From Proteiniphilum sp. (GTDB taxonomy: Bacteria; Bacteroidota; Bacteroidia; Bacteroidales; Dysgonomonadaceae), in contig JAQVWR010000002.1 of NCBI GenBank assembly GCA_028709605.1, forward strand, positions 19,249-83,248: a stretch of DNA of 64,000 nt. Direction: 5' to 3'. The translations under genes and the position numbers were made by a program. Below, in pieces: positions 1 through 64,000 of this stretch. The notes beneath the pieces were generated by a model, which did not search any database, had not been told where the DNA came from, and was given only the letters and a program-made list of their open reading frames with translations. Position 1 is the first letter of the stretch, and every line of letters begins with the position of its first letter.

Positions 1-497
1 GCGAGTACCAGATCACTGATATCAATTGAAGGGGACGCAAAAATCACCGATGTGGCAGAAGCACGATCCACTACCAGGGCATAGCCCTGCTCAGTGGCGA
101 TCTCCTTGATCGTTTCGTAAATACTGTCCTGAATGGGTTTGATCAGCTTCTCCTGTTGGGAGAACAATGCCCCCTGGGGTCCGAAGTACCGGTTACGCAA
201 CTCCTGGATAGCGTTCTCTTTCGTCACGATCTCGTTTTCGCGTTTTGTCTTTTCACTCCCCGCCAGGAAGACCAGATCGGCCTGGTATTTCTTGTACAGG
301 GCATTTACAGTCCCCACCTCCTGGTCCACTTCTTTTTGCCACTCCTGTGAGAGTGATTCCAGCTGCTTGTTGGCACTCTCATAGGCGGGTATCTTCTTCA
401 GCATATATTCCATATCAATCAGCGCATATTTCTGTGCATAGCTGTTCCCCATGGAGATCGTTATCAAGAAACCGAAAATAAATAATGCTCTTTTCAT
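1..497 (-). CDS. OmpH/Skp-family periplasmic chaperone (3' end cut by window edge)
   Basis: Manual reverse translation from ATG at 497: MKRALFIFGFLITISMGNSYAQKYALIDMEYMLKKIPAYESANKQLESLSQEWQKEVDQ...; signal peptide, coiled-coil, downstream of bamA. Confidence 0.88.
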   Translation of the reverse strand, partial: MKRALFIFGFLITISMGNSYAQKYALIDMEYMLKKIPAYESANKQLESLSQEWQKEVDQEVGTVNALYKKYQADLVFLAGSEKTKRENEIVTKENAIQELRNRYFGPQGALFSQQEKLIKPIQDSIYETIKEIATEQGYALVVDRASATSVIFASPSIDISDLVL

Positions 498-660
498 ATC
501 TTTTTTTTTAGATGTTTGAAACAGGTGATCCTGTCAGGTAAGACGATTCTAAGGATCTAACGTTTAGCATGATGTACGTAAAAATTGTTAAAGAGCAATA
601 AACAACCCATGTCCGGCAGAAGTGGGTTGTGATGCAGTTTTCATTCTTCCGGCTCTTCCG

Positions 661-3342
661 TCAGAATTCCTGGCCGATGATGAAATGGAACTGACTTCCG
701 CCTCTTTGCCTGCTTCCTGTACCGAAGACGGTATCAAAACCGTAGGCCCAGTCAATCCCCATCAATCCGATCATCGGAAGGAAGATGCGTGCACCCACAC
801 CTGCAGAACGCTTCAGATCGAAAGGGTTGAGATCGTTCACCTTTTTCCAGGCATTCCCCGCTTCTAAGAAAGCCACCCCATAGATGGTGGAGTTGGGTTC
901 CAGGATGAAGGGATATCGCAGTTCCAGCCCCAGTCTTGTATAAGCCCTCGCCTGCTGTGCAATGGAGTTGTTCTCATACCCTCTCAGGGCAACATTCTCC
1001 GTGGCAAACGAGTTCGAATATCCGCTCATGCCGTCACCTCCCACGTCGAATGTCTCAAATGGGGTTTCCTTGTTCTTGTTGTAATGGCCCAGCACCCCGA
1101 ATTCTACCCTTGTTGCGATCACCGGCGTGCGTTTTACCGTGGAGGGGGTGAGCGGGGTGAAGGTGCGGATCTTCAGTTTCCATTTGTGGTATTCGTTCCA
1201 CCGGTATTTTTCCGGATTGTTGTATGCCATTGCACCGTAATCATTTCCGTCCCACAGGGAGAAGGGCGGTGTGGCACTCACACTCAGGGTAAACTGTGAT
1301 CCGGTTCGGGTATAGATCGGGTTGTCGGTAGATATGCGGGAAAGAGTGAGCCCGAGCGTGATGCTGTGGCTGACACCGGTCTGAAAGGGAAACTGGTTCC
1401 AAGACCAGTTTTTCAGTCCGTAGCGCTGGAACCCGAGCTCGGCCATAAACTGGAAATAATCGTCGGGCCACTCCAGTCTCTTCCCGTAACCCAGAGAAAA
1501 GCCCAGCATGCTGAATACCTGGTTCGGGTCATAGGCATATTCTGCCATATCCTGATAGCCTCCATAGCCTCCATAGCCGCCATATCCTCCGTATCCTCCA
1601 TAAGGGTATCCTCCGTATCCGCCATAACCGTACATATATGGGTTGTAATAGCTGTTCTGTGAATAGTAATCGCTGTTCAGACCGGTATATCGGGAGTAAT
1701 AGGCATTCAAAGAGAGGTTGTTGGGCCTTTTTCCGCCGAACCAGGGCTCCATGAACTGGAACTGATAGGATTGGTAATAACGGCCATTGGTTTGGGCACT
1801 CAATACCAATGTTTGTCCTTCCCCCTGCGGGATGATGCCCCGGTGCATGGACGGGTTGAGCAGGTTCTGCAGGGAGAAGTTGTTCAGTTTCAGACTCAGT
1901 TTGCCTACCAGTCCGGTTACCCCCCATCCGGCGGAGAATTCGATCTGGTCATTTCCCTTCGATGTCAACGGATAGGTGATGTCTACCGTTCCATCTTCCG
2001 GATTGGGATTGATTCCTCCTGAGATGTCGGCAGAGAGGGCCTCCGGATCAAAGTGGCCCGTCTGGGCGATCTCACGTACCGAGCGCAGGAGATCCTCTTT
2101 GCTGAAGACGGCTCCCGGTTTGGTTCGCAATTCCCGGCGGATCACATCTTCATAGAGACGGTCGTTCCCTTGAATGATCACCCGCTTGATCGTGGCTTTG
2201 GGCCCTTCCACCACGCGCAGCTCCAGGTCCACCGAGTCTTTCTCGATGTTGATCTCTACCGGATCAATGTGTGAGAAGAGGTAGCCGTTGTTCTGGTACA
2301 GGTTTACGGCTGCATCTTCATCGCTGATCAGTCGCTCCTGCAGCTTCTTCTGGTTATAGACATCGCCGGGTGCCATATTGAGCAACCGTCCCAGTTGGAC
2401 AGAGGGATACTGGGTGTTGCCCACCCAGTTGATGGAGCGGATGTGATATCGGGGTCCCTCCTCTAAGGCAATCTCAATATTGACCGTTTTATCATTGTGT
2501 TTGTATACGGTGTCGCGGATGATCTCTGCATCGCGGTAGCCCTTCTCGTGATATTTGGTGATCAGGTTTTTTTTATCTTCTTTGTAGAGGTCTTCCACAA
2601 ATTTCTTTGACCGGAACAGGTTGCGGATTTTTCCTTTCTCGTTGGTTTTCTTCATCGCCCTTTTCAGCTGATTGTCGGTGAGCGCCTCGTTTCCTTCGAT
2701 GAGAATACTGTTGACTTTCAGCTTTTCTTTCTTATCGACGTTGATCTCCAGTATGACCTGATTGTGCTGGGTGGTGTCGGGGCGCTGGAAGATTCGTACT
2801 TCAGCATCCCCGAAGCCTTTTTCATCAAAGAAGCTCTTGATGATGGTTTCCGCGCGGTCAATCTGGGGAGGAGTGATCTGGTTCCCTTTTACAAACCCGA
2901 TCTTCTTTTCGATGTCATCCTGTTCGCTCTTCTTCATGCCGAAATAGCGGATGTTGGTCACCCTGGGACGATCGGTGAGGTGGATCTCCAGCCATACGCT
3001 GTCGCCCTCAATCTTTGTCTGCAGGATCTTGACATCTGAGAACAGCCCCTGGCGCCAGAACCGTTTCAACGCTCCGGTAATCTCTTCCCCCGGGATCTGT
3101 ATCTGCCGTCCCTTGGAAAGGCCGGAGAAGCCCACCAATACAAACTTCTGGTCCTCATACATGGTGCCTTCCACACCGGTCACGTCGATATCGGCGATGG
3201 TATACTTCCGGGGGGGGGCCGTATAATTCACATTCAGCTCCGTAGGCAGGGGGGCGGATAGGGTGTCATTGGTCTGCGCCAGTAATGCTGCCTGTGAAAG
3301 TATGGTGGCTAATAGAAGTAAAGGGAATGTTCTCTTCAACAT
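661..3342 (-). CDS. bamA: Outer membrane protein assembly factor BamA (POTRA repeats plus barrel)
   Basis: 893 aa; POTRA-like repeats, C-terminal barrel ending in F (FHFIIGQEF), synteny with uppS and ompH. Confidence 0.96.
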   Translation of the reverse strand: MLKRTFPLLLLATILSQAALLAQTNDTLSAPLPTELNVNYTAPPRKYTIADIDVTGVEGTMYEDQKFVLVGFSGLSKGRQIQIPGEEITGALKRFWRQGLFSDVKILQTKIEGDSVWLEIHLTDRPRVTNIRYFGMKKSEQDDIEKKIGFVKGNQITPPQIDRAETIIKSFFDEKGFGDAEVRIFQRPDTTQHNQVILEINVDKKEKLKVNSILIEGNEALTDNQLKRAMKKTNEKGKIRNLFRSKKFVEDLYKEDKKNLITKYHEKGYRDAEIIRDTVYKHNDKTVNIEIALEEGPRYHIRSINWVGNTQYPSVQLGRLLNMAPGDVYNQKKLQERLISDEDAAVNLYQNNGYLFSHIDPVEINIEKDSVDLELRVVEGPKATIKRVIIQGNDRLYEDVIRRELRTKPGAVFSKEDLLRSVREIAQTGHFDPEALSADISGGINPNPEDGTVDITYPLTSKGNDQIEFSAGWGVTGLVGKLSLKLNNFSLQNLLNPSMHRGIIPQGEGQTLVLSAQTNGRYYQSYQFQFMEPWFGGKRPNNLSLNAYYSRYTGLNSDYYSQNSYYNPYMYGYGGYGGYPYGGYGGYGGYGGYGGYQDMAEYAYDPNQVFSMLGFSLGYGKRLEWPDDYFQFMAELGFQRYGLKNWSWNQFPFQTGVSHSITLGLTLSRISTDNPIYTRTGSQFTLSVSATPPFSLWDGNDYGAMAYNNPEKYRWNEYHKWKLKIRTFTPLTPSTVKRTPVIATRVEFGVLGHYNKNKETPFETFDVGGDGMSGYSNSFATENVALRGYENNSIAQQARAYTRLGLELRYPFILEPNSTIYGVAFLEAGNAWKKVNDLNPFDLKRSAGVGARIFLPMIGLMGIDWAYGFDTVFGTGSRQRGGSQFHFIIGQEF
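1549..1637 (-). repeat. Tandem imperfect GGY-coding repeat inside bamA
   Basis: Encodes YGYGGYGGYPYGGYGGYGGYGGYGGY; repeated 9-bp units (ccatagcct, ccgtatcct and similar) on + strand. Confidence 0.9.
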
Positions 3343-3387
3343 TGTGATATTTTTCTTTTCGCTGATTGTCAGTGGTTCAGTGTAGAT

Positions 3388-4140
3388 TCATTTTTGATCC
3401 GATTCGATCTGTTCGCTGATCATGCCATATCGCCTTTCTCGTTTCTGATAATTCAGAATGGCTTTGTAAAGCTCCTCTTCGTTAAAATCAGGCCAGAAGG
3501 TCTCCGTGAAATAAAATTCCGTATAGGCACATTGCCATAAAAGGAAATTACTGATTCTCTGTTCACCTCCGGTACGGATCAGCAGATCGGGATCGGGAAG
3601 ATCGCGGGTGGTGAGATACTGGCTGAGGATCTCTTCGTTAATCTCCTCTTCCCGCAGGGTACCGGCTTTTACATCACGGCTGATCTTTCTGGCGGCTTCT
3701 GTCAGCTCCCACTTGGAGGAATAGCTGAGAGCGATCACCAGGGTGAGCCTCTCTCCGCCGGCGGTCTCATGAATACACTCCTGAAGGGTCTCCCGTACAT
3801 GGCCGGGTAACCGGTCTACATTGCCGATACAAACGATCCTTACGCCGTTCTTTTTCAGCGCTGCTGTCTCCCGTGTGAGGGCATAGACCATCAAATCCAT
3901 CAGCCCGTTCACCTCCTCTGAGGGACGACGCCAGTTCTCCGTGGAAAAAGCATATAGCGTAAGGTATTGAACCGATGCCCTGGAGGCGGCTTCCGCCACC
4001 CTCCTGATCGCTTCTACACCTTCTTTGTGTCCTTCGCCTCTGTCTAAACCCCTGGCTTTTGCCCAGCGTCCGTTCCCATCCATGATAATGGCTATATGGG
4101 CAGGAAGGCGGTTATGGTCCAGTTTGTCTATCAACGACAT
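3388..4140 (-). CDS. uppS: Isoprenyl transferase (undecaprenyl diphosphate synthase)
   Basis: 250 aa; HIAIIMDGNGRWAKARG motif, DLLIRTGGEQRISNFLLWQ. Confidence 0.96.
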   Translation of the reverse strand: MSLIDKLDHNRLPAHIAIIMDGNGRWAKARGLDRGEGHKEGVEAIRRVAEAASRASVQYLTLYAFSTENWRRPSEEVNGLMDLMVYALTRETAALKKNGVRIVCIGNVDRLPGHVRETLQECIHETAGGERLTLVIALSYSSKWELTEAARKISRDVKAGTLREEEINEEILSQYLTTRDLPDPDLLIRTGGEQRISNFLLWQCAYTEFYFTETFWPDFNEEELYKAILNYQKRERRYGMISEQIESDQK

Positions 4141-4160
4141 CTTTTGTTGGCTGTTTTTTA

Positions 4161-4846
4161 TTAGTTACCGTAACAGGGATCCTCGCGTAAGCTGAAATCC
4201 CATGTAAGGTAGATCATTGTGATTGAATACCAGTCCTGATTCTTCAGGCGACTTCCCTGAATGCCGTAGGGATGTTGCAGGTTTCATTCTGCCCCATTCT
4301 GTGTGACATCGAAGTCGTCACTGAACAGCTTCCTCATCGAAAATTCAATTCCGATATTCATCCTGTTTTTAATTTTATATTTCAATCCCGCTCCAAAAGG
4401 GATGTTCGCATTCAGGAACGATCGTTCCCCCGTGGCATATGTGAGCCCCGCACCAGCTAGCAGATAGGGGTATAGCGCTTGGTATGCTGGTATTCATACC
4501 GGTCGCTGTAAGGCAGAAAATTGAATTCTACCTGTGAACCCACTCCTGTAAAGGTGCGGCGGAAAGCGCTTTGTGACCCGAACGGGAAGGAGTTGCCACT
4601 TTCTGCCGTATTGCCGGAGACGCTTCCTGTCAATATGTTCGCTTTCACAGCCCAATGGAGGCTGAGGTTGTAGCGCATCAGGAGACCCCCTGCAATGCCC
4701 GGATGCAGAAAAAAGCAGCTCTTGTTGGCATCACCCATGTAGGAAGAAGTGCCTGCAGCCCCTCCTATCTCGTATCGGTACTCCTGAGCGTGGAGGCCTG
4801 CGGATACAAAGAGGCAGCATAGCAGGGAGAGCCATAATGAGCGCAT
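4161..4846 (-). pseudogene. DUF6089-like outer membrane protein, disrupted by frameshift and an in-frame stop
   Basis: Frame 1 reads MRSLWLSLLCCLFVSAGLHAQEYRYEIGGAAGTSSYMGDAN...KRYTP; after a -1 shift at the G-run 4467-4470 the homologous continuation is YLLAGAGLTYATGERSFLNANIPFGAGLKYKIKNRMNIGIEFSMRKLFSDDFDVTQNGAE*NLQHPYGIQGSRLKNQDWYSITMIYLTWDFSLREDPCYGN*. Confidence 0.75.
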
Positions 4847-4847
4847 C

Positions 4848-6203
4848 TTACATTCCCGTAAATTTATTGAGGCATCCCCTCCATACATCCGTAATTTGAG
4901 CCTGATCGGAAGATATTCCGCCGAATATCCATATATGATTTTTCGTATCGGTAAGAACCGATGCGTGTGTTCGCTTTGGGAAGCTGGCGGGAAAAGACTG
5001 ATTTTCTTCCGCTTCCTGCCAGTCCAGTCCGAAATTGTCGGAGAAGTACAGGAGGTTCTTTCCTGCAGACGCCGCCATCAGATAGGGTTTGTTGTCATAA
5101 TAAAACAGACTGTTCCCTTGCAGGGTGAGCGATGAAGGTACCCTGGAAAGGATAGAAGAAATAACACCCTCCTTTTTCTGCAGGATCCAGATCTGATTGG
5201 AGGGGATGTTGTCTGCTGTGGTTCTTCCCGCCAGCAAAATGTATTTTACCGAGAAGGATGTGGGGTTATCCACTTTCGTGGCAGCAAAATCCCTGACCGG
5301 GATGTTGTCGGGTACCTTGTTCCTCATCACTACCTGCGTGAAATCGGTTGTCTCCGCAAAACGGAGGCTGTTGTCGTGATCGATTGCCACCAGCAGAGCG
5401 CCCCCCACAGTCGCGGGAAGGGTGCCATAGATCGCTTTTACGCTGTAGGGTGCGGAGACGGCACTCCACACGATGCCGTCCGGCGAATGGTAGACCGTAT
5501 TGCTTGTGTAGTCCAGGACAAAGATCCCCTTGTCGGAAACGGTGAGGGTAGAAAGATCGGTTGTTGTGGGCAGTCCCTGGATATTGAGTGAAGACCACTC
5601 AACGCCGTCGTCTGTCGGTGTACAGACTGCCTCAATCCTGTCAACCGTCCGGTAGTAGGTGATGAGACGCTCCCCGAGGGCAACGGTTTGTTGTGATAGG
5701 GGGGCCACAGGAAGATAGTTCGTTTTCAGATTCTCCCAGGTGAGGGTATAGGGGTCCTTCTGATAGATATGTAATTCGAAGGTGTATGTCCTGGTTGATT
5801 TCCCGTCCGGGGCGGTGGTGGTGATCTTTTGCAGCCGGTTGACCGCCACTGAGTCAGACGCTCGCCAGAGGAAGGTGCTGTCCGGATGCAGCGTAAGGGT
5901 CACCTGGGCGAAAGGGCTGTAGGTGCTGGCTCCCCTGATCGACAGTAACACGCTGTCGACATGAAACTGATAAGGCAGCGGTTTTTTGTTGAATATCCTG
6001 CCGTTGATCTGGTCAATGGTGAATTGTGTGGCAGATAAAAGAGCGGCGGTGTCCGTTTTGGATGAGATGGAGAACGCATATATCTGCGCATCAGGCGAAT
6101 ATTCCACATTGTCATTCGATGAATTCAGGCAAGAGGAGAGGGACAACAGGGTCATGACAAGCACCGATGCCAAGGAGAAATATTTAGATATCATTTGTTT
6201 CAA
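4848..6203 (-). CDS. DUF6242-like lipoprotein
   Basis: 451 aa; lipobox LSSCLN; resembles DUF6242 proteins of Bacteroidales. Confidence 0.7.
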   Translation of the reverse strand: MKQMISKYFSLASVLVMTLLSLSSCLNSSNDNVEYSPDAQIYAFSISSKTDTAALLSATQFTIDQINGRIFNKKPLPYQFHVDSVLLSIRGASTYSPFAQVTLTLHPDSTFLWRASDSVAVNRLQKITTTAPDGKSTRTYTFELHIYQKDPYTLTWENLKTNYLPVAPLSQQTVALGERLITYYRTVDRIEAVCTPTDDGVEWSSLNIQGLPTTTDLSTLTVSDKGIFVLDYTSNTVYHSPDGIVWSAVSAPYSVKAIYGTLPATVGGALLVAIDHDNSLRFAETTDFTQVVMRNKVPDNIPVRDFAATKVDNPTSFSVKYILLAGRTTADNIPSNQIWILQKKEGVISSILSRVPSSLTLQGNSLFYYDNKPYLMAASAGKNLLYFSDNFGLDWQEAEENQSFPASFPKRTHASVLTDTKNHIWIFGGISSDQAQITDVWRGCLNKFTGM

Positions 6204-6276
6204 AAATATTGTACACCAGGTTTAAGTAGTGCAAAAGTAGAAAGATTTTTCGCTATAACCATATTAAAATGAATAT

Positions 6277-7347
6277 TTAAAGAAAATTTCGAGTTCTTTT
6301 ACTCTTTAAATGAATTTGGAGCGAGCAGGCATATTTTTCGGCAGTGATGATTTCTCCCTGTATATCAGGTGCTTCCACCCCTTTGTGGAGAAGCATTTCA
6401 GACCTCTCCACATACGCTTCGTCCCATAGATCGCTGTCGATAAAAGTAGATAACAGGCGGGATCCTCCCTCCACCAAAAGAGAGTGGATGTGCTCTCTGT
6501 AGAGGTGGTCAAGGATCTGTGTATTGGTATCTTTGTCGAAGTCTATCACGATCTCTTTTACCTGGCGGGAGAGTGGGGGTTGCCTGCGGAGAGAGGCGGT
6601 AAAGACGATGGTGGGAGCCATCCCGTTGAACAGGGCCGCATGAGAAGGGATTCTATGTTCCCGGTCAATGACGATCCGGGTAGGGTGAGGCCCGAACCAT
6701 TTCCGGGAGGTGAGCTGTGGGTTGTCGAGCAGGGCGGTATGGGTTCCCACCAGGATGCCCTGTACCTGTGTACGCAATTTGTGCACCATGCTTTGTGTGA
6801 GGGGGGTGGAGAGAATTGCCGGGGCTTTTTCTTCGAGCGATGTGCGCAGGTGGTCCATAAACCCGTCGCGGCTCTGAGCCCATTTCAGGATCACATAGGG
6901 CCTCTTTTGGAGCTGGTTGACAAAAAAGGCCCTGTTCAGCTCTCGCGCTTCTTCCTCCAGCATGCCTACCGTTACATCGATGCCGACCGCTCTCATCATG
7001 GCAATGCCCTTGCCGGATACCCCGGGGTTTGGATCCGTCACCGCCACGACTACCTTCGGTATTTTCCGTGAAATAATCAGTTCGGAACAGGGCGGTGTTT
7101 TGCCGTAATGCGCACAGGGTTCGAGTGAGACATACAGGGTGGCTTCGGAGAGGAGCGACGGCTCTTTGACCGCAGCAATGGCGTTCACCTCCGCATGCGG
7201 CTCCCCGTATCGGCGGTGATATCCCTCGCCAATGATCTGGCCGTGGTGCACGATGACGGCTCCCACCATGGGATTGGGGGCGGTATAACCCTCCCCCTTT
7301 CGGGCCAGCTGAAGACAACGCTCCATATATTTCGGAAGTACACTCAT
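6277..7347 (-). CDS. ribD: Bifunctional diaminohydroxyphosphoribosylaminopyrimidine deaminase / reductase
   Basis: 356 aa; HAEVNAI and PCAHYGKTPPC zinc deaminase motifs plus C-terminal reductase domain. Confidence 0.96.
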   Translation of the reverse strand: MSVLPKYMERCLQLARKGEGYTAPNPMVGAVIVHHGQIIGEGYHRRYGEPHAEVNAIAAVKEPSLLSEATLYVSLEPCAHYGKTPPCSELIISRKIPKVVVAVTDPNPGVSGKGIAMMRAVGIDVTVGMLEEEARELNRAFFVNQLQKRPYVILKWAQSRDGFMDHLRTSLEEKAPAILSTPLTQSMVHKLRTQVQGILVGTHTALLDNPQLTSRKWFGPHPTRIVIDREHRIPSHAALFNGMAPTIVFTASLRRQPPLSRQVKEIVIDFDKDTNTQILDHLYREHIHSLLVEGGSRLLSTFIDSDLWDEAYVERSEMLLHKGVEAPDIQGEIITAEKYACSLQIHLKSKRTRNFL

Positions 7348-7354
7348 TTTTTTC

Positions 7355-7362
7355 TATCTTTG
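7355..7362 (+). promoter_or_regulatory. Bacteroidetes -7 promoter element upstream of prmC
   Basis: TATCTTTG matches TAnnTTTG; -33 box not clear. Confidence 0.5.
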
Positions 7363-7422
7363 TTATGGCGATGATCCGCCGCTCACTGCCGGAGGATCCT
7401 TTCTTTCAAACATTCATTCGTT

Positions 7423-8262
7423 ATGCAGCACATCATTCGGTATATCCGGCAAGAGTTGGGTGAACGTTATTCTCTCTCGGAGAGAACCACACTGGCCCGT
7501 ATCATTCTGGAAGAGGTGAGCGGCCTCACATTTGCCGGCATAGCGACAGGCAAAATTAGCAATTTATCCGATTCGCAGGCCCGTGAACTGGAACAGATTC
7601 TCTCTCGACTGAAAAAGGGGGAACCTTTTCAATATGTGCTGGGGAAAACCTGCTTTTATGGCATGGAGTTCCGTGTGGGGCCCAGTGTGCTGATCCCCCG
7701 TCCCGAAACGGAGGAGTTGGTGGAGTGGATCATTGCCGGGAATGGGTGCGAACCATGCACTGTACTGGATATCGGCACCGGTAGCGGTTGTATTGCTGTT
7801 ACCCTGGCCGTGAAAATGACACAGGCCCGGGTAGATGCCTGGGAACTCTCGGTCGGGGCATTGCAGCTGGCAGAGGAGAATGCCCGCCGGAACCATGCGG
7901 CGGTGCGCTTTTCACAGCGAGATATCCTCCAACGGTTTGCCTGTGAGACGCAATATGATCTGATCGTGAGTAATCCGCCCTATATCACGGAAGCTGAAAA
8001 AGGGTCAATGGAGCCCACGGTAGCCGCATTTGAGCCGGGGGAGGCGCTTTTTGTGCCGGACCGGGATCCGTTGCTTTTTTATCGCAGGATAGCGGAGCTG
8101 GCAAACGGATTGTTGAAGGAGGGCGGGAGATTGTATTTCGAGATCCATCGCAGCAGAGGGGAGATCGTTTGCAGGATGCTTCGGGAGAAAGGGTTCGGGG
8201 AGGTTGAGTTGAGAAAAGATCTCTCCGGAAATGACCGGATGGTCAGGGCGGTTAAAAAATGA
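7423..8262 (+). CDS. prmC: Peptide chain release factor N5-glutamine methyltransferase
   Basis: 279 aa; NPPY motif and VLDIGTGSGCIA SAM-binding motif. Confidence 0.95.
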   Translation: MQHIIRYIRQELGERYSLSERTTLARIILEEVSGLTFAGIATGKISNLSDSQARELEQILSRLKKGEPFQYVLGKTCFYGMEFRVGPSVLIPRPETEELVEWIIAGNGCEPCTVLDIGTGSGCIAVTLAVKMTQARVDAWELSVGALQLAEENARRNHAAVRFSQRDILQRFACETQYDLIVSNPPYITEAEKGSMEPTVAAFEPGEALFVPDRDPLLFYRRIAELANGLLKEGGRLYFEIHRSRGEIVCRMLREKGFGEVELRKDLSGNDRMVRAVKK

Positions 8263-8268
8263 AGAAAG

Positions 8269-8769
8269 ATGGACGGGCCAAAGAAGATGATTACCCCGGA
8301 ACAGGCATACGCACGCATGTCGCGGATATGCGCACAGAAAGAGTATGCCCCTTACGACATCCGGCAGAAGCTACTGCGGATGGAACTCCCTGCCGATGCG
8401 GTGGAAACGCTCCTGAGTCGTTTGAAGAAAGAGAAGTACCTTGATGAGAAACGCTATGCAGAGAGCTATATCCACGATAAGCTGCATTTCAACAAATGGG
8501 GCAAGAGGAAGATCGAGCTGCATCTCAGTCAGAAGAAGATCCCTCCCGCAGTGATCCGTGATGCATTTGCGCGTTTTCCCGACAGCCTGCTTACCGACTC
8601 GCTGCAGACGTTGCTGGAAAAGAAACGGAAGAGCGTCACCGGGCACTCTGCGTATGAGCGGAACGGCAAGCTGATTCGGTATGCCCTAGGGAGAGGTTTT
8701 TCCATGGATGAGATCATCCGGTGTCTGAAGAAGATCGATATTGATTTTTTCCCCGATGAGACGCAATGA
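8269..8769 (+). CDS. recX: Regulatory protein RecX
   Basis: 166 aa; three-helix repeat pattern (YLDEKRYAESYIHDK, WGKRKIELHLSQKKI). Confidence 0.85.
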   Translation: MDGPKKMITPEQAYARMSRICAQKEYAPYDIRQKLLRMELPADAVETLLSRLKKEKYLDEKRYAESYIHDKLHFNKWGKRKIELHLSQKKIPPAVIRDAFARFPDSLLTDSLQTLLEKKRKSVTGHSAYERNGKLIRYALGRGFSMDEIIRCLKKIDIDFFPDETQ

Positions 8770-9451
8770 TTTGCTCAGTGAGTTTTCTTATCTCTTCTTC
8801 CCGAATGTATGTGCCGTTTGCGGCGAAGAGCTGCTCTCTTCTGAGGAGTGCATCTGCCTGCGATGTCTTTACAAGTTACCCCGCACATACAATTTCCGTG
8901 AAAAGGATCATGCCGTGGAAAAACGGATGGCCGGCCGGATCCCGTTTGAGCGCATCGCCACCTTCTGTGTCTATGCCAAGGGAGGTGTCCTGCCTCCGCT
9001 GATCCATCAGCTGAAGTATCACCAAAGGAGTGAAATTGGTATTCTGCTGGGGCGATTGTACGGTGAGGACCTGCGGGGGAGTGATTTCCTTTCACCGATC
9101 GACCTGATAGTGCCGGTGCCGCTGCATCCTGGAAAGGAAAAACAGCGGGGATATAATCAGGCACATATGATTGCACAGGGGCTCTCGGTTGCTACCGGCC
9201 TTCCGCTGTCGGCTGGCAATCTCATTCGTGTGGTCTACAATCCTACCCAGACGCACCGTTCTCGTACCCAACGGTGGGAAAATGTGCGCGATATTTTCAG
9301 GGTCAGGGAGCCGAAGGCTTTTCAGGACAAACACCTCCTGTTGGTGGATGATGTGATCACCACCGGCTCTACACTGGAGGCCTGCGGGATCGCATTGATG
9401 AGTTGCAAAGGCGTGAAGATTAGCATTGCCACCCTCGGAGAGGTGTATTAA
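8756..9451 (+). CDS. ComF-family phosphoribosyltransferase
   Basis: N-terminal CxxC cysteines (CAVCGEE...CICLRC), YNQAHMIA, LLVDDVITTGSTLEA. Confidence 0.92.
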   Translation: MRRNDLLSEFSYLFFPNVCAVCGEELLSSEECICLRCLYKLPRTYNFREKDHAVEKRMAGRIPFERIATFCVYAKGGVLPPLIHQLKYHQRSEIGILLGRLYGEDLRGSDFLSPIDLIVPVPLHPGKEKQRGYNQAHMIAQGLSVATGLPLSAGNLIRVVYNPTQTHRSRTQRWENVRDIFRVREPKAFQDKHLLLVDDVITTGSTLEACGIALMSCKGVKISIATLGEVY

Positions 9452-9531
9452 ACAGTTTTTTTCCCGGAAATAAAACTGACTTATGAAGGAAAAGCGTACT
9501 TTTGTGCTTCATCTGAATAAATGAAAATAAT

Positions 9532-10185
9532 ATGCAAACCGTTCGAAAACTGACGGCAGAAAAACTGCTGCGAATAAAGGCAATCAAGTTGCAGCCCTCC
9601 AATCCCTTCACCTGGGCATCAGGCTGGGAATCTCCCATATATTGTGATAACCGGAAGCTGATGTCCTATCCGGCCGTTCGTAATTTCATCAAGGTGGAAT
9701 TTGCCCGGCTGATCCTGGAAAAGTATCCTCAGGCAGATGCCATCGCCGGGGTGGCCACCGGAGCCATTGCTCCCGGCGCACTGGTGGCGGATATCCTAGG
9801 GCTCCCGTTTGTTTATATCCGTTCCACCCCGAAAGATCATGGGTTGGAGAACCTGATCGAGGGAGATCTGAAACCCAAACAGAAGGTCGTAGTCATCGAG
9901 GATCTGGTTTCCACCGGAGGCAGCAGTCTCAAGGCAGTGGAGGCCATCCGCCGCGACGGATCGGATGTGCTGGGCATGGTGGCGGTCTTCACCTACGGTT
10001 TTCCGCAAGCCTTACAGCGCATGCAGGAGGAAAGAGTGGAGCTGACTACCCTCTGCGATTATGATGCGATTCTCGACGAGGCGCTGGCAACCGATTACAT
10101 CGATGAGTCGGAACTCAGGATGCTGCAGGACTGGCGCCGGGATCCCGAAAATTGGGGACAAACGTCTAAAAAAACCAAGAGATGA
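9532..10185 (+). CDS. pyrE: Orotate phosphoribosyltransferase
   Basis: 217 aa; VVVIEDLVSTGGSSLKAVEAIR PRPP motif; TACTTTTG promoter-like element at 9497-9504. Confidence 0.95.
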   Translation: MQTVRKLTAEKLLRIKAIKLQPSNPFTWASGWESPIYCDNRKLMSYPAVRNFIKVEFARLILEKYPQADAIAGVATGAIAPGALVADILGLPFVYIRSTPKDHGLENLIEGDLKPKQKVVVIEDLVSTGGSSLKAVEAIRRDGSDVLGMVAVFTYGFPQALQRMQEERVELTTLCDYDAILDEALATDYIDESELRMLQDWRRDPENWGQTSKKTKR

Positions 10186-10601
10186 CCGAATTTGTCAGTG
10201 ATACAAAAACTATCTTATACAGTGATTCTGATGTTTTCCGCGTTCTCTCAGATCTTCGCAAACTGGAACGGGTGAAAGATCGGATACCGGGTGATAAAAT
10301 CAGCGAATTCTCGTTCGATCAGGACAGTGTTTCCTTCCGGGTTGATCCGATCGGAAAGGTGACTTTTCTTGTGGAGGAACGGGAGCCTAACAAGCTGGTG
10401 AAGTTTAAATCCGACAAGCTGCCATTCAACATGTTCTTATGGATACAGCTGGTGGCGAAGGGGGAGAAGGATACCAGACTGCGCATGACTGTGCGGGCCG
10501 ACCTGAATCCGTTTATAAAAGGGATGGTCGAAAAACCAATGAGGGAGGTGGTAGATAAAATATCGGATGCTCTGGTTCAACTTCCTTATGACCGGCTGTG
10601 A
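10182..10601 (+). CDS. SRPBCC/START-like family protein
   Basis: 139 aa; overlaps pyrE stop; polyketide-cyclase-like fold pattern. Confidence 0.7.
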   Translation: MTEFVSDTKTILYSDSDVFRVLSDLRKLERVKDRIPGDKISEFSFDQDSVSFRVDPIGKVTFLVEEREPNKLVKFKSDKLPFNMFLWIQLVAKGEKDTRLRMTVRADLNPFIKGMVEKPMREVVDKISDALVQLPYDRL

Positions 10602-10665
10602 CTCAGTTGAACCTGTCGGGGGGAAAACAGCAGTACCTTTCCGGGCTGTATGCATCTGTAATGGT

Positions 10666-13080
10666 TTATTCTTTCGCCAATTCTAATTGAATTCTGTCTC
10701 CTTTTTCCATGTTTATCGAGGCAAATCCGTCTTCGGTACTGATCTTTTTCCCGTTTTGTTTTACTGTTGAGGCATATGCGGGTATTTTTAACCTGATGCT
10801 GCCGGTTGTTTTGGCTGTCAGGGTCAGGGTAGTGACCTTATGCTCTTTCCACTCTGCGCTTACTTCAGCGCCGCCGCGTACGCACAGCCCTTTAAAACTG
10901 CCCGAAGCCCAGTTATCGGGCAGGGCCGGCAGCAGGTGGACATAACCATCCTGACTCTGGATCAGCATCTCCGCGATGCCGGCCGTGCCCCCCAGGTTGC
11001 CGTCGATCTGGAAAGGGGGATGGGCACAGAACAGATTGGGGTAGGTGCCCGCACGGCTGTTCCTGTCGGCTTCACTCTCCCCGGCAGGTTCCAGTAGGCT
11101 TTTTAGCAGCTTGTACGCCCTGTTGCCGTCATGCAGGCGGGCCCAGAAGTTGATCTTCCATGCGCGTGACCATCCGGTTCCGGCATCGCCGCGACGGTTG
11201 AGGGTTTTCCGTGCCGCCTCGGCCAGTTCGGGTGTGGTGACGGGTGATATCTGATGAGAGGGATACAGCCCGTAGAGATGGGAAACGTGCCGGTGTGTGG
11301 GATCTTGTTCCTCGTAATCCTCCAGCCACTCCTGCAGATACCCCCTGGGGCTGATTTGCAAAGGAGGTAGTTGAGGCAGGGCTTCACGTATCCCGGCGGT
11401 AATTTCATCTTCAACTCCCAGTATCCCTGCTGCAGAGAGAGTGTTGGTAAACAGCTCTTTCACCAGTTGCACATCCATCGTTGGGCCCATACAGATGAAT
11501 ACTGCGTCCCGGCTCCCGGGCAGATAAAATGCATTTTCCGGTGAAGAGGAAGGGGCTGTTACCAACCAGCCGTTTTTTGGTTCCCTGATCATACTGTTGA
11601 GGAAAAACTCTGCTGCACCGGACAGTACCGGATAGACAGACTGCAGATAATCTTTATCCCTTGTAAATGTATAATGTTCCCAGAGGTGTTCGCACAACCA
11701 TGCGCCACCGGTGTTGGTGGCACCCCACGAGGCATGTTCGCCGGGAGCGGTAAAACTCCACGGATTGCTCATCATGTGGGCTACCCATCCGGGTGCTCCG
11801 TAGAATGTTCTGGCGGTTGCCTCTCCTGATGGTGCGAGTGACCTGGTAAAGTTGATTAGCGGTTTGTGCAGTTCCGGTAGGTTACATACCTCTGCGGGCC
11901 AGTAGTTCATTTGCATATTGATGTTGAGGTGGTAGTCGCCATTCCAGGGGGTCTGTACCTGATTTGCCCACAACCCCTGCAGGTTAAGCGGCAATCTTTT
12001 TTCATTGGTCCCGCTAATCATCAGGTAGCGGCCATATTGGAAATAGAGTGCGGCAAATGCCGGATCGTCGTCTGATTGAAATAAAACAAGGCGCTCGTCG
12101 GTGGGTGTGGTATTTTCCTGTTTTCCCAGATTCAACTCCACCCGGTCGAATTTCTCTCTGTATGCAGCAATATGATCTTGCTTCAGTTTTTCAAACGAAC
12201 TTTTGTTTGCTGCTGCAAGCAGATTGTCAACCGTTGAGAGGTAACCCTTATCCAGCATATCGGTGGAGGTTGATACCAAGATAACCACCTCATCCGCATC
12301 AGAAATAATGAGTGATTTCCCTGCTGATCTGATTGTTCCCCCTTTATTGACAATCTCGATCTTCGTGAGGTAGCGCACTCCTTTATCACCGTTGTGGCCG
12401 TCATTCAGCTGGCCTTCCATCCATATGCAGTTCCCTTTCAGCGTGACAGTAGCCCTTTCAGGGCGGCTTATCTCCATCTCAAACGTGACAGATTGTTTCT
12501 TGTTGGCTGAAATCCTCATAGCCAAGAGGTCGTTAGCATGTGAGGCAAGATATTCCCGGGTGTAGGTTGTGTTGCCAATACTGAATTTTGTTGAGGCAAC
12601 GGCTTTGCTCAGTGAAAGCGTACGTTCGTAATCACGGATGTTGTCTGCCTGGGGATAGATGTAGGTGATATGCAGATCTCCCAGCATCTGAAAACAGCCA
12701 TAAGGCGCATCTTTTCCGTTCCCGAAGGCAGAGCCTTGTCCGCCACAACGGAATTGTTTGTACATGAGGTTTTGTGCATCAAGATTCTTGCCTTCGATCA
12801 GCAGCTTGCGGATTTCAGGCAAATATTGGATAGCATGAGGGTTGAGAGCTTCGGCATCTTCACTGCCTGACCACATCGTGATATCGTTCAGGATAATATG
12901 CTCTGTATGCACACCACCATCCGGCATCATTCCAATACGTCCGTTACCCAGTGGGAGGGCCTTCTCCCATGTGTCAGCGGGGAAATTGTAACGTAAAACC
13001 AGTTCCCGGTTGCTCTGAGCTTTGTTGCAGGAAAGCAGCAAGATTGCTGCGAATGGAAGTAGTAAATTGTTTATTTTCAT
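10666..13080 (-). CDS. GH95-family alpha-L-fucosidase, lipoprotein
   Basis: 804 aa; LLLSCNK lipobox; [64 protein letters not shown] typical of GH95. Confidence 0.92.
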
Positions 13081-13165
13081 TTGTTGATGGTTTTCAATTC
13101 CTACATTGTTTACCCGTTCAAAGAAGAAAGGATGTTTGTTCCCAGGAAACGGTTCAAATTCTGTA

Positions 13166-14500
13166 TTATGTGGGATAATGTTGTTTCTGATTCACTGAAT
13201 CGAGTTGAGATGTCCGCAAGCCGTACGTCAGGACCATGACAAAACAGATGAAGGGCAGGATAAACGAGGCATTCACGGCCGGCAGCCAGCCAATGTTACC
13301 CAGATCGATAATAGCTCCCTGCAATGGCGGCATCAGCGCCCCGCCTACAATGGCCATTACCAGTCCGGCTGCACCCAGTGTGGCGTCGTCGCCCAATCCT
13401 TTCAGCGCGATCCCGTATATGGTGGGGAACATGAGCGACATAAAAACAGAGGTGGCCACTAAACAATACAAGCCGGTCATCCCGCCGATAAAAATAATCC
13501 CCAGTGTGGTTGCTATCGCCCCGACGGCAAAAAGAGCGAGCATGCGCGACGGTTTTAAATATTTCATCAGGTAGGTGCTGATAAAACGGCTCGACAGGAA
13601 CAAAAGCATCGCTAAAATATTATAGCGTTGTGCCGCTGCTTTTGGAATATTAATATTTTCAGCATACTGGATAATAAATGTCCAGCACATGATTTGGGCA
13701 GCTACATAGAAGAACTGTGCAATGACTCCTTCCCGATAGTTCCGGTTTTTCAACAGTCTTTTTGCGGCGTCTGCCGCCCGGATGCTGCTTCGTTCTGCCG
13801 TCTGTGTTACCGGCATCCTGACGAGTGCGATGATCACGAACATCAGGAGCACCACCCCGCCGATGATGACATACGGGTTGCGGATAATGGCCAGATCGTG
13901 TGTGCGGATAACGGCTTTCTCCGCTTCGCTCAAAGTCGGGAACAGCAGGTTGCCTGCTGCGTCTCTTCTTTCCGAGTCGAGGGAGGTGAGCACGTAGTTC
14001 GATGCCACGAACATACCGAGGAGTGAGCCCAGCGGGTTGAAAGACTGTGCAAAGTTCAATCGACGTGTAGAGGTGGCTTCGTCACCCATTGAGATGATGT
14101 AGGGATTGGCGGTCGTTTCCAGAAAAGCCAGTCCAAAGGTCAGGATGTAGAGCGATAAGAGGAAAAAGGAGAACGTCTCGAACCGGGCTGCAGGGATAAA
14201 CAGGAAAGCGCCGGTGGCATAGAGCGCCAGCCCCAGCAGGATCCCCTTTTTATAGCTGTATTTCCTCACGAAAAGTGCTGCCGGGATGGCCATGGTTCCG
14301 TATCCGCCGTAAAATGCGAATTGGATCAGCGCCGCTTCAGAATTAGGAATCTCCATGATTGAACGGAACGCGGCTACCATCGGGTTGGTGATGTCGTTGG
14401 CAAATCCCCATAAAGCAAAAAGGCTGGTGATAAGGATAAACGGAATAAGGTGTTTTTGATCGATAACCTTGCCTCTCATACGTCTGTTCTCTAAGATCAT
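13166..14500 (-). CDS. fucP: L-fucose:H+ symporter (MFS)
   Basis: 444 aa; [25 protein letters not shown] signature; adjacent to fucI. Confidence 0.93.
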
Positions 14501-16266
14501 TTGTAAATCGATCCGAAATTCGCACAGGCGCGGTAGTCGGCACCTTCCTTGTCCATACCGAAGGCGTTCCAGGCTGCGGGGCGGAAGATGTCACGATCAT
14601 CTATGTTGTGCATAGAGACAGGTATGCGAAGCATCGCGGCCAGCGTGATCAGATCTTTTCCGATATGTCCGTAGCTGATGGCACCATGGTTGGCTCCCCA
14701 ATTGTTCATCACCGAGTAGACATCCCTGAATGCCGGCTTGTCGGTCAGGCGGGGTGCGAACCAGGTGGTAGGCCATGTTTTGTCGGTTCGTTCGTCAAGA
14801 ATCCGGTGTACGTCCGTATCGAGCTCCACCGTCCATCCTTCCGCGATCTGCAGCACGGGGCCGAGATTCTTTATCATGTTCAGCCGGCTCATCGTGACCG
14901 GCATGCCGCCTTCCGAAAGGAAGTTGGAGGAGTATCCTCCTCCCCGGAAGTAGTCACGATTGGCCGGATACCATGTGGTGGCGGCCAGGCAATCTTTCAC
15001 CTCTTGTTCGGATATTTCCCAGAAAGGCTTCATCGAAGGAGCTCCGTTGCAGCGTTGTTTGCCGGTACCGTCGAGGGTGGTGGACCCGGAGTTGATCAGG
15101 TGGATAATCCCATTCGATGCTTTTCCGGTAAGGGTCTTCCCGGCAACTTCCCGTATCGCTTCAGGACTCCAGTAAGTGCGTACGTCGGAGAAGATCTGCG
15201 CCCTGTTGGTGAGCAGGTGCCCGAAAAGCATCGCCACGCCGTTCAAGGCATCGTTCTCCGTTGCTACTACGAAGGGCTCGCGCAATCCGTCCCAGTCGAA
15301 GGAGCTGTTCAGTACCGCTTCCGAAAAATCACCGTTCGGGAGAAAATCGGTCCATTGGCGTTGTCCCTGGAACCCGGCGGCGATAGCGTTGTGGCCGATC
15401 GCCTCTTCTTTGAAACCCATTGCCTCCAGTCTTTTGTTGCCGGTCATCAGGTCGCGGATGATAAGGGTCATTTTTACCACGAATTCCCAATCTGCATCCA
15501 TCTCGGTCCGTGATTTTCGTTTAGCTTCAGAGTTGAAGTCGGTTCCTTCATTCGGCTTGCAATATTTTTCCGTCCAGGCCAAGGCTCGGGCATACTCCTC
15601 CCGGTCGTAAATATCCTCCCGGATGCGGCGCAGTATTTCCGTTGAATCCACCGATTCGTTGCGCATACCGAGGTAGTTCTGAAAGAAATCGGGGTTCACG
15701 ATCGATCCGGCAATACCCATGGAGACACTGCCGATGGAAAGATAAGAGCGCCCCCGCATTGTAGCGACGGCTTGTGCTGCCCGGGCGAAGCGAAGTATCT
15801 TTTCGGCCACATCTTCCGGAATGGTATTGTCGGATGCATGCTGTACGTCCCTGCCGTAAATGCCGTAGGCCGGTAACCCTTTTTGGGCGTGAGCTGCCAG
15901 TACGGCTGCCAGGAAAACCGCTCCCGGGCGTTCTGTGCCGTTGAAACCCCAGATCGCTTTGGGATAGTAGGGGTTCATATCCATCGTCTCGGATCCGTAG
16001 CACCAGCATGAGGTCACCGTAATGGTGGCGCCTACTCCTGAGCGCTCAAACTTTTCGGCACAGGCGGCACTTTCCCCTACGCGCCCAATGGTAGTATCGG
16101 AAATCACACACTCCACAGGGCTCCCATCCCCGTTCTTCAGATTGGCACTGATCAGTTGCGCAACCGATTTGGCTAAGTTCATGGTTTTCTCCTCGAGGCT
16201 TTCTCTTACACCTCCCTGCCGTCCGTCAATTGCCGGACGGATACCGATTTTTGGATACTTGTTCAT
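14497..16266 (-). CDS. fucI: L-fucose isomerase
   Basis: [39 protein letters not shown]; full-length FucI; ATG at 16266 preferred over the longer ORF start. Confidence 0.96.
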
Positions 16267-16363
16267 TGTTGTGTCTCTTGCTGTCCGGCAGCAGCAACAT
16301 TCGTTTGCTGTCATCGGCTCACATAGTTGTTCTTACCGGAGCTTCGTGATTTTCCTGTGCAAT

Positions 16364-16399
16364 ATCAGCATTCAATTAACTGTTCTGAACTATGCTGAT
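16364..16399. promoter_or_regulatory. Inverted repeat upstream of fucI, operator candidate
   Basis: ATCAGCAT-N20-ATGCTGAT, 8-bp perfect arms; inner GTTCtGAAC (16382-16390). Confidence 0.5.
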
Positions 16400-16400
16400 G

Positions 16401-16430
16401 CAAAGAAATGATAAATAAGCTAATAACAAA
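16401..16430 (-). promoter_or_regulatory. Predicted fucI promoter (TTTG-N18-TTTCTTTG)
   Basis: On - strand TTTG (16427-16430), spacer 18, TTTCTTTG (16401-16408), one mismatch to TAnnTTTG. Confidence 0.45.
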
Positions 16431-16478
16431 AATTTGCGGGTATGTTCTTCAACATGTTTTCCTTGTGATTGAAAAGTT

Positions 16479-16510
16479 ACCGGCCGGACTCTTCACAGGG
16501 GCCGGCCGGT
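16479..16510. terminator. GC-rich hairpin between the NigD-like gene and fucI
   Basis: ACCGGCCGG-N14-CCGGCCGGT perfect 9-bp stem, T-run on + side. Confidence 0.6.
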
Positions 16511-16570
16511 TTTTGGAAAATCAAAAAGTCATATAAGAAATAGAACTAATTTTAAGTGGTCTTCTGTCTG

Positions 16571-17305
16571 TTAATTGTATTCGTTTGAAGAGATCACAGG
16601 GATTGGCATCTCCGTGCGTGCATTCACGGCTGCCTGGTTATACCGGTAAACCACATCATATGTGACATCCCCGTCGTGGTCTTTCACCTTGACGGACAAC
16701 TTCAACGAGTCGGCATCATGTGATCTCAGAGGTTTCAGGTCGAAACAGACAAAGCCTTCGTAGAGCTTGGTCTGACTGCTTTGATAGGCGTTGTGTCGGA
16801 ATTCGAGGTCGACGGCATCCGCCGAGGCCTCCGACGAGAGGGTGTTCTTTACCAGGTTGATTGCATGCGGTCGGATGCCTCCGTAGTTGAACATAAAAGA
16901 AACGTTCAGGTAATCTCCCCCAATCCAGATGGCGTTTGTTTTCACCGGATCGTTCCCGATGCTGTCCGCATTCTGGGAATTCAGTTCGATCACCTGTTTG
17001 GTGAGAATATTCCAGATATCATTGACCTTGATATAGTGGTCGTATCCGCTTTGTGCGTCCGATAAAAGGGTGTAGTTCAGAAATACCCGCTGATTATAGG
17101 AGGGAGAATAGCGCACGGTACTGGCTGCCGGCCAGAGCCTTTTGCCATTGTCGAGCAGCAGGGAATAGGCAGTTTCCCCTTCGGGAACCACCGTGGCGAT
17201 GTCGATGCCGAAATTTCCGAGCGAATGGGCGTTGTCGTCGCATGCAACAATCCCCATCAGGATTCCGACCGTTACCAGATAGCATGTAAAAACCGTCTTT
17301 TTCAT
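16571..17305 (-). CDS. NigD-like lipoprotein
   Basis: Lipobox IVACDD; NigD-like pattern (LRSHDADSLKLSVKVKDHDGDVTYDVVYRY). Confidence 0.75.
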   Translation of the reverse strand: MKKTVFTCYLVTVGILMGIVACDDNAHSLGNFGIDIATVVPEGETAYSLLLDNGKRLWPAASTVRYSPSYNQRVFLNYTLLSDAQSGYDHYIKVNDIWNILTKQVIELNSQNADSIGNDPVKTNAIWIGGDYLNVSFMFNYGGIRPHAINLVKNTLSSEASADAVDLEFRHNAYQSSQTKLYEGFVCFDLKPLRSHDADSLKLSVKVKDHDGDVTYDVVYRYNQAAVNARTEMPIPVISSNEYN

Positions 17306-17448
17306 TCGATATCTATCTTGCACTTTATACTTGATAGATGGATAAAATGCAGAAACGCTGCATCGGTAAGAGAAAAACAACAATAATTAACATAGATTAA
17401 CCATTCTGCCGGTTATTCCGGTCGTTGACCGCTTTTGTCGGAAGGGGG

Positions 17449-19290
17449 TCATCCTTTCGGGTAGAGCTTGTGGATCAGATCCTGGCGGTTCATCTTTTTC
17501 AGGGCACGAATGATGCTCTTTTTGTTTTGCCCGTCGTGCCAGAAGAAGAACTGCCGTTGTGCATTTTTCTGTTCGCTGGTTCTTGCGGTGTAAACAGGCT
17601 CCAGGGTGTAGGGGTGGAAGCCGGTGTAATAGATCTCTGTGGCCAGCGTCATTGGGGATGGAGTGAAGTCCTGCACCTGTTCCAGTTTGAGGTGCAGCTC
17701 CTTGGTGATCGCGGCCAGCTCGGCCATATCCTCTTCACTGCACCCGGGATGGGAGGAGATGAAATAGGGGATCAGCTGCTGGTTGAGTCCTTCTGTGCGG
17801 TTCAGTGTATCAAAAATGCTTTTGAACCGGTAGAAAAGGTCGAAGGAGGGTTTACGCATGATCTTCAATGTGGCGTCGGAGGTGTGTTCCGGAGCGACCT
17901 TTAACCTTCCGGAGACATGTTTGGTAATGACTTCCCGCAAATAGCTTTGTGTAGCCGCGTTGGTTGCGTCATTGCTGCTGGTGTGTAGCAACATGTCGTA
18001 GCGAATGCCGCTGCCGATGAATGATTTTTTCACGCCGGGGAGGGCGTCCACCGAATGATAGATATCCAGCAGGGGGGCATGGTCGGTGTTGAGATTGGGG
18101 CATACCTTCGGGAAGATGCAGGAGGGGCGATAGCATTTCTCACAGAGAGAGAGCTCTTTCCCCTGCATCCGGTACATGTTGGCCGATGGGCCTCCCAGGT
18201 CGCTGATGTATCCCTTGAAGCCGGGCAGGCGGGTGATTTTTTTCACCTCCTCCAGGATGGATCTTTTCGATCTGGAAGCAATAAATTTTCCCTGATGTGC
18301 CGAGATGGTGCAGAAGGCGCAGCCGCCGAAGCAGCCGCGATGCAGGTTTACGGAGAATTTGATCATCTCATAGGCAGGGATTCGCTTCTCCTTGTATTTG
18401 GGATGAGGCAGACGGGTGTAGGGAAGGTCGAAAGAAGCATCGATCTCTTCCTCTTGCATCGGCGGAAAGGGCGGGTTCACCACGAGGGTGCTGTTTTCCA
18501 CTCCCTGCAGGATGCGGGCCGCGTGGAGGCGGTTCGACTGCTCTTCCACCATTCGGAAATTGCGGGCCTGCTTGCGTTTGTCCTGCAGGCACTCTTCATG
18601 CGCGAAGAGCGTAATCTCTTCCGGAAAGGAGTTGGATGGGACGGCCTCCGGTGCACGGAGAAATGCTGTCTGGGGTATCCCGGTGATTTCGTCGATGCTT
18701 TTTCCTTGTCTCAGCTCGGCGATCAGTTGCTTCAACGGCTGTTCTCCCATCCCGTAGATCAGCAGCTCTGCACCGGTGTCGGCCAGGATGGTTTTGTGCA
18801 GCGCGTCATCCCAGTAGTCGTAGTGGGTCACCCTTCTCAGGGATGCCTCCACCCCTCCCAGCACGAGGGGCACCTCCGGATAAAGCTGCTTCAATATGCG
18901 GGAGTAGACTGTAACCGCCCGGTCGGGACGCATATCGGAGCGCCCGTCGGGGGTATAGGCATCATTCGAGCGAAGCCGTTTGTTGGCCGTATAGCGATTG
19001 ATCATGGAATCCATCACGCCCGACGTCACGGCGAAGAAGAGACGTGGCACACCCAGTTTCCGGAAGTCACGCAGATCATCTCGCCAGTTGGGCTGCGGTA
19101 CGATGGCTACCCGCAGTCCCTCGCTTTCCAGCAGACGCCCGATCACGGCGGTACCGAAAGAGGGGTGGTCCACATAGGCGTCACCCGAGAAGAGGATCAC
19201 ATCGGCCTCCTCCCATCCGCGAAGAGCCATTTCTTTCTTCGTCGTGGGCAGCCAGTCGGTCAGTTGCAGTGATTTCTCTTCCATACGCAT
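17449..19290 (-). CDS. YgiQ family radical SAM protein
   Basis: 613 aa; HRGCFGGCAFCTISAHQGKFIASRS radical SAM CxxxCxxC, C-terminal DUF3362-like region. Confidence 0.94.
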   Translation of the reverse strand: MRMEEKSLQLTDWLPTTKKEMALRGWEEADVILFSGDAYVDHPSFGTAVIGRLLESEGLRVAIVPQPNWRDDLRDFRKLGVPRLFFAVTSGVMDSMINRYTANKRLRSNDAYTPDGRSDMRPDRAVTVYSRILKQLYPEVPLVLGGVEASLRRVTHYDYWDDALHKTILADTGAELLIYGMGEQPLKQLIAELRQGKSIDEITGIPQTAFLRAPEAVPSNSFPEEITLFAHEECLQDKRKQARNFRMVEEQSNRLHAARILQGVENSTLVVNPPFPPMQEEEIDASFDLPYTRLPHPKYKEKRIPAYEMIKFSVNLHRGCFGGCAFCTISAHQGKFIASRSKRSILEEVKKITRLPGFKGYISDLGGPSANMYRMQGKELSLCEKCYRPSCIFPKVCPNLNTDHAPLLDIYHSVDALPGVKKSFIGSGIRYDMLLHTSSNDATNAATQSYLREVITKHVSGRLKVAPEHTSDATLKIMRKPSFDLFYRFKSIFDTLNRTEGLNQQLIPYFISSHPGCSEEDMAELAAITKELHLKLEQVQDFTPSPMTLATEIYYTGFHPYTLEPVYTARTSEQKNAQRQFFFWHDGQNKKSIIRALKKMNRQDLIHKLYPKG

Positions 19291-19297
19291 CCCGCTT

Positions 19298-21022
19298 TTA
19301 ACAGCGGAGCTTTTCTTTTTTGCTCATCATCTCCTCTTCGATGGCATGTGCTCTTTCAATCGCTAAGCGGATATTGGGGCAGATATTCTCCTGTCCGACG
19401 ATTTCGGGGATCTTTGACCGGTTCAGGTTTTTCCGCAGGGTGTCACTGACACCCGACAGGATGATCCGTATCTTCTCTCTGCGGGAATTACGGCAGAGTG
19501 TCTCTAAGTTGTTCAGGCCGGTGGCATCGATGAAGGGCACCTTGCGCATGCGGATGATGCGGATCGGGTGGTGTGCGCCAATCTCCCGCATCAGTTCATC
19601 GAACTTATTGGCCACGCCGAAAAAGAAGGGTCCGTCGATCTCGTACACTTCCACGCCTTTCGGCAGGAAGAGCACCTCTTCCTGCTGATCCGCGGAGTAG
19701 GATTCTATCTCTTGGGTGATCTCTATCTTTTCCGTGATATGCCGGATCTGTGTACTCTCGTTCATCCGTTTCAGGAAGGCAAACACCGCCAGCAGCAATC
19801 CTATTTCAATGGCGATGGTCAGGTCGAAGATGACGGTGAGCAGGAAGGTGGTCAGCAGGATGGCCAGGGTCGATCGCGACTGTTTCATCAGGGCGACGAA
19901 GGTGCGCCACTCACTCATGTTGTAGGCTACCACCACTAACACGCCTGCCAGGCAGGCCATCGGGATATGTTTGGTGAGATCGCCCAGAAAGAGCACGATC
20001 AGCAACAGAACCACCGCGTGAATAATGCCTGCCACCGGGGTGCGTCCTCCGTTGTTGATATTGGTCATGGTGCGGGCGATGGCCCCTGTGGCCGGAATAC
20101 CTCCGAAAAGAGGGGTGATGAGATTAGCGGCACCCTGTGCTACTAGCTCCATGTTGGCATTGTGTTGTTTGCCGGTCACCGCATCGGCGACGGTAGCCGA
20201 GAGCAGCGACTCGATGGCTCCCAATATCGCAATGGTGAAAGCTGCCGGAAAAAGCAACCGGACACTTTCCATGTTCAGGGAGATCTGTTGCATCGCAGGC
20301 AGCTGATTGTTGATCATAAACCGGTCGCCAATGGTTTCAATGCCGCTGATGCCCCCGTATTTCTTCATCAGCCAGGCTGCCACTGTCATCCCGATGATGG
20401 CAATCAGCGAACCGGGTATCTTCTTCGACATCTTTGGCGTAAGCAGGATGATGGCCACGCTCGCGAAGCCAATGAGCATAGTCCACCAGTGGACGGTGCC
20501 GAAATGCTGAAAGTAAATGGTCCATTTCTGCAAAAATTCGGAGGGGAGCTTCGGGGTGGTCAGGCCGAACAGATCTTTGATCTGGGTGGTGAAGATGGTC
20601 ACCGCGATACCGCTGGTGAAGCCCACCACAATTGGGTAAGGGATGAACCGGATGATCGTGCCCAGCTTCAGGAACCCCATCAGAATGAGCATTCCTCCTG
20701 CAAGCACCGTGGCCAGCGTGAGCCCTTGCACGCCATACTGCTCAACGATGCCGTAGACGATCACAATGAACGCACCGGTGGGTCCCCCTATCTGAACCGT
20801 GCTACCGCCCAGAAAGGAGATGATGAATCCGGCAATGATCGCCGTGTAGATACCCTTTTCCGGGGTCACCCCCGATGCGATACCGAAAGCAATGGCCAGG
20901 GGCAGTGCCACTACTCCTACAATCAGGCCGGCCATCAGGTCGGCCATGAACTTCTCCTTGTTGTAATGCTTAAGCGTTTGAAAAAGAACAGGCTGAAAAT
21001 CAGTTGGAAAATTTATTCGCAT
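19298..21022 (-). CDS. SulP family inorganic anion transporter with STAS domain
   Basis: 574 aa; GLIVGVVALPLAIAFGIASG, C-terminal STAS (FIDATGLNNLETL). Confidence 0.94.
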   Translation of the reverse strand: MRINFPTDFQPVLFQTLKHYNKEKFMADLMAGLIVGVVALPLAIAFGIASGVTPEKGIYTAIIAGFIISFLGGSTVQIGGPTGAFIVIVYGIVEQYGVQGLTLATVLAGGMLILMGFLKLGTIIRFIPYPIVVGFTSGIAVTIFTTQIKDLFGLTTPKLPSEFLQKWTIYFQHFGTVHWWTMLIGFASVAIILLTPKMSKKIPGSLIAIIGMTVAAWLMKKYGGISGIETIGDRFMINNQLPAMQQISLNMESVRLLFPAAFTIAILGAIESLLSATVADAVTGKQHNANMELVAQGAANLITPLFGGIPATGAIARTMTNINNGGRTPVAGIIHAVVLLLIVLFLGDLTKHIPMACLAGVLVVVAYNMSEWRTFVALMKQSRSTLAILLTTFLLTVIFDLTIAIEIGLLLAVFAFLKRMNESTQIRHITEKIEITQEIESYSADQQEEVLFLPKGVEVYEIDGPFFFGVANKFDELMREIGAHHPIRIIRMRKVPFIDATGLNNLETLCRNSRREKIRIILSGVSDTLRKNLNRSKIPEIVGQENICPNIRLAIERAHAIEEEMMSKKEKLRC

Positions 21023-21143
21023 AACCTAAAATAAAAACAGTGCAAAGATACACAATTCATTCCGTATTTTCAGCCAGGAACACGGATTTTTGGAAAACAT
21101 CCCGCAGTGTAGGGCAGGAAGTGCCCGGAAAAAGAATGGATCC

Positions 21144-21836
21144 TTATATTTCTCCCTGTTCTACCAGCACACAGACCTGTTCCGTGATGCGATCTTCCCC
21201 GTAAGGGTTATAGCGAGTCTTGAGGCTGTTGCCGAACAGGCCGGCGAATAGGTTGTAGCTCCAGGCTTTGAAGCTTCCCATAAAGGCATCAATGATGTGA
21301 TAGGAGGAAGAGTTGGTTTCCCGGTCCACCAGTTTCATCAGCAGCTGTCCCTGAGACCGCGTCAGTTTTTTCATTTTGGGGGTGTATTCATCCATCAGGT
21401 ACTTCTCCATCCGGTTCAGGTGCTTTTGCCTTGCTTTGTCGTCGGGGAGTGTCTCCATATATTCGTAGGTCTCCGTGATGATGCAGGCGATCTGTTTGGC
21501 GAAGGGCAGGGTCTTTTTCACGTCCCGGACCAGTTTGCCGTAGGCCGCCTGGTCTTTTCTGTTGCGAAAGGTGAGAGGTGAGTATTTGATGAAATCGGTC
21601 AGCCACATACAGGCCACCGTGTCGCCATTGAGAATCACGGCCGGGTAGACGTTCGGCATCAGAAAGACCGATGGCACGGGGATGTCGGTTTCCGGATTCA
21701 TGTTGGCGGCATCATACACCTGTGCCATGTTTTGAAAAGGCATCAGCGCAGATATCAGCCCAATGAGTATATGCAAACGTATCTCCATTTCGTCACAAAG
21801 ATAAACGCATTGTTTTATTCTGCCGCGTGAAAACAC
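21144..21836 (-). CDS. DUF4294-like protein
   Basis: 230 aa; pattern MWLTDFIKYSPLTFRNRKDQAAYGKLVRDVKKTLPFAKQIA. Confidence 0.7.
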   Translation of the reverse strand: MFSRGRIKQCVYLCDEMEIRLHILIGLISALMPFQNMAQVYDAANMNPETDIPVPSVFLMPNVYPAVILNGDTVACMWLTDFIKYSPLTFRNRKDQAAYGKLVRDVKKTLPFAKQIACIITETYEYMETLPDDKARQKHLNRMEKYLMDEYTPKMKKLTRSQGQLLMKLVDRETNSSSYHIIDAFMGSFKAWSYNLFAGLFGNSLKTRYNPYGEDRITEQVCVLVEQGEI

Positions 21837-21995
21837 GTTAACTGTCGTTAATTAAGGCCCGTGTTTTTAGATTGTTAAGAAGGATATTCCCCCGAAAAAG
21901 ATTGTGATCACCGGCTCTTATCATTAAAAAAACCGGGAAATCAGCCGCCGTTCCGTGGAAATGCTGTACATTTGAGCACACCAATTCAACGGACA

Positions 21996-23801
21996 ATGGC
22001 ATATCATCATTTAGGAGAGGTTATTCACCAGCAGGCTCGCAAATACAGGTACAAAACGGTATTGAAGTTTCAGGCCCCAGGAGGGGCATGGCAGAAGATG
22101 TCCTGGAAAGAGTTTTCCGGGAACATCATGAAAACCGCTCAGGCCATGGCCGAGATGGGTGTCAAGCCGGGTGACAATCTGGGGGTTTACTCGCAGAATA
22201 TGGAGCAGTATCTGGTCACCGATTTTGCTGCTTATGCCAACAGGGCGGTGATGGTGCCCATCTATGCCACCGCTTCCCCCATGCAGGTAAGCTATATCGT
22301 GCAGGATGCAGGGATCCGGCTCCTGTTCGTGGGCGAGCAGTTTCAGTATAACAACGCCTGGAAGGTGCAGCAGGAGAACCCGCTGCCGGTGAAGCTGATT
22401 ATCTTCGACCGAAGGGTGGTGCTGAAGAGCAATGACCATACATCCGTCTATTTTGATGATTTCATTGCCACGGGTGATAATTCCGAATCGATGGCGCTGG
22501 TGAATGCCCGTCTAAAGCAGCTGAAGGAGAGTGAGCTGGCCACGATCATCTATACATCGGGCACTACGGGTGAGCCCAAGGGGGTGATGCTCACCCACGC
22601 CAATTATCTGAAAGCGATGGAGATCCATGACCTGCGCATCACCGGCATGTCGGAGAGGGATCTCTCCATCTGTTTCCTGCCGCTTACCCATATCTTTGAG
22701 AAAGCCTGGACCTACTACTGCCTGCTCAAAGGGGTGCCTGTCGTCATCAACCGCGATCCCAATGAGATCCGTAAGAACCTTCGGGTGGTGCGCCCCACTC
22801 TGATGAGCAACGTGCCCCGTTTCTGGGAAAAGGTGTATGATGGGGTGCAGGACATCGTCGGTCATCTGCCCGCTGGATTGAAGTGGCTCTTCCATGATGC
22901 CGTGAAAACAGGGCAGAGGCACAACCTGGCGTATGTGAATGAGGGGAAGCGGCCCCCATTGACCAATCGGCTGAAGTTCTTCATCTATCGCCATTCCGTC
23001 TTTTATTTGATCAAGCGGGTGGTGGGGATCGACCGTGGTAACTTCTTCCCGGTGGCCGGCGCCCCTCTCTCCGACACCATCAACAGCTTCATGCAGTCGA
23101 TCGACGTACACCTGATCTACGGCTACGGTCTCTCCGAGACCACCGCTACGGTAAGCTGTTATCCGGCACAGGGGTTCCGGATAGGTACGGTAGGCAGGGT
23201 GATGCCCGATGTAGAGGTGAAGATCGGCGAGAACAGCGAGATCCTGGTAAAGGGTGACACAGTGATGAAGGGGTACTACAATAAGCCGGAGGCCACACGG
23301 GATGCATTTACGGCAGATGGTTATTTCCGGACCGGCGATGCCGGCTTATTGACGGAGAACCATGAGATCATTCTCACCGAACGGATCAAGGATCTCTATA
23401 AAACATCGAACGGGAAGTATATTGCTCCGCAGATGATCGAGACCCGCATCAGCGAGGACAGGTATATTGACCAGGTGGCGGTGATCGGCGATGAGCGCAA
23501 GTTCGTGAGTGCCCTGATCGTACCCGATTACGAAGCGCTGAAAAGCTATGCCCGTGAGCAGCAGATCTCCTTTGCCTCGGTGGAGGAGTTGGTGCGCAAC
23601 AAAGAGATCAACGACTTCATCTTCGGGCAGATTGAACTGCTGCAGTCGCAGTTTACCTCCTACGAAAAGATCAAGCGGATCACCCTTCTTCCCCAACCTT
23701 TCAGCATGGAACACGGCGAGCTGACGAACACCCTGAAGCTGCGCCGGAAGGTGTTGCTGGAGAGGTATTGCGATCAGATTGAAGCGATGTATGCCGGGTA
23801 G
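21996..23801 (+). CDS. Long-chain acyl-CoA synthetase / AMP-binding protein
   Basis: TIIYTSGTTGEPKGVMLTH AMP-binding motif; GYGLSETTATV. Confidence 0.95.
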   Translation: MAYHHLGEVIHQQARKYRYKTVLKFQAPGGAWQKMSWKEFSGNIMKTAQAMAEMGVKPGDNLGVYSQNMEQYLVTDFAAYANRAVMVPIYATASPMQVSYIVQDAGIRLLFVGEQFQYNNAWKVQQENPLPVKLIIFDRRVVLKSNDHTSVYFDDFIATGDNSESMALVNARLKQLKESELATIIYTSGTTGEPKGVMLTHANYLKAMEIHDLRITGMSERDLSICFLPLTHIFEKAWTYYCLLKGVPVVINRDPNEIRKNLRVVRPTLMSNVPRFWEKVYDGVQDIVGHLPAGLKWLFHDAVKTGQRHNLAYVNEGKRPPLTNRLKFFIYRHSVFYLIKRVVGIDRGNFFPVAGAPLSDTINSFMQSIDVHLIYGYGLSETTATVSCYPAQGFRIGTVGRVMPDVEVKIGENSEILVKGDTVMKGYYNKPEATRDAFTADGYFRTGDAGLLTENHEIILTERIKDLYKTSNGKYIAPQMIETRISEDRYIDQVAVIGDERKFVSALIVPDYEALKSYAREQQISFASVEELVRNKEINDFIFGQIELLQSQFTSYEKIKRITLLPQPFSMEHGELTNTLKLRRKVLLERYCDQIEAMYAG

Positions 23802-23887
23802 AGACACCGGCTTTCCGTTGTCATTTCCGGCTCTTCGCTCCTTTGTAAAACCCTCCCTTTAAAGGCTGTTCTTCAGAACTTATTTGC

Positions 23888-23895
23888 TATCTTTG
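23888..23895 (+). promoter_or_regulatory. Bacteroidetes -7 element upstream of leuS
   Basis: TATCTTTG, 33 nt before the leuS ATG. Confidence 0.5.
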
Positions 23896-23920
23896 CACCG
23901 TTTTCTTAAAATGGCAAGGA

Positions 23921-26674
23921 ATGGAATATAATTTCGAAGAAATTGAAAAACGGTGGCAGCAGTATTGGGCCGACCATCAGATCTACAAGGTGTCGGAGGA
24001 GGACGCAAAACCCAAGTATTATGTGTTGGATATGTTCCCCTATCCCTCGGGAGCGGGTTTGCATGTGGGGCATCCACTGGGATACATCGCTTCCGATATT
24101 TTTTCGAGATTCAAGCGTCTGCAAGGCTTTAATGTGCTCCATCCCATGGGATACGATGCCTACGGGCTGCCGGCAGAACAGTACGCCATTCAGACCGGAC
24201 AGCATCCGGCCGTTACTACCGAGGAGAACATCGCCCGCTACCGCGAACAGATGGATAAGATAGGCTTCTCCTACGACTGGGACCGCGAGGTGCGCACCTG
24301 CGATCCTGGTTACTATCAATGGACCCAGTGGGCCTTTATCCGGATGTTTCACTCCTACTACTGCAACCGGGCCGGGCGGGCACGTCCCATTGCCGAGCTG
24401 GAGGAGCTCTTCTCCCGGCAGGGCACTGAAGGGTTAGATCCGGCATGCAGTGAGCCGATGAGCTTCACGGCGGCGGAGTGGAACGGCAAAACCAAGACAG
24501 AGCAACAGCAGATCCTGATGAACTACCGCATCGCCTATCTGGGCGATACGATGGTGAACTGGTGCCCGAAGCTGGGAACCGTGTTGGCCAACGATGAGGT
24601 GAGTGAGGGGCTCTCCATCCGGGGAGGCTATCCTGTGGAACAGAAGAAAATGCGGCAGTGGTGCCTGCGGGTATCGGCTTACGCACAGCGACTGCTGGAG
24701 GGACTGGATCGCGTGGAGTGGAGCGAGTCGCTGAAGGAGACCCAGCGCAACTGGATTGGGCGCAGCGAAGGAGCCGTGATGCATTTCCACACCACCGAAG
24801 GAGTCTCCTTCGATATCTTCACCACCCGTGCCGATACCATCTTCGGTGTCACCTTTATGGTGCTGGCTCCCGAGAGCGAGCTGGTGGCACAGTTCACCAC
24901 ACCGGAACAGCACGCGGCCGTGCAGGATTACATGGAGCAGACACGGAAAAGAACCGAACGGGAGCGCATTGCCGACCGATCGGTGACCGGCGTCTTCTCG
25001 GGAGCCTATGCCTCCCATCCTTTTACGGGTGAGCCGTTGCCCATCTGGATCTCCGATTATGTGTTGGCCGGCTATGGCACCGGTGCCATCATGGCCGTGC
25101 CGGCGCACGACAGTCGTGACTACGCTTTTGCCAGACATTTCCATCTTCCCATTGTGCCGCTGATTGAGGGGTGTGATGTCTCCGAGGAGAGCTTCGACGC
25201 CAAAGAGGGGGTGATGATCAACTCTGCCTTCCTCAACGGGATGTCCGTGAAGGAGGCTATCCCTGCCGCCATCGATGAGGTAGAGAAGCAGGGCCTCGGC
25301 TACCGCAAGATCAACTACCGCCTGCGCGACGCCATCTTCTCCCGCCAGCGTTACTGGGGAGAGCCGTTCCCCGTCTACTACAAGGATGGAATGCCCTATA
25401 CCCTGGGAGAGGAAGAGCTGCCGCTCGAGCTGCCGGAGGTGGATAAGTTCCTTCCCACCGAAACGGGCGAGCCGCCCCTGGGACGGGCAAAAAACTGGCA
25501 CACCCGGGAGGGTTACCCCCTCGAGCTGAATACCATGCCCGGCTTTGCCGGCTCGTCGGCTTACTATCTCCGTTACATGGACCCGCACAATGAGGAGGCG
25601 ATGGTGTCGGAGAAGGTGAACCGCTACTGGCGCAACGTGGACCTTTACATCGGAGGTACCGAGCATGCCACGGGCCACCTTATTTATAGTCGTTTTTGGA
25701 ACAAGTTCCTGTTCGACATCGGTGTGTCGTGCGAGGAGGAGCCATTCAGGAAGCTGATCAATCAGGGGATGATCCAGGGACGCAGCAACTTCGTCTACCG
25801 CATCAAGGGTACCAACCGTTTTGTGTCGCTGAACCTCCGCGATCGGTATGAGGTGACTCCCATCCATGTGGATGTGCACAAGGTGCACAATGATATCCTC
25901 GACATCGACGCGTTTCGCAACTGGAACCCGGAATACAAAACTGCCGAGTTTATCCTGGAAGATGGCAAGTATATCTGCGGATGGGCCATCGAGAAGATGT
26001 CGAAGTCGATGTTCAACGTGGTGAACCCGGACGATATCGTGGAGCAGTACGGTGCCGATACCCTGCGCCTTTATGAGATGTTCCTGGGGCCATTGGAACA
26101 GTCGAAACCATGGGATACTAATGGAATTGATGGTGTTCATCGCTTTCTGCGCAAGGTGTGGAACCTGTTTTATCGGGAGGAAACGCTCTCCGTTACGGAT
26201 GAAGAGCCGTCAAAAGAGGAACTGAAAGCGTTGCACAAGCTGATTAAAAAGGTGACCTCCGATATTGAGCAGTTCTCGTTTAACACCTCCGTGTCGGCGT
26301 TCATGATCTGTGCCAATGAGCTGACGACTCTCAAATGCCGGAACAGAAAGGTACTGGCTGAGTTAGTGGTCTGTCTGGCTCCTTTTGCACCGCACATCGC
26401 GGAGGAGCTGTGGCACGCCCTGGGCAACGAGACCACCGTGTGCGACGCCTCCTGGCCTGCATGGAATGAGGAGTACCTGAAAGAAGATGCTTTCCCCTAT
26501 GCGATTTCCTTTAACGGCAAATCCCGTTTTGTGCTCGAGTTTGCGGCTGATGCCACCCGTGAAGAGATTGAACAGACGGTGCTGGCACATCCCGGTTCGC
26601 AGAAGTGGCTGGAAGGCAAAACGCCGAAGAAGGTGATCATTGTTCCGCAAAAGATCGTGAATGTGGTGATCTGA
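23921..26674 (+). CDS. leuS: Leucyl-tRNA synthetase
   Basis: 917 aa; [17 protein letters not shown] (HIGH-type) and KMSKS motifs. Confidence 0.97.
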
Positions 26675-26725
26675 CCCGATTGTGATCTCAGGCAAGTGTA
26701 ATCTATCGTTTGATCAATACCCTAT

Positions 26726-27595
26726 ATGCCGAAAGAGGTTCGTTATCTGAAGTCGTTTTACTGGAAGGACTACTTCGTCATCACGGTGGGACTGCTACTC
26801 TTCGTGGTGGGCTTCACCGGTTTTATCATACCCAACAAGATCGTGGTGGGGGGCCTTGGCGGCGTGGGGCAGTTGTTTAAGTATGCCTTCGGTGTACCCC
26901 TCTTCATGACTTTTCTGTTGGGGAATGGTATCATGATGGTGGTCGCCTGGTTTATCCTGGGCAAAGGTTATGTCTTCAAGTCACTCTACGGTGTGGTAGG
27001 AGTCACCCTGCTGATGGGGGTGGCTGAGAACCTGATCACCGAGGCAATCATCCATACCGACCCGCTGATCGCCAGCATCATCGGAGCGGTTTTCAGTGGC
27101 AGCGGACTGGGGCTTATTTATACCCGCAATGCCAGTACCGGCGGCACCGATATCCTGGGTGCCATCATCACCAAGTACCGTTATATCAGTATGGGTCGCG
27201 GATTGTTGTACATTGACCTGATCATTGTCAGCAGCTCCTATTTTTTGTTCCAGAGCTTCGAAAAGATTATCTACGGGTTGATCGTTGTCTCCGTAATGTA
27301 TTACACCGTGGATCTGGTCATCAATGGTGCCCGTCAGTCGGTACAGTTCATCATCTTCTCCACCCGCTACAACGAGATCGCATCGCATGTCAACTCGGAG
27401 CTGCACCGCGGGTGTACCGTGCTGGATGGCGTAGGCTGGTACTCCAAGCAACCGCAGAAGGTGCTGATTATCCTGGCCCGCAAGACCGAATCGACCTCCA
27501 TTTTCCGCTTAGTGAAGCGCATCGATGAGAATGCCTTCATCTCGCAGAGCAACGTGGTGGGGGTGTACGGTAAGGGGTTCGATCAGATCAAGTGA
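26726..27595 (+). CDS. YitT family membrane protein
   Basis: 289 aa; ASTGGTDILGAIITKY and C-terminal DUF2179-like region. Confidence 0.9.
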   Translation: MPKEVRYLKSFYWKDYFVITVGLLLFVVGFTGFIIPNKIVVGGLGGVGQLFKYAFGVPLFMTFLLGNGIMMVVAWFILGKGYVFKSLYGVVGVTLLMGVAENLITEAIIHTDPLIASIIGAVFSGSGLGLIYTRNASTGGTDILGAIITKYRYISMGRGLLYIDLIIVSSSYFLFQSFEKIIYGLIVVSVMYYTVDLVINGARQSVQFIIFSTRYNEIASHVNSELHRGCTVLDGVGWYSKQPQKVLIILARKTESTSIFRLVKRIDENAFISQSNVVGVYGKGFDQIK

Positions 27596-30417
27596 ACAGG
27601 TCCGGTGGTCGCCTTGTCCACCAGGTAAATGACTGATTGATAGATGATTCCGCTGTGCATCGAGAGGCCAATCTCGCAGGTGCGGCTGTTGGAATATCCT
27701 TCCTGAGCATCTTTGATGCCCTGCTGCAACGAAGCGAGTGCCGAACGGTTCAGCTCGGGATAGAAAAACCCCCGATCACCGGCCCATCCGCAGCAATGCA
27801 CATTCTCCGGAACCACCACTTTTTCGGCGCAGCGAGAGGCCACCGTCACAAATTTTTCTGCCAGCTGCATCTTTGTGGAGCTGCAGGTGACATGCAGGGC
27901 AATGGTGAGAGGCAGTCTCACAAACTGAAGCCTTTCGAGCAGGAAATCATGGATGAATGAGACCTGGTCATAGAGCTTTAGTCGGTGATCCAGTGTTTCC
28001 CGCATATGCAGCAGACAGGGGCTCATGTCGCAGACAACAGGGATTGCCCCGTTATCACTTGCTTTCAGCAAAGCTTCGTTCAGCTCTTTTTCTTTCATGC
28101 GTGCCTGTCTCCTGAACCCTTTGCTGCTGAAAGCCATTCCGCAGCAGAGCTTCTCATGCTCCTCCGGGAGAATCACGGTGTAACCTGCTTTGCGCAGCAC
28201 CGACAGCATCGTAGATGGCAGATCGCCCGCTCCTTTATACCCGGCAGAGGGCCCTCCCATGGAACGGGTAATGCAGGAAGGGAAATAGACCACTACAGGG
28301 GCATCCGCTTCCGGTGCCGGATATCGGCTGGCGGTGATGCGTTTGCTTCCCGAAGGGGTATGGCGTGTCCAGAGAGGAAAAAGGCCGTCCCCCACTCTGA
28401 AGAGGCCCCTCATGATGCTCTCCTGCAGCGCATACCCGGTCAGTCTGGCGACCACATGGGGAATTGGCAATACTGCTCTCAGCAGTGCCGTCACCCCACC
28501 CATATGACGGGCGATGATGCCGGCAATGGCATTTGCCACGCTGCTCTGCTGTTGCCATCTCAGCTCCTTCACCAGCAGTCCGGTGTCGATTCCTACCGGA
28601 CAGGCGATCCTGCATAATCCGTCGGTGGCGCAGGTCTGCTCCAGGGGGTAAGAGATGGCACGCAGCGCTGCAGGTGCGATGTTTTTTCCCCCGGTTTCAC
28701 TCTCCTTTCCGGCAAGATACCGATAGGCAACGATACGCTGCCGGGGTGTGAGGGTGAGGTTTGTTGAGGGACAGGTCGCCTCGCAGAAGCCGCACTCGAT
28801 GCATTGGTCGATGAGCGGATGTGCTTCCGGAAACTGTTTCAGGTTCTGTATAAACACTTCAGGGTCATCGTTGATCACCACACCCGGGTTCAGTACACCC
28901 TGCGGATCGAATACCTGTTTGATCCGTTTCATCAGATCATAGATCTCGCTTCCCCACTCTTTCTCCACAAATGGAGCCATGTTGCGTCCCGTACCGTGTT
29001 CCGCCTTCAGGCTGCCCTCGTGCTTTACCGCTACCAACCCGCACAGCTCCCGCATAAAACGGGCATAATGCGCCACACCCTCCGGTGTGTTGATGTCGGG
29101 AAAGACGGTGAAGTGGACATTGCCGTCGAGCAGGTGCCCCCACATGACTGCATCCTCATACCCCGTTCGCACCAGCAGGCTATGCAGGTCCTCCAGGGCA
29201 TCCCCCAGGATCTCCCCGCGGAAGGCCACATCTTCAATGATACAGGCAGTATGCGGGGGGCGTGTGGCGGCAGCGGAGGTGAAGAGCCCGTTGCGCACGT
29301 TCCAGTAAAGGTTGTAGAGATGGATATCGGTGGTGAATGCGATGGGTGCCAGGGTGGGGATGTGTGCCAGTTTTTTCTCGATGTCGCGGATCTGAAGCGT
29401 AAGGGTCTCCGGGTCATCTGCCGCGGTATCGATCAGCAGAGCGGCCGCCCCTTTCGGGAGCTCCTTCAACCCGGCGGGCATGCCCTCCAGGTTCTCTACG
29501 GCGTGCAATGCGTTGCGGTCCATCAGTTCGGCCGCATATACCCGACAGCTTCGCAGGGGGAGAATGGTGTCGCAGACATCGCGCAGACTGGCGAAATAGA
29601 CCAGGGCGGTGGCTTTCAGCGGTGCATCGTGTACCGTTGCAAAGGTTGCCTGTGATACGAAGCCGAGGGTTCCCTCCGAGCCGATCATCAGGTGTTGCAG
29701 AATATCCACAGGATCCTCAAAGTCGATGAGCGCATTCACCCCGTAGCCGCAAGTGTTTTTTAGTTCGAACTTGCGGCTGATGCGGTCGCGGATCTTCGGG
29801 TTGTCGGTGGCTTCCCGCCGCAGACGAAGCAGCGCCTCGCACAGTTCCCGTTGCGAGGTCATGAATGCCTGGCGGCTGCCGGCATCGGCGGTGTCTAACA
29901 GGGTGCCGTCGGCCAGGATGATCCGCATCGATTGTACGGTGTGGTAGCTGTTGTGGAGGATGCCATAACTCGATCCGCTGGCATTGTTGGCGATGATCCC
30001 TCCTATCTTCGCCGCGTTGATCGATGCCGGTTTGGGGCCCAGTCGGCGTGCATAGGGTGCCAGCAGACTGTTTGCCACGCTGCCCCTGACGCCGCAGCCA
30101 AAGGTGGCGGTGTGCCCATGGTCGCTGATGGCAGAGCACTCAAATCCGGGCCCTGTTTCCATCAGGAGGGAATCGGAGATGGCCTGTCCGCTCAGGCTGG
30201 TGCCGGCCGCCTTGAAGGTGACGGCGATTTTTTCACGGTGGCAGAAACGGAGCAGACGGATTACCTCTTCCTCGTTGTGGACCCTGACAACTGCTTGGGG
30301 GATCAGACGGTAGAGGCTCGCATCAGTTCCCTTGGTGAGTCGGGACAGCTCATCGGTATAGAGCTGTTTCGCCGGGAACAGTTGTGACAGGCTTTTGTAT
30401 GGTCGGGTAGCGTTCAA
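27583..30417 (-). CDS. FAD-binding and (Fe-S)-binding oxidoreductase, D-lactate dehydrogenase-like
   Basis: FAD_binding_4 (FKAAGTSLSGQAISDS), CIECGFCEATCPS, CCF-type cysteines; start ambiguous (TTG at 30417 or an overlapping ATG at 30513). Confidence 0.9.
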   Translation of the reverse strand: MNATRPYKSLSQLFPAKQLYTDELSRLTKGTDASLYRLIPQAVVRVHNEEEVIRLLRFCHREKIAVTFKAAGTSLSGQAISDSLLMETGPGFECSAISDHGHTATFGCGVRGSVANSLLAPYARRLGPKPASINAAKIGGIIANNASGSSYGILHNSYHTVQSMRIILADGTLLDTADAGSRQAFMTSQRELCEALLRLRREATDNPKIRDRISRKFELKNTCGYGVNALIDFEDPVDILQHLMIGSEGTLGFVSQATFATVHDAPLKATALVYFASLRDVCDTILPLRSCRVYAAELMDRNALHAVENLEGMPAGLKELPKGAAALLIDTAADDPETLTLQIRDIEKKLAHIPTLAPIAFTTDIHLYNLYWNVRNGLFTSAAATRPPHTACIIEDVAFRGEILGDALEDLHSLLVRTGYEDAVMWGHLLDGNVHFTVFPDINTPEGVAHYARFMRELCGLVAVKHEGSLKAEHGTGRNMAPFVEKEWGSEIYDLMKRIKQVFDPQGVLNPGVVINDDPEVFIQNLKQFPEAHPLIDQCIECGFCEATCPSTNLTLTPRQRIVAYRYLAGKESETGGKNIAPAALRAISYPLEQTCATDGLCRIACPVGIDTGLLVKELRWQQQSSVANAIAGIIARHMGGVTALLRAVLPIPHVVARLTGYALQESIMRGLFRVGDGLFPLWTRHTPSGSKRITASRYPAPEADAPVVVYFPSCITRSMGGPSAGYKGAGDLPSTMLSVLRKAGYTVILPEEHEKLCCGMAFSSKGFRRQARMKEKELNEALLKASDNGAIPVVCDMSPCLLHMRETLDHRLKLYDQVSFIHDFLLERLQFVRLPLTIALHVTCSSTKMQLAEKFVTVASRCAEKVVVPENVHCCGWAGDRGFFYPELNRSALASLQQGIKDAQEGYSNSRTCEIGLSMHSGIIYQSVIYLVDKATTGPVHLI

Positions 30418-30443
30418 TTCCTTCTCGCGATGAAATAGCCTCG

Positions 30444-30650
30444 TTAGATTAATGAAACGAAGAGCTCTTTTCCTTCTTCTTCGATCACTATTTTGCCTTC
30501 TCTGCCCAGCCATCCGAGGGCAGCATAGAGATCCTTGTCGGTCAGCCTGGCTGCTTTCTTGACCTCTTTCACATTCTGGCGTCCGGATTCATCTAAGATG
30601 GTCCATACCTTTCCGGCGTTGATTCCAATTTTTTCAATCATTTTTTTCAA
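30444..30650 (-). CDS. Small winged-helix domain protein
   Basis: 68 aa; INAGKVWTILDESGRQNVKEVKKAARLTDKDLYAALGWLGREGKI; typical Bacteroidetes wHTH family. Confidence 0.85.
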   Translation of the reverse strand: MKKMIEKIGINAGKVWTILDESGRQNVKEVKKAARLTDKDLYAALGWLGREGKIVIEEEGKELFVSLI

Positions 30651-30758
30651 TTTTTCGGTCTAACCCAAACATGAACGGCTGCAAAGATAGCGTTAATTTT
30701 AGAAAGGGCAACTGTTTTCCGATCAAAATAGCTCAATAATCAGCTGAATAATATGGGT

Positions 30759-31355
30759 TTATTGTTGTTCGCCCATCTTCCGGAGTTTCTCCAGAATGTC
30801 CGCTGTCTGCCGGATGAGTGAATGACGGTCGTCATTATAAATCACAAAACCGGACCGTTGCATTTTTTCATTTTCCGGCAACTGGTGCTTCATCCTTCTC
30901 TCCACTGCCTCCCTGCTGCTGTGGTCGCGATGCATCACCCTCTCCATACGGATCTCTTTCGGTGCAAAGACCGTCACCACCTGATCCAGATACCGGTGAA
31001 AACCGGCCTCGAAGAGAACGGCCGCATCAATCATCACCAGCCGGTGATCTGTATGAAGAGCGCACCACTCTGCAAAATGATTTGCCAGCACGGGATGGAT
31101 GATGGTGTTGACGGTAGCCAGAATTTTCTCATCGTGAAACATGAGGGAGGCCAGCAGGGGGCGGTTGAGGGAGCCTCCCGCATACAGATCACCGCCGAAA
31201 TGATCTGTAAGCTGTTGCCGAATAGAAGGGGAGGTGTCGTTCAGATATTTCGCTTCCCTGTCGGCGTCGTAGACCGGAACGCCGTGAAGCCGGAACAGTT
31301 CACTCACAACCGATTTGCCGCTTCCAATCCCGCCGGTGATGCCTGCCCTGATCAT
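30759..31355 (-). CDS. coaE: Dephospho-CoA kinase
   Basis: 198 aa; AGITGGIGSGKSVVSELF P-loop. Confidence 0.96.
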   Translation of the reverse strand: MIRAGITGGIGSGKSVVSELFRLHGVPVYDADREAKYLNDTSPSIRQQLTDHFGGDLYAGGSLNRPLLASLMFHDEKILATVNTIIHPVLANHFAEWCALHTDHRLVMIDAAVLFEAGFHRYLDQVVTVFAPKEIRMERVMHRDHSSREAVERRMKHQLPENEKMQRSGFVIYNDDRHSLIRQTADILEKLRKMGEQQ

Positions 31356-32353
31356 TCGCTTTTCTTGTTTTCAAACAGGAATTCGACAGAGGAGGGGGAG
31401 ATTCGGATATTCTGTGCTGCCACAGGGCTCTTGCTCAGTTCCAGCTCCACCCGGCCATCTTCATTCTGGTGGAACTGGCGGTAGTCCAGTTCGATTTCAA
31501 AATCCTCGGGTGAAATCTTTCGGTATTCTTCCAGGGTTACCGAGAAGGAGACGCTGGCACGTGAAGGGAAAAACTTCACATCCAGCCCTCCGGGAAGACG
31601 CACTGCCGTGACGGGGATCTCAAAGGTGCGTTCCGTATACTCCTTGATGGGGATGAAGATATCCACCTGATCGGGTACAAACTTCACTCCTTCCGCCCGG
31701 TTGATTGCTATGGGAAGCTGGGAGGTCGCTTTCAGGTTTTTGAAGATCGTGTATTCGGTATAAGCTTTCTCTAACTTGTCGAGCGACTGACGGGAGCCGT
31801 AGGCAGTGACGCTCTCCGGTAAAAAGGTGACACTGTCGGCAATCAGGTTTGCCCTGTTGGTGGTGATCTCCCCGTCAAAAGCAACCTTCAGCTCTCTCCT
31901 TTGCAACTTGGAGGTGGAGAGGTTGATGCTCATCGGGTAATACCCCCTGATATTGGTGCTCGAGAAAAGCCGCGATCGGATCAGCTGACGGTATTGATCA
32001 CCCTGCAGGCTATTGTTTCCTCCTTCCGTGAGCTCAGCCACATTGATCTCGAGCGAGTCTTTTTTGCTGATGTCGAGCCGGAAGATCGCGGCTCCGTTGT
32101 CGGTGATGCTGACCTCCACATATTCGGGCAGCGGGTTGTCGAAAACTACATCATCCGGAATGTGGATGTATTTCAGTGGCAGGCGATATGTGCCCTCCAC
32201 ATTCTCTTTCTGGAAGAAAAGCATCAGCCAGAAGATAAAAGCCAGTAACAGGAAAAACAAAAAGAAGAGCGTATTTTTCCACGGGAATGTGGAAAAAAAC
32301 GCTTCCGCTTTGGGTTTCCATTTTTCGAGGATGGCTTTTCCGTCCATGATCAA
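31352..32353 (-). CDS. YbbR-like domain protein
   Basis: 333 aa; single TM helix then YbbR repeats; located between coaE and yajC. Confidence 0.85.
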   Translation of the reverse strand: MIMDGKAILEKWKPKAEAFFSTFPWKNTLFFLFFLLLAFIFWLMLFFQKENVEGTYRLPLKYIHIPDDVVFDNPLPEYVEVSITDNGAAIFRLDISKKDSLEINVAELTEGGNNSLQGDQYRQLIRSRLFSSTNIRGYYPMSINLSTSKLQRRELKVAFDGEITTNRANLIADSVTFLPESVTAYGSRQSLDKLEKAYTEYTIFKNLKATSQLPIAINRAEGVKFVPDQVDIFIPIKEYTERTFEIPVTAVRLPGGLDVKFFPSRASVSFSVTLEEYRKISPEDFEIELDYRQFHQNEDGRVELELSKSPVAAQNIRISPSSVEFLFENKKSE

Positions 32354-32359
32354 AAAAGG

Positions 32360-32671
32360 TTAGTTGATCGTCACATCGGCTGAAGAGGCAAAGACGGAGG
32401 ATTTCTCAAATTTGATTCTCACACCGTCGGCTACCTCTATCAGGAACCAGGTCTCTCCCACCTCTTTGATCCTGCCGTGTATGCCACCCGAGGTGATCAC
32501 TTTGTCGCCCACTTTCATTGCTTCGCGGCTTTTCTGTAGCTCTTTTTGTTTCTTTTGCTGGGGACGGATCATGAAGAAGTAGAATACGGCAATAATGGCT
32601 ACCATCATAAAAAGGGTGCTGCCCATACCCGACATGCCACCGCCCTGTGCTGCTTGTAATAAAATATTCAT
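32360..32671 (-). CDS. yajC: Preprotein translocase subunit YajC
   Basis: MNILLQAAQGGGMSGMGSTLFMMVAIIAVFYFFMIRPQQKKQKE; ATG at 32671 preferred over upstream extension. Confidence 0.94.
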   Translation of the reverse strand: MNILLQAAQGGGMSGMGSTLFMMVAIIAVFYFFMIRPQQKKQKELQKSREAMKVGDKVITSGGIHGRIKEVGETWFLIEVADGVRIKFEKSSVFASSADVTIN

Positions 32672-32704
32672 ACGATTCAAATTAATGATTTGTAAAGGGA
32701 TCGG

Positions 32705-32759
32705 ATGGAACTCGCTTGAATCATCTACTGGTGTGCGAATGATTGTTATGCTCGTTTCA
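32705..32759. repeat. Copy B of a duplicated intergenic element (nusB-yajC gap)
   Basis: Core 32720-32759 ATCATCTACTGGTGTGCGAATGATTGTTATGCTCGTTTCA, 33/40 identical to 39970-40009. Confidence 0.75.
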
Positions 32760-32795
32760 TACGAACGTTCTTTTTGGGGTGTGTAATAAAAAAAA

Positions 32796-33722
32796 TTAAT
32801 TTTTAAAGATACGATTTTCTTCTTTAATTTCCTGTACGATCGCATCTAAAATACCGTTAATAAAAGTACCGCTCTTGGGGGTGCTGTAGGATTTGGCGAT
32901 CTCTATGTATTCATTCAGCGACACGCTGGTGGGGATTGACTCAAAGGTACAGATCTCACAGAGTGCTACCTGCATGATAATAAGGTCCATGAAAGCAATT
33001 CGGTCGAAATCCCATTTCTCGGTATGCTTCTCGATGAGATCCCGATACTGTTTTTCGTTCAGGATGGTGTTATGCAGCAGCTTCAGTGCAAACTCCCGGT
33101 CTTCGTCATCCTTGAACATAGGCATCAGCGGCTGCTCTGCGCCCTGTTTCTCCGAGAACTTTTTAATCGTTTTCAGCACGAAGCTCTGGACGATCTCCAC
33201 ATCATCATTCCAGTAGATACATTCATCCTCCAGGATATCCTCCAGCTCTTCATTGAGATAGATAAACTGTTTGAAACTTTTTCTCCAGAATTCCCGATCC
33301 TCCTCATAGGAAGGTGACTCTATTGCCGCATACTCCTTATAGGTGTCGGAATCAAGAAGGGTGTCGAGCAGATTTTTCAGGAACGAGTTGTCGGCATCCC
33401 AGATCAGGGGACGCTCGGTTAAATGTTTCTGCAACTGTGTGTTGCTCCTCAGTTGCATTATAAACTTGTTTTGGATGAGATGGGTGTTGGGGTTCAGATC
33501 TTCGTAAGAGGGGAGATGTTTGTTCTTTTTGGCCTCCACCCTGTTTTCATACGCTTTGGTCAGTTCCACCATCAGCAACAGAAGGTAGAAATAGAGGTCG
33601 TATGATTTCTGCAAGCCGAAAAGGAGCTCTTTTTCGGCGCTGCGCAAATCCTTATTCGTATTTTGGTACCATGAATAGACTATCTGTACGATCCGGATAC
33701 GAATTAAATTTCTGTTTATCAT
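32796..33722 (-). CDS. nusB: Transcription antitermination factor NusB
   Basis: 308 aa; C-terminal NusB domain (ALCEICTFESIPTSVSLNEYIEIAKSYSTPKSGTFINGILD). Confidence 0.93.
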   Translation of the reverse strand: MINRNLIRIRIVQIVYSWYQNTNKDLRSAEKELLFGLQKSYDLYFYLLLLMVELTKAYENRVEAKKNKHLPSYEDLNPNTHLIQNKFIMQLRSNTQLQKHLTERPLIWDADNSFLKNLLDTLLDSDTYKEYAAIESPSYEEDREFWRKSFKQFIYLNEELEDILEDECIYWNDDVEIVQSFVLKTIKKFSEKQGAEQPLMPMFKDDEDREFALKLLHNTILNEKQYRDLIEKHTEKWDFDRIAFMDLIIMQVALCEICTFESIPTSVSLNEYIEIAKSYSTPKSGTFINGILDAIVQEIKEENRIFKN

Positions 33723-34003
33723 TGTTTAAATGAACTTATGTTTGAACTGCAAAAGTAGTTATTATTTTTGGTTTTTAAATGCCGAAAGGGGAAAAGTGAA
33801 AAGAATGAACGGAAGACGATCCGTTTTGTTGGCGGCATTCCGGCAGATAATGCGTAGATTTGCACGGGCGACAGCATCTCTCTCGCTCTTCCCGTGCCGC
33901 TCCATGCCTATGTCATGCACATCATCCCTTGCAGGGATGCTCAGCCGGCAGACAGGAGGATGCCCCTACCGATGGAGGATCCCCAAAAAAGAGCTCGATA
34001 AAG

Positions 34004-34035
34004 GTTGCACAATAAAAAGAAAATCACTATCTTTG
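34004..34035 (+). promoter_or_regulatory. Predicted rplY promoter
   Basis: GTTG-N20-TATCTTTG (TATCTTTG at 34028-34035). Confidence 0.55.
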
Positions 34036-34118
34036 CGCCGCTTTTTTGAGAGCTCCCGCGTGTGATGGGAAATAAAGAAAGCAGCTTTATTTTGAGTAAC
34101 ACAAACAACAGTTAAAGA

Positions 34119-34697
34119 ATGAAAACATTTGAGTTAAAAGGAGAGATCAGAGATGATTTTGGGAAAAAGGCGGCCAGGGCTTATCGTAGCGAAGGGCTGA
34201 TCCCCTGCGTAGTGTATGGTGGTTCCAACGAACAGAATCTGAACTTTGTAGTGAAGAACGGCGATGTCCGCAACCTGATTTACACTTCAGACGTATTTCT
34301 GGTACATCTTGATCTGGGAAAAAAGAAAGTGATGGCAACCGTGAAAGAGATCCAGTTCCATCCGGTAAAAGATACCATCCTTCATATCGACTTCCTCCAC
34401 GTATTCGACCATACACCGGTGGTGATCGAGATCCCGGTACGGCTGGAGGGACTGGCTGCCGGTGTGAAAGCCGGTGGTAAGCTCTCGCTCGACATCCGCA
34501 AGTTGAAGGTGAAAGCCTTGCCGGCCAACCTGCCGGAAGAGCTGGTGGTGAATGTGGATAAGCTGGAATTGGGCAAGTCGATCCAGGTGGGACATCTTAA
34601 CTTCGAAAACCTGGAGATCCTGAATGCAAAGAACGCAGTGATCTGTCGCGTGGATCTGACCCGTGCTGCAAAAGGTGCGGCAGCCAAAGCACAGTAA
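34119..34697 (+). CDS. rplY: 50S ribosomal protein L25/general stress protein Ctc
   Basis: 192 aa; L25 N-terminal plus TL5 C-terminal domain, followed by pth. Confidence 0.95.
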   Translation: MKTFELKGEIRDDFGKKAARAYRSEGLIPCVVYGGSNEQNLNFVVKNGDVRNLIYTSDVFLVHLDLGKKKVMATVKEIQFHPVKDTILHIDFLHVFDHTPVVIEIPVRLEGLAAGVKAGGKLSLDIRKLKVKALPANLPEELVVNVDKLELGKSIQVGHLNFENLEILNAKNAVICRVDLTRAAKGAAAKAQ

Positions 34698-34714
34698 GCT
34701 AAACAGGGGTTTAG

Positions 34715-35275
34715 ATGAAGTACTTGATTGCGGGATTGGGCAACATCGGGCCTGATTATGAGCAAACCCGCCACAATATAGGTTTTATGGTGTTGGACGC
34801 TTTTGCAAAAGCGTCCAATGCTGTTTTTGAGGAGCGTCGTTACGGCTTCGTGGCGGAGATGCGGCTGCGGAATAAAATGCTGGTGCTGCTCAAGCCCTCT
34901 ACCTTTATGAACCTGAGCGGCAATGCTATACGCTACTGGCTGCAGAAGGAGAAGATCGAGAACCGGCAGCTGCTGGTGGTGGTCGATGATCTTGCATTGC
35001 CCTTCGGGACGCTGCGGCTGAAGTCGAAAGGCAGTGATGCGGGCCATAACGGGCTGCGCCATATCCAGGAGCTCATCGGGCAGGACTATCCCCGGCTGCG
35101 GTTCGGCATCGGCAATGCTTTCCCGCGTGGCAGCCAGGTGGATTATGTACTGAATGCGTTTTCCGATGAGGAGCAGAAGCTGCTGCCGGAGCGTATTGAA
35201 ACGGCGGTAGATATGATTCGCAGCTTCTGTCTGGCAGGGGCGAATGTGACCATGAACCAGTACAATAACCGGTAG
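34715..35275 (+). CDS. pth: Peptidyl-tRNA hydrolase
   Basis: 186 aa; [26 protein letters not shown]. Confidence 0.96.
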
Positions 35276-35288
35276 GAGCATCTTTTTT

Positions 35289-35693
35289 ATGGAGGAGGTT
35301 AGGATAGACAAGTGGCTGTGGGCGGTGCGGATCTTCAAGACTCGTACCATTGCTTCCGAGGCATGTAAGAAGGGGCGCGTATGGATTGGAGAGGCGGCGG
35401 TGAAGCCCTCCAGGAATATCCGTGCGGGGGAGGTGATCCAGGTGAAGAAACCGCCCGTGACCTATTCATTCAAGGTGCTTGCCCTCTCGGAAAAACGGAT
35501 GGGAGCAAAGATGGTCCCGCAGTTTATGGAGAATGTGACGCCGGAGGAACAATATGAATTGCTGGAGATGAACCGGATCAGCGGATTTGTCGATCGGCAG
35601 CGCGGCATGGGGCGCCCTACGAAGAAAGAGCGGCGCGACCTGGATCAGTTTGCCGGCTCCCTGCGCGAGGATGCGTTCGATTGGGATGAGTAA
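35289..35693 (+). CDS. RNA-binding S4 domain protein (Hsp15-like)
   Basis: 134 aa; VRIDKWLWAVRIFKTRTIASEACKKGRVWI. Confidence 0.92.
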   Translation: MEEVRIDKWLWAVRIFKTRTIASEACKKGRVWIGEAAVKPSRNIRAGEVIQVKKPPVTYSFKVLALSEKRMGAKMVPQFMENVTPEEQYELLEMNRISGFVDRQRGMGRPTKKERRDLDQFAGSLREDAFDWDE

Positions 35694-35703
35694 AGGGTTT
35701 TCG

Positions 35704-36441
35704 TTAGCGGAAAGCCCTTATTTTTTTGTCGGCACGGTGGTATACCGGTACCACTGAGACCGTGTCGGGGCTCAGGCAGTAGGCGGCATCGCCTTCCGCT
35801 CCGTTGGCGAGGAGACGCGCATAATGGTCGCTCGCCTTCAGAAAAACCGGTGGATCCGCTTTCGCCCGTTGCCAAAGCAACTGGGCAATGCGCACGGCAT
35901 CCGAACCGATGGTGACATCACTTTGTGCGGAGAGAAGCTCCGCAAAGGCACCCCCGAAGAGCGTATCTTCTAAGTTGATCCGGTTGTGCCACCCGGCGCA
36001 GAGGATGACAATGCGGTTGGTTGTGTGCAGGCAATGGCGGGTCAGCGCCCCGATATTGGAAAAGGATCCAATGAGGAGTTCTCTGGTATCCTTTCCCTGC
36101 TCAATGGCCCTGGTCCCGTTGGTGGTGGTAAAAACCACCTCTCTGCCGTGCACCCGTTCCGGTGTGTAATCGAAGGGTGAGTTGCCGCAGTCGGCGAAAT
36201 CGCATTTCCGCGTGTGTCGTTCCGCACCCACCAGAAACCCTTTTTCTTTATATGCGCGGGCCTGATCGATATCTGCTACGGGAATGATGGCAGCGGCTCC
36301 ATGGTGCAACATGGCGCACATGGTGGTAGAGGCGCGAAAGATGTCGACCACGATCAGGGTGTCGTGCTCCTGCCGATAGAAAGGGTAAAGAGCCGGGGAG
36401 GGACAGATGTCAAGTATCATCATGCTGTTGTTTGACGACAA
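35704..36441 (-). CDS. 2-phosphosulfolactate phosphatase family protein
   Basis: 245 aa; VVDIFRASTTMCAMLHHGA and TTTNGTRAIE motifs of ComB family. Confidence 0.9.
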   Translation of the reverse strand: MSSNNSMMILDICPSPALYPFYRQEHDTLIVVDIFRASTTMCAMLHHGAAAIIPVADIDQARAYKEKGFLVGAERHTRKCDFADCGNSPFDYTPERVHGREVVFTTTNGTRAIEQGKDTRELLIGSFSNIGALTRHCLHTTNRIVILCAGWHNRINLEDTLFGGAFAELLSAQSDVTIGSDAVRIAQLLWQRAKADPPVFLKASDHYARLLANGAEGDAAYCLSPDTVSVVPVYHRADKKIRAFR

Positions 36442-36599
36442 AGATAGAAACGATTTGTGTTACCGCAAAATGTGGCGAAAGAGGAGCGAGGTCTTGACAA
36501 TGTTTTCGAAAATGGTGGATGAGAGCTGTAGCAGCCGTTTTTTTTTGTATCTTTCGGCCCGAAAAATCATACGTGGACATTTCAAATCAGAGACATCCG

Positions 36600-37175
36600 A
36601 TGAAGATCACTGACTACCGGATCATTTTGGCATCTGCTTCACCAAGGCGGAAAGAGCTGCTCTCAGGGATTGACCTGGAGTATGAGCTCCGCACCCTGCC
36701 CGATATTGACGAGACCTACCCGGCTGAGCTCCCGCATGAGGAGGTAGCCGAATTTTTGGCGCGCAAGAAAGCGTCGTCATACCTGTTTGCCCTGAAGCCG
36801 GATGAGCTGCTGATCACGGCCGATACGGTTGTGTTGCTCAACGGTTTGATACTGGGCAAGCCTGCCGGTAAGGAAGAGGCGCGCGGGATGTTGCGCATGC
36901 TCTCCGGCGCGCGACACCGTGTCATCACCGGCGTCTGTTTCACCTCTCTGTCAAAAGAGATCTCCTTTTCCGATACCGCCTGGGTCACCTTTGGTGACCT
37001 CACCGACGAAGAGGTGGATTATTATCTCCATGCCTACAGCCCGATGGACAAGGCGGGGGCGTACGGGGTGCAGGAGTGGATCGGCTATGTGGGGGTGGAA
37101 AAGATTGAGGGCTCCTACTTCACTGTGATGGGTTTTCCCATATATCAGGTATATAGGGAGCTGAAGCGGTTTTGA
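36600..37175 (+). CDS. maf: Maf-like nucleotide pyrophosphatase
   Basis: MKITDYRIILASASPRRKELLSGI; start ATG at 36600. Confidence 0.95.
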   Translation: MKITDYRIILASASPRRKELLSGIDLEYELRTLPDIDETYPAELPHEEVAEFLARKKASSYLFALKPDELLITADTVVLLNGLILGKPAGKEEARGMLRMLSGARHRVITGVCFTSLSKEISFSDTAWVTFGDLTDEEVDYYLHAYSPMDKAGAYGVQEWIGYVGVEKIEGSYFTVMGFPIYQVYRELKRF

Positions 37176-37200
37176 GAGAAAAAATAATCCCCTATCTTTG
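37171..37200 (+). promoter_or_regulatory. Predicted aspartate kinase promoter
   Basis: TTTG (37171-37174)-N18-TATCTTTG (37193-37200). Confidence 0.65.
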
Positions 37201-37240
37201 TCGTAGAAAAGATTCAAATCGATTAATTGATAATAGCCCT

Positions 37241-38638
37241 ATGCTTACTGTAGAAAAAATCGGCGGTACTTCCATGTCACAGTTTCAGGATGTATTGCAA
37301 AACATCATCCGGGGAAACCGAAGAGGAGATCAGCTGTATAACCGTATCTTTGTGGTATCGGCCTACAACAATGTGACCAACTGGTTGCTGGAACATAAGA
37401 AGACCGGTGAGCCGGGGATTTATAACAAGTTTCTCAACGGAGAAGATTACAGCAGTGCTCTCGACTCGTTCTGTCAGCGTCTGTTGCTCATCAACGACGG
37501 ATTTGCCGATATCGGGCTGGACCTCAAGGAGGCGCGCGATTTTATCCGTTTTCGTGTGGACCAGGCCAAGACGGTGCTTTACAGCCTGGGGAAGGTACTT
37601 GCCTCGGGCTACGTGAACCGCACCGACATCCATCTGGCGGCACGCGAGATTCTGGCCTCGATCGGCGAGGCACACTCCGGCTGGAATTCGGTCAATATCC
37701 TCAATAACAATGGAATCAATGCCCGCTTTGTCGACCTCTGCGGGTTTAACGACAACGAGCCGCTGACCATCGATGAGCGCATTCACAAAGAGTTCAGCGG
37801 CATTGACTTCAGCCATATTCTTTGCGTGGCTACCGGCTACACGAAAGGAACGGAGGGTATTATGCGGGCATTTGACCGGGGCTATAGCGAGGTGACCTTC
37901 AGCAAGATCGCCGTGGAGGTGAAAGCCAAAGAAGCAGTGATCCACAAAGAGTTCCATCTCTCCAGTGCCGACCCGAAAATCGTGGGAGTGGAAAACAGTA
38001 TTCCTGTTGGGCATACCAACTATGTGGTTGCCGATCAGCTGGCGGACATCGGCATGGAGGCGATTCATCCCAAGGCGGCCAAGCCGCTGGAGCTGGCCGG
38101 CATCGACATCCGCATCAAGAACACTTTTGAGCCGGAGCATCCGGGCACCCTGATCTCGCACGATTTTGTCTCACCCGAACCAAGGGTGGAGATCGTTTCC
38201 GGCTCCCGCAAGGTGATTGCCATTGAGGTGCACGACCCCATGATGGTGGGAGAGGTTGGCTTCGACGGGCATATCATGAACTATTTTGTGAAATATGGGG
38301 TGAGCTATATCCTGAAATCGACCAATGCCAACTCCATCACGATGGTGGTGTGGGACAATGAAAAAAGCCATGAGCTGATCAGGGTGCTCAAAGAGGTGTT
38401 CTATCAGGTGAATGCGCTGCCGATGGCTATTGTATGCGCAATGGGTTCCAATATTGCCATGCCCGGGTTCCTCTATTATGCCACCAAGGCGCTCTATGAG
38501 CAGGGGATCAACGTGGAGAGCTTTGCCCAGTCGCTGATGCAGGTTAACATGCAGTTCGTGATTCAGCGCGACCGTTACGAGGATGCAGTGATTGCGCTCA
38601 ATGAAATGTTGTGCAAAAGAATGGATGCCGGCTCCTAA
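37241..38638 (+). CDS. Aspartate kinase
   Basis: MLTVEKIGGTSMSQFQDVL, GRGGSD-type region replaced by RGYSEVTFSKIA; ACT domains; ATG at 37241. Confidence 0.9.
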   Translation: MLTVEKIGGTSMSQFQDVLQNIIRGNRRGDQLYNRIFVVSAYNNVTNWLLEHKKTGEPGIYNKFLNGEDYSSALDSFCQRLLLINDGFADIGLDLKEARDFIRFRVDQAKTVLYSLGKVLASGYVNRTDIHLAAREILASIGEAHSGWNSVNILNNNGINARFVDLCGFNDNEPLTIDERIHKEFSGIDFSHILCVATGYTKGTEGIMRAFDRGYSEVTFSKIAVEVKAKEAVIHKEFHLSSADPKIVGVENSIPVGHTNYVVADQLADIGMEAIHPKAAKPLELAGIDIRIKNTFEPEHPGTLISHDFVSPEPRVEIVSGSRKVIAIEVHDPMMVGEVGFDGHIMNYFVKYGVSYILKSTNANSITMVVWDNEKSHELIRVLKEVFYQVNALPMAIVCAMGSNIAMPGFLYYATKALYEQGINVESFAQSLMQVNMQFVIQRDRYEDAVIALNEMLCKRMDAGS

Positions 38639-38659
38639 AATCCTGGAAACAACCCTCTT

Positions 38660-39922
38660 TCAGGAGGGTCGTGATCTCTCCTCTCCTTCCTGTGTTTTTT
38701 CCTCTTCTTCATAGGTTTGATAGAGGAAGTCGTTGTAGGGAAAGCGGGTGATATGAATCTCTTTCACCTGCTTATAGATCAACTGTTTCAACGCCTCGAT
38801 GTTCTCTCTTTTCCTGGCTGAAATGAAGATGCAGTTCTCCCTGATCTTGTTCAGCCACGACTGCTTCAGTTCATCCAGTGTGTAGTTCTCCTGTTTTTTC
38901 GGGGTGAGATCATCTTCCTCTTTCTCCACATGCGAGAAAGCATCGATCTTGTTGAAGACCAGGATCACCGGCTTCTCCGTGTTGTCGATCTCATAGAGGG
39001 TCTTTTCCACCACATCGATCTGTTCCTCAAAGGCGGGGTGGGAGATATCCACCACGTGAAGCAGGATATCCGCCTCGCGCACCTCATCGAGTGTCGACTT
39101 AAACGATTCGATCAGGTGGGTGGGCAGCTTACGGATAAATCCTACCGTATCGGTCAGCAGGAACGGCAGGTTCTCGATGGTCACTTTCCGCACTGTGGTG
39201 TCGAGTGTGGCAAAGAGCTTGTTCTCGGCAAACACGTCGCTTTTGCTGAGCAGGGTCATCAGGGTCGACTTGCCCACGTTGGTATACCCCACCAGTGCTA
39301 CACGCACCAGCTTGCCCCTGTTCTTGCGCTGTACCGCCTTTTGCTTGTCGATATCCTTCAGTTCCTGTTTCAGCCGCGAGATCTTGTCGAGGATGATGCG
39401 GCGGTCGGTCTCCAGCTGCGTCTCCCCCGGACCGCGCATGATGGTTCCGCCTCCTCCCCGCTGCCGTTCCAGGTGGGTCCACATACGGGTAAGACGGGGT
39501 AGCAGATACTGGTATTGCGCCAGCTCCACCTGTGCCTTGGCGTGGGCTGTCTGGGCCCGCATGGCGAAGATATCGAGGATCAGGCTGGTACGGTCCATGA
39601 TGCGGATCATCAGTTCCTTTTCGATGTTGCGGATCTGCTTGGCTGAGAGCTCATCATCGAAGATCACCACCCCCACCTCGTTCTCTTCATCTTTCACATA
39701 CTCCTCAATCTCCTGCAGCTTTCCTTTCCCGACAAAGGTGACCGGGTTGGGCATCTCCAGATGCTGCACAAAACGTTTCCCCGGCACCAGGCCGGCTGTC
39801 TCGGCCAGAAAAGCCAGCTCGTCGAGGTACTCGTTTATTTTCTCCTCATTCTGATCCGGTGTGATCAAACCTACCAGCAGGGCGGTTTCATTTTTTATTT
39901 CGTTGGTAATAAAGTCTTTCAT
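38660..39922 (-). CDS. hflX: Ribosome-associated GTPase HflX
   Basis: 420 aa; RGPGETQLETDRR, GYTNVGKSTLMTLL. Confidence 0.96.
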   Translation of the reverse strand: MKDFITNEIKNETALLVGLITPDQNEEKINEYLDELAFLAETAGLVPGKRFVQHLEMPNPVTFVGKGKLQEIEEYVKDEENEVGVVIFDDELSAKQIRNIEKELMIRIMDRTSLILDIFAMRAQTAHAKAQVELAQYQYLLPRLTRMWTHLERQRGGGGTIMRGPGETQLETDRRIILDKISRLKQELKDIDKQKAVQRKNRGKLVRVALVGYTNVGKSTLMTLLSKSDVFAENKLFATLDTTVRKVTIENLPFLLTDTVGFIRKLPTHLIESFKSTLDEVREADILLHVVDISHPAFEEQIDVVEKTLYEIDNTEKPVILVFNKIDAFSHVEKEEDDLTPKKQENYTLDELKQSWLNKIRENCIFISARKRENIEALKQLIYKQVKEIHITRFPYNDFLYQTYEEEEKTQEGEERSRPS

Positions 39923-39954
39923 TCGTCAATATTCATTTTGTACATGAATGTTCT

Positions 39955-40009
39955 ATGAAACGCACAATGATCATGTACTGGTGTGTCAATGATGTGCATG
40001 CTCGTTTCA
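39955..40009. repeat. Copy A of a duplicated intergenic element (upstream of hflX)
   Basis: Core 39970-40009 ATCATGTACTGGTGTGTCAATGATGTGCATGCTCGTTTCA; terminal TGAAACG...CGTTTCA; followed by a T7 run at 40017-40023. Confidence 0.75.
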
Positions 40010-40103
40010 GATCCTCTTTTTTTGTAACGGGATGCCGGAGCGGTTCCGCAAATCAACTGATTTTTTTGCGGCGGACCAGATGTCGGCACCCGTGGGCGTC
40101 CTC

Positions 40104-40622
40104 TCAGAACCAGAATCCGAAGCCGGCGGTGAAAACCACCTGTGAATAGTCTTTGATGTACTGGTACTTCAGTTCGAAATTGGCCCTGAGCCGGTAACCG
40201 ATATCATCCTGAAAACCGATTCCCAAGCTGGTGCCCAGACGATGTCTGGTCCGGTCTTTCCCCAGCGGATCCCCGGCTTTCTCTGCATCATAGCGCCAGT
40301 TGGAATAGTGAACCCCTGCCAGCGGATAGAGCGATGCGGAGTAGGAGACGGGCAGGAGATAATGGACATCGGCATCCATGATCCACATGCCTTCTCCCTT
40401 GTGTGCCCGGTAACGGGTGAATGAGGGGGCAAACCGGAGGTTGTTCGTCTGATAATAGTGCAGATGCACCCCCGCACCGGGACGCTGTATCTCTGCCCCA
40501 TATCCCGCATGGACACCTATGCCGATGGTCCCTTCGAACTGGGCATAGGATCCTGTAAGGGAACACAGCATAAAAAGGGCTCCCAGCAGTACTGTTTTTT
40601 GTATATCCAACCGGTATTTCAT
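40104..40622 (-). CDS. Outer membrane beta-barrel-like protein
   Basis: 172 aa; signal peptide, alternating pattern, terminal F (VVFTAGFGFWF). Confidence 0.65.
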   Translation of the reverse strand: MKYRLDIQKTVLLGALFMLCSLTGSYAQFEGTIGIGVHAGYGAEIQRPGAGVHLHYYQTNNLRFAPSFTRYRAHKGEGMWIMDADVHYLLPVSYSASLYPLAGVHYSNWRYDAEKAGDPLGKDRTRHRLGTSLGIGFQDDIGYRLRANFELKYQYIKDYSQVVFTAGFGFWF

Positions 40623-40682
40623 GTCACAAAGATAACGAAATCAACGAAAAGATGATACAAACAGTGAAGAAAGTGATGCAGG

Positions 40683-41312
40683 TCAGTGTCTGTCTGTGTC
40701 TCCTTTCAGCAGGGGGAGATGCCACTGAAACCGGACGGCCAGCGTGCGGATCAGGATCACCGTCGCTGCCGTGGTGAGCTCTGTCACGATCCTGTTGGTC
40801 TCTGCAGCCTGCAACAGGGTGAATACGATTCCTCCGATGACGCAGGCAAGGGCATAGATCTCCTTGCGGAAGAACAGGGGGATCTCGTTGATCAGCACAT
40901 CACGGAGTATCCCGCCCACGGAGCCGGTGATGGTTCCCATGATCACGGCCACCCAGGGGGCATAGCCCAGGGAGAGAGTCTTTTCGACGCCTGCCACCAC
41001 AAACAGTCCCAGACCGATGCTGTCGAAGAGGAAAAAGGTGTTGTTGAGGCGGATCAGCTGATGATGGAAGATGGAGACGAAGAGCAGCGCCATCAGGGTT
41101 GCCCACAGGTAGATGGGGTTCTCCATCCAGAAAGGGGTCACATCAATGAACAGGTCACGCAGGGTCCCGCCACCGATGGCCGTCACAAACCCGATGACGA
41201 ACGCTCCGAAGAGGTCGAACTTCTTCGCCGATGCCAGCCGGATACCGCTGATGGCAAAAGCAAAGGTGCCGAGGAACTCAATGATATCTACAAACTCAAC
41301 CGCTATCCTCAT
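40683..41312 (-). CDS. Trimeric intracellular cation (TRIC) channel family protein
   Basis: 209 aa; FGAFVIGFVTAIGGGTLRDLFI and TGSVGGILRDVLINEIPLFFRKEIYA repeats. Confidence 0.93.
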   Translation of the reverse strand: MRIAVEFVDIIEFLGTFAFAISGIRLASAKKFDLFGAFVIGFVTAIGGGTLRDLFIDVTPFWMENPIYLWATLMALLFVSIFHHQLIRLNNTFFLFDSIGLGLFVVAGVEKTLSLGYAPWVAVIMGTITGSVGGILRDVLINEIPLFFRKEIYALACVIGGIVFTLLQAAETNRIVTELTTAATVILIRTLAVRFQWHLPLLKGDTDRH

Positions 41313-41375
41313 ATGTATCTTAGCATCTCCTTCCTATCCGTTGCGAGACCGGCCGGTTTTCTTCAGCAGGGGGGA

Positions 41376-42440
41376 CTAAATGATCATTCCGCTTCCTATG
41401 CATATTTGCCTCTCTCTATCGTACACCACCCCGAATTGGCCGGCAGCGATCCCCTGCACCGGGGTATCGGAATGGATGCGGTACATGTCACCGATCCGGG
41501 TGATCGTTCCCCTGGTAAATTCGGGGGTGTGGCGTATCTTGAAGGTGATCTCCTTTTCGTCCCGGAAATCTCCCCATATATCCTTCGTAATAAAATCAAA
41601 GCCTTGCAGGTGAATGATCTCTCCATACTGATGCCTGGTGTCATATCCTTTTGAGACATAGACAATATTCCGGTTCACGTCCTTTTTGATCACAAACCAG
41701 GGACCGCCGCTCAGCCCCAGTCCTTTCCGCTGCCCGATGGTGTGAAACCAGAACCCCTGGTGTTTCCCCAGGATGTTGCCGGTCTCCAGCTCGACGATGA
41801 GTCCCTCCTTCCTTCCCAGATAACGTTCAATGAACTCATTGTAGTTCACCTTTCCCAGGAAGCAGATCCCCTGACTGTCCTTGCGTTGTGCCGAGGGCAG
41901 CTTTTGTTCCGCTGCGATGGCGCGCACCTCCGACTTGAGCAGGTTGCCGATCGGGAACAGTAGCCGGGAAACCTGCAGATAGCTGATCTGCCCCAGGAAG
42001 TAGGTCTGATCCTTCACCCGGTCTTTCGCCGTGGAGAGCCAGGTCACTCCCTCTTTTTCAGTAGTCGTGGCATAATGTCCCGTAGCGATCCGGTCAAACA
42101 GGTGCCCCCACTTTTGTTCAAAGACGCCGAACTTGATCAGTTTGTTGCACATCATGTCGGGATTGGGTGTCAGCCCCCGTTTCACCGAGTCGATGGTGTA
42201 GCGCACCACACTGTCCCAGTACTCCTCCTGCAGGGAGACGATCTCCAGCCTGCAGCCATATTTTTTGGCAATAAACGTGACAATCTCTATATCTTCTTCC
42301 GACGGACAGTCGATATATCCATCCTTGTCCTCCATCCCGATCTGAATATAGAAAATGACCGGGTCGTAGCCCGACTCTTTCAGCCGATGGACCACCACCG
42401 AGCTGTCGACACCGCCGGAAACCAAAGCCGCTATTTCCAT
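41376..42440 (-). CDS. mnmA: tRNA-specific 2-thiouridylase
   Basis: 354 aa; [20 protein letters not shown]-loop; [13 protein letters not shown]. Confidence 0.95.
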
Positions 42441-42697
42441 TCTTTGTTGGTTTTGAACTGCAAAGGTACAAATAAGAATCGAATCCTCTTAGCTGTTGGC
42501 GTTATGGGAATCATGATGATTTATCGGGTAAAATAATGAAACAAAAAAAAATAATATTACCTTTACAACTTCGGAGTAGACTCTATACAAATGTCTCACT
42601 GCCGAGATCGTATGCGGCGGAATCGGGGAGCAGACCCGGGCCGTCTTTTCCCGAAGCAGATTCGGGCTATGAGAGAAAAAGAAAAAAAACGATATAA

Positions 42698-44413
42698 ATG
42701 ACTTACAGATGGAATTATTCAACCCTGTCACACGATCAAAAAAATATAACCAATGAATTAGCGAAAGAATTACATTTACATCCCGTTCTTGTTGAGCTGC
42801 TGGTAAACAAGGGAATAGAAAATGCGGAAGAAGCAGAGAAGTACCTGTATCCCAAACTGGAAGATCTGCACGACCCGTTTCTTTTACCGGACATGGATAA
42901 AGCGATCCGTCGCATTGAAAAGGCACTGGGCAATAAGGAGCGAATCCTCATCTACGGGGATTATGATGTGGATGGTACAACGGCTGTTTCACTGGTGTAC
43001 AAATTCTTTCGGGGGATCACCAACAATATTGATTATTATATTCCTGACCGTTACGATGAAGGGTATGGCATTTCGTTCCAGGGAATCGATTATGCCGTAA
43101 GTACGGGCGTAAAGCTCATTATCTCTCTCGATTGCGGCATCAAGGCGGTGAGTAAGGTCGCCTATGCCAGGGAACAAGGCATCGATTTTATTATTTGTGA
43201 TCATCACATGCCGGATGAATGTCTTCCGGATGCGGTGGCGGTGGTGGATGCCAAGCGGCTCGACTCGGTCTATCCTTATGACGAGCTCTCCGGCTGCGGA
43301 GTAGGATTCAAGCTGGTGCAGGCTTTCTCGCAGCGCAACGGGTACCCCTTTTCCGATATTGAGCCGCTACTCGATCTGGTGGCGGTGAGCATTGCTTCCG
43401 ATATCGTTCCCCTCACGGGTGAAAACCGGATCATGATCCATTATGGGCTGAAGCAGCTCAACGCTAATCCCAGCTTCGGATTGAGAGGGATCATTGAGAT
43501 CTGCGGACTGCACCGCAAGCAGATCACCGTGAACGACATCGTCTTTAAGATCGGCCCCCGCATCAATGCGTCCGGCAGGATGATGAACGGGAAAGAGGCA
43601 GTGGACCTGATGCTGGCAAACGACATGACCGCGGCACGGGAGAAGAGTAAGAATATTGACAAGTACAATGAAGATCGGCGCGAACTGGACAAGAAGATCA
43701 CGGATGAGGCGGTTGATTACATTGATAACCACGTCGATATCGCCCATCTGAAGAGTATTGTGCTCTATGACGAAAGCTGGCATAAGGGAATCGTGGGGAT
43801 CGTGGCTTCGCGGCTGACGGAGAAGTATTACCGTCCGGCGGTGGTGCTGACCAAATCGAACGGAATGATCTCCGGCTCGGCACGATCGGTTCCCGGCTAT
43901 GATGTCTATAAGGCAATTGAATCCTGTCGTGATATTCTGGAGAATTTCGGGGGGCATATGTATGCAGCCGGACTGACTCTGCGGGAGGAGCACCTGAAAG
44001 AGTTTACCGACCGGTTCAATACGCTCTCCTTCGACGGCATCGAACCACGGATGATGCTGCCCCAGATCACGGTTGATGCGGAGATCACCTTATCGGAGAT
44101 CACCCCGCAGTTTTTGGAGGGTCTTCAGTTGTTCAACCCCTTCGGCCCGGAGAACGAGAATCCGGTGTTCCTTACGAAGAACGTGTATGATTCCGGCAAC
44201 AGCAAACTGGTGGGAAAAGGGTTCCGCCATATCAAACTCGAGCTGCATGACAGTACGACAGAGACTCCCATGCCCGGGATCGCATTTTGTCAACACCGTT
44301 TTTTTCAAAAGATCAAGGAGGGCCAACCGGTGGATATCTGCTACACGATAGAGGAGAATACCCATGGCAGCAGGTCGTTCACGCAATTGATGGTCAAGGA
44401 TATACGAGGTTAG
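42698..44413 (+). CDS. recJ: Single-stranded-DNA-specific exonuclease
   Basis: 571 aa; IYGDYDVDGTTAVSL, CDHHMPDE DHH motifs. Confidence 0.96.
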   Translation: MTYRWNYSTLSHDQKNITNELAKELHLHPVLVELLVNKGIENAEEAEKYLYPKLEDLHDPFLLPDMDKAIRRIEKALGNKERILIYGDYDVDGTTAVSLVYKFFRGITNNIDYYIPDRYDEGYGISFQGIDYAVSTGVKLIISLDCGIKAVSKVAYAREQGIDFIICDHHMPDECLPDAVAVVDAKRLDSVYPYDELSGCGVGFKLVQAFSQRNGYPFSDIEPLLDLVAVSIASDIVPLTGENRIMIHYGLKQLNANPSFGLRGIIEICGLHRKQITVNDIVFKIGPRINASGRMMNGKEAVDLMLANDMTAAREKSKNIDKYNEDRRELDKKITDEAVDYIDNHVDIAHLKSIVLYDESWHKGIVGIVASRLTEKYYRPAVVLTKSNGMISGSARSVPGYDVYKAIESCRDILENFGGHMYAAGLTLREEHLKEFTDRFNTLSFDGIEPRMMLPQITVDAEITLSEITPQFLEGLQLFNPFGPENENPVFLTKNVYDSGNSKLVGKGFRHIKLELHDSTTETPMPGIAFCQHRFFQKIKEGQPVDICYTIEENTHGSRSFTQLMVKDIRG

Positions 44414-44426
44414 CAAAGGAAGGTGT

Positions 44427-46355
44427 TTGCGTATGCAACCGGAATTGTTTCACCAAATACTTCGGGACTATTGGGGATACACCTCTTTTCGTACCCTGCA
44501 GGAAGAGATCATTCAGTCGGTCTGGGAAGGCAGGGATACGCTTGGCCTGATGCCTACGGGCGGTGGCAAATCGCTCACCTTCCAGGTGCCGGTCATGGCC
44601 ATGAAAGGGATCTGCCTGGTGGTCACACCACTTATCTCCCTGATGAAGGACCAGGTGGATAACCTGCACGAACGGGGCATCAAAGCGGCGGCGGTCTATT
44701 CGGGCATGTCGCGCAATGAGATCATCACTACGCTGGAGAACTGCATCTTTGGCGATTACAAGTTTCTGTACGTTTCTCCCGAACGCCTCTCCTCCGATAT
44801 CTTCATCGCCAAGCTGCAGGCCATGGATGTCTGCCTGCTGGTGGTGGATGAGTCGCACTGTATCTCGCAGTGGGGTTATGACTTCCGGCCCTCCTACCTG
44901 ACGATCTCCGATCTCCGCCGTTTACTGGAGGGGGTTCCCGTGCTGGCGCTGACTGCCACTGCCACGCCGGAGGTGGTGGATGATATCCAGGAGAAGCTGC
45001 TCTTCAGAGAGAAGAATGTGTTCCGGACCAGTTTTCTGCGTGAGAACCTGTCGTATGTAGTCAGAACGGCTGACAACAAAACGGAAGAGTTGGTACATAT
45101 CCTGCGGTCGGTACCCGGCACCGGTATCGTCTATGTGCGTAGCAGGCAGCTGACCAAAGAGATTGCGCATACCCTTCAAAAAGCGGGTATCCCGGCCGAT
45201 TTTTTTCATGCGGGACTCTCCAATGAAGAGAAGATCTTTAAACAGAATGCCTGGAAAGCGGGTGACTGTCGCGTGATCGTCGCCACCAACGCCTTCGGGA
45301 TGGGGATCGACAAAGCGGATGTGCGGACGGTGGTGCACATGGATCTGCCCAATTCTCCCGAGGAGTATTTCCAGGAGGCGGGGCGTGCCGGCCGCGACGG
45401 CGAGCGCTCTTACGCCGTGATCCTCTACTCGAAGGCCGACAGTGTCAAGCTTCGGAAGCGGATCACCGACGCCTTTCCCGCAAGGGAGTTCATCGTGCGG
45501 GTCTACGAGGCACTGGGCAACTTCTATCAGGTGGCTGTGGGTGCAGGTTTCGGCAGTGTGTACGACTTCAGTCTGCCTGAGTTCTGTATCCCCTTTAAGT
45601 TTCCTTTTCTGCAGACCCACCATGCGTTGAAAATCCTTGAGCTGGCCGGTTACATCGAATATACCGAGGAGATCGACCTGCGGTCGCGGATCCGTTTCCT
45701 CATTTACCGCGACGAGATGTATTCGCTGCAGCTCGACAAGGAGATGGATGAGCTGTTGCATACCATTCTGCGCAATTACACCGGTTTGTTCTCTGACGAC
45801 GTGTATATTGATGAGTCGTTGCTGGCTGCCCGCACAGGGAAAAGCCGGAAGGAGGTGTGTGAGAGGCTGATCGCCCTCTCCCGGATGCGTTACATTCGGT
45901 ACATACCGCAGAAGAAGACCCCTTTTATTGTGTTTACCACCGCACGTGAAGAGACGCGGTTTGTGTCGATCCCCCGCACGGTTTATGAAGAGCGGAAAAA
46001 ACGGTTCGAGAAACGCATCTTGTCCATGATCGAATATGTGGAGGAGACAGAGATCTGTCGCAGCAGGATGCTGCTCATCTATTTCGGGGAGAAAGATCCG
46101 AAGGATTGCGGTTATTGTGATGTCTGTTTGAGGAAGAATGAAACAGGATTATCGAATTATGAATTTTATCGGATCAAAGATCAGTTGAAAGCCTCTTTGC
46201 AGGAACAGCCTTCCCGCAGGCTGAACAGCCTCGTGGACGCTGTGGCTGAAAAGGATGCAACCCCTGAGAAGGTGATCGGGGTGATCCGTTTTATGATCGA
46301 TGCGGGTGAACTGTCGCTGCACGACGACACGGTATCGATCAGTGATGACGTGTAG
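44427..46355 (+). CDS. recQ: ATP-dependent DNA helicase RecQ
   Basis: 642 aa; GLMPTGGGKSLTFQVP, DESHCISQWGYDFRPSY, Zn-binding CGYCDVC. Confidence 0.95.
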   Translation: MRMQPELFHQILRDYWGYTSFRTLQEEIIQSVWEGRDTLGLMPTGGGKSLTFQVPVMAMKGICLVVTPLISLMKDQVDNLHERGIKAAAVYSGMSRNEIITTLENCIFGDYKFLYVSPERLSSDIFIAKLQAMDVCLLVVDESHCISQWGYDFRPSYLTISDLRRLLEGVPVLALTATATPEVVDDIQEKLLFREKNVFRTSFLRENLSYVVRTADNKTEELVHILRSVPGTGIVYVRSRQLTKEIAHTLQKAGIPADFFHAGLSNEEKIFKQNAWKAGDCRVIVATNAFGMGIDKADVRTVVHMDLPNSPEEYFQEAGRAGRDGERSYAVILYSKADSVKLRKRITDAFPAREFIVRVYEALGNFYQVAVGAGFGSVYDFSLPEFCIPFKFPFLQTHHALKILELAGYIEYTEEIDLRSRIRFLIYRDEMYSLQLDKEMDELLHTILRNYTGLFSDDVYIDESLLAARTGKSRKEVCERLIALSRMRYIRYIPQKKTPFIVFTTAREETRFVSIPRTVYEERKKRFEKRILSMIEYVEETEICRSRMLLIYFGEKDPKDCGYCDVCLRKNETGLSNYEFYRIKDQLKASLQEQPSRRLNSLVDAVAEKDATPEKVIGVIRFMIDAGELSLHDDTVSISDDV

Positions 46356-46436
46356 GGATGTTATTTTGTCCGGAAAGTTTTCAGGCACCGGAAAACAATT
46401 TTTGGGCGCTGTTGTGTTTCCATTGGGTACCCACCA

Positions 46437-46470
46437 TAAAAAACACTCACCGGAAAAGACCGATAAGTGT
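46437..46470 (-). terminator. Intrinsic terminator of tRNA-Arg
   Basis: - strand ACACTTATCGG-TCTTTT-CCGGTGAGTGT (11 bp with 2 G-U) followed by T-run. Confidence 0.85.
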
Positions 46471-46483
46471 CTGATTATGAGAG

Positions 46484-46557
46484 TGACTCCGACAGGATTC
46501 AAACCTGTAACCTTCTGATCCGTAGTCAGATGCTCTATTCAGTTAAGCTACGGAGCC
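46484..46557 (-). tRNA. tRNA-Arg (anticodon ACG)
   Basis: 74 nt; acceptor GGCTCCG/CGGAGTC, anticodon loop CTACGGA, T-arm ACAGG-TTTGAAT-CCTGT; CCA not encoded. Confidence 0.92.
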
Positions 46558-46570
46558 CTGTTTTCGGCTG

Positions 46571-46601
46571 CAAAGATACGCTATTTTTATAAACTGACAA
46601 A
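46571..46601 (-). promoter_or_regulatory. tRNA-Arg promoter
   Basis: - strand TTTG (46598-46601)-N19-TATCTTTG (46571-46578), matches the Bacteroidetes consensus. Confidence 0.8.
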
Positions 46602-46739
46602 CAACATTGCCGATATTTTTTTTCAGCTCCTGTAAAAATGTTTTCCCCGCGCACGGGACGTCACTGACAGGTAACTTTGTAGCCGCAATCCTGCCTCGGG
46701 CGGGAATTCGTTCAGACAGCAAGAAAAAGGGGAATTTTT

Positions 46740-46770
46740 TTTGTTAATAATCTGGATTATTGTAACTTTG
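46740..46770 (+). promoter_or_regulatory. rplM-rpsI promoter
   Basis: TTTG (46740-46743)-N19-TAACTTTG (46763-46770). Confidence 0.75.
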
Positions 46771-46908
46771 CAGTCCGATTATTAGTTTTTATCAATTAAA
46801 AGTTTGATTTATAGCTTTTTATTTGCCTATTATGTCCCTTAGCAAGACAGAATTCGGAGCAGGATAAGTCAACTTCACATTTATTTACTAATTAAACATC
46901 ACAACACA

Positions 46909-47364
46909 GTGGATACACTAAGTTATAAAACGATTTCTGTCAACAAGGAAACGGCACAGAAAGAATGGGTTGAGATTGATGCTGCTGGACAGCCCCTGGG
47001 TCGTCTTTGTTCAAAGGTAGCCAAGCTGCTGAGAGGAAAATACAAAGCCAGCTTCACACCGCATGTGGACTGCGGAGACAATGTGATCATTCTGAATGCC
47101 GATAAGGTGGAACTGTCGGGAAACAAGTGGACCGACCGTATTTACCTACGCTATTCCGGATATCCCGGAGGACAGCGTGAGTTCACCCCTGCCGAGCTGA
47201 TGGCCAAGAGCCCCGAGAAACTTTTCCGCAAGGTGGTGAAGGGGATGTTGCCGAAGAACAAGCTGGGTGAAGCCATCCTGCTGAATATGTTTGTCTATGC
47301 CGGCACTGAACACCCGCACCAGGCGCAGAAACCCAAAAAACTTGATATTAATACGCTAAAATAA
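46909..47364 (+). CDS. rplM: 50S ribosomal protein L13 (GTG start)
   Basis: 151 aa; WVEIDAAGQPLGRLCSKVAKLLRGKYK. Confidence 0.96.
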   Translation: MDTLSYKTISVNKETAQKEWVEIDAAGQPLGRLCSKVAKLLRGKYKASFTPHVDCGDNVIILNADKVELSGNKWTDRIYLRYSGYPGGQREFTPAELMAKSPEKLFRKVVKGMLPKNKLGEAILLNMFVYAGTEHPHQAQKPKKLDINTLK

Positions 47365-47369
47365 CAGAG

Positions 47370-47756
47370 ATGGAAGCAGTAAATGCAATAGGAAGACGCA
47401 AAGCAGCGGTAGCCCGCGTATATGTGACGGAGGGCAGCGGCAAAATTGTGATCAATAAACGCGATCTGGAAAATTATTTCCCCTCTTCTATCCTTCAGTT
47501 CGTGGTCAGGCAACCATTGAATACGCTGAATGTATTGGACAAATACGATATCCGTATCAACCTCGACGGCGGTGGCTACAAGGGACAGTCGGAAGCAGCC
47601 CGCTTGGGGATTGCCCGCGCTCTGGTAAAGATCAACCCGGAAGATAAAGCGGCACTGAGGGCAGAAGGATTTATGACCCGCGATCCACGCATCGTGGAAC
47701 GTAAGAAGCCGGGACAGCCCAAAGCAAGAAAGAGATTCCAGTTCTCCAAACGTTAA
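47370..47756 (+). CDS. rpsI: 30S ribosomal protein S9
   Basis: 128 aa; AIGRRKAAVARVYV...KRFQFSKR. Confidence 0.97.
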   Translation: MEAVNAIGRRKAAVARVYVTEGSGKIVINKRDLENYFPSSILQFVVRQPLNTLNVLDKYDIRINLDGGGYKGQSEAARLGIARALVKINPEDKAALRAEGFMTRDPRIVERKKPGQPKARKRFQFSKR

Positions 47757-47765
47757 GCTTTTTGG

Positions 47766-47955
47766 GATCGTTTGTTCAGTCGCCCGGTGTGGCTGAACAG
47801 ACCGATCACCCCGATAAAGTTGCCTTGCCGGCACCAACGTTTAGTATCTAAACTGCAAGGACATTTTCCCGGCTCGTAGGTTTCGCCTACAGGGATCATT
47901 TACCTTGTGGTTCGGTTCAGAAAAAGAAAGTAAACGAATAATTCAACAAACAAAC
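47766..47955 (+). ncRNA. Candidate structured 5' leader of rpsB
   Basis: Three successive helices: TGTTCAGTCGC/GTGGCTGAACA (47773-47799); CCTTGC..GTTTAG-tat-CTAAAC..GCAAGG (47823-47860); TCCC..GTAGG-tttcg-CCTAC..GGGA (47867-47895). Confidence 0.6.
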
Positions 47956-48813
47956 ATGGCAAAATTAGAATTTGACCAACTGCTGGAAACCGGAGCGCAC
48001 TTCGGTCACCTCAAAAGAAAATGGAACCCTGCGATGGCACCCTATATCTTCATGGAGCGCAACGGGATTCACATCATCGACCTCTATAAAACAATCGCCA
48101 AAGCAGAAGAGGCTGCTGCCGCACTGAAACAGATTGCCAAGTCAGGGAAAAAGATCCTTTTCGTAGCGACCAAGAAGCAGGCCAAGCCGGTAATCGAAGA
48201 GAAAGCACAGAGCGTGAACATGCCCTATGTGATTGAACGCTGGCCCGGGGGAATGCTGACCAACTTCCCCACGATCCGCAAGGCGGTGAAGAAGATGAGC
48301 AACATCGACAAGATGATCAAGGATGGTACGTTCGACACCCTGTCCAAGCGCGAGAAGCTGCAGGTCACCCGTCAGCGTGCCAAGCTGGAGAAGACACTCG
48401 GCTCCATTCAGGACCTCACCCGCCTTCCCTCGGCCATCTTCGTGGTGGATGTGATGAAAGAGCAGATTGCTGTCAGAGAGGCAGAACGACTCGGCATCCC
48501 CGTCTTTGGTATTGTAGACACCAACTCCGATCCTTCGAACGTTGACTTTGTGATTCCCGCCAACGATGATGCGGCAAAAGCCGTGGACATGATCATGGGC
48601 TATATCTGCGAGGTGATCAAGGAAGGTTTGGAGGAACGCAAGATAGAGAAAGCTGATGCCGCCGCTGCCGAAGAGCAGGACGAAGAAGTTCCGCAGCGCC
48701 GCGAACGCAAGTCGAAAGCCGCGAAGAAAGAACGGGTGAAGAAAGAGGATACCGAAGCGATGAAAGCTGCTGTGGTCAGCAAGTATGCCAAAGATGCAGA
48801 GGTAGACGAATAA
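47956..48813 (+). CDS. rpsB: 30S ribosomal protein S2
   Basis: MAKLEFDQLLETGAHFGHLKRKWNPAMAPYIF; ATG at 47956. Confidence 0.97.
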   Translation: MAKLEFDQLLETGAHFGHLKRKWNPAMAPYIFMERNGIHIIDLYKTIAKAEEAAAALKQIAKSGKKILFVATKKQAKPVIEEKAQSVNMPYVIERWPGGMLTNFPTIRKAVKKMSNIDKMIKDGTFDTLSKREKLQVTRQRAKLEKTLGSIQDLTRLPSAIFVVDVMKEQIAVREAERLGIPVFGIVDTNSDPSNVDFVIPANDDAAKAVDMIMGYICEVIKEGLEERKIEKADAAAAEEQDEEVPQRRERKSKAAKKERVKKEDTEAMKAAVVSKYAKDAEVDE

Positions 48814-48839
48814 ACAAACAACCAAACGATACAAATAAT

Positions 48840-49661
48840 ATGGCAGTAACAATGGCAGATATCCAGCATTTGCGCAAGATGACCGGTGCGGGAATGATGG
48901 ATTGCAAGAATGCGTTGAATGAAGCGAACGGCGATTTCGAGAAGGCGATGGAGATCATCCGTAAGAAGGGACAGGCGGTAGCAGCCAAGCGTGAGGACCG
49001 AGAGGCATCCGAAGGATGCGTATTGGCCGCCACGGAAGGCAACTTTGCAGCAGTGGTGGCACTACAGTGTGAAACCGACTTTGTGGCGAAGAATGAGGAG
49101 TTTATTGCCCTCACCCGTCAGATCCTCGATGCGGCTGTTGCCCACAAGCCCGATACACTCGAGGAGCTGCTCGCCTTGGAGCTTCCCAACGGAACGGTGT
49201 CGCAGTTGATCACCGACAAGATCGGAGCCACGGGCGAGAAGATGCAGTTGGGATTCTATGAGCATCTCACCGCTCCTCACGTGACCTCCTATATCCATAT
49301 GGGCAACAAGCTGGCTACAATCGTAGGGTTCAACAAACCCGTTGCGGTGGAGCAGGTGGCCCGCGACATTGCGATGCAGGTTGCTGCAATGAGTCCCATT
49401 GCCGTCACACCCGAAGGGATCCCTGCCGAAGTGAAGGAGAAGGAGCTGGAGATCGCACGCGACAAAGCCCGCGAAGCCGGCAAGCCAGAGAACCTGCTGG
49501 ACCGGATCGCCGAAGGCTCTTTGCAGAAATTCTACAAGGAATCAACCCTTCTTCAGCAGGAGTATGTGAAAGACGGGAAGAAGTCCATTGAGCAGTTCCT
49601 GAAGGATAATGACAAAGAACTTACCGTAACAGAGTTCAAGCGCGTTTCGCTGAACGTCTGA
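48840..49661 (+). CDS. tsf: Elongation factor Ts
   Basis: 273 aa; LRKMTGAGMMDCKNALNEANGD. Confidence 0.97.
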   Translation: MAVTMADIQHLRKMTGAGMMDCKNALNEANGDFEKAMEIIRKKGQAVAAKREDREASEGCVLAATEGNFAAVVALQCETDFVAKNEEFIALTRQILDAAVAHKPDTLEELLALELPNGTVSQLITDKIGATGEKMQLGFYEHLTAPHVTSYIHMGNKLATIVGFNKPVAVEQVARDIAMQVAAMSPIAVTPEGIPAEVKEKELEIARDKAREAGKPENLLDRIAEGSLQKFYKESTLLQQEYVKDGKKSIEQFLKDNDKELTVTEFKRVSLNV

Positions 49662-49685
49662 TAACTGGATTGCAGACAGATAGGT

Positions 49686-49722
49686 AAAAACGCTTCGGGG
49701 AACCTTCCTTGGAGCGTTTTTT
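49686..49722 (+). terminator. rpsB-tsf intrinsic terminator
   Basis: AAAAACGCT-N18-AGCGTTTTTT. Confidence 0.88.
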
Positions 49723-49780
49723 GGATTGCTGCCCTCCGGAGAGGAGCCGATACTTTTCCGGGGGGCGGTTCACTGCTCTG

Positions 49781-50410
49781 TCAGCCGGTGGTCCAGGTGA
49801 GGACATAGTCGGGATGTACCTCATAATAGATCCGGTAAGAGTGAGATGTGGCTGATCTGGTTTCCGTAGCAAGCATCACTCCCTCTGTGTCGGGTGTAAA
49901 AGGGTGGATCTGAAGGTGCTTCTTAAAGTCGATTCCCTGCATGCCGATCAGTTTATAGAGGCTCTCCTTTGCCGACCAGTGCAACAGTTGGTGCAGGGTG
50001 CTCCGGGTCGGGTCGATATATTCTTTTTCGGAGATGAATTTGTCGGCTATCCTGGACACCCTCTCTGTTCGTGTCTCAATGTCGATGCCGACGGGAGCGT
50101 GCTCATGCAGCAGGATGGCCGCATATTCCCGTGTGTGGGAGATGCTGATAAGCTGTTTGCTGTCTGCTATGTAAGGGCTGCCGTCTTTGCGGTTATGGAT
50201 GATCTTGCCTTCCCCCAACAGCTGGAGCAGCATCACCCTGGTGGAGAGCCATTCGATGGAACGTCTCTCCGAACGGATACTCTCCACATAACCCAGAGCT
50301 TCACTGCGTAATGTTCCGGGGAACAGTGCCAGGAGCTCTTCGCGCGACTCTTCCATTTTCCAGATGCCCAGCAGAGCGCCGGTGTGTAAATGTTCTTTTC
50401 TGATCAGCAT
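49781..50410 (-). CDS. 4'-phosphopantetheinyl transferase superfamily protein
   Basis: 209 aa; VGIDIETRTERVSRIADKFIS and WSAKESLYKL motifs. Confidence 0.9.
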   Translation of the reverse strand: MLIRKEHLHTGALLGIWKMEESREELLALFPGTLRSEALGYVESIRSERRSIEWLSTRVMLLQLLGEGKIIHNRKDGSPYIADSKQLISISHTREYAAILLHEHAPVGIDIETRTERVSRIADKFISEKEYIDPTRSTLHQLLHWSAKESLYKLIGMQGIDFKKHLQIHPFTPDTEGVMLATETRSATSHSYRIYYEVHPDYVLTWTTG

Positions 50411-50444
50411 ATGTGCTCTGTTTAGGGTGATTTGCAGCGACTGC

Positions 50445-51776
50445 CTATCTCTTTTTCTGCTGTTTGGGAGGAATGTATCTCACTTGGGTGATCCGTTTCT
50501 TGCTCATCTCTTCCGCCACAAAGGTGTGGTTGCGATAGGTGAAGCTCTCCTTTCGTTTGGGAAAGTCTCCTTTCAGCTCCAAAAGCAGTCCGGCCAGGGT
50601 ATCTGCTTCTTCCTGCATGCTCACAAAGTCCTTTTCAGGGACCTGCGTAATCTTGATGAACTCCTCCAGCGGCGTCTTTCCCTCAAAAAGATAGGAGCCG
50701 TCGGCAGCCATCGTATAGAATGGCAACTCTTCGTCATATTCGTCGCTGATATCACCCACGATCTCTTCCAGGATATCCTCCATGGTGACTAGCCCCGAGG
50801 TGCCCCCGTATTCATCCACCACGATCGCCATGTGGTTCTTATGGGCACGGAACTCCTCCAACAGGTCGTCGATTCGTTTGGTTGCCGGCACGAAATAAGC
50901 GGGGCGAATGAGCGATTGCCATTGAAAAAAACCTGTTTTAGTGAGATGGGGCAGCAGATCTTTCAGATATAAAATTCCCTTGATGTTGTCGGGATTGTTC
51001 TCGAATACCGGGATCCGGGAGAAGCCTGCCTCCAGGATGAAGCCGATCACCTCCCGGAAGGGGGTTTGCATATCGAGTGCCACCATATTGACCCGGGAGA
51101 CAAAGATGTCACTCACCGTCTTGTCCCTGAAACGAATGATGCCTTCCAGTAAGTCTTTTTCCTGCTCTCCCGTGATCTCTCCCGAGGTGATCTCGAGGGC
51201 CTTGGAGAGATCATCTCCGGAGATCTCATGTCTTCTTTGTGTCAGGGAGGGGGTGAACGCAGAACCGGTTCTCTCCAGGAGCCGGGAGAGCGGCGCCATC
51301 AACCGGTCAACCCATCCGATGAGAAGGGCGTTTTTTTCCGCAAAAAGCAAGGGGCGATGCGATGCTGCCGCTTTGGGTAAAAAATAGATGAATAACAGGA
51401 TCACGGAAAAGGAGATCCCTGCCTGGAGGAGCCACTTGCCAATCCCGCCTTCTGCAAACCACTCTATCCTGTTCAGCAGGCAGATCATCATCAGCAGCAC
51501 GATGATGTTCAGAAGCTGATTGGCGACCGCAATGGAAGCCAATGCTCTTTCCGGTTTGCGGAGGAGCTTTGAAAGGCGTATCTTGCGTGGTTCCTGCGAG
51601 GTCTGCAGCTCGACTGCAACGGATCGTCCGATTCGGAGAATAGCGGTTTCAGAGCCTGAGATGAGCGCATTGACAAGGATGAGGAGCAGCAGCAGGGATA
51701 AATAAATAAAATCGAATGCTGCCAGTGCGTTGACCGACAGGAACAGGAAGAGATGTGAAAAAGGGTCAGGGTCCAA
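50445..51776 (-). CDS. gldE: GldE-like CNNM/CorC-type transporter-associated protein
   Basis: 443 aa; CNNM TM domain, two CBS domains, CorC_HlyC C-terminus; synteny with ssb-mutY. Confidence 0.85.
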   Translation of the reverse strand: MDPDPFSHLFLFLSVNALAAFDFIYLSLLLLLILVNALISGSETAILRIGRSVAVELQTSQEPRKIRLSKLLRKPERALASIAVANQLLNIIVLLMMICLLNRIEWFAEGGIGKWLLQAGISFSVILLFIYFLPKAAASHRPLLFAEKNALLIGWVDRLMAPLSRLLERTGSAFTPSLTQRRHEISGDDLSKALEITSGEITGEQEKDLLEGIIRFRDKTVSDIFVSRVNMVALDMQTPFREVIGFILEAGFSRIPVFENNPDNIKGILYLKDLLPHLTKTGFFQWQSLIRPAYFVPATKRIDDLLEEFRAHKNHMAIVVDEYGGTSGLVTMEDILEEIVGDISDEYDEELPFYTMAADGSYLFEGKTPLEEFIKITQVPEKDFVSMQEEADTLAGLLLELKGDFPKRKESFTYRNHTFVAEEMSKKRITQVRYIPPKQQKKR

Positions 51777-51873
51777 TTGACAATGATTTAATCAAACGAA
51801 GAGAATGTTTTCACGCTTTCATTCGAATGAGATAAGAGCGAAAACATTCTCCTGCAAAAATACGATGTTTCAT

Positions 51874-52317
51874 TTAAAACGGCAAATCATCCTCCTCTGA
51901 AATTTCGTTCAGGTTGTCCGGCGTTTCGGTGTTTTCCGGAAAATCATGCTTGCCTCCGCCGTTCTCAGCCTCCGCGCCGCTCGATTTGCGGCTTAATAAC
52001 TCAAGGTTATCTGCTACCACCTCGGTGATGTACCTTTTGATGCCATTCTGGTCGTCATATGACCGTGAACGGATCTTTCCTTCCACATAGAGCAATGTAC
52101 CCTTCTTGACAAATTTCTCTGCGATCTGAGCCAATCCTCTCCAGCAAACAATATTGTGCCATTCCGTACGCTCGGGTACCTGTGTGCCTCCTGAAGTGGT
52201 GTAGCCTCTCTCACTGGTTGCCAGTGTAAAGTTGGCCTTCGCCACGTCATTGTCAAAATACTTCATTTCGGGGTCTCGTCCCACATTTCCAACTAGGATA
52301 ACTTTGTTCACCGACAT
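51874..52317 (-). CDS. ssb: Single-stranded DNA-binding protein
   Basis: 147 aa; MSVNKVILVGNVGRDPEMKY, C-terminal EEDDLPF. Confidence 0.96.
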   Translation of the reverse strand: MSVNKVILVGNVGRDPEMKYFDNDVAKANFTLATSERGYTTSGGTQVPERTEWHNIVCWRGLAQIAEKFVKKGTLLYVEGKIRSRSYDDQNGIKRYITEVVADNLELLSRKSSGAEAENGGGKHDFPENTETPDNLNEISEEDDLPF

Positions 52318-52401
52318 AACTGAAAATTTTTTGGTTTAAGAATAGTGCTACGCTAATCAGGCAAATTTACATATATTTTTGAAACTGACAATCATAAACA
52401 A

Positions 52402-53484
52402 TTAAATTGTTTCGAGGTACTTATGGATCAGGCGGGAGACCGGATAATGGTGTAACTCCCCAATGTCGGTGATCAATAGACCCTGAGGAGGAGTGAAAGT
52501 GCACGATTCCGGAATGATCACCCGGTAAAAGCGGGTATGGATCAGCTGGTGGGTCAGCTGGTGCCTGACGGTGAGGAGTGGGTCGATCAGGAGCTCCGGC
52601 AGGCCGGAAAAGAGCTCCCTGAATGCCGCTGTCTGTTGCAGGATGAGAAGATCAGCGGGGTGATCGGTCTCAATAAGGGGGAATTCATAGAGGTTCTGCC
52701 ATATATCGGATTGATCCCGCTTGTGCAGATAGGTGCGGTTGCCATGCACGATGTGAAAATAATGGAAATAACGGTTTGAGATCTTTATTTTTCGTTCTTT
52801 TACCGGAAAAGCGGTCACACGCCTTTCCGCATATGCCAGACAGATCTCCTGCAGCACGCATTCTTCACATTTCGGTTGTGAGGGGGTGCATACCAGTGCA
52901 CCGAAGTCCATGATCGCCTGGTTATAGCTCCCGGGGTCCTCTTCCGGAAGGAGGGACTGTGCGATCCTGCCGATCATTTTTTTGCCTTCGGGGGTGTCGA
53001 TGGCCGTCGCGATTGCAAAGAGCCGTGTGAGCACACGGTATACGTTCCCGTCCACAACGGCATGCGGTTGATGGAAGGCAATCGACGAGACAGCTGCCGC
53101 GGTATATTGTCCCACTCCTTTCAGGGAGAGGATATCGGGATAAGAGGAGGGAAAGATGCCGTTGTGGTGATTGACAATCTGAACCGCCGCCTGGTGCAGG
53201 TTGCGTGCACGGGAGTAGTAGCCGAGTCCCTGCCATAATTTTAATACCTCCTCTTCTCGGGCGGCGGCGAGGGTTCGCACATCGGGAAACCTTTGCATGA
53301 ATCGATGATAAAAGCCGATTCCCTGAGCGATCCGGGTCTGTTGCAGGATCACTTCCGAAATCCAGATACGGTAAGGATCGTTTGTCTCCCGCCAGGGTAA
53401 CTCCCTCTTATGCGCATTGTACCACTTCTGTAAACGGGAGGTGATTTGGGAAGGTTCCCGGCTGAGTTCTTTTTTCGTTTCCAT
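52402..53484 (-). CDS. mutY: A/G-specific adenine glycosylase
   Basis: 360 aa; ELPWRETNDPYRIWISEVILQQTR, Fe-S cluster CTPSQPKCEECVLQEIC. Confidence 0.96.
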   Translation of the reverse strand: METKKELSREPSQITSRLQKWYNAHKRELPWRETNDPYRIWISEVILQQTRIAQGIGFYHRFMQRFPDVRTLAAAREEEVLKLWQGLGYYSRARNLHQAAVQIVNHHNGIFPSSYPDILSLKGVGQYTAAAVSSIAFHQPHAVVDGNVYRVLTRLFAIATAIDTPEGKKMIGRIAQSLLPEEDPGSYNQAIMDFGALVCTPSQPKCEECVLQEICLAYAERRVTAFPVKERKIKISNRYFHYFHIVHGNRTYLHKRDQSDIWQNLYEFPLIETDHPADLLILQQTAAFRELFSGLPELLIDPLLTVRHQLTHQLIHTRFYRVIIPESCTFTPPQGLLITDIGELHHYPVSRLIHKYLETI

Positions 53485-53583
53485 TTCGCTGCAAAACTAA
53501 TGGAAAAAGTGCAATTTTCAGGAAAAAAGAGAAAAAAGAGAAAAAAATTAGCCGCAATAATTTTACCGTTGGAAAAAAAGCTA

Positions 53584-53591
53584 TATATTTG
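53584..53591 (+). promoter_or_regulatory. HU gene -7 promoter element
   Basis: TATATTTG preceded by phased A-tracts. Confidence 0.6.
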
Positions 53592-53653
53592 CAATCCAAA
53601 ATTTTACTTATTAACAAATGCTATAATTATTAATATTTTAAAATATAAATAAA

Positions 53654-53935
53654 ATGACGAAAGCAGACATTGTGAATGAGATTGCAAAAAATACCGGTGT
53701 GGACAAAGTATCGGTATTGGCAACGGTAGAATCTTTTATGGAAGTGGTGAAAGATTCATTGGCAGGCAACGAAAACGTCTATTTGAGAGGATTCGGAAGT
53801 TTTATTGTGAAGAAAAGGGCACAAAAAACAGCACGTAATATTTCAAAAAATACCACTATCATCATCCCGGAACACAATATTCCTGCTTTTAAGCCTGCCA
53901 AAACATTTGTTGCACAGGTGAAGGAAACCAAATAA
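53654..53935 (+). CDS. HU family DNA-binding protein
   Basis: 93 aa; GFGSFIVKKRAQKTARNISKNTTIIIPEHNIPAFKPAKTF. Confidence 0.95.
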   Translation: MTKADIVNEIAKNTGVDKVSVLATVESFMEVVKDSLAGNENVYLRGFGSFIVKKRAQKTARNISKNTTIIIPEHNIPAFKPAKTFVAQVKETK

Positions 53936-53945
53936 TTAATTTTTA

Positions 53946-53953
53946 AAGGAGGT
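53946..53953 (+). promoter_or_regulatory. Strong Shine-Dalgarno upstream of the 30-aa ORF
   Basis: AAGGAGGT, 6 nt (acgaaa) before ATG 53960. Confidence 0.8.
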
Positions 53954-53959
53954 ACGAAA

Positions 53960-54052
53960 ATGCCAAGCGGAAAAAAAAGAAAACGGCATAAAATGTCAAT
54001 TCACAAGCGTAAAAAAAGACTCAGGAAAAACAGGCATAAGAAGAAAAAGTAA
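53960..54052 (+). CDS. 30-aa mS38/AURKAIP1-COX24-like basic small ribosomal-type protein
   Basis: Hand translation MPSGKKRKRHKMSIHKRKKRLRKNRHKKKK*; matches the small basic AURKAIP1/COX24-type proteins of Bacteroidetes; absent from ORF track (too short). Confidence 0.85.
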   Translation: MPSGKKRKRHKMSIHKRKKRLRKNRHKKKK

Positions 54053-54080
54053 GCCGAAGTTTTTTTTACACCATATACAG

Positions 54081-54121
54081 GAACAAACTTAAAAAAAACC
54101 ATCCGGAAATTAAGTTTGTTC
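54081..54121 (+). promoter_or_regulatory. Perfect hairpin in rng leader
   Basis: GAACAAACTTAA (54081-54092)-N17-TTAAGTTTGTTC (54110-54121). Confidence 0.8.
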
Positions 54122-54221
54122 TTTGTGTATTGCACAAGGGGAGTGGTTCTGGAGAGAACCTCCTTTCTGTTGTGAAGACAGAAGCCCTATCAATTTTGTA
54201 AACATTAAAAAAAGGACAATT

Positions 54222-55790
54222 GTGACAAGCGAACTTGTGGTGGATGTTCAACCGAAAGAGATTACCATTGTCGTTCTCGAAGACAAGAAACTGGTAGAAT
54301 TGCAACAGGAAAGTCAGGAAGGCTCTTTTGCGGTTGGGAACATTTACCTGGGCAAAGTAAAAAAACTGATGCCCGCCCTTAACGCTGCATTTGTGAACGT
54401 GGGACACAAAAAGGACGCTTTTCTTCACTATTTGGATTTAGGGGTTGAATTCAACTCTCTTCGGGAGTTCCAGAAGATGGTTGAAGACAAGAAAAAGATT
54501 CCGCAGCTTCAGAAGATGAAGTTGCAACCCGATATCGATAAGGAAGGATCCATCTCGGATATCCTGAAAGTGGGGCAGGAGATACTGGTGCAGATAGCCA
54601 AAGAGCCCATATCGACCAAAGGACCCCGGCTGACGGCCGAGATTTCGTTCGCGGGACGGTTTATGGTGTTGATCCCATTCATCGATCGCGTATCGGTATC
54701 GCAAAAGATTAAATCGCGCGAGGAGCGCGCCCGGCTTCGGCAGCTTATCCAGAGCATCAAACCCAGGAACTTCGGTGTCATCATCCGTACGAACGCCGAA
54801 GGAAAGAGGGTTGCTGACCTGGATGCAGAGCTGAAGGTGCTGGTGAAAAGATGGGAGGATCATATCGGCAGGATCATGAAAGCCAAAGCCCCCTCACTCA
54901 TTTTTGAGGAGACGGGTCGCACCGTGGCACTGTTGCGTGATATATTCAATCCCTCTTTTGAACAGATACACATCAACGACAGGGATGTGGCGAGGCAGAT
55001 CGCCGAATATGTAAGCATTATCGCACCGGAACGAAAGAATGTGGTCAGGCAATATACCGGTGCTTTGCCCATTTTAGATAATTTCGGCGTCACCAAACAG
55101 ATCAAATCGCTCTTTGGGAAAACGGTTACGTTTAAGAACGGTGCGTATCTCATCATTGAGCATACTGAGGCCTTGCATGTGATCGATGTGAACAGCGGTA
55201 ACCGCAACAAATCGAAGCTCGGTCAGGAAGATAGTGCCTTTGAGGTGAATCTGGCTGCCGCCGAAGAGATTGCCCGTCAGCTGCGGTTGCGGGATATGGG
55301 CGGCATTATTGTCATCGACTTCATCGACATGAGCAAGGGTGAGCATCGCAACAAGTTGCTTGCCAGGATGCAAGAGCTGATGGCAAACGACCGGTCCAGG
55401 CATAACATTTTACCGTTGAGTAAGTTCGGGTTAATGCAGATCACGCGGCAGCGTGTGCGTCCCGAAATGGAAGTTACCACAAGCGAAGAATGCCCCACTT
55501 GCTTTGGTAAAGGCAAGATCAAATCATCGATCCTGTTTACCGACACCCTGGAGGGAAAGATCGATTATTTAGTCCACAAGTTAAAAGTGAAGAAATTCAG
55601 TCTGCACATCCATCCATATGTAGCAGCGTACGTTCAGCAAGGTATGTTTTCGTTAAAGTTCAAATGGCGGAAAAAGTTTAATGTAGGATTTAAAGTGATT
55701 CCCGATCAAAAGCTGGGATTCCTGCAATATGTTTTCTATGACAAAGACGGAAACGAAATTGATCTGAAGGAAGAGATTGAAATGAAATAA
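54222..55790 (+). CDS. rng: Ribonuclease E/G family protein
   Basis: GTG start at 54222 (MTSELVVDVQPKEITIVVLEDKKLVELQQE); S1 and RNase E/G core; CPTCFGKGKI Zn-link. Confidence 0.94.
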   Translation: MTSELVVDVQPKEITIVVLEDKKLVELQQESQEGSFAVGNIYLGKVKKLMPALNAAFVNVGHKKDAFLHYLDLGVEFNSLREFQKMVEDKKKIPQLQKMKLQPDIDKEGSISDILKVGQEILVQIAKEPISTKGPRLTAEISFAGRFMVLIPFIDRVSVSQKIKSREERARLRQLIQSIKPRNFGVIIRTNAEGKRVADLDAELKVLVKRWEDHIGRIMKAKAPSLIFEETGRTVALLRDIFNPSFEQIHINDRDVARQIAEYVSIIAPERKNVVRQYTGALPILDNFGVTKQIKSLFGKTVTFKNGAYLIIEHTEALHVIDVNSGNRNKSKLGQEDSAFEVNLAAAEEIARQLRLRDMGGIIVIDFIDMSKGEHRNKLLARMQELMANDRSRHNILPLSKFGLMQITRQRVRPEMEVTTSEECPTCFGKGKIKSSILFTDTLEGKIDYLVHKLKVKKFSLHIHPYVAAYVQQGMFSLKFKWRKKFNVGFKVIPDQKLGFLQYVFYDKDGNEIDLKEEIEMK

Positions 55791-55820
55791 TGCCCGGTTA
55801 CTGACCGTGGCAGCAATTGG

Positions 55821-55855
55821 AAAAACCGGTGTTGCCTCTGCGATGCCGGTTTTTT
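55821..55855. terminator. Bidirectional terminator between rng and priA
   Basis: AAAAACCGG-N16-CCGGTTTTTT. Confidence 0.88.
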
Positions 55856-55861
55856 ACGTGC

Positions 55862-58099
55862 TTACAGGGGGTCTACATCGTAGTAGAGGTTCACGTATTT
55901 GTAGGCAGGCATGTTGTGCAGGGAGGCTTCCGCCTGCTTCAGGAGCTGGCGTACCCGTTGCGGAGAGAGGCCTGTTTCAATTTTTAGCAGGATCTCCCCT
56001 CGGTACTGCATCTGGATGCGTCCTACCAAGGGTTTCCCGGGACCCAGCACGCGTTCTTTCAACTCTTCTCTGAGGCGTGCCGCCAGCAGGGAGGCGGCTG
56101 TTTCCACCCTCTTTTCCTCCTTATGCTTCAGGATGATTCGGATCAACCGGCAGAAGGGGGGATACCCGAACAGTTTTCTTTCCGAGCGCTCTTCCTCGAA
56201 GAAGCCTGCATAGTCGTTGCGGGTGACAAATCGGTAGATAGGCTGCCCCGGATCGGCTGTCTGGATGATGGCGATTCCTGCTTCATTCTTTCGTCCCGCG
56301 CGCCCAGCAGCCTGGGTCATCAGCTGAAACCCCCGTTCGTGGGAGCGAAAATCGGGATGATTGATCAGCGAGTCAGCCGAAATGATTCCCACCACTCTCA
56401 CGTGATCGAAATCCAGTCCCTTGGACAACATCTGTGTCCCGACCAGTATCTGTATCCTTTTCTCCTGGAATGCGCTGATGATCTTTTCATAGGCGTTCTT
56501 TCCCCGTGTCGTATCGGCATCCATGCGTGCCACAACCGTACCGGGAAAGAGCATTTTCACCTCCTCCTCCAGCTGTTCCGTGCCCGATCCCTGTGGCTCG
56601 AGCTGCTCTGCCCCGCAGGCGGGACAGGTGGACGGGATCCGGTAGGATCGGTTGCAGTAGTGGCATACCAGTCGCTGGGGATGCGTATGTAAAGTGAGCG
56701 ACACGTCACAATGCGTGCATCTGGGGGTCCAGGCGCACTGTTTACATTCCAGTACGGGTGCAAATCCACGCCGGTTGCGGAAGAGAATCACCTGTTCGCC
56801 TTTCTCCAGCGCACAACTTATCTCTTCCTTCAATGCGGGCGCAAGAATGGATTTCATTTTTTTTCGCCGGCGCAGCTCCCGGGTGTTCTCCAGCTGTATC
56901 CGGGGCATCGTCATGCCGTTGAAACGTTCGGTGAGCGTCACCAGCCCGTATTTGCCGGTGCTTGCGTGGGAATAGGACTCAATGGAAGGTGTGGCGGATC
57001 CCAGGACGGTTTTCGCTCCGCAGATATGGGCCAGCATGATTGCCGTATCGCGTGCATGGTAGCGTGGAGCGGGATCCTGCTGTTTGTAGCTCGTTTCATG
57101 CTCCTCATCTACAATGACCAGTCCCAGTTCCCGGAAAGGGAGGAACAGGGAGGAGCGTACGCCGATGATGATCTGATAAGGGTTGTCCGACAGCATTTTT
57201 TGCCAGATCTCGGTTCGCTCGTTGTCGCCGATACCGGAATGATAGATACCCAGTTTGTTGCCGAACACAGCCTGCAGGCGTTGTGTGAGTTGGGTCGTCA
57301 ATGCAATCTCGGGAAGCAGATAGAGTGTTTGCTTTCCATCGGACAGGTATTGTCGGATCAGATGAATGTAGATCTCTGTTTTGCCGCCGGAGGTGACCCC
57401 GTGTAACAGCGTCGTTTCTTTCGTGTTAAGACTCTCGGTCAGTTGATCCAAAGCCATCTGCTGATGTGTACTGAGCGGAAAAGGCTCCCTTAGGGGAACT
57501 TTCTCGCTCCCTATGCGGCTGCACTGTACGGTGTGTGCGGTCACAATCTCCTTTCCGAGCAGACCGTTCAGGACAGCGGCAGAGAATGCAGGGAGAGCGA
57601 TGAGCTCTTTCTTGCTCACCATCTCTCTATCCTGTTCCGTTAGCAAAGAACGGATCTCCCCGAGCAGTGCCTCCTGTTTTTTCGCTTTTCCCAACAGATC
57701 CCTGATGGCTGACTGATCCAGGTCTTTATTGAGACTGTAAAAGAGTTTTTTCTTCGGGACATAACCTGTGGCGAGGTCCTTCGGTTTCATAAAAGAGGGG
57801 AGGGCTGCTTTACAGACATCTCCCAGTGGGGAGATATAGTAGAACGCGATCCATTTCCACAGCTTCAGTTGCTGTGCAGTGACCACCGGTTTCTCATCCG
57901 GAACGGAATGGATCTCTTTGACGGCAATATCGGCGGATAACGCATCGTGGATATGGGCAATGATGCCGGTGTAATATTTCCGTCTTCCGAAAGGAACTAC
58001 CACTCTTTGTCCCACAGCTATCCGGTGTTGCATCTCTTCCGGGACAGCATATGTAAATTGTTCGGGTAATGGAAGCGGAAGGATGACATCCACATACAT
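55862..58099 (-). CDS. priA: Primosomal protein N' (replication restart helicase)
   Basis: 745 aa; LLHGVTSGGKTEIYIHLI, DEEHETSYKQQ, Zn-binding cysteines. Confidence 0.96.
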   Translation of the reverse strand: MYVDVILPLPLPEQFTYAVPEEMQHRIAVGQRVVVPFGRRKYYTGIIAHIHDALSADIAVKEIHSVPDEKPVVTAQQLKLWKWIAFYYISPLGDVCKAALPSFMKPKDLATGYVPKKKLFYSLNKDLDQSAIRDLLGKAKKQEALLGEIRSLLTEQDREMVSKKELIALPAFSAAVLNGLLGKEIVTAHTVQCSRIGSEKVPLREPFPLSTHQQMALDQLTESLNTKETTLLHGVTSGGKTEIYIHLIRQYLSDGKQTLYLLPEIALTTQLTQRLQAVFGNKLGIYHSGIGDNERTEIWQKMLSDNPYQIIIGVRSSLFLPFRELGLVIVDEEHETSYKQQDPAPRYHARDTAIMLAHICGAKTVLGSATPSIESYSHASTGKYGLVTLTERFNGMTMPRIQLENTRELRRRKKMKSILAPALKEEISCALEKGEQVILFRNRRGFAPVLECKQCAWTPRCTHCDVSLTLHTHPQRLVCHYCNRSYRIPSTCPACGAEQLEPQGSGTEQLEEEVKMLFPGTVVARMDADTTRGKNAYEKIISAFQEKRIQILVGTQMLSKGLDFDHVRVVGIISADSLINHPDFRSHERGFQLMTQAAGRAGRKNEAGIAIIQTADPGQPIYRFVTRNDYAGFFEEERSERKLFGYPPFCRLIRIILKHKEEKRVETAASLLAARLREELKERVLGPGKPLVGRIQMQYRGEILLKIETGLSPQRVRQLLKQAEASLHNMPAYKYVNLYYDVDPL

Positions 58100-58102
58100 A
58101 GG

Positions 58103-58741
58103 TCAGAAATAGAGGGCGGCAGTGATGCTCCACGAATCAGACTTGCCGTTCAGCGGATCTTTCCAGTTCGCTTCTTCCACTGCATAGTTGTCGGTCAGCT
58201 GTACCCCGTAAGTGACCCCTACCTGCAGCATCCTGAACAACTCTAAGCCCATCCCGATATTGGTGCCGGCCTGAAACTTTTTCGCGCTGATATCTTCCTG
58301 CATATTCTGTACATTTATTTTATCTCCCGAGATAAGGTATCCCGCATAGGGGCCGGCTACGGCATACATACGGACGGGCAGTATGCCCAGACCGAATTTG
58401 ATTTTTGCATTGAGGGGGAGATAGAGATAGCGGTTGGATATTTCGTCGGATCCTGCACTTTCCCCGTCGGTGAGGGAGGAAACCGTCATGCGGTTGTCGT
58501 TGTACAGCAGCGAAGCCTCGATACCAAAATCGGCGACGGCAAACGGGAACAGGGCCTCAAGGGAGGGCCCTATGCTGTAGGAGGTCATATTCTCCACTTT
58601 CAGGGCATTGCTGTCGAAACTGGGGTTGTTCAGCCCTACTTCTGCTTTGACTCCTGCTTTGATTTGTGCAGAGAGGGGGGCGGATAGCAGGGCTCCCATC
58701 AGGAATGCCATACTGCTAAGGATCAGTTGTTTTGTTTTCAT
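58103..58741 (-). CDS. Outer membrane beta-barrel protein
   Basis: MMKTKQLILSSMAFLMGALLSAPLSAQIKAGVKAEVGLNN; C-terminal ITAALYF. Confidence 0.8.
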   Translation of the reverse strand: MKTKQLILSSMAFLMGALLSAPLSAQIKAGVKAEVGLNNPSFDSNALKVENMTSYSIGPSLEALFPFAVADFGIEASLLYNDNRMTVSSLTDGESAGSDEISNRYLYLPLNAKIKFGLGILPVRMYAVAGPYAGYLISGDKINVQNMQEDISAKKFQAGTNIGMGLELFRMLQVGVTYGVQLTDNYAVEEANWKDPLNGKSDSWSITAALYF

Positions 58742-58866
58742 CATCTTGTGTGTTATTAATTGTGTATGAACGGGTACCTCGCGCGTTACAAATATACCAT
58801 TATGACACAGGTAAAACAAAAAAGTTAACGGAGTGGTTGTTAAAGAAACTTAAATTATAAAACATG

Positions 58867-58908
58867 AAAAAAGCGTTTCTTCTCTTTTGAGGGAGAAAGA
58901 ACGCTTTT
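58867..58908 (-). terminator. sdhCAB operon terminator
   Basis: AAAAGCGTT...AACGCTTTT stem with further TTCTC/GAGAA pairing, T-run on - strand. Confidence 0.8.
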
Positions 58909-58928
58909 CGTGTAGAGGGCCGGAGGGG

Positions 58929-59684
58929 TTAGTCCTTGAACTTCGCCTTCAGGAACTCCCGGTTGAGGCGGGCAATATTGGTGATGGAGATGTTCTTAGG
59001 GCACTCCACTTCGCAGGCGCCCGTGTTGGTGCAGTTGCCGAAGCCCAGCTCGTCCATTTTGGCCACCATCGCCTTGGCACGGCGCGCAGCTTCCACCCGT
59101 CCCTGTGGCAGGAGGGCCAACTGGCTCACCTTTGCCGAGACAAAGAGCATGGCCGATCCGTTCTTGCAGGCAGCCACGCAGGCACCGCAGCCGATGCAGG
59201 CCGCGGCGTCCATGGCCATCTCGGCATCATCCCGTGGAATGGGGATGGCATTTGCATCGGGTACCCCGCCGGTGTTGACGGAGATGTAACCGCCTGCCTG
59301 GATGATCTTGTCGAAAGCTGAACGGTCAACCATCAGGTCCTTGATGATGGGGAAGCCGGCGGAACGCCATGGTTCCACCGTGATGGTGTCGCCGTCGTTG
59401 AAACGGCGCATATGAAGCTGGCAGGTGGTGATGCCGGTGTCGGGTCCGTGGGGGTGTCCGTTGATATAGAGGCTGCACATGCCGCAGATTCCTTCGCGGC
59501 AGTCGTGATCGAACACGATCGGCTCTTTGCCTTCGTTGATGAGTTGTTCATTAAGGATGTCGAGCATTTCCAGGAAGGAGCTCCCCTGAGAGATCTTTTC
59601 CAGTGAGTAGGTTTCAAAATGACCTTTCTCTTTCGGTCCGTTTTGGCGCCAGACTTTTACTTTTATGTTGATATCTTTATCCAT
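58929..59684 (-). CDS. sdhB: Succinate dehydrogenase/fumarate reductase iron-sulfur subunit
   Basis: 251 aa; [31 protein letters not shown]. Confidence 0.96.
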
Positions 59685-59725
59685 GATCGTTTGTTGTTTT
59701 GCGTTTACTCTTGTTCCATCAACGG

Positions 59726-61669
59726 TTACGATTTGTAGTTTCTCTGCTGGCGAACCACAAATTCATACTCGAGGGGTTCCTTGTACATCACCGGGGCCTT
59801 TTCTTCACCCTGATACTCCCAGCAGGAGACATAGGCGAACTGGTCGTCGTGGCGCAGTGCCTCACCTTCGGGTGTCTGGTGCTCAAGACGGAAATGACCG
59901 CCGCACGACTCTTCGCGGTCGAGGGCATCGTGTGCCATCAGCTCGCCGATCTCAATAAAGTCAGCCAGACGCAGCGCTTTTTCCAGCTCCACGTTGAGGG
60001 ATTCCTTGTTCCCGGGGATGCGAAGGTTGCTCCAGAAGTCCTTCTTCAGCATTTTCAGCTTTTCAATGGCGTTCTTCAACCCTTCGGCATCCCGTCCCAT
60101 ACCTACAAAATTCCACATGATATGACCCAGTTCCTTGTGGATGTGGTCTACCGAGTGGGTACCCTTGATGTTCATCAGCCGCTCGATGCGGTCGTTGATC
60201 TCTTTCTCGGCCTGTACGAATTCGGGGGCGTCGGTCTTGAAACGGGGCACGTTGATCTGGTCGGCCAGGTAGTTCTGGATGGTATAGGGCAGCACGAAGT
60301 AGCCGTCGGCCAGCCCCTGCATCAGGGCGGAAGCACCGAGGCGGTTGGCGCCGTGATCGGAGAAGTTGGCCTCGCCGATGGCGAACAGACCGGGGATGGT
60401 GGTCATCAGCTCGTAGTCCACCCAGATGCCGCCCATGGTATAGTGGATGGCGGGATAGATCATCATGGGTGTCTCATAGGGGTTTTCATCCACAATCTTC
60501 TCATACATCTGAAAGAGGTTGCCGTAGCGGGCTTCCACTACCTCTTTTCCCAGACGCTGAATGGCGTCGGCAAAATCAAGGTAGACTGCCAGGCCGGTGC
60601 TACCTACGCCATAGCCGGCGTCGCATCGTTCCTTGGCGGCACGTGAGGCCACGTCGCGCGGCACCAGGTTCCCGAAGGCGGGATAGCGGCGCTCCAGATA
60701 GTAGTCGCGATCCTCCTCCTTGATGTCTGTCGGTTTCAGTTTCCCTTCGCGGATGGCCTGTGCATCCTCCAGCTTCTTCGGCACCCAGATGCGCCCATCG
60801 TTGCGCAGGGACTCCGACATAAGGGTCAGCTTCGACTGGAACTCACCGTGTACCGGGATGCAGGTGGGGTGGATCTGAGCCATACAGGGATTGGCAAAGT
60901 AGGCCCCTTTCTTGTAGCACTGCCAGGCTGCCGACCCGTTGGAGGTCATCGCATTGGTGGAGAGGAAGAAGGTGTTGCCGTACCCTCCGGTGGCGATCAC
61001 CACGGCATGGGCGGCAAACCGTTCTAACTTGCCGCTGACCAGGTTGCGGGCGATGATTCCGCGGGCGCGGCCGTCGATCATCACCAGATCCACCATCTCG
61101 TAACGGGTGAAGAGCTTCACCTGGTTCTTGTGTATGGCGCGGCTCAGGGCGGAGTAGGCGCCCAGCAACAGTTGCTGGCCGGTCTGACCGCGAGCGTAGA
61201 AGGTACGGGATACCTGGGCTCCCCCAAAGGAGCGGTTGTCGAGCAGACCGCCATATTCGCGTGCAAAGGGTACACCCTGTGCCACGCATTGGTCGATGAT
61301 GCTGTTCGAGACCTCTGCCAGACGGTAGACATTGGCTTCGCGGGCGCGATAATCGCCGCCCTTGATGGTATCGTAAAAGAGACGGTAGACCGAGTCACCG
61401 TCGTTGGGATAGTTCTTGGCGGCATTGATGCCCCCCTGTGCGGCGATGGAGTGCGCACGGCGGGGTGAGTCCTGAATGCAGAAATTCAATACGTTGAATC
61501 CCATCTCACCCAGTGAGGCGGCTGCCGAGGCACCGGCCAGTCCCGTGCCCACCACGATAATGTCGAGACGGCGTTTGTTGGCCGGGTTTACCAACTTCTG
61601 ATGGTTCTTGTAGTTGGACCATTTTTCGGCGAGAGGCCCTTTGGGTATTTTTGCGTCTAAATTATTCAT
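59726..61669 (-). CDS. sdhA: Succinate dehydrogenase/fumarate reductase flavoprotein subunit
   Basis: 647 aa; [24 protein letters not shown] motif. Confidence 0.96.
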
Positions 61670-61687
61670 AATATCAAATGTCTTTAG

Positions 61688-62362
61688 TTATCCTAATATG
61701 TTGGAGTATCCCAGATAAACGGCGACGACCACCGTGATGAACCCGAGAGAGATGATGGTGGAGATGATGTAGCCCAGTACTTTAAGGCGTTTCATCCAGA
61801 TGATGTTGTTCCATCCTACAGAATGGAGTGCGCTCCAGAAACCGTGATTCAGGTGGAACCAGAGGGCGATAAAGGCGACGATATAGATCACAACCACCCA
61901 AAGACGGGAGAAGACCTCTTCCACCAGCTGCGCACTGTCGTGACGTGCCCCGTCGATCATGAAGAGCTCCTTGAACTGCATCTGGTACCACATCTGATAG
62001 AGGTGCAGGATGAGGAACAACAGGATAAAGAGTCCCAGCACAAACATATTCTGTGACGACCAGGTGGTATCTGTTTTACTTGAGACCTCATACTGGTCGT
62101 GGCCGCGCGCTTTTTGGTTCTGCAGTGTGAGGATGATCGCATAGATGATATGGATCACGAACCCCAGTGCGAGCACGCCTGTGCCGACAATAGCCCACCA
62201 GTTGGCTCCCAGCATCTCATTGGCCAGGAAGTTATAGGTGTCGTAGCTAAAGATCAGCACCAGATTCATGGTCATGTGAAACAGCAGGAACAGGATCAGG
62301 AAAAGGCCGGAGATGCTTTGGATAAATTTCCGTCCGATAGATGAATCAATTAACCAACTCAT
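61688..62362 (-). CDS. sdhC: Succinate dehydrogenase cytochrome b subunit
   Basis: MSWLIDSSIGRKFIQSISGLFLILFLLFHMTMNL; ATG at 62362. Confidence 0.94.
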   Translation of the reverse strand: MSWLIDSSIGRKFIQSISGLFLILFLLFHMTMNLVLIFSYDTYNFLANEMLGANWWAIVGTGVLALGFVIHIIYAIILTLQNQKARGHDQYEVSSKTDTTWSSQNMFVLGLFILLFLILHLYQMWYQMQFKELFMIDGARHDSAQLVEEVFSRLWVVVIYIVAFIALWFHLNHGFWSALHSVGWNNIIWMKRLKVLGYIISTIISLGFITVVVAVYLGYSNILG

Positions 62363-62623
62363 AAAGTTCTGTTTTAAATTATTAGATGTTTTGATATGTA
62401 TTGCCGGATGATTTGCTCTAAACAGGGTTTCAGCTATGTGGCGCCTTTGGGGCGGCATTTAAAATATAAATGCAAATGTAATACTTTTGCCGGTCAAAAG
62501 AGAATCATTTGCGGAAATATTTCTTTAATTGATTTATTTTAGAATCGGTATGAATATCGATCCCAGATATAGAATCATAAAGTGTTCAGCAAATATATCT
62601 CTCTCTTTTGGCGATATTTTCCT

Positions 62624-62631
62624 ATCTTTGT
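62624..62631 (+). promoter_or_regulatory. trpS -7 promoter element
   Basis: TATCTTTG 25 nt before the ATG. Confidence 0.55.
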
Positions 62632-62656
62632 AGGCTGATAAAAGGAAACATAGATC

Positions 62657-63646
62657 ATGGATATAGTATTAAGCGGTATACGGTCGACCGGTAAGCTGCA
62701 CCTGGGAAATTACTACGGTGCCCTGCGCAATTTCATTCGAATGCAGGAAGAGAACAGCTGTTATTTTTTCATTGCGGATATACATTCACTCACCACGCAT
62801 CCCGACCCGAAGATGCTGCATCAGAACGTAAAAAACGTGCTGGTGGATTATCTGGCTGCAGGTATCGACCCGGAGAAATCGGTCATCTATCTGCAGAGTG
62901 ACCTGCACGAGACGGCGGAGCTCTATCTCTACCTGAACATGCATGCCTACCTTGGCGAGCTCTCCAAGACAACTTCCTTCAAGGATAAGGCGCGTAAGCA
63001 ACCCGAGAACGTGAATGCGGGGCTGTTGACCTATCCCACGCTGATGGCTGCCGATATTCTGATTCACAATGCCGACAAGGTGCCGGTGGGAAAGGACCAG
63101 GAACAACATCTGGAGATGACCCGCAAGTTTGCCCGCCGCTTCAACAATTTTTACGGAGTGGAGTATTTCAAGGAGCCGGTAGCGTACAACTTCGGGGAGG
63201 AGCTGATCAAGATCCCGGGACTGGATGGCAGCGGCAAGATGGGCAAGTCGGAAGGGAATGGCATCTTCCTGTGTGACACCCCCAAAGAGATCGAGAAGAA
63301 GGTGAAGAAAGCGCTTACCGACGCCGGACCTACTGAGCCCAATTCGGTGAAACCCGACTATATCGAGAACCTGTTCACGCTGTTGCGGGTGGTCTCCACG
63401 CCGGAGGTGGTGCAACACTTCGACGATCAGTGGAACCGATGTGAGATTCGTTACGGCGACCTGAAAAAACAGCTTGCCGCGGACATCATCAGCGTAACTA
63501 CACCGATTCGTGAACGGATACTGGAGATCGAAAAGGATGAGGCTTATCTGCGCCGGGTGACGGAGGAGGGTGCGGAACGGGCGCGTGAGAGTGCCGCAAG
63601 GACGATCCGTGATGTGCGGGAGATCGTCGGTTTCAAGAAATTTTAG
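62657..63646 (+). CDS. trpS: Tryptophanyl-tRNA synthetase
   Basis: 329 aa; SGIRSTGKLHLGNYYGALRNF, GKMGKSEGN (KMSKS-like). Confidence 0.96.
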   Translation: MDIVLSGIRSTGKLHLGNYYGALRNFIRMQEENSCYFFIADIHSLTTHPDPKMLHQNVKNVLVDYLAAGIDPEKSVIYLQSDLHETAELYLYLNMHAYLGELSKTTSFKDKARKQPENVNAGLLTYPTLMAADILIHNADKVPVGKDQEQHLEMTRKFARRFNNFYGVEYFKEPVAYNFGEELIKIPGLDGSGKMGKSEGNGIFLCDTPKEIEKKVKKALTDAGPTEPNSVKPDYIENLFTLLRVVSTPEVVQHFDDQWNRCEIRYGDLKKQLAADIISVTTPIRERILEIEKDEAYLRRVTEEGAERARESAARTIRDVREIVGFKKF

Positions 63647-63819
63647 GGGATGAGAAATTGTGGGATGATGGTTACCATAATTTCCTCTAAAGATTTACTT
63701 TTACGGTCGCAAAATAATTTTAAGCAATTGGCATAAGATTTTATTCAGGGTAAAAATTCTTTGAAGATTCGGAAGGAGGTTAGCTGGAACAGGTTGAAGA
63801 GCATAATAGGATTTGACGT

Positions 63820-64000
63820 ATGAGTAATCATCCATTTGAAACACACGATATTCGCGAAAAAAACCTGGTCCTTCGTCTTGTGAACAATGATGAAGAGGCT
63901 TTCAGTGAATTATATGCCAGCTACAAGGACCGGTTGATCTATTTTGCGATGAGATTTGTTAAATCAAGAGAATTTGCTGAAGATATTTTTCATGATGTGT
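63820..64000 (+). CDS. ECF RNA polymerase sigma-70 factor (truncated by window end)
   Basis: Hand translation MSNHPFETHDIREKNLVLRLVNNDEEAFSELYASYKDRLIYFAMRFVKSREFAEDIFHDV. Confidence 0.88.
   Translation, partial: MSNHPFETHDIREKNLVLRLVNNDEEAFSELYASYKDRLIYFAMRFVKSREFAEDIFHDV

Follow-up and report, generated by a model that had tools for sequence, protein, structure and literature searches.

The window (the whole stretch of 64,000 nucleotides that was analysed) carries two copies of M, a dispersed repeat family that is present in many Bacteroidota and that is inserted at ATGAA(A), nearly always the start codon of a gene. We favour, with moderate confidence, the reading that the two are members of a non-autonomous family of mobile palindromes, spread across the phylum and moved in trans by an enzyme. 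The sequence-only reading had described a duplicated 55-bp intergenic element; re-comparison reproduces its quoted sequences and the identities of the two copies (33/40 in the core, 41/55 over the longer stretch), and the ORF layout agrees that both lie in gaps between co-directional minus-strand genes. The 55-bp limits were wrong: read on the minus strand both copies run TATGAAACGAGC...GCGAGTTCCAT, and the likeness extends 30-35 nt more, past 39955 and 32705, as far as the hflX (39922) and yajC (32671) start codons, so that the units are the minus-strand segments given in Table 1 and the quoted repeat is the 5' two thirds of an element of ~89 nt. A plus-strand RNA hairpin with a T-run, acting as a terminator or sRNA, was rejected because the homologous unit runs in the opposite direction and ends at start codons; the T-run is not part of the unit, the meaningful strand being the minus strand.

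Table 1. Coordinates of the window copies of M, their stems and adjoining genes, with examples of the related hairpin family H from other loci
Feature	Position	Strand	Basis
Copy B, complete M (89 nt) at the yajC start	32672..32760	-	profile match G000:C91:51915-52009; empty sites in genus
Copy B, ends	5' ATGAAACGAGC at 32760; 3' end adjoins yajC ATG	-	sequence
Copy B, P1 5' arm ATGAAACGAGC, including left ATGAA of the direct repeat	32750..32760	-	alignment
Copy B, P1 3' arm GCGAGTTCCAT; CAT shared with P2	32705..32715	-	alignment, sequence
Copy B, P2 5' arm CATCCGAT	32700..32707	-	7/8 positions pair with ATCGTATG at 32669-32676
Copy B, P2 3' arm ATCGTATG, holding the yajC start codon (32669-32671) and the right ATGAA	32669..32676	-	
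yajC (preprotein translocase subunit), true start MNILLQAAQ...	32360..32671	-	ORF; genus orthologues begin at the same Met
Copy A, diverged M (88 nt), ends at hflX ATG; left end CTGAAACGAGC	39923..40010	-	profile match E 4e-8
hflX, downstream of copy A	38660..39922	-	ORF and orthologues
H hairpins, examples	L113, L117, L119, L129; L352:9400-9481, L358:763-845, L366:6650-6732		

Copy B is open in the frame of yajC, which is why the mechanically called yajC ORF (32360-32845) carries 58 extra codons and runs through the element. The two arms of its first hairpin, P1, pair with A.C and tandem G.A mismatches, and in folding a second hairpin, P2, is kept, with the start codon paired at ~0.7; the diverged copy A folds into a strong, nearly perfect P1, and P2 is not predicted.

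Further copies in the genome, conservation in relatives and covariation were each sought and found. The core, at three mismatches or fewer, occurs at five places in the genome of origin, and a sequence-only profile (R1) matches 14 places at E<0.01 in the same MAG. Among the 37 members searched of the genus, which named relatives of hflX place as Proteiniphilum-like (Dysgonomonadaceae), nearly all have R1 matches, with up to 75 per genome among the best 78 candidates scored; one single-contig genome, G015, holds 51 M places at E<=0.01, and 800 kb of it, read as whole stretches, contain 15-17 nhmmer matches. A second profile (R2), built from 31 diverse M copies, recovers the element from 48 of 247 Bacteroidales genomes, from many families, when the best 17 candidates of each are scored; three of these genomes have 93-130 copies (at least 130 in G215), and other classes of the phylum have weaker, divergent but well-formed copies. 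The consensus is ATGAAAYGAGC...GCGARTTCCAT-NNN...NNN'-ATGAAA, and the length is usually 84-93 nt. As this variation does not preserve a reading frame through M, an in-frame coding role, as an upstream ORF (MKRA...) or as an open frame leading into the gene, was set aside. Rfam 15 and, by blast, plasmid and phage databases gave no match to M, and a literature search by motif strings and theme returned no description of it, within a coverage that took in few subscription journals, so that an earlier description may exist. One exact pattern match places M on a Mu-like viral contig, L422 (IMGVR_UViG_3300011323_000053, 515-582, minus strand), before an ORF for a small membrane protein; this is a possible route of horizontal spread.

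Judged from the sequences of filled and empty sites, M is mobile. In G015 an M copy separates ftsW from murG (ATTATTCAGG TATGAAACGAGC...TTTGATCG TATGAAACGG); ~15 sisters have the empty site ATTATTCAGG TATGAAGCG, in which the ftsW stop and the murG start overlap in ATGA, and after insertion the stop is kept by the left ATGAA copy and the start by the right one. At yajC, the site filled by copy B reads ...GTTCGT ATGAAACGAGC...GAATCGT ATGAATATTTT, and in all readable genus orthologues the site is empty and lies directly behind nusB (nusB - TTCGT ATGAATATTTT). Upstream of hflX no relative has a full element, and one has a right-end remnant. The direct repeat common to the filled sites is ATGAA, which stands singly in the empty sites; the second ATGAA is either a duplicated target or brought by the element, and since it lies on both flanks the gene keeps its start codon and the upstream gene survives. 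The sixth base is A in 132 of 138 right ends vs only half of native ATGAA starts, indicating that the target is ATGAAA or that the A is supplied by insertion; at murG, AAG became AAA, and yajC stayed ATGAAT.

The position of M at start codons is precise. In the genus a right end could be defined for 138 copies: 92 of them open onto an ORF of 50 aa or more, ~20 others continue into another array module and a few precede short real genes, e.g. rpmH. Roughly 80% of the non-tandem genus copies end exactly at an ORF start, as do 58/68 copies at the order level and 16/18 at the phylum level. The 800 kb of G015 contain 146 ATGAAA sites close to gene starts, 205 in noncoding and 898 in coding DNA. Had M inserted at random and then been purged from coding DNA, 42-53% of copies would be expected at starts (ATGAAA/TATGAAA sites; p~1e-11); the size of the excess is approximate, since there is some dependence among copies and starts were called by simple ORF rules. 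The bias arises mostly from target choice and the loss of harmful insertions: copies within genes would be lost, and those at start codons would be tolerated because both ATGAA copies keep their role. What exceeds this could reflect selection, better preservation or a real preference. The downstream genes are unrelated (murG, rpmH, nadE, yajC, hflX, cobO, gdhA, sucC, metF, gcvH, and many for SusD and secreted, signal-peptide proteins).

Both stems, P1 (AUGAAAY.GA.GC/GC.GA.RUUCCAU) and P2 (CAU-NNN with NNN'-AUG, containing the new start codon), are maintained by compensatory changes, and they are mutually exclusive because both use the same CAU. For P2, column pair 58-88 in the genus is Watson-Crick in 97/104 copies (CG 60, TA 37) vs 54 in shuffles; at the order level, where the right ATGAA was picked irrespective of complementarity, NNN and NNN' are fully complementary in 68/79 copies, with 220 pairs vs 138 +- 6 shuffled and eight fully matched combinations (CTG/CAG, ACG/CGT, ATG/CAT, GTG/CAC, CCG/CGG, CAG/CTG, TTT/AAA and ATA/TAT). 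P1 is nearly invariant within Bacteroidales; of 19 copies from other classes, 12 have C-G and 7 have T-A at its pair 7-50, and the tandem G.A/A.G and A.C mismatches are preserved in all classes. An alignment of 31 sequences has 88% paired cells vs 15-34% when slid; its excess over column shuffles is small because most P1 columns are invariant, and by some measures the covariation in this small set is weak. The interior of M includes a segment, GUUCCAUNNN, with complementarity to AUGAAAC at the left end and to NNN'AUGAA at the right end. The covariation supports the hairpin and is equally compatible with action as DNA or as RNA: a covarying structure is a feature of cis-regulatory RNAs that P1 and P2 share, and DNA hairpins would pass the same test.

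Four features suggest, by analogy with IS200/IS605 (PMC6006769), that M transposes as a single strand in trans: its fixed, asymmetric target, its lack of terminal inverted repeats, its conserved imperfect hairpin and its internal segment complementary to both junctions. An enzyme supplied in trans would recognise the folded single strand, with the tandem G.A mismatch in P1, cut after ATGAA at both ends and join M behind a target ATGAA, as in single-strand transposition; M would then serve as a 5' leader or intercistronic leader, with P2 predicted to hold the new start codon and P1 competing for the same CAU. IS200/IS605 elements transpose as single strands guided by short pairing (PMC6006769), and their derivatives have, like M, an asymmetric short left-end target, hairpins and an internal sequence able to pair with the cleavage sites. 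The ATGAA(A) target and the internal UUCCAU fit such a guide, but the base preceding the left ATG shows no correspondence with it, and no association was seen for guide-to-target pairing beyond ATGAA. Unlike IS200/IS605, which transposes without target duplication, M has ATGAA on both flanks after insertion, as a direct repeat, and no TnpA gene is present in G015, G022 or G007.

Y1 transposase genes (PF01797, Y1_Tnp) were searched in eight genus genomes: none was found in the M-rich G015, G022 and G007 or in G013, G008 and the MAG of origin, and those of G018 and G010 are degenerate or partial. Ten other genomes, sampled as M-bearing, have Y1 genes with no M nearby. A RAYT/IS200 enzyme was rejected as the mobiliser, because Y1 is absent from three M-rich genomes and elsewhere adjoins unrelated palindromes. 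Small Bacteroidales Y1 genes are flanked (L402-L421) by other GC-rich palindromes, e.g. CCCCAGCCTGAAGGCTGGGG and ATTGGCCTTTAGGCCATTC, as their own REP-like sets, and by motifs they resemble Bacteroidetes subclasses 1.2 and 2.6 of PMC6006769. Clustering of the ORFs near 100 copies, in search of an autonomous form, returned only SusC/SusD and chance repeats, and half-elements in the ~1.2 Mb that were closely read enclose no ORF and gave no autonomous copy.

The sequence-only reading had offered three explanations: a small dispersed repeat, REP/MITE-like, a regulatory RNA family or a protein-binding site. The dispersed mobile repeat is borne out by the additional copies, the presence in relatives, the covariation and the empty sites; membership of the REP or MITE classes is not, as their defining features are missing, and a regulatory effect is a prediction. 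REP/REPIN palindromes, mobilised by TnpA-REP (RAYT) (PMC3733652, PMC3116915, PMC8266576, PMC6006769), are like M short, non-coding, palindromic, high in copy number, mostly outside genes, arranged in tandem arrays and presumed to be moved in trans; unlike them, M is ~90 nt long and AT-rich and ends exactly at start codons. The GTAG/GTGG or CGTC tag at the foot of REP hairpins is absent from the M consensus, and a Y1 gene flanked by the repeat was found neither in the eight genus genomes searched nor in the 10 other M-bearing genomes. Rickettsia palindromic elements are likewise ~100-nt palindromes scattered at many unrelated genes (PMC3733652); many of them lie inside reading frames, whereas M precedes the start codon and leaves the gene's frame unchanged, so that they are set apart by their description in that source. 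An attC-like integron site was also rejected, its motifs not being conserved.

In folding models the start codon of M is expected to be paired with a probability of 0.89, vs 0.59 for shuffled elements and 0.52 for native starts, and on this modelling an effect of M on translation is likely. Riboswitches and thermosensors that sequester start codons likewise form alternative leader hairpins, one of which holds the AUG; unlike them, M is mobile, precedes no common set of genes, has no common ligand and matches no Rfam family. M might instead be primarily a cis-regulatory RNA switch, spread and kept for gene control, in which P2 sequesters the start and P1 or a factor frees it. The precise start-codon position, the phylum-wide conservation of the P1 sequence, the covarying P2 that always holds the start codon, the exclusivity of P1 and P2 and the predicted pairing of 0.89 speak for such a switch, but the downstream genes are unrelated, the same gene lacks M in sister species, copy A has no predicted P2 and some copies end away from any start, and we regard it as unlikely. 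We are just as doubtful of a phylum-wide family of mobile translational switches, in which the internal guide GUUCCAUNNN would find start codons, insertion would be guided and the start would come under two competing hairpins.

Less probable still is movement through RNA, in which the internal GUUCCAUNNN would guide a joining akin to reverse splicing behind AUGAA, with reverse transcription to follow. The internal segment complementary to both junctions does resemble an internal guide, and an RNA intermediate would explain insertion in sense orientation at the starts of transcribed genes; the asymmetric target is, however, sufficient alone for that orientation, no ribozyme core or reverse transcriptase was seen, the guide does not predict the base that precedes the left ATG, and the related H hairpins enter after GAA in both orientations, away from starts. 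There is little to be said for M as a standard DDE-transposon MITE that duplicates 5-6 bp of its target (ATGAA/ATGAAA), even though it is short, non-coding and multi-copy, with a flanking direct repeat and lineage-specific insertions: it has no terminal inverted repeats (left ACGAGCATG vs right end read back CTGTTTATAA or ACGATTAAAA), the supposed "duplication" is invariant and asymmetric, always ATGAA(A), where that of a MITE varies, and no parent of full length came to light. A one-off local duplication or chance similarity, suggested by the presence of just two copies in the window, is refuted by the combined pattern, which has two occurrences in the window and none in 100 dinucleotide shuffles, and by the further copies, spread over many contigs and hundreds of genomes.

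A palindrome of this kind represents an unusual survival strategy, a mobile element that selects start codons and leaves the gene intact. In important bacteria of gut, soil and digesters, M rewrites the 5' leaders of dozens to >100 genes in each genome, and it raises two testable questions, namely what enzyme moves short palindromes without a RAYT and whether repeated leader insertion affects translation of the host's genes. M insertions also likely cause misannotation of start sites, as in the extended yajC ORF.

Tandem M arrays share TATGAAA and at times include a second module (ATGAAACCGACATG...). In arrays with M (L037, L039, L077, L127) stands a second start-codon module, ATGAAACCGACATGTTTAAAATAATCATT...AATGATTATTTTAAATATCAAAGGTTCCATACACC...AATCGTATGAA, and a further insert lies within M after GAGTT (GCCTCCGGCTAAGATTTTAAAAGAAGTCGGCGATTTCGCTTCGCTCAATTGTC; L066, L113, L122, L140). 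The hairpin family H, GAA|CTATTTCGTTAAGC...GAGAAATAGTCTAATTTTAATGAA, follows GAA in both orientations and ends in TGAA; it is intergenic, also away from starts, and is nested within M and within H itself. The (T)GAA rule common to M and H suggests common machinery. The left end of the M consensus, ATGAAACGAGCATGA, reads as a tiny ORF, MKRA-stop, so that in many copies the former start codon comes to open a short upstream ORF. Some copies, e.g. that of L022 (GATACCTTTGAAAATAAATAA), contain TACCTTTG, a fit to the -7 motif of Bacteroidetes promoters, TAnnTTTG, ~25 nt before the start codon, and others are without it.
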